From NCBI GenBank assembly GCA_947628875.1, contig CANRBP010000002.1:1-42056 (forward strand): a stretch of DNA of 42,056 nucleotides, in the 5' to 3' direction. Both the position numbers and the translations under genes were made by a program. The notes beneath the pieces were generated by a model. That model was not told the origin of the DNA and made no database searches. It worked only from the letters and a program-made list of their open reading frames with translations. This document shows, piece by piece, positions 1-42,056 of the stretch. Each line of letters opens with the position of its first letter. Within the stretch, counting starts at the first letter, position 1. Source of the stretch: an uncultured Lachnospira sp. (lineage in GTDB: Bacteria; Bacillota; Clostridia; Lachnospirales; Lachnospiraceae).

Positions 1-2
1 AA

Positions 3-281
3 ATCCCCATAGAGCGCAGCTCCGAGGGGTTCCGTCTGATCACCCGGATACAGGACGAGGCGCACCGTTTCGCCATCACATACCACAGGAGCCTGCGCGG
101 CAAGGCGCAGGTGAGTTCGGTGCTTGATGGGATAAATGGCGTCGGGCCTGCACGGCGCAAGAACCTGATGAAGCATTTTCAGGATATTGAAAAAATCAGG
201 CAGGCGTCTGTTGAAGAGCTGGCGCAGACAGATGGAATATCTGAAACTGTTGCTGAAAACATATACAAATATTTTCATTGA
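3..281 (+). CDS. uvrC: UvrABC system protein C, C-terminal fragment (5' end outside window)
   Basis: Frame 3 reads IPIERSSEGFRLITRIQDEAHRFAITYHRSLRGKAQVSSVLDGINGVGPARRKNLMKHFQDIEKIRQASVEELAQTDGISETVAENIYKYFH*; typical UvrC C-terminus with HhH motifs. Confidence 0.93.
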   Translation: MPIERSSEGFRLITRIQDEAHRFAITYHRSLRGKAQVSSVLDGINGVGPARRKNLMKHFQDIEKIRQASVEELAQTDGISETVAENIYKYFH

Positions 282-359
282 GTGATATTTGTGATAGAAT
301 AATCTCAGCTGAAAAATTGTATAGCACAACATATACAGGCAGCAGGCGCTTTAGCGGGA

Positions 360-1319
360 ATGGAGAGAAATATGAATGATAAAGAAAGAGTAAAGCTGTC
401 CAAGGTTGTTGAAAAGATGCAGCTGGAAAACCTTACGCCGGATATTGATACATCTGGCATCTGGCTGCATGTGCCGGATCTTAACAGATCTGCGTTGCAG
501 CTGACTGGCTTTTATGACCAGTTTGACAACGACAGGATTCAGGTTATCGGCAATGTCGAATTTTCATATTTGAGCAGCTTGTCAGAGACAGAGCGGTATG
601 AACGGTATATGCAGCTTTTGTCCAAAAATATTCCATGTTTGATATTTTGCCGCAATCTGCAGCCGGAACAGAAGATACTGGATCTTGCAACAAAGTATCA
701 GATTCCGGTTTTAAAGTCAAAAAATTCAACCTGCGCATTTGTTGCGGAGGTGGTCAGATGGCTGAATGTACAGCTGGCGCCATGCATAGTGATTCATGGC
801 GTGCTGGTTGATGTGTATGGCGAGGGCGTACTGATAACCGGCGAGAGCGGTATCGGAAAGAGCGAGGCGGCGCTGGAACTTATAAAGCGCGGCCACAGGC
901 TTGTTACAGATGACGCGGTTGAAATACGCAAGGTCAGCGATGAGACGCTTATCGGAACTGCGCCAGGTGTCACAAAATATTTTATTGAACTGAGAGGCAT
1001 CGGGATTATTGATGTTAAGACGCTTTTTGGAGTGGAGAGCATCAAAGAGACGCAGCAGATAGATATGGTGATCAAGCTGGAAGATTGGAACAAAAATAAA
1101 GAGTATGACCGTCTGGGCATGGAGGAGGAATATACGGAATATCTTGGGAACAAGGTCGTATGCCATACGCTTCCGATACGTCCGGGACGCAACCTGGCTG
1201 TCATAGTTGAGGCGGCGGCTGTCAATCACAGGCAGAAAAAAATGGGTTATAATGCAGCGAAAGAACTTTATAGGAGGGTACAGGAAAATCTTATGAAGGG
1301 TGATGATGATGATGAGTAA
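360..1319 (+). CDS. hprK: HPr kinase/phosphorylase (start may be the ATG at 372)
   Basis: Walker A GESGIGKS and signature ELRGIGIIDVKTLFGVESI; sits next to uvrC. Confidence 0.95.
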   Translation: MERNMNDKERVKLSKVVEKMQLENLTPDIDTSGIWLHVPDLNRSALQLTGFYDQFDNDRIQVIGNVEFSYLSSLSETERYERYMQLLSKNIPCLIFCRNLQPEQKILDLATKYQIPVLKSKNSTCAFVAEVVRWLNVQLAPCIVIHGVLVDVYGEGVLITGESGIGKSEAALELIKRGHRLVTDDAVEIRKVSDETLIGTAPGVTKYFIELRGIGIIDVKTLFGVESIKETQQIDMVIKLEDWNKNKEYDRLGMEEEYTEYLGNKVVCHTLPIRPGRNLAVIVEAAAVNHRQKKMGYNAAKELYRRVQENLMKGDDDDE

Positions 1320-2301
1320 AGCAGCATTTGGAATAGATATCGGAGGAACAACGATTAAATGCGGCCTGTTTTCTGAGGACGGCACGCTTCTGAAAAAGAA
1401 AATAATACCGACCAGGACGGAAGATGACGGATCGCATATACTGGAGGATATACGTGACTGTATCCTCGAAGTTTTAGATGAAGAAAAGCTGGATAAGCAG
1501 GATCTGATCGGCGCAGGACTTGGCGTGCCGGGTTCCGTTACCAATGACAGCATTGTCAATAAGTGCATAAACTTAGGGTGGGGCGTATTAAATGTCTCGG
1601 AAACTATGTCAGCGCTCCTTGAAATCCCGAAGGAAAAGATATGCATTGGAAACGATGCGAATATGGCTGCTCTTGGCGAGTATTGGAAAGGCAGCGGCAA
1701 GGACTATAACAGCCTGATGTTTATTACGATTGGCACAGGCATCGGCGGCGGGCTGATCATGGACGGCAAGCCTGTGAATGGCGCAAACGGCGCGGCCGGG
1801 GAAATAGGCCATCTGCCGATAGTCACAGACCTTCGGCGTTTTTGCGCCTGCGGCAAGATAGGCTGCCTCGAGCAGGTCGCATCAGCAAATGGCATGGTTA
1901 AAGAGGCGCATACGTATATTGACTTAGAGACACAGCGGCGCAAACGCAGCATGCAGCCGGACGAGCAGATATATAACGGGCCGCGCAAAGAAGATCTGGC
2001 GACGTCGGAGGACGTCTTTGATCTGGCTGCTGCCGGCAGCGCGCTGGGATTTACAGTTGTAGAAAAAATGTGCATATATATGGCTAAAGCGCTTGCCTGC
2101 GTGGCCTGCGTTGTAGACCCGGAGTGCTTTATCATAGGCGGCGGCGTTGCCGGGCAGGGCGAGGATCTGCTTGACCGCATACGCCATTATTATAAAACGC
2201 TTGCATTCCATCCAAGCATAGAGACGCCGATTCTGCCAGCCAGCCTTGGCAATGATGCAGGCATGTACGGCGCTGTAAAGCTGGTGCTGGACAAAGCTTG
2301 A
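1303..2301 (+). CDS. glcK: ROK-family glucokinase; overlaps the hprK 3' end; start is one of several tandem ATGs (1303-1314)
   Basis: FGIDIGGTTIKCGLF, GNDANMAALGE, TIGTGIGGGLI, GEIGH and the CACGKIGCLE zinc motif of ROK kinases. Confidence 0.9.
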   Translation: MMMMSKAAFGIDIGGTTIKCGLFSEDGTLLKKKIIPTRTEDDGSHILEDIRDCILEVLDEEKLDKQDLIGAGLGVPGSVTNDSIVNKCINLGWGVLNVSETMSALLEIPKEKICIGNDANMAALGEYWKGSGKDYNSLMFITIGTGIGGGLIMDGKPVNGANGAAGEIGHLPIVTDLRRFCACGKIGCLEQVASANGMVKEAHTYIDLETQRRKRSMQPDEQIYNGPRKEDLATSEDVFDLAAAGSALGFTVVEKMCIYMAKALACVACVVDPECFIIGGGVAGQGEDLLDRIRHYYKTLAFHPSIETPILPASLGNDAGMYGAVKLVLDKA

Positions 2302-2379
2302 CATGATGGCACGCATAAGGCATAGGCGGCATACATATAGAAACAGGAATTGCTGTTAAAGGCGGGAATGGAGATGGAG

Positions 2380-3336
2380 ATGGCACGGGAAGAACTGCTG
2401 GCCGGGTTAGCTGAAATTGCAGGAGCGGAGAACGTCTGCACAAATGAGCAGATGAGCCGGCATACGACATTCCGTATCGGCGGAGCTGCGGATTATTTTG
2501 TGGCGCCTGCTTCGGCGGAGGAACTGCAGGGAGTTGTTAGATTCTTAAATAAACGTGATGTGCCCTTTTATGTAATAGGGAACGGCAGCAATCTGCTGGT
2601 GAGCGACAGAGGCATCAGGGGCGCGGTTGTGCAGCTTTACGGCCGATTCAGCCGTATTGAGGTTCTGCACGCTGACAGCGGATGCGGCAGCGCTGTTGAC
2701 AAGGCCGGCAGAGTGTATCTCTTAGCGCAGGCAGGAGCAAGCCTGGCAGCAGTCGGCAGCTATGCCGCCGAGCTGAGCCTGGAAGGGTTTGAATTTGCAA
2801 GCGGAATACCTGGGACTGTTGGAGGCGCCGTTGTTATGAATGCAGGCGCGTATGGCAGGGAGATTAAAGACGTGCTTGTGCGCGCCACGGTCATGGAGAA
2901 AGCAACCGGGAATGTGCTGGAAGTTGATGCAGAGGATATGGATTTTGATTACCGGACCAGCTCTGTTGAAGGGAACGGCTGGATAGTTCTTGATGCGGTG
3001 ATCGCACTGAAGCCGGGGAACAGGCGGCAGATTCAGGAATATATGGCGCAGCTTGCTGAGAGCCGGCGGCAGAAACAGCCGCTGAATTACCCGAGTGCCG
3101 GAAGCACATTTAAAAGGCCGGAAGGGCATTTTGCAGGAAAACTGATAGAGGATGCCGGGTTTAAGGGATTTTCGGCAGGAGGCGCGCAGATTTCCGAAAA
3201 ACATGCAGGCTTTGTCATCAATACCGGAAACGCTTCCGCAAAAGATGTCATTGAACTGACAGACAGGGTGGCAGCAGGCGTGTTTGAACGGTATGGCGTA
3301 AAGCTGGAACTGGAAATCAGGCTGCTGGGGTTTTGA
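2380..3336 (+). CDS. murB: UDP-N-acetylenolpyruvoylglucosamine reductase (upstream starts to 2350 possible)
   Basis: HTTFRIGGAADYFVAP, GNGSNLLVSD, SGIPGTVGGAVVMNAGAYG, YPSAGSTFKRP. Confidence 0.95.
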   Translation: MAREELLAGLAEIAGAENVCTNEQMSRHTTFRIGGAADYFVAPASAEELQGVVRFLNKRDVPFYVIGNGSNLLVSDRGIRGAVVQLYGRFSRIEVLHADSGCGSAVDKAGRVYLLAQAGASLAAVGSYAAELSLEGFEFASGIPGTVGGAVVMNAGAYGREIKDVLVRATVMEKATGNVLEVDAEDMDFDYRTSSVEGNGWIVLDAVIALKPGNRRQIQEYMAQLAESRRQKQPLNYPSAGSTFKRPEGHFAGKLIEDAGFKGFSAGGAQISEKHAGFVINTGNASAKDVIELTDRVAAGVFERYGVKLELEIRLLGF

Positions 3337-3391
3337 TAACTTTTTAAGATGCCAGTATGCTGGATTGTAAATGAGTGGAAGGTAAAATTTT

Positions 3392-4264
3392 ATGAAGATG
3401 GTAATTGTGACAGGTATGTCAGGAGCCGGTAAGTCCACGACCTTAAATGTGCTGGAAGATGAGGGTTATACCTGTGTGGACAATATGCCGATTGCACTGA
3501 TTCCTAAGTTTGCGGAGATGGCGTCCGGCAGCGGCCGGAAATATGACGCAATCGCGCTGGGCATCGATATCAGGAGCGGAGAAAGCCTGGGAGATCTGGA
3601 CGATGTTCTGGAACAGCTGGATAAACAGCGGTGCAGCTATAAGATACTTTATCTTGATTCAAGCGATGAGGTGCTGGTTAAGCGTTACAAAGAAACCAGG
3701 CGTACCCACCCGCTTGCCAAGGACGACCGCGTAGATCATGCAATCGAGCTGGAACGCAAGCAGATGGAGTTTTTGAAGAAGCGCGCGGATTATATACTGG
3801 ACACGAGCCAGATGCTCACAAGGGAGCTGAAACAGGAGCTGGAACGCATTATTTTGGGGGAAGGTCATTATAATAACCTGTTTGTGACAGTGCTGTCTTT
3901 TGGATTTAAATATGGCATTCCTTCCGATGCGGATCTCGTATTTGATGTGCGTTTCCTGCCAAATCCGTATTATGTGGAAGGCCTGAAATACCTGACCGGG
4001 AATGATGAGCCTATCCAGTCGTTTGTTATGGGATTTCAGGCGGCGCAGGAATTTTTGGATAAGCTGCAGGACATGCTGCTGTTTTTGCTGCCCAATTATG
4101 TGGAGGAAGGTAAAAACAGTCTGGTTATAGCCATCGGATGCACAGGAGGAAAGCACCGCTCAGTCACCCTTGCAAACGCGGTTGCGGACAGGCTTAAAAA
4201 TACAGAATACGGCTGCAAGGTGGAACACAGGGATATCAATAAAGATGCAGCCAGAAAGAAATAG
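3392..4264 (+). CDS. rapZ: RapZ/YvcJ family nucleotide-binding protein
   Basis: VTGMSGAGKSTTLNVLEDEGY, DVRFLPNPYYVEGLKYLTG, IGCTGGKHRSV. Confidence 0.95.
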   Translation: MKMVIVTGMSGAGKSTTLNVLEDEGYTCVDNMPIALIPKFAEMASGSGRKYDAIALGIDIRSGESLGDLDDVLEQLDKQRCSYKILYLDSSDEVLVKRYKETRRTHPLAKDDRVDHAIELERKQMEFLKKRADYILDTSQMLTRELKQELERIILGEGHYNNLFVTVLSFGFKYGIPSDADLVFDVRFLPNPYYVEGLKYLTGNDEPIQSFVMGFQAAQEFLDKLQDMLLFLLPNYVEEGKNSLVIAIGCTGGKHRSVTLANAVADRLKNTEYGCKVEHRDINKDAARKK

Positions 4265-4273
4265 GAAGGTTTT

Positions 4274-5254
4274 ATGTCTTTTTCATCGGTTGTAAAAGAG
4301 GAGCTGGAGAGCAGGATAGATCTTGCAAAGCACTGCCAGATTGCAGAGTTTGCGGCTATTATGGCGCTTTGCGGAAAAGCTGCGTATGACGGCAGCGGAG
4401 AACCGTTTCTGGTGATGGAGACAGAGAATGAGGCAGTTGCCCGTAAATTTGCGGTTCTTGCCGAAAAGGCTTTTCAGGCGCAGCCCCGGGAGGCGCCAGG
4501 CGGCCATGAAGGACGCAGGGGCAGCGATATCTGCCTGCAGATAACGGGACAGGCGAAGGTAATGCGTATCCTGATGGCGCTCAAATGGCAGGATGACGAA
4601 CATGGGCCGATTAAAAAAGTTTTTGCGCATCCGCTTATCGTGCAGAAAGAATGCTGTAAACGCGCATTTATACGTGGAGCGTTTTTGGCCGCAGGATCTA
4701 TAAGCGATCCCCAAAAATTTTATCATTATGAGGTCGTATGCGACAGTGAAGATGATGCAAAGCGGCTGTCTGAAATCATAGAGTTTTTCCATTTAGAAGC
4801 GAAAGTAATAGCCAGAAAAAAGAATTTTATCGTTTATATAAAAGAGGGCAGCCATATCACGGACTGTTTAAATGTGATGGGAGCTGTTGTCTCGCAGATG
4901 GAACTGTACAATGTTATGATACTTAAAGGAGTGCGCAACGATTTGAACCGGAAGGTAAACTGCGAGACGGCAAACCTTAACAAAACTGTCGAGGCCGGCG
5001 TCAAGCAGATGCGCGATATCGAGTATATCCGGGATACAGTGGGACTTTCGTATCTGAAAGACCCGCTGTATGAGGTCGCTGTTATACGCCTGGAAAATGT
5101 AGACATGAACCTGAAAGATATCGGCGAGCTTTTGTCGCCGAAAGTTGGAAAGTCAGGCGTCAATCACAGGCTGCGCAGGATCAGCGAGATAGCGCAGGAA
5201 TTGCGGCGCAAAAACGGCGTTCCGGAGCCGGGTCAGAATAAAACGGATATTTGA
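4274..5254 (+). CDS. whiA: DNA-binding protein WhiA
   Basis: SFSSVVKEEL start, RGAFLAAGSISDPQKFYHYEV and C-terminal SPKVGKSGVNHRLRRISEIA helix-turn-helix; follows rapZ. Confidence 0.95.
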   Translation: MSFSSVVKEELESRIDLAKHCQIAEFAAIMALCGKAAYDGSGEPFLVMETENEAVARKFAVLAEKAFQAQPREAPGGHEGRRGSDICLQITGQAKVMRILMALKWQDDEHGPIKKVFAHPLIVQKECCKRAFIRGAFLAAGSISDPQKFYHYEVVCDSEDDAKRLSEIIEFFHLEAKVIARKKNFIVYIKEGSHITDCLNVMGAVVSQMELYNVMILKGVRNDLNRKVNCETANLNKTVEAGVKQMRDIEYIRDTVGLSYLKDPLYEVAVIRLENVDMNLKDIGELLSPKVGKSGVNHRLRRISEIAQELRRKNGVPEPGQNKTDI

Positions 5255-5256
5255 AG

Positions 5257-5280
5257 GCCGTTTTTCTGACGGCTGTTTTG
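5257..5280. terminator. Candidate bidirectional terminator between convergent whiA and SDR genes
   Basis: GCCGT (5257-5261)/ACGGC (5269-5273) stem followed by TGTTTTG; short stem, weak. Confidence 0.35.
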
Positions 5281-6036
5281 CTATTGTTTGCGCTGCTGCT
5301 GTTTTGAGGTCATGGCCAGCATCATATTTCTCGGCACAAAACGGGAAGCTGTTACGACAGCTTTAATCGGAAGCGTCGGGATTATGACCATTTTGCCGCG
5401 AAACATCTGTTTCAGCGCGTAGCGCACGCAGAAGGACGCCGGTATGCCTGGCAGCGAAAAGCGCACATTGGCGACACGGTTGAAATTTGTGCTGACCGGA
5501 CCGGGACAGAGAATGCTTATGCGTACCCGGCTTCCGGCTTCTTTTAACTCTTCATGGATAGCGCACGTCATGCTCGTGATATAGGCCTTTGTCGCATAGT
5601 AGGAAGCCATGTAAGGACCGCCTGGCAGCAGGCCGGCACAGGAAGCTACGTTTAAGATATAGCCGCAGTTGCGGCGTATGAACCCCGGCAGCAGTTTTTT
5701 AGTTAAAATGTGTACTGCCTTTACATTTACATTTATCATGTCAAGATCTTTTTGCAGGCTTGTCTGGTGGAAATTGCCTATATCGCCGAATCCGGCGTTG
5801 TTGATTAAAACAGACAGCCTGTATTTCCGCAATTTGTATGCCAGACGGATACAGGCTTTTTCATCGGACAGGTCGCACGGAATAATGCTGCACCTGGTAT
5901 TTAAACCGGCGGCAAGTTTTTTCAATTCCTTAACATCGCGCGAAACCAGAACAAGGTTATATCCCATTTTGCTTAATTGAACGGCAAATTCCCGGCCTAT
6001 GCCGGAACTTGCGCCTGTGATACATGCAGTAGCCAT
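5281..6036 (-). CDS. Short-chain dehydrogenase/reductase family protein
   Basis: TGASSGIGREFAVQL cofactor motif, NNAGFGDIG and YYATKAY active site. Confidence 0.9.
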   Translation of the reverse strand: MATACITGASSGIGREFAVQLSKMGYNLVLVSRDVKELKKLAAGLNTRCSIIPCDLSDEKACIRLAYKLRKYRLSVLINNAGFGDIGNFHQTSLQKDLDMINVNVKAVHILTKKLLPGFIRRNCGYILNVASCAGLLPGGPYMASYYATKAYITSMTCAIHEELKEAGSRVRISILCPGPVSTNFNRVANVRFSLPGIPASFCVRYALKQMFRGKMVIIPTLPIKAVVTASRFVPRNMMLAMTSKQQQRKQ

Positions 6037-6168
6037 GAATCAGCCTCCTTTTTGTTTCCTTTTTTGATTTTATGCGTTATAATAAAAACAATATTGCAGG
6101 CAGAAACGGACTGCGGAAAACGAATCCCTTCTGTGTCTGCCATTATATTATAAGTATGAAGGAAAAAG

Positions 6169-6723
6169 GTGTCAAATATTATGATGATTAAAAATAAAAC
6201 AACGATCTGCGAGGCTGCTGTAAAGGGTGCAATGCGTGCCAGCAATTATAACAACAGCAGATACAAGATATTTAAAATGATTTATAACGTCTTCGGCCTG
6301 ATATTTGGCATTATGCTCGTACATAGCCTGGTTGTGGATATTTTGGGAGAGGCGGAGCATGACAATGCGCTTGTCTGGCTGTATGGAGCGGCAACAGCCG
6401 TGTTTCTGTATCTTGGCATGTATGGAATGGACAGGAGTGACCGCAGGCGTTTCAGCCGTAATTATGCGAAAATGCAGGGGCATACATTTTATTATGAGGT
6501 TGACAGCGAAGAGATACGGGTAAAAGATGACGAGGACGACAGCGACAGCATAATGTGGCAGGACATTCTGAAGTGGGAGCAGGACGCGGAATATTTTTAT
6601 TTTTTTGCAAGCGAGGACGAATGCCTGATACTGGACAAAAAAGGATTTGAGGAAGGAACGCCGCAGGAGCTTGGAACTTTGGCAGAAGCTGTCATGGAAT
6701 TAAGGAAACAGCAAAAAGAGTAG
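6169..6723 (+). CDS. YcxB-like membrane-associated protein (start may be the ATG at 6181 or 6184)
   Basis: Two hydrophobic helices, then FYYEVDSEEIRVKDDEDDSDSIMWQDILKWEQDAEYFYFFASEDECLILDKKGF, typical of the YcxB-like C-terminal domain. Confidence 0.6.
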   Translation: MSNIMMIKNKTTICEAAVKGAMRASNYNNSRYKIFKMIYNVFGLIFGIMLVHSLVVDILGEAEHDNALVWLYGAATAVFLYLGMYGMDRSDRRRFSRNYAKMQGHTFYYEVDSEEIRVKDDEDDSDSIMWQDILKWEQDAEYFYFFASEDECLILDKKGFEEGTPQELGTLAEAVMELRKQQKE

Positions 6724-6768
6724 AGCTTTATGAAGCTTAGGCGTCAGGAACCCAAAAGCCGCGGAAAA

Positions 6769-6797
6769 TTGACAAACAGGCGTAAATATTGCATAAT
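6769..6797 (+). promoter_or_regulatory. Candidate SigA promoter upstream of citrate synthase
   Basis: TTGACA (6769-6774), 17-nt spacer, CATAAT (6792-6797). Confidence 0.55.
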
Positions 6798-6929
6798 ATT
6801 AAGAAGCTGGGGTCAAAAGGTGCGAATCCTGCTAAACGTGTATTGCATATTTGCGGCATGTTTCATGCTGTTATAATATGATGAAACAAAGAAAATGGGA
6901 AAGTCACAGGAAGTTTGGAGGGAAAGCTT

Positions 6930-8306
6930 ATGAATAATCAGCAAATGATGGAACTGACGACCGTTGAAGCAGGCATATTTGACAATCTTGTAGAACAGGT
7001 TACAAAATCAGGATCCATTGATCAGAATCTTTATGTGGAATATGACGTAAAAAGAGGGCTTCGTGACAGCAACGGAAACGGTGTTCTGACAGGACTGACC
7101 GAGATTTCGGACGTATGCGGTACAATTAATGTAAACGGCAGGAAGATACCGGTTGACGGAGAACTGTACTATCAGGGGTACAATGTGGAGGAGTTAGTCC
7201 GCGGAATGCGCGGCGAGCGGTTTGCGTTTGAGGAGACGGCGTACCTGCTGCTGTTCGGCACGCTTCCGAGCAAGAAGCAGCTTGAGGATTTTATCCGTAT
7301 CCTGACGGATCTTGAAGAATTGTCAGGTTCGTTTATAAGAGATGTCATTATGAAGGCAACAAGCGCAAATCTGATGAATTCTCTGATGAAAAGCATTTTG
7401 AGCCTTTATTCATATGATGAAAATCCCGATGACATATCGGTAAGCAACGTGCTCAGGCAATCCCTGCAGCTCATTGCAAAGATGCCTTTGCTTTCGGTAT
7501 ATGCGTATCAGGCATATAAACACTCCAAACTGGACGAGACGCTGATAATCAAAAAACCGAAAAAAGGCAGTTCGATTGCTGAGAACCTCCTGTATATGAT
7601 GCGTGAAGACGGGCAGTATACAGAACTGGAAGCCAAAGTGCTGGATATATGCCTTGTACTGCATGCTGAGCACGGCGGCGGCAACAACTCAACATTTACG
7701 ACACATGTAATTACATCGACAGGCACGGATACGTATTCAACAATTGCGGCTTCAATTGCATCGCTTAAAGGACCGAAGCACGGCGGCGCCAATCTGAAAG
7801 TTCAGCGGATGTTTGCGGATATTAAAGAAAACTGCCATAATTGGGAGGACAAGGACGAGATTTGTGCCTATCTTGAAAAAATACTTGATAAAGAAGCATT
7901 TGATCGTGCCGGCCTTATTTATGGCATGGGTCACGCTGTATACACAAACTCAGATCCGAGAGCTGTAATCTTAAAAAAATTTGCCAGAAGCCTGTCCGAG
8001 GAAAAAGGAATGCAGAGGGAATTTGCTTTGTATGAGATGGTGGAGCGGGAAGCAGGCAGGCTGATCATGGAAAAACGCCAGATGTTCAAGCCGGTCTGCG
8101 CAAATGTAGACTTTTACAGCGGTTTTGTTTATACAATGCTGGGCATACCGGAAGAATTGTTTACGCCTATGTTTGCGACAGCTAGGATATCCGGCTGGTG
8201 CGCGCATAGGCTTGAGGAACTGGTCAATGCAGGCAAGATTATCAGGCCGGCGTATAAATATGTAGGCCATCACAGCAGTTACCAGAATATAGAGGACAGG
8301 CAGTAA
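6930..8306 (+). CDS. Citrate/2-methylcitrate synthase
   Basis: LHAEHGGGNNSTFTTHVITSTGTDTYSTIAASIASLKGPKHGGAN and GMGHAVYTNSDPRA. Confidence 0.93.
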   Translation: MNNQQMMELTTVEAGIFDNLVEQVTKSGSIDQNLYVEYDVKRGLRDSNGNGVLTGLTEISDVCGTINVNGRKIPVDGELYYQGYNVEELVRGMRGERFAFEETAYLLLFGTLPSKKQLEDFIRILTDLEELSGSFIRDVIMKATSANLMNSLMKSILSLYSYDENPDDISVSNVLRQSLQLIAKMPLLSVYAYQAYKHSKLDETLIIKKPKKGSSIAENLLYMMREDGQYTELEAKVLDICLVLHAEHGGGNNSTFTTHVITSTGTDTYSTIAASIASLKGPKHGGANLKVQRMFADIKENCHNWEDKDEICAYLEKILDKEAFDRAGLIYGMGHAVYTNSDPRAVILKKFARSLSEEKGMQREFALYEMVEREAGRLIMEKRQMFKPVCANVDFYSGFVYTMLGIPEELFTPMFATARISGWCAHRLEELVNAGKIIRPAYKYVGHHSSYQNIEDRQ

Positions 8307-8325
8307 GCCTGCGTCAAGGTGGATT

Positions 8326-9621
8326 ATGTCACAATATAAAGTAAAAAAGATCCGGCACGCTGCGGACTGCACAGTTGAGGTGCCGGGTTCAAAAAGTATC
8401 ACAAACAGAGCGCTGCTTATGGCAGCGCTTTCTGACGGAGAATGCCGTTTGGACGGAGTGCTTTTTTCCGATGATTCCCGTCATTTTTTGTCTTGCCTGT
8501 CTGAGCTGGGTTATGAGGTTGATGTTCATGAACCGGAAAAATATGCTGTTATCCGGGGTACTGGCGGACGCCTGCCGAAAAAGTCGGCATCTGTTTATGC
8601 TGGCAGCGCCGGTACTGCGGCACGGTTTTTAACAGCGATGCTGGCGGTCTCTGACGGTGAATATGTTATTGACGCGTCTGCGCAGATGCGGAAACGTCCA
8701 ATGCAGCCGCTGTTTGAGGCTTTAACTTCAATGGGGGCAGAATTTACGTTTTTGGAGCAGGAAGGCTGCCTGCCTGTACGCGTAAAGGGCGCTGCCTGCG
8801 GAGGCGCAAGGCCGGGTACGGAAGTATCAATAGATATCAGCAAAAGCACGCAGTTTTTAAGCGCGCTGATGATGGCGGCGCCGGGGACAGGCTCAGGCCT
8901 TCGTATCCATATTTCCAGCGCCAAAACGGAAGGTTCTTATATACGCATAACAATGCAAATGATGCAGCAGTTTGGCTGCCATGTAAATCACGAGGGCAGT
9001 CTTTATGAGATTGCTGAGAATCAGCACTACCGCCATGGGATTTACAGGATTGAACCTGATGTGTCAGCTGCCTGCTATTTTTATGCGGCGGCTGCCTTGA
9101 CAGGCGGAAGCGTGCTTGTTAAGAATGTATATTTCAGCTCTATGCAGGGAGATATGCGTTTCCTGGACGTATTGAGGCAGATGGGCTGCAAGGTTGAAGA
9201 AGAACCGGAAGGAATACGCGTGACCGGGCCGGCAGGCGGAAGTTATCCCGGAGTCGATGTAGATATGAATGATTTTTCGGATCAGGCGATGACGCTTGCA
9301 GTACTGGCGGCATTTGCCACGACGCCGACTTATATACGCAATATCGGCCATATAAGGCTTCAGGAGTCAGACAGGATACGCGGCATCGTGACAGAACTGA
9401 CAAGGCTTGGCGTAAAGGCTGAGGAAGAAGAAAACGCGATACGCATTTTCCCGTCAGAAGTAGTGCCGGGGGTCGTCCAGACATATGAGGATCATCGAAT
9501 GGCTATGGCATTTGCGCTTGCAGGACTCCGATGCGATGGAATCGTGATTGACGGATGCGAGTGCTGCGCCAAGACATTTGAAAATTATTTTGATGTACTT
9601 GATAAGCTTGTGCAAGCATAG
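8326..9621 (+). CDS. aroA: 3-phosphoshikimate 1-carboxyvinyltransferase (EPSP synthase)
   Basis: VPGSKSITNRALLMAAL, GSAGTAARFLTAML, DISKSTQFLSALMMAAP, RLQESDRI, YEDHRMAMAFA. Confidence 0.96.
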   Translation: MSQYKVKKIRHAADCTVEVPGSKSITNRALLMAALSDGECRLDGVLFSDDSRHFLSCLSELGYEVDVHEPEKYAVIRGTGGRLPKKSASVYAGSAGTAARFLTAMLAVSDGEYVIDASAQMRKRPMQPLFEALTSMGAEFTFLEQEGCLPVRVKGAACGGARPGTEVSIDISKSTQFLSALMMAAPGTGSGLRIHISSAKTEGSYIRITMQMMQQFGCHVNHEGSLYEIAENQHYRHGIYRIEPDVSAACYFYAAAALTGGSVLVKNVYFSSMQGDMRFLDVLRQMGCKVEEEPEGIRVTGPAGGSYPGVDVDMNDFSDQAMTLAVLAAFATTPTYIRNIGHIRLQESDRIRGIVTELTRLGVKAEEEENAIRIFPSEVVPGVVQTYEDHRMAMAFALAGLRCDGIVIDGCECCAKTFENYFDVLDKLVQA

Positions 9622-9659
9622 AAAAAAGGTTGACAGAGGGAGTATAATAGCAGCAAGGG

Positions 9660-9744
9660 AAGCATAGGGAAATATGTATGCTTTACGTGCCCGGAAAGCG
9701 CAAGTCCGGGGCGGTAAATTTTATGCGCAGAAATGAGGATTATT
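9660..9744 (+). promoter_or_regulatory. Structured leader upstream of the COG0523 gene
   Basis: AAGCATA/TATGCTT stem (9660-9666 / 9677-9683) followed by CCCGGA/TCCGGG stem (9690-9695 / 9705-9710). Confidence 0.4.
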
Positions 9745-10935
9745 ATGACAAAAGTAGATATTATATCAGGATTTTTAGGAGCTGGAAAAACAACGCTTAT
9801 CAGCAAGCTGCTCAAAGAGGCGCTTAATGGCGAGCAGGTGGTGCTGATCGAAAATGAATTTGGCGAGATTGGCATTGACGGCGGTTTTTTAAAGGATTCC
9901 GGCGTTGAGATCAGGGAAATGAACTCAGGCTGTATATGCTGTTCTCTTGTCGGGGACTTTGGCACATCTTTGAAAGAAGTTGTGGATAAATATCATCCGG
10001 ACAGGATTATTATTGAACCGTCCGGGGTAGGCAAGCTGTCCGATGTGATTAAGGCGGTAAAGGATCTGCATATTGAGCAGGAGATCTGCCTGAACAGCGC
10101 GTCTACGGTTGCTGATGCCTCCAAGGTAAAGGTTTATATGAAAAATTTTGGCGAATTTTTTAATAACCAGATTGAACACGCAGGAACTATTATTTTGAGC
10201 CGTACACAGAATATAGGGGAGGACAAACTGGCAAAGGCAATAGAGATGATACGCGGACTTAATGAAAAGGCGCATATTATCACAACTCCTTGGGATTCTC
10301 TGGAAGGTGCGCAGATACTCGGCGCGATGGAGAATGTCACAAGCCTTGAGCTGGAAATGCTGGCGGAGCAGGCAGAAAAGGCTCATGCCGAGCATGAAGC
10401 GGAGCACCATCACGATCATGATGGAGACTGCTGCTGCCATCATCATGACCACGACCATGAGCATGATCACGACCACGACCATGAGCATGATCACGACCAC
10501 GAACATGACCATGATCACGACCACGATCATGAACATGACCATGAGCATGAGCATGATCACGGACATGATCACGACCACGATCACGATCATGACCACGGAC
10601 ATGAGCATGATCACCATCACGATCACGACCATGATCACCACCACCATCATGCGGACGAGGTATTTACAAGCTGGGGCGTGGAGACGCCGAACAAGTTTGA
10701 CCGCACAGCGCTTGACGGCATCTTGAAGCAGCTTGCCAATACGCAGGAGTATGGCAGCATTCTCAGGGCAAAGGGAATGCTTGAGGATAATGACGGCAGC
10801 TGGATGTATTTTGACCTGGTGCCGGAGGAATATGAGATACGAGATGGAAAGCCGGATTATACAGGGCGTATTTGCGTGATAGGCGCAGAATTAAAGGAAG
10901 ATGCACTGAAAAAATTATTTCAGCTTGCGGACTGA
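9745..10935 (+). CDS. COG0523/CobW-family GTPase (candidate metallochaperone) with internal poly-His/Asp tract
   Basis: SGFLGAGKTTLI Walker A, SGCICCSL (CxCC metal motif), IIEPSGVGK; His-Asp tract encoded at 10384-10650. Start moved from 9733 to 9745 because of the GATGAGG-like RBS. Confidence 0.93.
   Translation: MTKVDIISGFLGAGKTTLISKLLKEALNGEQVVLIENEFGEIGIDGGFLKDSGVEIREMNSGCICCSLVGDFGTSLKEVVDKYHPDRIIIEPSGVGKLSDVIKAVKDLHIEQEICLNSASTVADASKVKVYMKNFGEFFNNQIEHAGTIILSRTQNIGEDKLAKAIEMIRGLNEKAHIITTPWDSLEGAQILGAMENVTSLELEMLAEQAEKAHAEHEAEHHHDHDGDCCCHHHDHDHEHDHDHDHEHDHDHEHDHDHDHDHEHDHEHEHDHGHDHDHDHDHDHGHEHDHHHDHDHDHHHHHADEVFTSWGVETPNKFDRTALDGILKQLANTQEYGSILRAKGMLEDNDGSWMYFDLVPEEYEIRDGKPDYTGRICVIGAELKEDALKKLFQLAD
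10384..10650 (+). repeat. Low-complexity (CAY GAY)n repeat encoding a His/Asp-rich metal-binding segment of about 89 aa
   Basis: Repeated catgaccacgaccatgagcatgatcac units within the COG0523 ORF. Confidence 0.95.
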
Positions 10936-10993
10936 GAGTGAAAAATAAACTTTCCGTTTTATGCGCGGAAGACAGCGCAGAAATGAGGTAAAT

Positions 10994-11941
10994 ATGGCAC
11001 AAGAACAATATCAGATCCCGATATTTTTAATTAATGGCCAACTGGACAGTGGAAAAACCAGGTTTATTTCGGACACGATTGAAATGGGGCAGTTTGCAGA
11101 GGCTAAAAATAAGCTGCTGATAGTGTGCGAGGAGGGGGAGGAAGAGTACGATGAAAAAATGCTTGCGGATAACGGCGTGAGCATGGTTGTACTGGAAAAA
11201 GAAGAATTTACGGAGGAGCGGCTGAAAGCGTTGGATAAGCAGTATGATCCATGGCTGGTCATTGTTGAGTATAATGGCATGTGGGAGCCTTCGCTTATTT
11301 TTGAGACGGCAAAGCCGTATGGCTGGGAGATTTATCAGACGATCACCCTGTTCAACGCCATGACGTTCAGCGTTCAATGGCCGAATATGAAAGCAATTAT
11401 GGCGGAAACGGTAAAATATGTGGATATGGTCATATTTAACCGCTGCAAATCAAGCATGGATCTTGGAAGCTACCGCAGGAGCATGAAAGCATTAAATTCA
11501 GCCGTACAGATCGTATTTGAGGATCAAAAGGGTGATATGATGTCAATTGCCGAGCAGCTGCCATATGATCTCAATGCCGATATTATAGAAGTTGATGACT
11601 GTGATTATGGCATCTGGTATATGGATGTGTCGGAGCGGCCGGAGGTTTATAAGGGAAAGACTGTGCGCTTTAAAGGGCAGGTCATGAAAAACAAATATTT
11701 TAAGGAAAAAAATTTTGTACCGGGGCGGAAAGTTATGACTTGCTGCGCAGATGATACGACATTTATCGGTTATATCAGTTTTTATGATAAAATTTCATCG
11801 CTTGAAAATAAACAGTGGGTGAAGGTAACGGCGAGAATAGAGTACGAATTTCAGATGGCTTACAAGAAAAAAGGGCCGGTGCTTTATGTGAGCGAGGCTG
11901 TTGAGGCGGATCCGCCAAAGGACGAACTGGTTTATTTCTAA
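10994..11941 (+). CDS. Divergent CobW-like P-loop protein with DUF1980/TIGR03943-like C-terminal domain
   Basis: N-terminus IFLINGQLDSGKTRFI (Walker A) and VIFNRC; C-terminus YKGKTVRFKGQVM..FVPGRKVMTCCADDTTFIGYISFYD..QWVKVTARIE..GPVLYVSEAVEADPPKDELVYF. Confidence 0.72.
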   Translation: MAQEQYQIPIFLINGQLDSGKTRFISDTIEMGQFAEAKNKLLIVCEEGEEEYDEKMLADNGVSMVVLEKEEFTEERLKALDKQYDPWLVIVEYNGMWEPSLIFETAKPYGWEIYQTITLFNAMTFSVQWPNMKAIMAETVKYVDMVIFNRCKSSMDLGSYRRSMKALNSAVQIVFEDQKGDMMSIAEQLPYDLNADIIEVDDCDYGIWYMDVSERPEVYKGKTVRFKGQVMKNKYFKEKNFVPGRKVMTCCADDTTFIGYISFYDKISSLENKQWVKVTARIEYEFQMAYKKKGPVLYVSEAVEADPPKDELVYF

Positions 11942-11946
11942 GCTGG

Positions 11947-12858
11947 ATGGGACTGCATATGATACAAGATATTTTTCCTAAACATTTGGATAACCATTAT
12001 GAAAATACAGCGCCGCAGGAAAAAGATACTGTCTTTTTGTTTGAGGGGAACAAGGTTATGGGCAGGCTTGAGGGGGAAAGCGTGCTTTATCCGGATTACC
12101 GGACATTTGCAGAACATGCAGGCTGCAAGATGCAATTTATTTATCTGTTCTCTATCGATGGGCAGCGCTTTTTTCTGGCGATGGCTGGCGGCGAACCGGA
12201 AAAGGGGTCTTTTCTTGGCGAAATGGCCGATTCGGAGGTACATGCGCAAAAAGAGGAACTCCTGCCAGGTTATGTTTTTATAGGAGTAAATGTATTCCGC
12301 AACGCAAAGCCGAGGGAAGTATCGTTTGCAGCCATTACGGCATACCATTTGTATGGCTGGTACAGAGACAACAGGTTTTGCGGAAGGTGTGGGCGGCCAT
12401 TGGCGCATTCGGACAAAGAGAGGATGCTCAGATGCACGTCTTGCGGCAATATGGTTTTTCCTAAAATATGCCCGGCGGTGATCGTTGGCATAACAGACGG
12501 CGACAGGATTTTACTGACCAAGTATGCAGGCAGGTCATATAAAAATTATGCGCTGGTTGCCGGATATACGGAAATAGGCGAGACGCTTGAGCAGACTGTA
12601 GAACGTGAAGTGCTTGAAGAAGTGGGACTGCATGTGAAAAATATACGCTACTATAAGAGCCAGCCGTGGGCGCTCAGCGGTTCGCTGCTTGCCGGATTTT
12701 ACTGCGAGCTGGACGGCAGCAGCACTATCAAGCTGCAGGAGGAGGAATTGTCTGTTGGCGTATGGGTGCATGCTGATGAACTGGATACGCAAGATGACGG
12801 AGTCAGCCTGACGCGAGAGATGATATCGAAATTTGCAAAAGAACACCGCCGCGTGTAG
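11947..12858 (+). CDS. nudC: NAD(+) diphosphatase (NudC family, Nudix)
   Basis: Zinc ribbon CGRCGRPL..CTSCG, YALVAGYTEIGETLEQTVEREVLEEVGL Nudix box, SQPWALSGSLLAGF. Confidence 0.93.
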   Translation: MGLHMIQDIFPKHLDNHYENTAPQEKDTVFLFEGNKVMGRLEGESVLYPDYRTFAEHAGCKMQFIYLFSIDGQRFFLAMAGGEPEKGSFLGEMADSEVHAQKEELLPGYVFIGVNVFRNAKPREVSFAAITAYHLYGWYRDNRFCGRCGRPLAHSDKERMLRCTSCGNMVFPKICPAVIVGITDGDRILLTKYAGRSYKNYALVAGYTEIGETLEQTVEREVLEEVGLHVKNIRYYKSQPWALSGSLLAGFYCELDGSSTIKLQEEELSVGVWVHADELDTQDDGVSLTREMISKFAKEHRRV

Positions 12859-12932
12859 GCGCGCCGCCTTAACGGGCATTTTGCGGATATTTGCGCATAT
12901 ACTGTAGTGATTGGGATATCGCGGAGGTATCA

Positions 12933-13571
12933 ATGTTAAATTATCTGTGGGGACTGATGATTGTTATCGGGATTATCTATGGGGCGCTTACAGGAAATAT
13001 GCAGGCTGTAGGTGATGGCGCACTGGCTTCGGCTAAGGAAGCCGTATCGCTGTGCATAACTATGGCTGGCGTTATGGCGTTGTGGACAGGAATGATGGAA
13101 ATCGCCAGCCGGTCCGGCCTTATTGCGCAGTGTACGCGCATGATATCGCCGGTTATGCGCTGGCTTTTTCCAAATGTTCCTGCGGATCATGAAGCGATGG
13201 GGCATATGACAGCAAATGTTATTGCAAATGTGCTGGGACTTGGGTGGGCGGCAACGCCGGCCGGCTTAAAAGCAATGGAGTCGCTCAAAAAGCTGGAAGA
13301 TGAACGGCAGCGTGGGAATAATGAAAGCAGGCGCGGCATAGCCAGCAATGAAATGTGTACATTTTTAGTTTTAAATATATCTTCACTTCAGCTGATTCCT
13401 GTCAATATGATTGCATACAGGAGCCAGTACGGAAGCGTGGCTCCGACAGCAATAGTTGGTCCGGCTATCGCTGCTACGGCTGTAAGCACGCTGGCAGCCG
13501 TGTTGTTCTGCAAGGTGATGGAGCGCATGTTTGATATGGACAGGGCAAAGAAATCAGGCTTAAAGAACTGA
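12933..13571 (+). CDS. spmA: Spore maturation protein A (nucleoside recognition/gate domain)
   Basis: MLNYLWGLMIVIGIIYGALTG, WTGMMEIASRSGLI, ANVLGLGWAATPAGLKAM. Confidence 0.9.
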   Translation: MLNYLWGLMIVIGIIYGALTGNMQAVGDGALASAKEAVSLCITMAGVMALWTGMMEIASRSGLIAQCTRMISPVMRWLFPNVPADHEAMGHMTANVIANVLGLGWAATPAGLKAMESLKKLEDERQRGNNESRRGIASNEMCTFLVLNISSLQLIPVNMIAYRSQYGSVAPTAIVGPAIAATAVSTLAAVLFCKVMERMFDMDRAKKSGLKN

Positions 13572-13712
13572 CATAAATGTACTGTTATATACGTATGATA
13601 CCGATTTGAAAGTGAATGTCAGAGCAAAAGAATAAAATATCTTGCGACAGGCATAATAAGGGAATCAGCAGCATAGTATATAATAAGTCTTGCTGTGTAT
13701 TGGCTGCGATAC

Positions 13713-14240
13713 ATGAAATTTATTATATTGACATCATCATTTATCATTCCGCTGATGATTTTTTTTATCGTTGTGCATGGAATGCTGAACAAAACAAAAA
13801 TATATGATGCTTTTGCGGATGGAGCCAAAGACGGTATTAAAACGGTTGCAGGCATTGCTCCAACGCTGATAGGGTTAATGGTTGCGGTAGAAATTTTGCG
13901 TGCGTCAGGATTCCTCGATTTTTTAGGAGGAAAGCTCAGTATAGTCATGGGATGGATAGGATTCCCATCGCAGCTTGTGCCGCTGACGCTTGTGAAAATG
14001 TTCAGTTCATCGGCGGCAACCGGACTGCTGCTTGATGTATTTAAGCAATATGGAACCGACTCTTACACAGGTCTGATCGCGTCCATAATGATGAGCTGTA
14101 CAGAAACTATATTCTACACGATGTCCGTTTACTTCATGGCTGCGCGGGTTTCAAAAACCCGCTGGACTTTGGCAGGCGCGCTTTTTTCCACACTGGCAGG
14201 AACAGCTGCCAGCGTGATACTTGCAGGAATGATGAGGTAA
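13713..14240 (+). CDS. spmB: Spore maturation protein B (upstream start at 13695 possible)
   Basis: SFIIPLMIFFIVVHGMLNKTKIYDAFADGAKDGIKTV, MMSCTETIFYTMSVYF; follows spmA. Confidence 0.9.
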   Translation: MKFIILTSSFIIPLMIFFIVVHGMLNKTKIYDAFADGAKDGIKTVAGIAPTLIGLMVAVEILRASGFLDFLGGKLSIVMGWIGFPSQLVPLTLVKMFSSSAATGLLLDVFKQYGTDSYTGLIASIMMSCTETIFYTMSVYFMAARVSKTRWTLAGALFSTLAGTAASVILAGMMR

Positions 14241-14315
14241 AAGGCTTCATTGGTAATAAGCGTAAAATGCTGTTATCTGCAAATCATGCCTGCGAGATTT
14301 TGCATGAAGAAGCTC

Positions 14316-15389
14316 TTAGTCCCATGTTTTGAAGCTTATATTAATATCAACATCACCATTTATGCCGTCTATTTTTCCGGTGCTTGTATACTGCCACATT
14401 GAAAATTCGTAAGGCATGTATGGTTCGTCACTGTAATAGGCAAACCATTTTTCATAGGGTTCAAGACGCGTAATGTCTATCATGCCTGCAAAGCATTTAA
14501 GGTTGCCATAAACAAGCGGCGTATACCCAGCCTCTTTAATTCGCTCGCAAAACGCGATGATAATATCGGTAAGCTCTTCTGCGCTTAAATCCTGCTGCCG
14601 GTAAGTATCTCCGGCAATTTCTTCTACGTCCAGAGCAATCGGATATTTAATCTGATAAGGGCGTATCATATCCAATACAAAATCAGCTTCTTCAACGGCT
14701 TCTGCTGCAGAAATAGCCTGAGTAAAAAAGTATACGCCAACATCAAGCTCATTCTTTAGGGCGGACGTTATATTTTTTTCAAACGAAGTATCCGCAGTGA
14801 GGAGGCCTGAGCCATAAGCGCGATAGCCGCAGCGGATCATGACATACTCAACGCCGGAATTATGTACTTTTGAAAAATCAATGCTGCCCTGGTAACGGGA
14901 AACATCAATTCCTTTATGTGATAAGAGTTGTCCGTTTTCTAAATATGTAATCTCACCTGAATCAGATTGCTCAAATGTTCCGTGAAGCTGGTTCATCTTC
15001 AGTTCTTTGTGTATGTCGGCAAAAATATAACGGTTGTCGTCCGTATAAACTATCTTATCCGGAAAATATTCACGCAGCAGCGAATTGACGCTTGTGCCAT
15101 TGGACAGGCGCTCCTGGATATCAGATAAAACATCTTCGCGGGCATCTGACCGGGCAGAAGCAACAGCCTCTGCAAGCTGCTCGGGCGTGTATGTCTCAAC
15201 CGAAGCAGTTACCGTCCGCATGCGGTTACGGTATATAAATATAAATATGATGCAGAGTGTCAGGCATACGGCAGCTATGATAGACAAAGAAATGATGATA
15301 ACCAAATGCCTTTTCTTCTTTGGCGGCGCAGCTGTACTGGCCTCAGGCTGCTCCGGCAGTTCATTATTATAATTGTTTTGTTCGTACAT
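14316..15389 (-). CDS. Membrane-anchored glycoside hydrolase family 25 (lysozyme-like) protein
   Basis: N-terminal TM segment, then GIDVSRYQGSIDFSKV, YVMIRCGYR, GVYFFTQA, ALDVEE, PLVYGN, FSMWQYTSTGKIDGINGDVDINI. Confidence 0.9.
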   Translation of the reverse strand: MYEQNNYNNELPEQPEASTAAPPKKKRHLVIIISLSIIAAVCLTLCIIFIFIYRNRMRTVTASVETYTPEQLAEAVASARSDAREDVLSDIQERLSNGTSVNSLLREYFPDKIVYTDDNRYIFADIHKELKMNQLHGTFEQSDSGEITYLENGQLLSHKGIDVSRYQGSIDFSKVHNSGVEYVMIRCGYRAYGSGLLTADTSFEKNITSALKNELDVGVYFFTQAISAAEAVEEADFVLDMIRPYQIKYPIALDVEEIAGDTYRQQDLSAEELTDIIIAFCERIKEAGYTPLVYGNLKCFAGMIDITRLEPYEKWFAYYSDEPYMPYEFSMWQYTSTGKIDGINGDVDINISFKTWD

Positions 15390-15477
15390 AAAGCCTCCAT
15401 GTGTATCTCTCAAAATGATAATCGTATAAGGTATCTGCACTGCTTTGCATAAATCTGTATAAAGGAAACCAATCTGA

Positions 15478-15560
15478 GCCATAAGCAAAAGCTATAAGCA
15501 TCATGCTTTGAGCATCGAGCTTTGGGCATAAAGCTTTAAGCATCAGGCTTTAAGCAGCAG
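15478..15560. repeat. Degenerate 14-bp tandem repeat, five full units plus one 13-bp unit
   Basis: GCTATAAGCATCAT / GCTTTGAGCATCGA / GCTTTGGGCATAAA / GCTTTAAGCATCAG / GCTTTAAGCAGCAG at 15491-15560, preceded by GCCATAAGCAAAA. Confidence 0.85.
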
Positions 15561-15616
15561 GTTATGTATGGTTTATACAAAGCAGCATAGCAAGTATCAA
15601 TTAATTTACTGATTAT

Positions 15617-15645
15617 ATAATAGATTAATTATAAATAAATGTCAA
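15617..15645 (-). promoter_or_regulatory. Candidate SigA promoter for the GH25 gene
   Basis: On minus strand: TTGACA-17 nt-TATTAT. Confidence 0.65.
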
Positions 15646-15688
15646 TAGCGGCAGCTGAAATTTTATTGATAAAATATAAAAAATTGTA

Positions 15689-15717
15689 TTGACAAATAAA
15701 CAGAATGGTGATAATAT
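15689..15717 (+). promoter_or_regulatory. Candidate SigA promoter reading toward, and antisense to, the DUF2508 gene
   Basis: TTGACA (15689-15694)-17 nt-TAATAT (15712-15717). Confidence 0.65.
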
Positions 15718-15761
15718 ACTCATACAATACATCAAACATAAAAAATATACGAAAGTACAGT

Positions 15762-15980
15762 TTAGAGAGCTTCAGATTCTTTTGCTTTTTGAAGCAGATA
15801 TTTATAACGCTTTTGTTCGGAATTTACCTGATAGATGTAGCAGTCTATCAGATCTGGATCGGTGGCGTTGTCGAAGTTTGAATAGGCTGCATTGAGCGCA
15901 TTTTTTGTCATATTGATTTCGTCTAAAAGATACTTTTCATTATAAGTAACAGGACGAGATTTCCTTTTAAATAATTTCAC
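15762..15980 (-). CDS. DUF2508 (YaaL-like) family small protein, GTG start
   Basis: 72-aa ORF with GCGAGGGA RBS; sequence KRKSRPVTYNEKYLLDEINMTKNALNAAYSNFDNATDPDLIDCYIYQVNSEQKRYKYLLQKAKE. Confidence 0.72.
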   Translation of the reverse strand: MKLFKRKSRPVTYNEKYLLDEINMTKNALNAAYSNFDNATDPDLIDCYIYQVNSEQKRYKYLLQKAKESEAL

Positions 15981-16113
15981 AAATATCCCTCGCTTTTAAT
16001 TGATTTGTTTTAAGTATAGTCAGAAATTGGAAATTCTATACACAATATTCAACTATTTTTAAAACAATAAACCGGTAATAATGCTGCAAAATTGAAAAGT
16101 AAACGGTGGAAAT

Positions 16114-16656
16114 TTGGATATGGATGAATGGATATTAAGCGGATTCAGCCTTCTTAGGCTGGCTGTAAGCATAATATTGACAGCGGCGGCAGTATCAGAT
16201 GATATAAGACGCTATAAAATTTCAAATAAAATTATTATAGGAGGTGGTTTGGCAGCAGGGATAATTTTAGCTGGCGAGGCGATAAGCAAAAAAGGAAATG
16301 GTGTATTGGAATATGCATTGGGGTGTCTGGCCGCTTTTGGCCTGATGTTTGCGGCATATTGGCTTCATGCGGTTGGAGCAGGCGATGTTAAGCTTACAGC
16401 TGTGCTTGGAGGACTTTTGGGGATGCAAAAAACTGCTGCCCTGATTGCAGGAGCATTTGTTTGTGCAGGGATTATGGGAATAGCTGGTGTATTGTGTGGA
16501 AAATGCGCGGATACAACTATTGTATTCAGGCATACAGCTTTTGAAAACAAAGAAAATAATATTCGTTTTCATAAGCTTCATTTTAGTATAGCAATATTGT
16601 TGGGTGAGGTGATAATGGCTGGTTATAGCATAGTGAAGGGTGGGATAGCAGTTTGA
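16114..16656 (+). CDS. tadV: A24-family prepilin peptidase (TadV/CpaA-like)
   Basis: SDDIRRYKISN and GAGDVKLTAVLGGLLG aspartyl protease motifs; multiple TMs; first gene of Tad operon. Confidence 0.85.
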   Translation: MDMDEWILSGFSLLRLAVSIILTAAAVSDDIRRYKISNKIIIGGGLAAGIILAGEAISKKGNGVLEYALGCLAAFGLMFAAYWLHAVGAGDVKLTAVLGGLLGMQKTAALIAGAFVCAGIMGIAGVLCGKCADTTIVFRHTAFENKENNIRFHKLHFSIAILLGEVIMAGYSIVKGGIAV

Positions 16657-17675
16657 ATAATGTGTGCGTCCTGTATATTAAAAATGATTTGTATGCCAGG
16701 CGGCTGCTTCATGGATTCAGTCAGCGTGGAAATATGAAGTATGGTGTATTGCTGTTTACGCAAATAGATGAACTGGAAAAATACTTAAAAGATAATATGC
16801 CGGGAGTGGTGCTCTTATGCGAGGAAGATTACAGTGAGGAATATGCCGGCATAGTACAGCGTTTTTACAATGGAAAGCAGGTTATTTTAACAGAGGAGCA
16901 GAATAAGCAGGAAAAGGTGACAGATGATTTTGGGAGTAATACTGTTGGGATTTACCGGTATCAGCCGTTAGATAAAATTCTAAAACAGGTCGCAGATATG
17001 ATGAACTTTCAGAATACTCCTAAACTTTCAGAGACAGATATAATAGGCATTTATTCTCCTGCATGTGTGCCGGAACGTCCGGGATTTGCCCTGAACATGG
17101 CAAAAATTCTGTCAGAGCAGTACAGGACATTGTATCTGTCACTGGAAGAGTTTTCGGGTTTGGATCAGATTTTACCGTCTGAACCGGGAGAGAATCTGTC
17201 AGATGCCTTATATTATTACCGCCAGGGACAGCAGGCGGCAAATGAAAAAATAGCAGGGACAATCAGAAGTATTGCAGACCTTGATTATATTGCACCGGTT
17301 CGCTGTGCGGAGGACATTCATTATCTGGAAGCAGATCAGATCGTGGAGTTTATATGCAATATCGGAAAATATAATCATTATGAAGTGATTTTGCTGGATA
17401 TTTCATCGGCAGTATGCTCGCCATGGCAGATTATGGACTGCTGCAGTGCAATTTACTTTCCTGTGAAGGAAGATTATTTATCTGAAAAGAAAATATCAGC
17501 CTTTGAAACATATTTTATGGATATTGGCATGGAGTATTTATTTGACCGGATTGTGAAAGTAAAGCTGCCAGAAGGGGAAAGCAGTGTTGAGGCGGATTTT
17601 TGGACAAAGATGGTTTTCGGAGGCATGTACCGGTATGTAAAAAAATTGTTGGAAAAAAGGGAGGAATATGTCTGA
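16653..17675 (+). CDS. tadZ: TadZ/CpaE-like pilus assembly protein with atypical P-loop region
   Basis: Receiver-like N-terminus, IIGIYSPACVPERPGFALNMAKIL at the P-loop position; lies immediately before tadA. Confidence 0.7.
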   Translation: MNNVCVLYIKNDLYARRLLHGFSQRGNMKYGVLLFTQIDELEKYLKDNMPGVVLLCEEDYSEEYAGIVQRFYNGKQVILTEEQNKQEKVTDDFGSNTVGIYRYQPLDKILKQVADMMNFQNTPKLSETDIIGIYSPACVPERPGFALNMAKILSEQYRTLYLSLEEFSGLDQILPSEPGENLSDALYYYRQGQQAANEKIAGTIRSIADLDYIAPVRCAEDIHYLEADQIVEFICNIGKYNHYEVILLDISSAVCSPWQIMDCCSAIYFPVKEDYLSEKKISAFETYFMDIGMEYLFDRIVKVKLPEGESSVEADFWTKMVFGGMYRYVKKLLEKREEYV

Positions 17676-18951
17676 AAGCAGGGACAGTTTTCAGGATATA
17701 GCCATGCGGCTGAGGAAAAAGGTGTATGAGCGCCTGGATCTGTCAACAGAAGTAAACGATACGGAGCTGGAAAGCTTAATAGAGCAGTGTATTTTAGAGG
17801 AAAGCAGGAACGTCATGCTGCCAATCCGGCAGCGTGAAAGCCTGGCAGAAAAAATATTTAATGCAATTCGCAGGCTGGATATACTTCAGGAGATTTTGGA
17901 AGATGATGCGGTTACAGAAATTATGATAAACGGCTCTGAAAATATTTTTCTGGAAAAAGAAGGAAAAATTGTCAGATGGGCAAAAAAGTTTGAATCTCCG
18001 GCAAAACTTGGAGACATTGCGCAAAAAATAGCAGCAGTTTCCAACAAAATTGCAAATGAGTCCGTGCCAATTGTTGATACAAGGCTGCCGGACGGCTCAA
18101 GGGTCAATATTGTACTTCCTCCAATAGCAATCGATGGGCCTGCCATTACAATCAGAAAGTTTTATGACATTCCGCTGTCGATGGAAAAGCTGATAGAGTT
18201 TCAATCAATTACAAGCGAGGCGGCAGAGTTTTTAAAACTTGCGGTCAGGGCAAAATATAATATTTTTATAAGCGGAGGGACAGGATCAGGCAAGACAACA
18301 TTTTTAAATATTCTTTCTAATTATATTCCTGCCGATGAACGCATTATTACCATAGAAGATTCTGCGGAACTGCAGATTCGGAATATTAAAAATCTGGTGC
18401 GGCTTGAAGCAAGAAATGCCAATATGGAAGGTAAAAACGCTGTGACGATCAGGGATCTGATAAAAACAAGCTTAAGAATGCGGCCTGACAGGATTATTGT
18501 GGGTGAAGTGCGTGGAGCGGAAACATTGGACATGCTGCAGGCAATGAATACAGGACATGATGGCTCATTGTCAACAGGGCACGGAAACAGTCCGGCTGAC
18601 ATGATTGCCAGGCTTGAAACTATGGTGCTTATGGGTATGGAAATGCCTGTAAGCGCAATCCGCCAGCAGATCGCATCTGCAATTAATATGATTGTACATT
18701 TAGCAAGATTGCGTGATAAATCCAGAAGGGTCATGCAGATTATGGAAATATCGGGGATAAAGAATGGAGAAATTCAGTTTAATCCGCTATATGAGTTCAG
18801 GGAAAGCGGCGAAAAAAATGGAAAAGTTATTGGAAAACTGCAGAGGGTATATAACGAAGTCGCGTTTGGCGATAAGATGCGCGCGGCAGGGATACCAGAA
18901 GAAAAGTACATGCAGCCTGGAGGGCATATGCAGGATAAAGAAAAACTTTAA
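17668..18951 (+). CDS. tadA: Tad secretion ATPase TadA/CpaF
   Basis: ISGGTGSGKTTFLN, RMRPDRIIVGEVRGAETLDMLQAMNTGHDGSLSTGHGNSP. Confidence 0.96.
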   Translation: MSESRDSFQDIAMRLRKKVYERLDLSTEVNDTELESLIEQCILEESRNVMLPIRQRESLAEKIFNAIRRLDILQEILEDDAVTEIMINGSENIFLEKEGKIVRWAKKFESPAKLGDIAQKIAAVSNKIANESVPIVDTRLPDGSRVNIVLPPIAIDGPAITIRKFYDIPLSMEKLIEFQSITSEAAEFLKLAVRAKYNIFISGGTGSGKTTFLNILSNYIPADERIITIEDSAELQIRNIKNLVRLEARNANMEGKNAVTIRDLIKTSLRMRPDRIIVGEVRGAETLDMLQAMNTGHDGSLSTGHGNSPADMIARLETMVLMGMEMPVSAIRQQIASAINMIVHLARLRDKSRRVMQIMEISGIKNGEIQFNPLYEFRESGEKNGKVIGKLQRVYNEVAFGDKMRAAGIPEEKYMQPGGHMQDKEKL

Positions 18952-18961
18952 TATTAATAAA

Positions 18962-19666
18962 GTGCCATTGCATTGGATTATACTGGGGATTTTCCGGCTG
19001 GCCATAGTGTCATATTTGTTTTATGACAGCTGGCTGGCTGTGCCTGTGTTAAGTCCGTATCTGTTTTGGTATTTGCGGGAGAAGCAGCAGGAAAAAGAGG
19101 AACGCAGAAAAAAAGAGCTGGGAAGCCAGTTTAAAGATGCACTGCTGGCAGTTTCGTTTTCTGTTAATGTAGGTTATTCAGTGGAAAATGCATTTCGGGA
19201 GGCGCTTTCAGAGCTGCTGCTCCTATATGGGGAACAGTCGGAAATTGTGCAGTCATTTAAAAATATTGTAAGGAAGGTGGAACACAATGAAAATATAGAA
19301 GATGCACTGATGGAATTTGCGCAAAAAAGCAGAGTTGACGATGTTATTTATTTCGCGGAGGTGTTTCGGTATGCAAAAAGAAGCGGAGGCGATCTGTCAG
19401 CTATTATTAAAAATACATCAATAATGATAAGGGAAAAAATAGAAGTCAGTAATGAAATACAAACCATTATCAGCGGCAAAAAGATGGAGCAGAAGATTAT
19501 GGGATTTATGCCGTTTGGCATTATTATCTATTTAAGAGTTACTTCTGCACAGTTTATGGAACCTCTTTACGGCAATCTGCTTGGCATAGCGGTAATGACA
19601 GGCTGCCTTGGATTTTATGCAGCAGCAGATTATTTGGCAAAAAGGATCGTGCATATTGATGTTTGA
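18962..19666 (+). CDS. tadB: TadB-like type II secretion F-domain protein (start uncertain; ORF open from 18764)
   Basis: LGSQFKDALLAVSFSVNVGYSVENAFREAL and RSGGDLSAIIKNTSIMIREKIEV; GTG at 18962 is the first plausible start after the tadA stop. Confidence 0.8.
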   Translation: MPLHWIILGIFRLAIVSYLFYDSWLAVPVLSPYLFWYLREKQQEKEERRKKELGSQFKDALLAVSFSVNVGYSVENAFREALSELLLLYGEQSEIVQSFKNIVRKVEHNENIEDALMEFAQKSRVDDVIYFAEVFRYAKRSGGDLSAIIKNTSIMIREKIEVSNEIQTIISGKKMEQKIMGFMPFGIIIYLRVTSAQFMEPLYGNLLGIAVMTGCLGFYAAADYLAKRIVHIDV

Positions 19667-20912
19667 ACAAATAAGACATTATTGGAAAATAATAAAAGAT
19701 AACCGGAAAATTGCGGTTATTTTAGCGGCGACACTAATTTTAGCCGTATTTTCCATGCAAACAGGGCGAGGGAATGAGCTGAAGGAGGCCAGGCTTGAAA
19801 GGCCGGGTTATTCTGAACTGCAAAGGCAGATACCTGTACGGATATATGCAGAAGGTATTGCCGGAGGAATAGACACGGTAATCGATCTGATGCCGCAAAA
19901 ATATTCGCCGGAGCAGATTAAACCTGTATTAGATGAGGTGTATCAGAAGGCGGAAATAAAAATATTGCAGAATAATGCAAATTTTCAGCAGATTGCCTCA
20001 GATTTAAATCTGGTCAGCCGGATAGATGGATATCCTGTAACGATTCAGTGGTATTCAAGCGATTATACAATAATCGATTATGAAGGCCATGTACATAATG
20101 AACATATGGCGCAGGGGCAGCAGCAAAAGGTTTTATTGACAGCAGTGCTTTGTTATGAGGAATATAAAGAGGAATATCAAATAGAGGCATGTGTTATTCC
20201 GCCGAATAGGACAGAACAGGAACTTTTTTGGTCGGAAGTACAGGAAGCGGTCAGCCAGGCTGTAAATGAAGAAGGACAGGCATACGTTGAGCTTCCTGCT
20301 GAGGTAGATGGTACAGCTTTACGGTATTTCATATCGGAAAATGAAACTTCCCCGTTTGCCATTATATTTATAGGCGTTGCGGCGGCATTGGTGATCCTGG
20401 CCAGAAACAGGCAGCGTCAAAGGGATGCATTGGAAAAACGAAAAAATCAGCTAAAGCGGGATTATCCTGAAATGGTATCAAAGCTCACGCTGCTTATAGG
20501 CGCAGGAATGACTATTCGCAGATCATGGGAAAAGATAGTTATGGATTACCAAAAAAGTAAAGAAAAGAGGCAGGACGGGCAGCGTTATCTATATGAGGAG
20601 ATGGCAGAGACGCTGAACCAGATGCGTGCAGGCATACCGGAGCAGGCAGCTTATGAACAGTTTGGAAGGCGTTGCGATACCAGGGAATATTTAAAATTCA
20701 GCACATTGTTAATACAAAATATGAAAAAAGGAACGGAAGATATGTCGGCAATGCTGCAATTGGAAGTGGCAGAAGCATTTGAACAGCAAAAAAATATGGC
20801 AAAAAAGCTTGGGGAGGAGGCAGGAACCAAGCTGTTATTCCCAATGATTATAATGCTTGCAGTAATTATGGCGATTATTATGATTCCGGCAATGATTTCT
20901 TTTAACAGTTAG
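19659..20912 (+). CDS. tadC: TadC-like F-domain protein with about 200-aa extracytoplasmic N-terminal region including an Ig-like segment
   Basis: TM1 IAVILAATLILAVF, ectodomain with YPVTIQWYSSDYTIIDYEGHVHN..KVLLTAVLCYEEYKEEYQIEACV, TM2 FAIIFIGVAAALVILA, then F-domain YPEMVSKLTLLIGAGMTIRRSWEKI. Confidence 0.8.
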   Translation: MFEQIRHYWKIIKDNRKIAVILAATLILAVFSMQTGRGNELKEARLERPGYSELQRQIPVRIYAEGIAGGIDTVIDLMPQKYSPEQIKPVLDEVYQKAEIKILQNNANFQQIASDLNLVSRIDGYPVTIQWYSSDYTIIDYEGHVHNEHMAQGQQQKVLLTAVLCYEEYKEEYQIEACVIPPNRTEQELFWSEVQEAVSQAVNEEGQAYVELPAEVDGTALRYFISENETSPFAIIFIGVAAALVILARNRQRQRDALEKRKNQLKRDYPEMVSKLTLLIGAGMTIRRSWEKIVMDYQKSKEKRQDGQRYLYEEMAETLNQMRAGIPEQAAYEQFGRRCDTREYLKFSTLLIQNMKKGTEDMSAMLQLEVAEAFEQQKNMAKKLGEEAGTKLLFPMIIMLAVIMAIIMIPAMISFNS

Positions 20913-20914
20913 AT

Positions 20915-20947
20915 AAGTTTGCGATCGTAAAACGAAGCTGCAAACTT
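20915..20947 (+). other. Intercistronic hairpin between tadC and the pilin gene
   Basis: Perfect 8-bp inverted repeat AAGTTTGC (20915-20922)/GCAAACTT (20940-20947). Confidence 0.7.
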
Positions 20948-20984
20948 TTAGCGTACATGAGCGAACAAGGAATGGAGGAAAGTT

Positions 20985-21185
20985 ATGGAAAAGGTAAAGG
21001 ATAAAATGATTGGAGTAAAAAGAGGATTGACGGCTTTTTGGCAGGAAGAAGACGGCATGGGAGTTGTTGAGGTCGTGCTGATAATTATAGTGCTGGTAGG
21101 CTTGGTGATTCTTTTTAAAAATCAGATTACAAGCTTAGTCAATACTTTGCTGTCGAAAATGAGCAGCCAGGCAAAACAGATATAA
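20985..21185 (+). CDS. flp: Flp1-type IVb pilin
   Basis: 66 aa; EEDG/MGVVEVVLIIIVLVGLVILF, a G/xxxxE prepilin cleavage site followed by a hydrophobic helix. Confidence 0.85.
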   Translation: MEKVKDKMIGVKRGLTAFWQEEDGMGVVEVVLIIIVLVGLVILFKNQITSLVNTLLSKMSSQAKQI

Positions 21186-21262
21186 AAGGGAAGGAGGCAG
21201 AGGAAGGTGTGCCGACATGCAGAACAAGATATGCAAAGCGCGCTAATTCCGTGAGATAAAGT

Positions 21263-23398
21263 ATGGATTTATTAAAACAACAGAATAAAGCAAGGCTGCC
21301 GGCACAAATCACTATATATGGCGCACTTTCCCTTGCCTTGGTTTTGTCATTGGTCTGTGTCTGCGTGCGCTCGGCATCACAGGCGGTTTTGCTGGCCGAG
21401 GCTGATGCGGCAGCCAGGTTATCCGTGGAATCAGTATTTGCAGGATATTGCAGGGAGCTTCTTGAAGAGTTTGACATATTTGCGCTTCGCTATCCGGGCA
21501 GTGCGGATCGGCGGCTATGGCAGTATGCAGATGAAAACATAAAGGGTATAAATACTATGCAAAAAGTTTCGCTGGCAGGCGCGGAGTTTGAACAATGCGT
21601 GAGTATGGCGGATCAGGGAGGCATAGGCCTTGAAAAACAGATACTTGCATATATGGATTATGGCATATATTCGCAGATAATTGCAGAGATTGCCGGAATT
21701 GAAGAAACTGGAAAGCGAAGCAGGGCGGTGCAGGAAATTACTCAGGAAATAGAGGAATGCGAAAAAAAGCTGGCAGAAACAGAGACGTTAATCATGGAGC
21801 TTGTTGAGCTTGTTGAAGGATTGAAAACGGAGCCGGATGGTTTATATATTAAAAAGGGAAAGCCAGTAGCTAATGGCAGCTATTTTGCTAAAGCTGCCAT
21901 TACCCAAACGGTATCAATGGAGGCAGCGGCTATCGATTCAGTTTCCGTATATGAGGCTGCAGCAGGCAGCTACACAAAATATACCAATGTGATGCAGATT
22001 CTTGATGATATGGCAGTGGACACGCAAGAATTAGAAAATATCGGAGATGAAGCAAGTGAAAGCTATGGCGCCAATTCATGTGCGGAACTGTATAAAAGAA
22101 ATTACAGCAGTTTAAAAGAAGTGATAAGCAAAGTGGCAGAAAAAACGCAGGAGGCGGTTAAAAAAATCGAAAGTTATAAAAAAGGCAGGAATCAGTGTGC
22201 AGGAAATTTTGATATATGCATAGAGAAAGTGGAACAGAACAAAAAAGTGTTAGGGGAGGATTTGTACGCCAGCCTTTCAGATGATTTAATGCAGATGAAA
22301 GAAGGAGAGGCAAATTCAAAAAATGCCCTGTGTGATGTTGAAACGATTCAGGAAGGCCTGATGCATAATCAAAAAATATTAGAGGCAATGCAAAATATAC
22401 TGCCGGAACTTGATATTGACCTTAAAGCAGAGAATTGCGGCACAGTAAGGAAAAATCTGGATTATTGCAAGGAACTGTTAGGTGGGCTTAGCAACGGCAA
22501 ACTTAAATTTGATTATTCAAAAATTGATTTTTCACAGGAATCGCAGGGAACAGGCATAATTGTAAATATCAGAAAAACGCTGTCGGAAGGTATAGCCGGG
22601 TTGGTAGCTCCGGAACAAATTTCAGATAATGCTATTCATTATGCAGATTTGTCATCAGGCATTTATGGAAATAGCCAGGATAACAGCGAATGGCAGAATG
22701 CAAAGGACAGATTGCTTTTTGGGCAGTATTTGCTGGGACGTTTAGACAGTTATACTGATGCACAAGAAACGCAGGAGAATCCGTGGTGCGGACTTGCTTA
22801 TCCGCTGGAATATATTTTATATGGAAATTGCAGCGATAAGGAAAATTTAAATGAAGCCATTTTAAATTTATCCATATTACGGGAAGGCAGCAATCTTATT
22901 TATTTAATAACAGATTCAGAAAAAAGAAGCGAGGCATATACCCTGGCGTCTGCGCTGGTTGGTTTCACGGGTAATGCGGCAGTCATTAAAGCGGCACAAT
23001 ATCTTATATTGGGCGTATGGGCATATGGTGAAAGCATTTTAGATATAAAGACGCTTCTTTCAGGCGGAAATGTACCGGTTGCTAAAACGAAGGAGACTTG
23101 GCAATTAGGATTAAACAGGCTGCTTAAAATGGATCTTTCTGTTGAGAAACAAGAAAAAAGTGAAAAAAAAGCGGGAGAAATGTCTTATAGAGATTATTTG
23201 GGATTGTTTCTGTTAGCAATGGATAAAGGAAAAATGATTTATAGGACTATGGATATTATGGAACTTAGGATGATGTCGTTGGGGAAAGAAAATTTTAGAA
23301 TGTATGATTATATTTGGCAAGCCATAGGAACTGTCACTGTGCAGGCGGAATGGATGGACGCATATTATATCCGGGAAATTCAATACCAATATGTATAA
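21263..23398 (+). CDS. DUF5702-like Tad-associated surface/pseudopilin-like protein
   Basis: N-terminal TM ITIYGALSLALVLSLVCVCVRSASQAVLLAEADAAARLSVESVFAGYCRELLEEFDIFAL, long coiled-coil body. Confidence 0.65.
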   Translation: MDLLKQQNKARLPAQITIYGALSLALVLSLVCVCVRSASQAVLLAEADAAARLSVESVFAGYCRELLEEFDIFALRYPGSADRRLWQYADENIKGINTMQKVSLAGAEFEQCVSMADQGGIGLEKQILAYMDYGIYSQIIAEIAGIEETGKRSRAVQEITQEIEECEKKLAETETLIMELVELVEGLKTEPDGLYIKKGKPVANGSYFAKAAITQTVSMEAAAIDSVSVYEAAAGSYTKYTNVMQILDDMAVDTQELENIGDEASESYGANSCAELYKRNYSSLKEVISKVAEKTQEAVKKIESYKKGRNQCAGNFDICIEKVEQNKKVLGEDLYASLSDDLMQMKEGEANSKNALCDVETIQEGLMHNQKILEAMQNILPELDIDLKAENCGTVRKNLDYCKELLGGLSNGKLKFDYSKIDFSQESQGTGIIVNIRKTLSEGIAGLVAPEQISDNAIHYADLSSGIYGNSQDNSEWQNAKDRLLFGQYLLGRLDSYTDAQETQENPWCGLAYPLEYILYGNCSDKENLNEAILNLSILREGSNLIYLITDSEKRSEAYTLASALVGFTGNAAVIKAAQYLILGVWAYGESILDIKTLLSGGNVPVAKTKETWQLGLNRLLKMDLSVEKQEKSEKKAGEMSYRDYLGLFLLAMDKGKMIYRTMDIMELRMMSLGKENFRMYDYIWQAIGTVTVQAEWMDAYYIREIQYQYV

Positions 23399-23404
23399 AA
23401 GGGG

Positions 23405-24340
23405 GTGGCAGATGTGTCCTTTTGCGCAAAAAGAGAATACCGGGAGCTTAACAGGGTAAAAGAGCAGCGCTGTATGGCCGAGGGCGGGCAGGTCGGAGTA
23501 AACGCCAGGCGTTATTTAAAATGGACAGAGAGATCAGATAAATATGTAAAGGGCAGTAAAAGGGCATATCTGCCGGCATCTGCTACATTGGAATCAGCCT
23601 TGGTCATACCGCTGTATGTATATAGCGTTTTGGCGGTTATGTATATCATGCAGATACTTTTGGTAAAAAGTGAAGTGGACAGGGCGGCATATAACAGCTT
23701 GAGGACGCTGTCAAAATATGCATATGCATATGAGAAATTCGGCGATATTGATAATACGATATCAGCAATAGCGGCATATACGATGCTGGTTAAGGAACTT
23801 GGGACTGATTTTGCAGATACGCATAATATTGTCGGGGGTACGGCAGGCATCAGTATAATTGGATCTGAAATACCAGATGAAAATGGAAAAATAAACCTGA
23901 AGCTTGCTTATTGCCTGAAAAATCCATTTGATATTTTTGGGTTGGGCATTGTTAAGATAAAACAGAATTATGCAGTTCAGGCGTGGCTGGGACAGAATGA
24001 TGACGAAGAAACGCAGGCGGACGCAGATGGGGAAATGGTTTATATCACACCAAATGGAACAGTTTATCACACAAAAAGAAACTGCACATATATCCTGTTA
24101 TCAGTACGGGAAGTGGCCTTGGAAGATATCAGCAGTTTTAGGAATGATTCAGGCGGCAGGTATTATCCATGTGAGAAATGTTACCGGGATGCAGATGCGA
24201 GAAACGTATATATTACTGAATATGGCACGAGATATCATACATCGCTGAATTGCAGCATATTGAAACGGATTGTACTGAAAGTGCCGCTGGAACAGGCAAA
24301 CGGAAGGAAACCATGCGCGAAATGTGCAGGAGGACTTTAA
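23405..24340 (+). CDS. TadE-like pseudopilin with duplicated C-terminal Cys/His motif
   Basis: PA/SATLESALVIPLYVYSVLAVMYIMQILL TadE-like helix; C-terminus YHTKRNCTYILL..YYPCEKC and YHTSLNCSILKR..RKPCAKC. Confidence 0.7.
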   Translation: MADVSFCAKREYRELNRVKEQRCMAEGGQVGVNARRYLKWTERSDKYVKGSKRAYLPASATLESALVIPLYVYSVLAVMYIMQILLVKSEVDRAAYNSLRTLSKYAYAYEKFGDIDNTISAIAAYTMLVKELGTDFADTHNIVGGTAGISIIGSEIPDENGKINLKLAYCLKNPFDIFGLGIVKIKQNYAVQAWLGQNDDEETQADADGEMVYITPNGTVYHTKRNCTYILLSVREVALEDISSFRNDSGGRYYPCEKCYRDADARNVYITEYGTRYHTSLNCSILKRIVLKVPLEQANGRKPCAKCAGGL

Positions 24341-24818
24341 AATATTGATTAATATGCGTGCAGAATCACGCTATGGGTATAAAAAGAAAATGTTTAAAGA
24401 TATTGTGTTAAACAGCGTGATCATGACTGTACTGCTCTATTTTGCATGGGAAGATATAAAGCATCAGTCTATTGCGCGAAAGGAATTAGCTGCTGCGGGA
24501 ATCGCAGCATTGATATTCAGGCTGAGTCAGGGAAGCAGGTACCATATAAATATGATGTATCCGGCTGTATTTGCTGTGGCGCTGCTTATGCTGTTTGGCG
24601 TGACTGGATGCCTTGGAACAGGTGACTTGGCGGTTTTTGCAATACTGGCAGTGGTGAAAGGAAGTATATTTATGGTAGAGACATTTATATTTTCTATAAC
24701 GGTATTATTAATATACGCATGGGTAATGAAATTGGCGCGCCGTATGCCGCTTAAAAGGACAGTGCCGTTTTTGCCGTATATATGCATATCGGCGCTGGGG
24801 GTGATGGTATGCGCTTAA
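24324..24818 (+). CDS. Second, divergent A24-family prepilin peptidase-like membrane protein (start possibly 24354)
   Basis: FAWEDIKHQSIARKELAAAG and GTGDLAVFAILAVVKG match the two Asp-containing motifs of the family; about 5 TMs. Confidence 0.65.
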   Translation: MQEDFKILINMRAESRYGYKKKMFKDIVLNSVIMTVLLYFAWEDIKHQSIARKELAAAGIAALIFRLSQGSRYHINMMYPAVFAVALLMLFGVTGCLGTGDLAVFAILAVVKGSIFMVETFIFSITVLLIYAWVMKLARRMPLKRTVPFLPYICISALGVMVCA

Positions 24819-25177
24819 AAGCATCATTTACGGTGGAAAATGCTGTGCTGGTTCCGTTATTTACGATAATTATCATTACATTGGTGCTATATGGCATATC
24901 TGTGCATGACCATGTTATTGAGCATAGTGCTGAGCTGCAGGCAGCCATGAAGATTGAGCAGGAGTCTCCGGGACTATCCGATCAGGAACAGGAACGGGTG
25001 TTTCAAAACGCAGCTGCATATATTAGCGAAAAATCAATGCGCGAAGACGGTGATCCGTATAAGGTGGAGCAGGCGGCTGAAAATAAGATTATTATCAGGC
25101 ATAACCTGCCTGCGGATTTTATCAGAAAAGTTAATGCAGGCTCAAAATTAATAATGAATGATTCTGAGAAGGAGTAA
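24809..25177 (+). CDS. Small TadE/TadF-like pseudopilin
   Basis: RLKA/SFTVENAVLVPLFTIIIITLVLYGI, TadE-like N-terminal motif in the Tad operon. Confidence 0.65.
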   Translation: MRLKASFTVENAVLVPLFTIIIITLVLYGISVHDHVIEHSAELQAAMKIEQESPGLSDQEQERVFQNAAAYISEKSMREDGDPYKVEQAAENKIIIRHNLPADFIRKVNAGSKLIMNDSEKE

Positions 25178-25181
25178 CGGT

Positions 25182-26594
25182 ATGGATGCGGTAAGGTTTG
25201 AAAATGAAAATAATATTAATTATATGGTTATTGAAGAAAAAGGCGAACAAGCAGCTTTGGATTTTGAACTGAAAATGCTTGAAAAAAATAAAATACAGGG
25301 TTTGCTGCCGCTGTACATAAGGCAGATTAACAATCGCAGGCTTTATTACTATGAAATTACGGCAAAGCAGCAAATGTCAAAGATATTCTCTTTTAATAAA
25401 ATTAAGTGGCAGGATCTGAAAATGATATGCGAAGGCATAGCTATGATGGTGCATACAGTTAATGAATATCTGCTGGCATTGGAAAATATAATACTTAAAC
25501 CGGAACTGATATTCATGGACTTGTCCAAAAGGCAGCTGTATTTTACATATTATCCTGGCGTGAATGAAGACTTGGCAAAGCATGAAAAAGCTGATGAACA
25601 GCTGCGCCAGCTGTTTGAATATATTTTGGAGCATTACGACCACAGTACGGAAAAAGAAGAATTGATGACGGTTTATGATATGTACCAGAAAATTGTGCAA
25701 AATGAATATAATCTGGAAAAACTGGGCGAGTTTGTCAGTGAAAAGCCGGAAAAAAATAATAGGCCGGACGGAGAGGATATACAAAAGCCTGAAAATGAAG
25801 AAAAAACCGGCATAAAGCAGGATAATGAAAAGAATGCGGGCAAAGTTATTGATGCAATACCATGCGAGACAGTTCATGAAGAAAAAGAAGTTTATGACGT
25901 TAAAAAAATAAATTTGCAAAAAGGCATAAAAGCAATTGCCGGCGCCTGTATTCTGTGGGGCATGCTTCATTTGCTGCTGCCTGATATGATGCTGCTGCAA
26001 GTAAGCTCAATAGCAGCCATTATATTTATTGCGGCGGGTTCAGCAGTATTTTTGGTGCTTGAGCGTATGCCCAAAACAGTATTGTCAAAAATGGAATATA
26101 GCAGTTACAGCCAGCCTTTTGTAATGCCGGATTCAACAGAAGATAACATCGGAAAACAGGAAGAAGAAATATCCTTGACGCAAAATGCAGAAGCCGAAAA
26201 CATGCGTTCAAAACAGCAGGAGGCCAAGGCATATAGCGGACATACCATGCTGCTGTCAGAGTATATGGCTTCACATCAGCCTGCGCAGTATGCATTAAAA
26301 TTAGTTTATCAGGGAAACGAACAGGGTTTGGAGGGAGAATTGCCTGTTAGTAAGTTTCCGTGCATGATAGGCAGCTTTGGCCAGCACTGCGATATAAGAA
26401 TTGAGCATGCAATGGTCAGCAGGATACACATGTGCATATATTGTCAGGGGGCAGATATAAGCGTGGAGGATTTAAATTCTACAAATGGCACTTATGTTAA
26501 CGGAAGCCGTCTTGCAACAGGAGAAAAATATTCCATTCAAAACGGCGATGAACTCAAAATAGCCACATTGCTATATAAGGTTGAAATAAGCTAG
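25182..26594 (+). CDS. DUF6382-like N-terminal domain, two TMs, C-terminal FHA domain
   Basis: FPCMIGSFGQHCDIRIEHAMVSRIHMCIYCQGADISVEDLNSTNGTYVNGSRL is an FHA domain; TM hairpin precedes it. Confidence 0.82.
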   Translation: MDAVRFENENNINYMVIEEKGEQAALDFELKMLEKNKIQGLLPLYIRQINNRRLYYYEITAKQQMSKIFSFNKIKWQDLKMICEGIAMMVHTVNEYLLALENIILKPELIFMDLSKRQLYFTYYPGVNEDLAKHEKADEQLRQLFEYILEHYDHSTEKEELMTVYDMYQKIVQNEYNLEKLGEFVSEKPEKNNRPDGEDIQKPENEEKTGIKQDNEKNAGKVIDAIPCETVHEEKEVYDVKKINLQKGIKAIAGACILWGMLHLLLPDMMLLQVSSIAAIIFIAAGSAVFLVLERMPKTVLSKMEYSSYSQPFVMPDSTEDNIGKQEEEISLTQNAEAENMRSKQQEAKAYSGHTMLLSEYMASHQPAQYALKLVYQGNEQGLEGELPVSKFPCMIGSFGQHCDIRIEHAMVSRIHMCIYCQGADISVEDLNSTNGTYVNGSRLATGEKYSIQNGDELKIATLLYKVEIS

Positions 26595-26639
26595 ATTTTA
26601 TGCTATATTCACACTATCGCAAAAGCTGGAGGATGCTCT

Positions 26640-27632
26640 ATGAAGGTAAATATTTATTATGGCGGCAGGGGTATGGTGGACGACCCAACGATTTTTGTGC
26701 TTAAAAAAGTTCAAAACGTGTTAGATGAGCTAAATGTTCGGTATGAACGCTTCAATTTATATGAACTGAAAAACAAGATCACAACTCTTTCACAAACTGT
26801 AACTGACGCAGATGCTGTTATTTTGGCGACTACAGTTGAGTGGCTTGGCATGGGCGGATATATGCAGATGTTTTTGGATGCATGCTGGCTTTATGCAGAT
26901 AAGACGGCCATCAACAACGTGTATATGTTCCCGGTTGTGTTATCTAAGACATATGGCGAGAGGGAAGTTTCGCTTACGCTGGTAAATTCATGGGAGATGC
27001 TTGGCGGACGGGCAGCTCCGGGGATCAGCGCTTATGTAGATGATACAACAGAATTTGAATTTAACAAATCGTATGTGGAGCTTATTGAGAAACAGGCGGA
27101 GAATATCTACAGGATAGTCTCTAAAAAAAGAATGTCGCTGCCGTCAAGCAGCCAGACTATCAAACAAAATGTCATGAAAGACATTGTGCGGCTGACGCCT
27201 CAGGAAAGCGAGCAGCTGTCCAAATATGCTTCAGATGATGCATTTGTAAAAACACAAAAGAAAGATATTGAATCGCTGGCTTCTATTTATAAAGAACTCC
27301 TTAGTGATGAGGAGAACGGAGGGGATAGCTATTATCTGGATATTTTTAAAAACCATTTTGATGATACTGTAAAATACAGAGGATCATATGTGATTGCTGT
27401 CAGCGATAAAAATAAGAGCATTACCCTGGATGTTGACTATGGAAAGCTTGATGTTGATTTTGGCGAAAATGCAGAGGCGGATGTTATAGCACGGATGAAT
27501 AAAGATGTTTTCGATGGAATAACAGAGGGTAAAATTACCTTTCACAGGGCATTTATGACGGGGGATATGATTGCGAAAGGTAATTTCAGAAGCCTCAGGA
27601 TGCTGGATGAATTGTTTACTTTTTCAAGGTAA
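26640..27632 (+). CDS. Flavodoxin-fold/NAD(P)H-dependent reductase-like protein fused to SCP2-like domain
   Basis: N-terminus ADAVILATTVEWLGMGGYMQMFLDACW; C-terminus ADVIARMNKDVFDGITEGKITFHRAFMTGDMIAKGNFRSLRMLDELF resembles SCP2 sterol-binding domains. Confidence 0.65.
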   Translation: MKVNIYYGGRGMVDDPTIFVLKKVQNVLDELNVRYERFNLYELKNKITTLSQTVTDADAVILATTVEWLGMGGYMQMFLDACWLYADKTAINNVYMFPVVLSKTYGEREVSLTLVNSWEMLGGRAAPGISAYVDDTTEFEFNKSYVELIEKQAENIYRIVSKKRMSLPSSSQTIKQNVMKDIVRLTPQESEQLSKYASDDAFVKTQKKDIESLASIYKELLSDEENGGDSYYLDIFKNHFDDTVKYRGSYVIAVSDKNKSITLDVDYGKLDVDFGENAEADVIARMNKDVFDGITEGKITFHRAFMTGDMIAKGNFRSLRMLDELFTFSR

Positions 27633-27680
27633 CAGGCTTTGCGTGAAAAAATCAGGCATGAGATAATGGCTTCGGCCTGT

Positions 27681-28469
27681 TTAGAGTGTCGGCAGGGTAA
27701 GGCAGACGCTTGTGGTATCGCTGTCCTGTTGGAAACTCACAGTTCCATAATGCGCAATGCATACGCGGTAGACGATAGATAAGCCAAGTCCTGCACGGTT
27801 TTCCCTTGTAGAATAAAATGGCTTGCATAAAATATCGGCAGTAGTATTTGGATAGCAGACAGGCTCAGAAAAAGGGTCATCAATGTCTATGTAATTAATA
27901 TCAGGAAGGATTCCGGGATTGGAAATAATGACCCGTACATGAGATGAATCCTCGTCAAGCCGGGCAGCAATATGGATGTCGCTGTTGTTTGGAGTTGCAT
28001 CGTAGCAATTGTCAATAATCTCATTGAGTGCTATAAGCAAGTGTTCCGGATCGCCGCTGACTTGAATATCGCTGCTGCCTATATCGAAAGTAAACATGCG
28101 GTCGGAATTTTCATGGCGGTCATCTGCCTCATCAGGGAGCTGCAATAGAAGATCCGTAAGTGATGTAGGCGCCAGTTCAGGGGATATGCAATATCTGTAC
28201 AGGGAAGTGCGATCCATAAAATTAATGAGCCGGTGAACCGTATCGCCGATCTCCTTCCAGAAGCTATATGTTTTTGCCTCGGGATGCTGGCGCGTGATCA
28301 GCTGATAGGAACTGTTGATAAAGGATATGTAATTTTTAATTTCATGGGACGCTGCACTTAAAGTGCGATAGTGCTCCAGAGCGGATGAATGGCATATGTC
28401 ATATAGAGAAGGGTCAGTTTGCTGTAAAGCCTGTAACATAGCATACTCATGTGGTTGAATCATTTGCAT
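27681..28469 (-). CDS. Orphan soluble sensor histidine kinase
   Basis: H-box LSAASHEIKNYISFINSSYQ, N-box ALNEIIDNCYDAT, G-box RAGLGLSIVYRVCIAHYG; no adjacent response regulator. Confidence 0.85.
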   Translation of the reverse strand: MQMIQPHEYAMLQALQQTDPSLYDICHSSALEHYRTLSAASHEIKNYISFINSSYQLITRQHPEAKTYSFWKEIGDTVHRLINFMDRTSLYRYCISPELAPTSLTDLLLQLPDEADDRHENSDRMFTFDIGSSDIQVSGDPEHLLIALNEIIDNCYDATPNNSDIHIAARLDEDSSHVRVIISNPGILPDINYIDIDDPFSEPVCYPNTTADILCKPFYSTRENRAGLGLSIVYRVCIAHYGTVSFQQDSDTTSVCLTLPTL

Positions 28470-28711
28470 CTCCTTAAATAAATTTTATAAAATAGTGTGT
28501 AAGTGCTGCTGTAAGCCTGTCATAGAACCAAAAAATTATCATAAATAATATTGATATCAGTGTTTGTTTGGGTTATGATACATAAAGTATAAACTTGTTT
28601 AATCAGTATGTAAACAATAGGTTTTCGACATTTTTTGCAAGCATACACTTATGAAGCTGGTGCCAATATGACACACATCATGCAATATTTTATAGAAAGG
28701 TAAGGATAGAG

Positions 28712-29128
28712 ATGAAAAAAGATGATTGTATATTTTGCAAGATCGCAAACGGCATTATTCCGGCAAATGCATTGTATGAAGATGATACTGTAAAGGTAAT
28801 ATTTGATGTCGGACCGGCATCGGAGGGACATGTTTTGATTTTGCCTAAAGAGCATTTTGATTCAATTTATATGTTGGATGATGAAACAGCTGCTCATATT
28901 TTTAAGGTGGCAGTAAAAGTGGCAAAAGCGCTGCAGAAGGCCTTGCCGCTTGAGGGATTGAATGTTGTGCAGAATAATGGAAAAATGGCAGGGCAAACAG
29001 TATTTCATTTCCACATGCACTTGATACCGAGATATCAGGGAGATACAGTCAATATTGGGTGGAAACCGGGAGAGATAACACCGGAGCAGATAGATGCATT
29101 GAAGGAAAAAGTTGCAGCTGAATTATGA
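28712..29128 (+). CDS. HIT (histidine triad) family protein
   Basis: CIFCKIANGIIPA, VLILPKEHF, GQTVFHFHMHLIPRY. Confidence 0.95.
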   Translation: MKKDDCIFCKIANGIIPANALYEDDTVKVIFDVGPASEGHVLILPKEHFDSIYMLDDETAAHIFKVAVKVAKALQKALPLEGLNVVQNNGKMAGQTVFHFHMHLIPRYQGDTVNIGWKPGEITPEQIDALKEKVAAEL

Positions 29129-29177
29129 GATAATATAGCAGCAGCGAGAAGATTGAATGAAGAATGGAGAATTAATA

Positions 29178-31463
29178 ATGATAAAGTTAAGTAATGGCGG
29201 AGCATATCTGGTTAATGGCACAGATATTATTGAAGAAAACGAATCTGGCGCATTGTCAGCCAGATTGGGCGGACAGGCGCCGTCCAGAGAAGAAGCGGCA
29301 CAAAATACGATGGCATACAGGATATTAAAAGAACATAATACGTCAGGCAATATGCAGAAATTGAAGATAAAGTTCGACAAGATGACTTCGCATGATATTA
29401 CCTTTGTGGGTATTATCCAGACGGCGAGGGCGTCAGGATTGGAAAAGTTCCCGATACCTTATGTGCTTACAAATTGCCATAACAGCCTTTGCGCAGTAGG
29501 CGGCACGATTAATGAAGATGATCATATGTTCGGACTGACTTGCGCAAAGAAATATGGCGGCGTTTATGTACCTCCGCATCAGGCGGTAATACATCAGTTC
29601 GCGAGGGAGATGCTGGCAGAGTGCGGAAAGATGATATTAGGCTCTGACAGCCATACGCGTTATGGAGCATTGGGAACAATGGCCATGGGCGAGGGAGGAC
29701 CTGAACTGGTAAAGCAGCTTCTGAATAAGACATATGATATCAATATGCCGGGAGTTGTAGCTATTTATCTGACTGGCGAGCCTGCAAAGGGCGTTGGACC
29801 TCAGGACGTAGCGCTGGCTATTATTGGCGCGGTGTTCGGCAATGGATATGTAAAAAATAAAGTGATGGAGTTTGTAGGACCAGGAGTGGGCAGCCTCAGT
29901 GCAGATTTCAGGATCGGCATTGACGTTATGACGACAGAGACAACCTGCCTTTCATCAATCTGGCAGACAGACGAAAAAATACAGGAATTTTATGATATTC
30001 ATGGAAGAGGAGAGTGCTATCAGGAGTTAAAGCCTGGCAGCACGGCATATTATGATGGCGTTGTTTATGTTGATCTTGGAAAAATAAAACCGATGATTGC
30101 TATGCCTTTCCATCCAAGCAATACCTATACGATTGAAGAAGTTAATGCAAACCTTTTGGATATCCTGCATGATTGCGAGCAAAAAGCGCTTGTTAGCCTG
30201 GACGGACAGGTAGATTTCAAACTTACAAACAAAGTGCGTGACGGAAAGCTTTATGTTGACCAGGGTATTATTGCCGGATGTGCAGGCGGCGGATTTGAGA
30301 ACATCTGCGCAGCAGCGGATATATTAAAGGGACGCTCGATTGGTGCAGATGAATTTACGCTTAGCGTTTATCCGGCAAGTACGCCGATTTATATGGAGCT
30401 TGCAAAGAACGGAAGGCTGGCAGACTTATTAGGTACAGGCGCTATTGTTAAGACTGCATTTTGCGGCCCGTGCTTTGGTGCAGGAGATACGCCTGCAAAC
30501 AATGCATTTTCAATCCGCCATTCAACAAGGAATTTCCCGAACAGAGAAGGGTCAAAGCTGCAGCAGGGGCAGATAGCTTCAGTTGCTCTTATGGACGCAC
30601 GCTCAATTGCAGCAACAGCGGCAAATAAAGGCTTCCTGACAGCGGCAACGGATATGGATGTTGAATATACAGGGCCGGTTTACCATTTTGACAAAACAAT
30701 ATATGAGAACCGCGTATTTGACAGCAAAGGCGTGGCAGACCCATCGCAGGAGATCCAGTTCGGACCAAATATAAAGGATTGGCCGGAAATGGTTGAATTG
30801 CCGGAAAATCTGATTATTAAGGTAGTTTCAGAAATACATGATCCGGTTACAACAACGGACGAACTGATTCCGTCTGGCGAAACATCATCTTTCCGCTCCA
30901 ATCCGCTGGGATTGGCAGAATTTACCTTGTCCAGGAAAGATCCTGCTTATGTATCGCGTGCAAAAGAAGTCCAGAAAGCTGAAAAAGCCAGGGAAGCTGG
31001 ACAGTGCATGGGCGAGGCGCTTCCGGAATTAAGGGAGATTGTACACAAGGTTAAGGAAACATATGATGTTTGCAAGGAAAATCTCGGGATTGGCAGCACG
31101 ATTTTTGCGGTTAAGCCAGGAGACGGTTCAGCGCGCGAGCAGGCAGCATCATGCCAGAAGGTGCTTGGCGGATGGGCAAATATTGCGAATGAGTACGCAA
31201 CAAAAAGATATCGTTCCAATCTGATCAACTGGGGCATGCTTCCGTTTATTATAGAGCCGGGCGAACTTCCGTTTAAAAACGGTGATTATATCTTTATTCC
31301 GGCCATAAGGCAGGCGGTAAAGGACAAGGCAACCGTTATGCAGGCGTATGTGGTAAACAGAGATATGCAGGCGTTTGAATTAAAGATAGATGAACTGACA
31401 GATGACGAAAGACAGATAATTTTAGATGGCTGCCTGATCAATTTTTATAAAAATCATGATTGA
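29178..31463 (+). CDS. Aconitase-family hydratase
   Basis: [70 protein letters not shown]. Confidence 0.9.
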
Positions 31464-31521
31464 TTCTGTGAGGCAAGCTATTGATATGCAAAGAAACCGA
31501 TAGAGAAAGCGGGAGATTCAT

Positions 31522-32613
31522 ATGGCAGAACAAAATATTTTAGCTGGTGATATCACGGTACTCGAACAGGTTATCAGCGATTTTAGGGAACATAATGAAA
31601 AAAAAGACCGTATGGATAAGCTTGTCCAAACCATGCATGACCTGGGAAAAAATATTGATGTAACAGAACGGGAGATGAAGGACGAGATTGATGCCAGGAT
31701 TAAGGCCAGCACGGCATCTATCTGTGAGGGATATGATAAGTCTATTGCGGCGGACAATGTAAAGCTCAAGGATGTCCAAAGCGACCGCGAGAAAGCAAAA
31801 ATGGCCGGGGTCAAAGAGCGGATTGAAAATGAGACGGCTTTTTTAAAAAAAGAAAATATCGATCTGAAGGATCAGATTAAGTCTGCATTTAAGCTTGAGC
31901 AGATACCAATGTTCTGCAGCCGCAAATTTTATCTTGCGTTATTTGGAACAAAGGGAGTATCGGATGCCGTTATCTATCTGGCTGTATTGCTCCTGTTCTT
32001 TACGGCCATACCTCTTGCGCTGTATTTTATTCCTTCATTTCCTGCATGGGGGTACATTGTGTATTACTCAGTGATGGCGCCGCTTGTTTTTTCGGTATAC
32101 AAATGGATTTATGCAAAGACATATGTGCCTCACGCCGAGACGATTCAGGCGGCACGCAGGACAAAAGTTAAGATACGCGTGAACTGCAAAACGATTAAAA
32201 AGATTGAAAAGGGCATCAGAACAGACAAAAATGAAGAAATGTATGGATTGGAAGGGTACGATTATACTATAAATGCAATCCATGATGACATTAGCCGCAT
32301 AGAAGATGAAAAAGCGAAGGCGCTGGACGAATTTGAAAAAACAGTTAAGCCGGATATTATTTCTGAGATTGAGGGGCGCAAGCTTGGCCAGATAGAGCTG
32401 ATGAAAAGCGAACTGGCGAAAAAACAGGAAGAGGCAGCAGCGCTGGACGAATTGACAAAGCGGCAGCGGATCTACATTTCTGCTAACTATGAAGCTTATC
32501 TGGGAAAAGAATTTATGAATGCAGATAAGCTTCAGGAACTCCATGATATCATGAAGTCAGGCGTTGCGGATACGGTTGCCCAGGCGCTTGCGGCATATAA
32601 GGATAAACATTAG
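31522..32613 (+). CDS. Uncharacterised coiled-coil protein with central TM pair
   Basis: 363-aa ORF with RBS; charged helices flank VIYLAVLLLFFTAIPLALYFIP and GYIVYYSVMAPLVFSVYKWIY; no family recognised. Confidence 0.75.
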   Translation: MAEQNILAGDITVLEQVISDFREHNEKKDRMDKLVQTMHDLGKNIDVTEREMKDEIDARIKASTASICEGYDKSIAADNVKLKDVQSDREKAKMAGVKERIENETAFLKKENIDLKDQIKSAFKLEQIPMFCSRKFYLALFGTKGVSDAVIYLAVLLLFFTAIPLALYFIPSFPAWGYIVYYSVMAPLVFSVYKWIYAKTYVPHAETIQAARRTKVKIRVNCKTIKKIEKGIRTDKNEEMYGLEGYDYTINAIHDDISRIEDEKAKALDEFEKTVKPDIISEIEGRKLGQIELMKSELAKKQEEAAALDELTKRQRIYISANYEAYLGKEFMNADKLQELHDIMKSGVADTVAQALAAYKDKH

Positions 32614-33217
32614 GGGAATAATAGCCAAACGGCGTTGAGCAGTAATAACCGTCATGATATGGCATCGGATTGCCGCGGCGGGAATTGTCACATAAGGCAT
32701 TGACAAATACATTTGTGATAATATCCGCCAGCGTCATGATGATAGAGAGACGGGTCGTCTGTAACAGCAGGTTGTCCATCTCTCCGGAAATATTAACGAT
32801 GCCTGTTATATGTAAGTCGCCTATGGCCGGGAGCTGTTTTTTTACTCCGAGGCCAGGTATAAGCGGGCCGGAGCCAAGGGTAATATAACCTACATGTTCC
32901 GCCTTCCCCAAAGATGCATCAACTGCAATAATATATGGATTTTCATGCGATTGCAGGATATTTTCTATCATGTGCTCAAGGTTGGCTGCATGAATTGGGG
33001 AATACAGGGAACCGTATATAGATACATTTTCAAAGTAGTACTTTTTTAACTTGTACCCGACCAGCGGACCAAGGCTGTCTCCAGTGGAACGGTCGCTGCC
33101 GATGCACAGGATCACAAGCGGCCTTGAACCAACCGGTTCGGCCTGCAGTAAATCCAGCAGCTGTGCGCACATATCGAGAGGCGTGTCAGTGCTGGCAGAA
33201 TCAAAATAATATAACAT
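32549..33217 (-). CDS. yyaC: Spore protease YyaC-like protein
   Basis: ILCIGSDRSTGDSLGPLVGYKL, SPIHAANLEHMI, IAVDASLGKAEHVGYITLGSGPLIPGLGVKKQLPAIGDLHITGIVN. Confidence 0.88.
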   Translation of the reverse strand: MLYYFDSASTDTPLDMCAQLLDLLQAEPVGSRPLVILCIGSDRSTGDSLGPLVGYKLKKYYFENVSIYGSLYSPIHAANLEHMIENILQSHENPYIIAVDASLGKAEHVGYITLGSGPLIPGLGVKKQLPAIGDLHITGIVNISGEMDNLLLQTTRLSIIMTLADIITNVFVNALCDNSRRGNPMPYHDGYYCSTPFGYYSPNVYPYMPQAPGQPYPQRLTS

Positions 33218-33506
33218 TGTTCTATTCCTTTCGGATAATATTGTGCCGGATAAGGTTATCTTTGTTATTCCGGATGGACAGAAATCAATATTTGCCTGTC
33301 TACAATATATTTATGTGGAAATTATGTAAATATGTCTTGAATGTTTCGTCAAATAATTTCAGAATAAAACAAAATGTGCGCAAAAAAGAAAAATAAAAAG
33401 AAAAATTTTTTTGACGCTGACAAAAAGTGATAAATTTTTTGCATACAGGGTGCTACGCTATAGACTAACCACTATTCATTTATGGGATCAAGGAGGCGGA
33501 AAGCAC

Positions 33507-34751
33507 ATGATAGAAATTATTTGCGACAGTGAGGAGGAAAACGAAAGCGATGACAGCAAAAAAAATACATCTATCAGAAGACCAAAGAATATTAAGCAGA
33601 TTGGCGATGTGAGTTCTAACCGGAAAATCTATATTGAAGATTATGCGTTTAGTTACATCAATTCTATCGCCTACAGTTCCCCGGATGAAGAGCAGGCCGG
33701 AGTCCTGCTTGGAGAGTGCCAGCGCGCTGATAATGAAAAATGCCTGTTTATCAAAGGAGTGATAAAGGCGAAGCATGTTGAGAACGAAGGAAAACAGGGC
33801 ATTTATTTTGATGAAAAAATATGGAACGGCATATACTCAGATGCCGAAAAATACTTTCCGAATTTGCAGGTGGTTGGGTGGTTTGCAGCGCTGCCAGATG
33901 TTACAGCTGAAAGAATGCAGTATTTAAAGCGTGTCCATATGGACAACTTTGCAGGGAACATGAAGACAATGTATTTAATCAACACCCTGGATAAAGAAGA
34001 AAGCTTTTATTTGTATGAAAACGGAGATCTGCGCCAGCAAAAAGGTTATGTGTGCTTTTATGAGCGCAACTATGAAATGCAGGAGTATATGCTGGAAAAA
34101 CGCGGGCGGCGTTCAGTGGAGAGCCAGGAAAAAGACAGGGTAATGAAATCCATACGCAGCATTATACAGGAAAAAGAAGAACTGCAGCAGCAAAAAAGAA
34201 ATGCGGCGTTTATGTATGGGGTAAGTACATTTATGGTTGTTGTAGTTCTGGTCATAGGAATAAACCTGATGAACAGCTACGAAAAAATGAAAAGCTTTGA
34301 CAGATCCTTAAACAGTATCGTGACTGAGATATCAAACATGAACCAGAAGGAGGCCGGAAATGTAAACGGAGCTGAACAGGATGGCGTGGCAGCGGACTCA
34401 GATGATGTTATACCCGTGCATAAAGTGACAGGCGATGTTTACCCGACAAAAGAGGAAACAGAGCCGGAAAATCCTTCGCAAAATCCGTCAGCAGGCAACA
34501 CGCAGAATACAGAAGCAGACAAAGAGGAGCAGACCGATGAGGCGACAAAACCTGCAAATACAGGGCAGGAGTCATCTATTGAAAATGTCTATCCGGAGTA
34601 CGATACATATGTAGTGCAGCAGGGAGATACTATCATGGGGATCTGCAAACAGCATTATGGCAGCGCATCAAGGTATGAAGATGTGATTGCTTTTAACGAA
34701 TTGGAGGACGCTAATAAATTATATGTTGGACAAGAGTTAAAACTGCCTTGA
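33507..34751 (+). CDS. Single-pass membrane protein: MPN/JAMM-like N-terminal domain, TM, LysM domain
   Basis: YIEDYAFSYINSIA..EEQAGVLLGE..VVGWFAALPDVTAERMQYLKRVHMDNF; TM MYGVSTFMVVVVLVIGINLM; LysM YVVQQGDTIMGICKQHYGSASRYEDVIAFNELEDANKLYVGQELKLP. AAGGAGG RBS supports start at 33507. Confidence 0.8.
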   Translation: MIEIICDSEEENESDDSKKNTSIRRPKNIKQIGDVSSNRKIYIEDYAFSYINSIAYSSPDEEQAGVLLGECQRADNEKCLFIKGVIKAKHVENEGKQGIYFDEKIWNGIYSDAEKYFPNLQVVGWFAALPDVTAERMQYLKRVHMDNFAGNMKTMYLINTLDKEESFYLYENGDLRQQKGYVCFYERNYEMQEYMLEKRGRRSVESQEKDRVMKSIRSIIQEKEELQQQKRNAAFMYGVSTFMVVVVLVIGINLMNSYEKMKSFDRSLNSIVTEISNMNQKEAGNVNGAEQDGVAADSDDVIPVHKVTGDVYPTKEETEPENPSQNPSAGNTQNTEADKEEQTDEATKPANTGQESSIENVYPEYDTYVVQQGDTIMGICKQHYGSASRYEDVIAFNELEDANKLYVGQELKLP

Positions 34752-34834
34752 ATATTTTGTTTAATATTGTATAATAGCAGTAGTACGGTCAAATGGCAGG
34801 ATGGTACAACTATTAGGAAAAAGAGGTACACCGG

Positions 34835-36094
34835 ATGGCTGATATCATATCAGGGCACTCCAGATTTAATAAAGGCGGCAATTCATCAACAGAAAAAAAA
34901 GTGATACAGCTTTCGGGGGAACCGCTGCAGAATGACGATTTAGATGAAGAACAGCTGCAAAATAAAATAAAAAGGCACAGGAAAAACAGGATTATCGGCA
35001 CTGTTGTGATTTTGGCGGCCGTGGCGGTTATGGCGCTTGTGATTATGAAAGCAATGGACAACATCACATACAAGGAGTATGTTGTTGAAAACTCGGTAAA
35101 CCGGGACGACAGCCAGTCATCGCGCTATGTGCCTTATGGAGACGGTTATATACGTTACAGTAATGATGGAGTTTCCTACTATGGCAAAAAAGGAAATGCA
35201 ATTTGGAACCAGACGTTTTCAATGCAGAAACCTCAGCTTAAAATATGCGGGGATTGCGTGGCAGTTGGGGATATCAACGGCAGCACCATATACCTGCTTG
35301 ATAAAGATGGAACGATTGGCACGGTTGACACATCGCTGACTATTTCACAGATAGAAGTGGCTCAGCAGGGGGTCGTTGCTGCTGTACTTGAAGATAACGA
35401 AGCCAATTACATCAATCTGTATGACAGGCAGGGGGAACATATATACAGTGTAAAGACAACGCTGGCTGGAGACGGCTATCCGCTGGATATCAGCATTTCT
35501 GACGATGCGACCAAGCTGATAGCATCATACCTATATGTCAGCGGCGAGCAGATTAAGACAAATGTTGTATTTTACAACTTTTCCGAGGTAGGGCAAAACG
35601 AGACAGAGCGTGTAGTAGGCGGATTTAACCACTATGACAGCACAATTGTAGGCGATGTGCATTTTATACGCAAAAACCGCGCAATTGCAGTAGGTGAAAA
35701 TGTGCTGAGCATATACAGCATTAAAGAATATCCTAAACTGGAAAAAGAAATTCCAATAAACAGCAGCATTGAAAGAGTGTTTTTCAGTGAGGACTATATC
35801 GGATTAGTATTGGAAAATACGGATTCCGGAGATGTATACAAGCTGCTGGTTTATTCGTCCAATGGAGACAAAGTGTTAGAGACGACATTTAATACGCAGT
35901 ATGACCAAATCAAGTTTGACGGCAAAAGCGTGCTGATGAGCAACTCAACATCTTTTGCGCTGCTGAACTTTAATGGTAAAGTTTTGACAAACCAGACAGT
36001 GGAATTGCCTATAGAAGGCATATTGCCAACAGGAATAAGAGGATATTATATTTTGGTCAATTCAAAATATATTCAAAACATTCGGTTAAGATGA
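34835..36094 (+). CDS. DUF5711-like membrane-anchored beta-propeller-type protein
   Basis: N-terminal TM VILAAVAVMALVIMKAM, then repeated strand pattern (VAVGDINGSTIYLLDKDGTIGTV, NLYDRQGEHIYSVKT). Confidence 0.7.
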   Translation: MADIISGHSRFNKGGNSSTEKKVIQLSGEPLQNDDLDEEQLQNKIKRHRKNRIIGTVVILAAVAVMALVIMKAMDNITYKEYVVENSVNRDDSQSSRYVPYGDGYIRYSNDGVSYYGKKGNAIWNQTFSMQKPQLKICGDCVAVGDINGSTIYLLDKDGTIGTVDTSLTISQIEVAQQGVVAAVLEDNEANYINLYDRQGEHIYSVKTTLAGDGYPLDISISDDATKLIASYLYVSGEQIKTNVVFYNFSEVGQNETERVVGGFNHYDSTIVGDVHFIRKNRAIAVGENVLSIYSIKEYPKLEKEIPINSSIERVFFSEDYIGLVLENTDSGDVYKLLVYSSNGDKVLETTFNTQYDQIKFDGKSVLMSNSTSFALLNFNGKVLTNQTVELPIEGILPTGIRGYYILVNSKYIQNIRLR

Positions 36095-36106
36095 CAGGAG
36101 GTACGT

Positions 36107-36883
36107 ATGAGCTGGGTATTTGCAGCAGTGCTGTTGATTTTTTGCGTGTGCGCATATATAGGGTGGAAAAAGGGTATCATTCGGATTGTATTGTCGCTGG
36201 CAACGCTTGTAGTAACATTATTTGCGTCCGTGATATTAACGCCGGTTATTGGAGGCGCGCTCAGGTCAGGGACAAGCTTGTATGATAACCTTGAGCGTTC
36301 GGTTTACATTACGCTGCTGGAAAATGAAAATAACCTGTTTGGCGGCGCAGTTGATGATGTAGTCGGTGATGATGCAGGAGAATTGCAGGATACGGGACTG
36401 GTGGAAACAATAAACGGGTATATCACGCAAATCGGCGAAATGCTGCATCTGCCGGAGTCAGTTACGAACAGCATAAGCGCATCGGTTATCCGGGATAAGG
36501 CGGAAAGCATAGCAGGAACCGGTGCGGCACACATAAAAAGCATCATAATGGCTGTACTGGCAGTGCGCCTGGCAAACATAATCTTTAATGCAATTATTTA
36601 TATGATTGTTTTTATCATTATATACGTGGTGCTGAAAATAATTGTAGCACTTACAAACCTCGTCAGCCGCCTGCCGGTGATTCATCAGGCAAACAAAATT
36701 GGCGGGTTCGCTGTGGGCATTGCGGAGGGACTGGTGATAGTGTGGCTGCTGTTTGTGGTTATCACAGCCTGCGGCAATATGCAGTGGGCGGCCGATGCAT
36801 TGGCTGACATCGGAGGCAACCCGGTATTGGCCGGCCTCTACGACCATAACCTGATCATGAAAATGGCATTTAAAGGCTTGTAG
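36107..36883 (+). CDS. CvpA-family membrane protein
   Basis: FCVCAYIGWKKGIIRIVLSLATLVVTLFASVILTPVIG, LVSRLPVIHQANKIGGFAVGIAEGLVIVWLLF. Confidence 0.82.
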   Translation: MSWVFAAVLLIFCVCAYIGWKKGIIRIVLSLATLVVTLFASVILTPVIGGALRSGTSLYDNLERSVYITLLENENNLFGGAVDDVVGDDAGELQDTGLVETINGYITQIGEMLHLPESVTNSISASVIRDKAESIAGTGAAHIKSIIMAVLAVRLANIIFNAIIYMIVFIIIYVVLKIIVALTNLVSRLPVIHQANKIGGFAVGIAEGLVIVWLLFVVITACGNMQWAADALADIGGNPVLAGLYDHNLIMKMAFKGL

Positions 36884-36913
36884 AAAATGTTAATAAAACT
36901 ATAAACACAAAGG

Positions 36914-38392
36914 ATGGGTAATGCGTTGGAAAGCAATACAAGACTTACACAGAATGACACGCCGATTCATCGGGCGCTTGAAGAACAGCGCCTGAACAGG
37001 CTGGCACATTTTGACGTGCCGGGACACAAGGGCGGCCGTGGAAATAAGGAGCTGAAAGAATTTCTGGGGGCGGACTGCGTAAAACTGGATATGAATTCTA
37101 TGAAGCCGCTGGATAACCTTTGCCATCCGGTATCGGTTATAAAGGACGCACAGATGTTGGCGGCAGAGGCTTTTGGCGCAGATGAGGCATTTTTTATAGT
37201 CAATGGCACAACAGCCGCCGTACAGGCAATGATAATGGCGACAACGGTTGCCGGGGACAAGATAATCATGCCCAGGAACGTCCATAGGAGTGCAATCAAC
37301 GCGCTTGTAGTAAATGGCGCGCTTCCGGTATATGTCAATCCGGGCGTAAATCAGCGGCTGGGGATACCGCTGGGCATGTCCGTGAAAGATGTGGAGACTG
37401 CCATTCATGAAAATCCTGATGCAAAGGCCATACTTGTGAATAACCCTACTTATTACGGCATCTGCTCGGATTTAAAGCAGATTGTGGATATGGCGCATGA
37501 CGCGGGCATGTTGGTGCTGGTAGATGAGGCACATGGAACGCATTTTTATTTCAGCGATACATTGCCGGTATCTGCAATGAAAGCAGGAGCTGACATGTCG
37601 GCGGTCAGTATGCATAAAACAGGCGGTTCTCTTACGCAGAGCTCGATTCTGCTGACGCGCAATACGGTGAATGCGGATTATATCAGGCAGATTATCAACC
37701 TTACGCAGACAACCAGCGGTTCGTACCTGCTTTTGTCCTCGCTGGATATTGCGCGCAAAAACATGAGCCTGAACGGAAAATTTTACAGCAGCAAAATGAT
37801 AGAGTTTGCAAGCTATGCCAGGGAGGAGATTAACAAGCTCGGCGGTTACTATGCATTTGGCGAAGAATTAATTGATGGGGATACGGTATTTGATTTTGAC
37901 AGGACGAAACTTTCCGTGCATACGCGTGACATTGGCCTGGCAGGCATTGAGGTTTATGACCTGCTTCGCGATGATTACGGGATTCAGATAGAATTTGGCG
38001 ATATTGGGAACATTCTCGCAATTATTTCAGGCGGAGACAGAAATCTTGAGATAGAACGGCTTATTTCTGCACTGTCAGAAATCAAGCGGCTTCATGAGCG
38101 GGAAAAATCAGGTATGTTTGATCACGAATATATTAATCCTAAGATTGTCATGGGACCTCAGAAAGCATTTTTCAGCAAAAAGCTGTCGCTTGCTATTGAG
38201 GAGAGCGCGGGAGGCATTTGCAGCGAGTTTGTTATGTGCTATCCGCCGGGTATCCCGATACTTGCGCCGGGGGAAATGATCACACAGGAAATTATCCATT
38301 ATATTGAATATGCCAAGGAAAAAGGCTGCCTGGTAACAGGCACACAGGATATGAATGTGGAAAATATCAACATAGTTGATACCAGCGCATGA
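36914..38392 (+). CDS. speA: Orn/Lys/Arg decarboxylase family (fold type I PLP); probable arginine decarboxylase (TTG start at 36926 possible)
   Basis: HFDVPGHKGG, FFIVNGTTAAVQAMIMA, VDEAHGTHFYFS, SMHKTGGSLTQSS; adjacent to speE. Confidence 0.85.
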   Translation: MGNALESNTRLTQNDTPIHRALEEQRLNRLAHFDVPGHKGGRGNKELKEFLGADCVKLDMNSMKPLDNLCHPVSVIKDAQMLAAEAFGADEAFFIVNGTTAAVQAMIMATTVAGDKIIMPRNVHRSAINALVVNGALPVYVNPGVNQRLGIPLGMSVKDVETAIHENPDAKAILVNNPTYYGICSDLKQIVDMAHDAGMLVLVDEAHGTHFYFSDTLPVSAMKAGADMSAVSMHKTGGSLTQSSILLTRNTVNADYIRQIINLTQTTSGSYLLLSSLDIARKNMSLNGKFYSSKMIEFASYAREEINKLGGYYAFGEELIDGDTVFDFDRTKLSVHTRDIGLAGIEVYDLLRDDYGIQIEFGDIGNILAIISGGDRNLEIERLISALSEIKRLHEREKSGMFDHEYINPKIVMGPQKAFFSKKLSLAIEESAGGICSEFVMCYPPGIPILAPGEMITQEIIHYIEYAKEKGCLVTGTQDMNVENINIVDTSA

Positions 38393-38411
38393 TTTTGGAG
38401 GAAAAGATAGA

Positions 38412-39278
38412 ATGGAATTGTGGTATACGGATAAACATACCCAAAACGTACAGCTGACCATGAAAGTGAAAAACCAGATTGCGAGCGTGGAGAGCGAATA
38501 CCAGCGCATTGATATCCTTGATACGGTGGAATTTGGGAAAGTCCTGGTGCTGGACGGCGAGCTTATGATTACGCAGAAAGATGAATTTATTTATCATGAG
38601 ATGATTACTCATGTTCCGATGGCTGTTCATCCGCATGTGGAAAATGTTCTGGTGATTGGCGCCGGAGACGGGGGAACGATACGTGAATTGACAAAATACG
38701 ATACAATTAAAAATATTGACATGGTTGAAATAGATAAATCTGTTACGGACATGTGCCTTCAGTATTTTGAGGAAACTTCCTGCAAGCTGTCGGACTCTCG
38801 CGTACATATGCATTTTGAGGAAAGTATCCGCTTTGCGCGCATGAAAAAAGACGAGTACGATTTGATTATAGTTGATTGTGCGGATCCGTACGGCCCGGCA
38901 GAGGGACTGTTTACAAGGGAATTTTATGGCAACTGCTTTAAAGCGCTGCATGAGGACGGCATTTTGATCAATCAGCATGAAAGCCCGTATTATAGCGAGC
39001 ATTCGAGGACAGTCCAGAAAGCGCACAAGCATATACAACAGGTATTTCCGTACAGTACGGTTTACCAGTGCCACATTCCGTCATACCCGTCCGGGCATTG
39101 GCTGTTTGGGTTCGCATCAAAGAAATATGATCCGATTAGGGATCTGCACGAAGAAGCATGGAACAGGCTGGGTATTAAAACAAAATATTACAATACAGAT
39201 TTGCACAAAGGGAGCTTTTACCTGCCGACTTATGTGAAAGAATTACTCGGCATGACAGGAGAAATAAAAAATATATAA
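38412..39278 (+). CDS. speE: Polyamine aminopropyltransferase (spermidine synthase)
   Basis: GELMITQKDEFIYHEMITHVP, VIGAGDGGTIREL, DLIIVDCADPYGPAEGLFTREFY. Confidence 0.95.
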   Translation: MELWYTDKHTQNVQLTMKVKNQIASVESEYQRIDILDTVEFGKVLVLDGELMITQKDEFIYHEMITHVPMAVHPHVENVLVIGAGDGGTIRELTKYDTIKNIDMVEIDKSVTDMCLQYFEETSCKLSDSRVHMHFEESIRFARMKKDEYDLIIVDCADPYGPAEGLFTREFYGNCFKALHEDGILINQHESPYYSEHSRTVQKAHKHIQQVFPYSTVYQCHIPSYPSGHWLFGFASKKYDPIRDLHEEAWNRLGIKTKYYNTDLHKGSFYLPTYVKELLGMTGEIKNI

Positions 39279-39308
39279 CAGGCTGGATGCAGCAGACAGG
39301 AGGAAAGC

Positions 39309-40526
39309 ATGGGAAAAGCGCTTATAATTGGAGCAGGCGGCGTAGCTGGCGTAGCGGTTCATAAATGTTGTCAGAACCCGGAAGTTTTTGAGGAAATCTG
39401 TATTGCAAGCAGGACAAAATCAAAATGCGATGCATTAAAACAGGATTGTGAGCAGCGTTATGGGACAGGCGCCGGCAAAACAAAAATAACAACAGCGCAG
39501 GTTGACGCCGACCATGCAGATGAGCTGATCGCGCTGATACAAAAAGAAAAGCCGGATATTGTCATGAATATAGCACTTCCTTATCAGGATTTGACTATTA
39601 TGGACGCGTGCCTTGCAACCAAAACGAATTATATGGATACGGCTAACTATGAGCCGCCTGAAACTGCTCATTTTGAGTATTCGTGGCAGTGGGCATACAG
39701 GGAGCGTTTTGAGCAGGCCGGAATTACGGCGCTTCTCGGATCAGGGTTTGACCCGGGCGTTACCGGAGTTTTTTCCGCTTATGCGCAGAAACATTATTTT
39801 GATGAAATTGAATATATTGACATTTTGGACTGCAACGGCGGCGATCATGGATACCCGTTTGCGACTAATTTTAACCCGGAGATTAATATACGGGAAGTTT
39901 CGGCGAAGGGAAGTTACTGGGAAAACGGCCGCTGGATAGAAACAGAGCCAATGGAGATTAAGCGCGTATATAATTTTGACGGCGTGGGAGAGAAGGATAT
40001 GTACCTTTTGCACCATGAAGAAATAGAGTCGCTGGCCATCAATATAAAGGGCGTGAAAAGAATCCGTTTCTTTATGACATTTGGGCAAAGCTACCTTACG
40101 CATCTGAAATGTTTGGAAAATGTGGGCATGACATCTATTGAGCCGATTGAATTTGAAGGGCATTCAATTATACCGCTGCAGTTTTTAAAAGCAGTATTGC
40201 CTGATCCGGCTTCACTTGGGCCGAGAACGGTAGGAAAAACTAATATTGGATGCATTTTCCAGGGGCAAAAAGACGGAAAGCCGGTTTCATATTACGTTTA
40301 CAATATGTGCGACCATCAGGAATGCTATAAGGAAGTCGGGGCGCAGGCAGTATCATATACTACCGGCGTGCCTGCCATGATCGGGGCAATGATGCTGATG
40401 ACCGGAAAATGGAACAAGCCGGGCGTTCACAATATAGAAGAGTTTGACCCGGATCCGTTTATGGACGCACTCAACAGGTTTGGCCTGCCGTGGGTGGAAA
40501 ATTTTCATCCTCAGCTGGTTGACTGA
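39309..40526 (+). CDS. Saccharopine dehydrogenase family; probable carboxynorspermidine dehydrogenase
   Basis: ALIIGAGGVAGVAVHKC, DYAFSD-independent family pattern LLGSGFDPGVTGVFSAYAQKHYFDEI; lies between speE and nspC. Confidence 0.87.
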   Translation: MGKALIIGAGGVAGVAVHKCCQNPEVFEEICIASRTKSKCDALKQDCEQRYGTGAGKTKITTAQVDADHADELIALIQKEKPDIVMNIALPYQDLTIMDACLATKTNYMDTANYEPPETAHFEYSWQWAYRERFEQAGITALLGSGFDPGVTGVFSAYAQKHYFDEIEYIDILDCNGGDHGYPFATNFNPEINIREVSAKGSYWENGRWIETEPMEIKRVYNFDGVGEKDMYLLHHEEIESLAINIKGVKRIRFFMTFGQSYLTHLKCLENVGMTSIEPIEFEGHSIIPLQFLKAVLPDPASLGPRTVGKTNIGCIFQGQKDGKPVSYYVYNMCDHQECYKEVGAQAVSYTTGVPAMIGAMMLMTGKWNKPGVHNIEEFDPDPFMDALNRFGLPWVENFHPQLVD

Positions 40527-40560
40527 TTGTGCCATGCAAAAAGAATGAATGGGGCGCGTC

Positions 40561-41790
40561 ATGGAAGATATTAATTTTAGCAAAATACCAACGCCTGCAT
40601 ATATTGTTGATGAGCGGCTGCTGGAGCAAAATCTGAAATGCCTGAATATGGTTATGAAAAAAACAGGCTGCAAAATATTGCTTGCACAAAAAGGGTTTTC
40701 CATGTTCTCCCTTTATTTAATTATCAAACAGTATCTGAGCGGCACTACGGCAAGTTCTCTTTATGAAGCCAGGCTTGGCAGAGAAGAAATGGGCGGGGAG
40801 ACGCATATTTTTTCCCCGGCTTATAAAGAAGAAGAATTTGCGGAAATAGCAGAAATTTGCGACCATATTGTGTTTAATACGGTCAGGCAGTATCAAAAAT
40901 TCAAGGAGCAGGCAAAGGCTGCCGGCTGCGGCTGCGGCCTGCGCGTCAATCCGGAATATGCAGAAGTGGAACATGAAATATATAATCCGTGCTGCGCCGG
41001 TTCAAGGCTTGGAACTACAGCGGCAATGCTTGAGCAGGCGCTGGCGCAGGACATGGCAGCATTGGACGGGATTGAGGGGCTTCACTTTCATGTTATGTGT
41101 GAGCAGAATGCGGATACGCTGGAAAGAGTGCTCATGCATGTAGAAGAAAAATTCGGCTGGCTGTTGGCTTTGCCTGAAATCAAATGGGTAAATTTTGGCG
41201 GAGGCCATCATATAACGCGCTCAAACTATAATATAGAATTATTGATAAAGTGCATAAATTACATTCAGGACAGATATCAGGTGCAGGTGTATCTTGAACC
41301 TGGGGAAGCAGTTGCGCTCAATGCCGGTTATCTGGTTGCGCAGGTGATGGATATACACGAGCAAGCTTTTGAAGTTACAAAAGAGATGCTTCCGCATAAC
41401 GCAGATTCAGAAGAAGCAGGATATATGGCGCGAGCAGCCATTCTCGATGCATCAGCAGCGTGCCATATGCCAGATGTCCTGGAAATGCCATATCGGCCTG
41501 AAATAATTGGTGCGAGACGCCCGGGTGAGCTGCAGAAACGCTATCCTTATATTTACAGGTTTGGCGGAAATACATGTCTTGCAGGAGATATCATAGGTGA
41601 TTATGCTTTTGACCATGAACTTATTCCTGGAGAAAAGCTGGTATTTTGCGATATGGCTCACTACAGCATGGTAAAGAACAATACTTTTAATGGCATTGCT
41701 CTTCCTCAGATTTGGGCATACAATGAAAAAAAAGGCGCATATCCGGTCAAAACATTTACTTATAAAGATTTTAAGTCGAGGCTCAGCTGA
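40561..41790 (+). CDS. nspC: Carboxynorspermidine decarboxylase
   Basis: IPTPAYIVDERLLEQNL, ILLAQKGFSMFS, GLRVNPEYAEVEHEIYNPCCAGSRLGTT, WVNFGGGHHITR, YLEPGEA. Confidence 0.93.
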   Translation: MEDINFSKIPTPAYIVDERLLEQNLKCLNMVMKKTGCKILLAQKGFSMFSLYLIIKQYLSGTTASSLYEARLGREEMGGETHIFSPAYKEEEFAEIAEICDHIVFNTVRQYQKFKEQAKAAGCGCGLRVNPEYAEVEHEIYNPCCAGSRLGTTAAMLEQALAQDMAALDGIEGLHFHVMCEQNADTLERVLMHVEEKFGWLLALPEIKWVNFGGGHHITRSNYNIELLIKCINYIQDRYQVQVYLEPGEAVALNAGYLVAQVMDIHEQAFEVTKEMLPHNADSEEAGYMARAAILDASAACHMPDVLEMPYRPEIIGARRPGELQKRYPYIYRFGGNTCLAGDIIGDYAFDHELIPGEKLVFCDMAHYSMVKNNTFNGIALPQIWAYNEKKGAYPVKTFTYKDFKSRLS

Positions 41791-41839
41791 TGCGGAAAAC
41801 GGCCGGAAAATGACTTCTTGCCGGCATGAGATTAACGGA

Positions 41840-41912
41840 TTAAAAATATAATTTAAAAAAAATTTAAAAAAATAAAAAAATTGTTGACAATCCAAAAAAT
41901 GGGTGATATTAT
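41840..41912 (+). promoter_or_regulatory. Strong SigA promoter with A-tract UP-element-like region
   Basis: A/T tracts at about 41840-41882, TTGACA (41884-41889), 17-nt spacer, TATTAT (41907-41912). Confidence 0.75.
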
Positions 41913-41918
41913 AAATAA

Positions 41919-42056
41919 GCCGCTGTAAGCGGCAAAACAAAAATCAATCCATCTGGCGGAGACAGACGAATTGATTTGCACATTGGCAATCAAACAGTAA
42001 AACAACCCTGAAAATTCATTAAAAGTTTTCACGATTACAACGTAAGATTACGGATA
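41919..42056 (+). ncRNA. Structured 5' leader or small RNA, truncated by window end; class not recognised
   Basis: GCCGCT/AGCGGC hairpin at predicted +1; AAATCAAT..ATTGATTT hairpin; competing TTGATTTGC/GCAATCAA stem; TGAAAA/TTTTCA stem; CGTAAGATTACG palindrome. Confidence 0.5.

Follow-up and report, generated by a model that had tools for sequence, protein, structure and literature searches.

Discussion of non-catalytic MPN domains has usually centred on eukaryotic complexes. The locus considered here lies in a stretch of 42,056 nucleotides (hereafter the window) of a gut bacterium, an uncultured Lachnospira sp., where a preliminary description had proposed a wall protein with an MPN/JAMM-like domain that lacks the catalytic histidine pair. 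This raises the question whether a bacterium can have a dead JAMM domain tied to its cell wall and, if so, what kind of ancestor it came from and what it might do. Order, genus and phylum refer throughout to those of the window's organism, which among named organisms is closest to Lachnospira and related Lachnospiraceae.

Domain layout and MPN fold

The protein consists of 414 residues and contains all the residues quoted in the preliminary description (Table 1). The ATG at 33507 was preferred as its start over an in-frame TTG further upstream (33411), because relatives share the N-terminus MIEII. From N- to C-terminus the protein comprises an MPN domain, one transmembrane (TM) segment, a disordered linker and a LysM domain, an order that recurs in the full-length AlphaFold2 (AF2) model, where a single helix runs across the membrane and the LysM domain is folded. 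The single TM segment leading to a LysM domain was thus correctly described. The MPN domain is predicted to be cytoplasmic on basis of the positive-inside rule and the lack of a signal peptide, whereas the LysM domain is expected to bind peptidoglycan.

Table 1. Features of the locus and its neighbours (positions in the window)
Feature	Position	Strand	Evidence
Divergent gene on the upstream side, for the spore protein YyaC (DUF1256)	32549..33217	-	NCBIfam spore_YyaC E=1.1e-57
Ribosome-binding site AGGAGGCGG, AGGAGG-type, 7 nt 5' of ATG 33507	33491..33499	+	read in sequence
Whole gene, MPN(pseudo-JAMM)-TM-LysM protein, 414 aa	33507..34751	+	homologs in 46/61 related genomes
MPN-fold domain, residues 27-199	33585..34103	+	Pfam JAB, profile vs PDB, AF2, Foldseek
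Glu62, retained JAMM glutamate position	33690..33692	+	alignment with intact homologs
Degenerate JAMM motif GWFAALP, residues 124-130 (GWxHTHP in intact relatives)	33876..33896	+	alignment
Leu140, where the metal-binding Asp would sit	33924..33926	+	alignment
Long helix predicted for residues 210-281, in one piece from the juxtamembrane part through the TM to the extracytoplasmic part	34134..34349	+	full-length AF2 model
Sole TM segment, about residues 232-256, QQQKRN just before	34200..34274	+	hydropathy maximum 2.4
Acidic/Pro-rich disordered linker, residues 282-365, fast-evolving	34350..34601	+	AF2 pLDDT <50 over most
LysM domain, residues 368-414	34608..34748	+	Pfam LysM E=1.6e-7, above cut-off; pLDDT about 92
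Conserved neighbour on the downstream side: DUF5711 protein with a single hydrophobic segment at its N-terminus	34835..36094	+	Pfam DUF5711 E=2.7e-124
CvpA-family membrane protein, third gene of conserved set	36107..36883	+	Pfam Colicin_V E=1e-14

The assignment of the N-terminal domain to the MPN fold was borne out along several lines. Pfam JAB (PF01398) matches residues 37-135 with E=5e-4; the window sequence alone scores 20.3 bits and stays under the gathering cut-off of 22.5, which concerns the scoring threshold and not the fold itself. Six intact relatives exceed this cut-off (29.7-43.7 bits), JAB is matched by 24 of 36 family members (best E=1.6e-6), and the breadth of these matches, together with the spread of the gene in related genomes, places the signal above chance. 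A family profile built from the 36 aligned N-terminal-domain sequences found in the PDB the Caldiarchaeum Rpn11-like chain 6fjv (E=3.4e-5) and DrBRCC36 (2.9e-3), with weaker matches to Rpn8, Rpn11 and CSN6 at 0.03-0.1, interspersed with chance nanobody matches. The AF2 model of the domain, made with the same alignment, has a mean pLDDT of 84.7; most of the core exceeds 90, and the core blocks lie at 86-97 except for one loop block at 75. The preliminary description would have been refuted by a predicted structure without MPN fold; with this model, however, Foldseek placed the MPN domain of Rpn8 first among the PDB entries (E=2e-9, probability 1.0), and the 50 matches listed are MPN-containing structures throughout, with proteasome-lid, CSN, eIF3, Rpn11 and BRCC36 entries. 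Target-normalised TM-scores reach about 0.65, a moderate value, in a model with disordered ends.

Single-sequence searches were of little use by comparison with profile and structure, which settled the fold: phmmer against the PDB returned weak nanobody matches alone, which are spurious. The weak Pfam matches to Parvo_coat, PFF1_TM, DUF6377 and similar families were dismissed as due to chance or composition.

The active site and the descent of the domain

Active JAMM proteins have GWxHxHP...S..D at the positions where residues 124-140 of the window protein read GWFAALPDVTAERMQYL, from which it follows that both histidines and the aspartate are missing. More specifically, A127, L129, M137 and L140 replace H, H, S and D in the alignment to intact homologs, E62 is present, and the JAMM (MPN+) motif E / HxHxxxxxxxSxxD is absent from the protein. 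The reported absence of the histidine pair is confirmed and extends to the aspartate; we consider the MPN fold and the loss of its ligands as good as certain. Judged from these residues, the domain should not be capable of JAMM catalysis.

The protein belongs to a family that spans the phylum. About 97 JAMM-domain relatives were gathered, most of them with a TM segment and LysM; both are present in 72 of the 92 sampled members and in 45 of the 47 from the own order. The window protein shares the layout of these LysM-associated JAMMs, i.e. a JAMM/MPN domain, a TM segment and a C-terminal LysM in one protein. Genomes with a match are common among near relatives (46/61) and amount to 28/391 in a sample of the class and 33/399 in a sample of the phylum. 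Profile searches reached intact members, including ones outside the set used to build the profile (L084, E=2e-57). Moreover, in an unrooted tree of these 92 bacterial domains, computed after removal of the motif columns, a well-supported branch (99/92) separates the 47 own-order rows from all others, and the window protein groups with bacterial JAMM-LysM proteins, the intact ones being among the nearest neighbours. Searches and tree both indicate common descent of the window protein with the intact members.

HxH is found in none of the 47 own-order members and is kept in 28 of the 45 sampled members outside the order, mostly with the full E/HxH/S/D motif (e.g. GWFHTHPGFGIFLSKYD in L068, GWIHTHPDFGIFLSEND in L066 and GWQHTHPGYGIFLSNYD in L076). 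Its presence changes at least seven times on the tree of 92 domains. We speak of loss and not of gain because regaining a multi-residue metal site is rare; the tree alone is not the argument. Within the own order the first histidine is kept in 7/47 members, e.g. GWMHTQPGYG (L044), a glutamine occupies the second position in 16/47, and the ligand strings range from EHQSD (L044) and EHQTD (L053) to EQQNY and the EALML of the window protein. The survival of intermediates such as GWMHTQPGYG suggests a stepwise decay of the motif. The window protein is very probably a pseudoenzyme that descended from an intact JAMM of its LysM-associated family.

Other variants were found as well. In L067 and L093 the second histidine has become a cysteine (GWFHTCP) in genomes without E2, which may be a further early stage in the loss. 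A second ligand-less group (L162, L165, L168 and L169, with GWYGVRxGW and similar) adjoins or lies near the flagellar genes FlaG and FliD. L072, L073 and L100 have no LysM and have lost the first histidine (GSYSTHP); in L171 and L172, the longer loci of this group, the gene adjoins that of the NAD-dependent DNA ligase.

Operons of the intact relatives and neighbourhood of the gene

Several intact relatives occur in operons for ubiquitin-like conjugation. An E2 is encoded in ten of the genomes with intact members, usually beside a YukD-type ubiquitin-like protein (Ubl) and a ThiF E1 and often with a RING protein (domain matches: YukD 3e-16, ThiF 2e-56, UQ_con 4e-8, Prok-RING 9e-14). The loci L137, L138, L140, L157, L159, L160, L161 and L164 contain varying mixes of YukD-type Ubl, ThiF E1, E2 (HPN...C), trypsin-like protease, FHA-domain protein and RING; in G530 about 32 kb separate the E2 from the JAMM. 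The intact relatives in such operons presumably trim a Ubl precursor or strip the Ubl from conjugates. The Ubl of L157 has a C-terminal extension past ...ITAGA, which would need cutting to free its tail and would make a natural JAMM substrate. In L157, L159, L163 and L164 a RING/zinc-ribbon gene is flanked by a tandem pair of membrane JAMM paralogs, of which mostly one has LysM and the other lacks it. Genes for Ubl, E1 and E2 lie alongside, and in L163 the contig end cuts the operon part.

An E2 (UQ_con) above cut-off is present in 10 of 80 genomes, all of which carry an HxH member; in terms of tree rows, it accompanies 10 of the 28 with HxH versus none of the other 64. Since the phylogenetically independent events are too few, with two supported independent pairs and no significance, no statistical link between loss of HxH and absence of E2 is claimed. 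Eighteen intact members occur in genomes without E2, so not every intact relative serves such an operon: the link is seen for the part of the intact set that is nearest to the window's clade on the tree. Within the own order no E2 above cut-off was found in 42 genomes, and no Ubl, E1 or E2 gene lies near the window gene; as the window genome is 72% complete, the absence of E2 there rests on its complete relatives. It is probable that the ancestor of the window pseudoenzyme was a JAMM in a Ubl operon.

The gene now has other neighbours. Among 33 own-order loci, DUF5711 lies immediately downstream in 20 and within three genes in 23, then mostly followed by CvpA, and YyaC lies divergently upstream in 19. 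Genomes without the MPN gene retain DUF5711, mostly with CvpA, so that the gene set is not obligate and DUF5711 is ruled out as an obligate partner. That DUF5711 or CvpA is a partner of the MPN domain is a tentative suggestion, and a literature search on DUF5711 yielded nothing relevant. The window also contains a gene (31522-32613) for a 363-aa protein without Pfam family whose synteny is conserved in the genus and which, like its relatives, resembles a coiled-coil membrane protein. Downstream of CvpA the window contains polyamine genes (36914-41790), encoding an Orn/Lys/Arg decarboxylase, a spermidine synthase, a carboxynorspermidine synthase-like protein and a carboxynorspermidine decarboxylase.

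The partner MPN-like protein that the preliminary description had suggested looking for was not encountered: PF01398 finds the window gene alone in its genome, with no second, catalytic MPN. Prok-JAB proteins with a length of about 150 aa occur sporadically, and the other short Prok-JAB matches, in frames of about 230-250 aa, are probably RadC. An obligate MPN+/MPN- pair is unlikely on these grounds.

Possible roles and comparison with known systems

The pattern of sequence constraint bears directly on function. Conservation within the protein peaks in the MPN domain, whose mean identity to genus relatives is 71%, against 67% for the TM segment, 57% for LysM and 27% for the linker (here residues 257-366). 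In the MPN region dN is 0.03-0.16; as dS is near or past saturation, the computable ratios of 0.01-0.06 are rough. A domain without active site that is nevertheless more conserved than LysM points to a function other than JAMM catalysis. This argues against a sporulation or envelope factor in which LysM would be essential and the MPN domain a passive relic, since a relic would decay first; we consider that reading unlikely, although the divergent YyaC spore gene adjoins in 19 of the 33 loci.

Two further explanations would give the dead pocket a more active part, and we deem both very unlikely. The MPN domain might bind a YukD-type Ubl, e.g. of a type VII secretion system, without cutting it and so hold the machine at the wall. 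Indeed, YukD-type Ubls adjoin intact relatives, and the search for ubiquitin-like partners that had been proposed found YukD above cut-off in two own-order genomes; however, any match at all was obtained in 4 of 27 such genomes, all 27 of which carry the MPN-LysM gene, and the gene persists without any Ubl in most genomes tested. Alternatively, the domain might be an altered enzyme whose metal site has changed or whose activity needs no metal. The glutamate is retained in 24 of the 47 own-order members and G124-W125 in the pocket region is nearly invariant, but about half of the own-order members have lost the glutamate as well, and the positions of the former ligands, occupied mostly by Ala and hydrophobic residues in the genus, differ freely from member to member within the order. 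The retention of Glu62 in the window protein does count against our own explanation and leaves room for unusual activity.

Taken as a whole, we think it probable that a wall-tethered Ubl isopeptidase has turned into a pseudoenzyme docking scaffold anchored by LysM. The ancestor would have been a membrane-anchored, LysM-bearing JAMM isopeptidase of the phylum; both the zinc ligands and the genes for conjugation would then have disappeared from the own order, while strong constraint preserved the fold. A scaffold function of the MPN domain itself, which seems reasonably probable because the metal-binding active site was lost and the fold kept, would consist in offering a surface on which a partner from the cytoplasm or the membrane docks, with DUF5711 and CvpA as the best genetic candidates. 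LysM would pin the complex to peptidoglycan and the flexible linker would span the space outside the membrane. The more far-reaching view, to which we lean slightly, is that the whole order made the isopeptidase a dedicated scaffold. It would thereby have repeated independently the MPN+ to MPN- step of COP9, eIF3 and the proteasome lid; intermediates of this step would still be alive, and the Ubl machinery of the ancestor would have disappeared. The order would then have its own non-catalytic MPN domain tied to peptidoglycan, and sequence relatives would document how an intact isopeptidase became a dead domain. In addition, catalytic-looking JAMMs anchored to membrane or wall occur beside genes for YukD-type Ubl, E1, E2 and RING, so that the envelope as a site of bacterial Ubl conjugation becomes a testable question.

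Bacterial operons with YukD-like Ubl, E1, E2, RING and JAB were reportedly described by Burroughs, Iyer and Aravind in 2011. Intact homologs of the window protein fill the JAB position in such operons, whereas in the window clade the active site is lost and so are the partners in the operon. RadC-type JAB proteins belong to the same JAMM superfamily and are probably also encoded in these genomes, but they have no LysM anchor and are not close in sequence.

The combination of JAMM, TM segment and LysM, thought to be new in the preliminary description, is not, since it is widespread in the phylum and was mentioned in 2018: in the available part of Fuchs et al. 2018 (PMC6043591), 'bacterial lysM-associated JAMM sequences' are named once, in the legend of Fig. 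1, as omitted from the cluster map. This was the sole find of a literature search for bacterial Ubl systems with LysM, to the extent of the texts available; Iyer et al. 2006 (PMC1779556) do not mention LysM. By their JAMM/MPN and LysM domains, the intact relatives of the present analysis match this description. The window clade differs in that it has no zinc ligands and that its gene lies by DUF5711, CvpA and YyaC and not in a Ubl operon; this pseudo-JAMM clade appears to be new. BilABCD likewise combines a bacterial JAMM (BilC) with Ubl, E1 and E2, but BilA has two ubiquitin-like domains as opposed to the single YukD-type Ubl of the operons here, and the available part of its description mentions neither LysM nor a membrane anchor (PMC11354881).

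Finally, Rpn8, CSN6 and eIF3f, to which the domain had been likened, share with it the MPN fold without JAMM ligands, Rpn8 being the top fold match. A specific kinship with these subunits is not supported: the grouping with bacterial JAMM-LysM proteins on the tree of bacterial domains argues for a separate loss in bacteria, and the window protein has no PCI complex and is fused to a TM segment and LysM. As catalysis was lost inside a bacterial family of largely intact JAMMs, some of them in Ubl operons, the resemblance to the eukaryotic MPN- subunits is most likely convergent.
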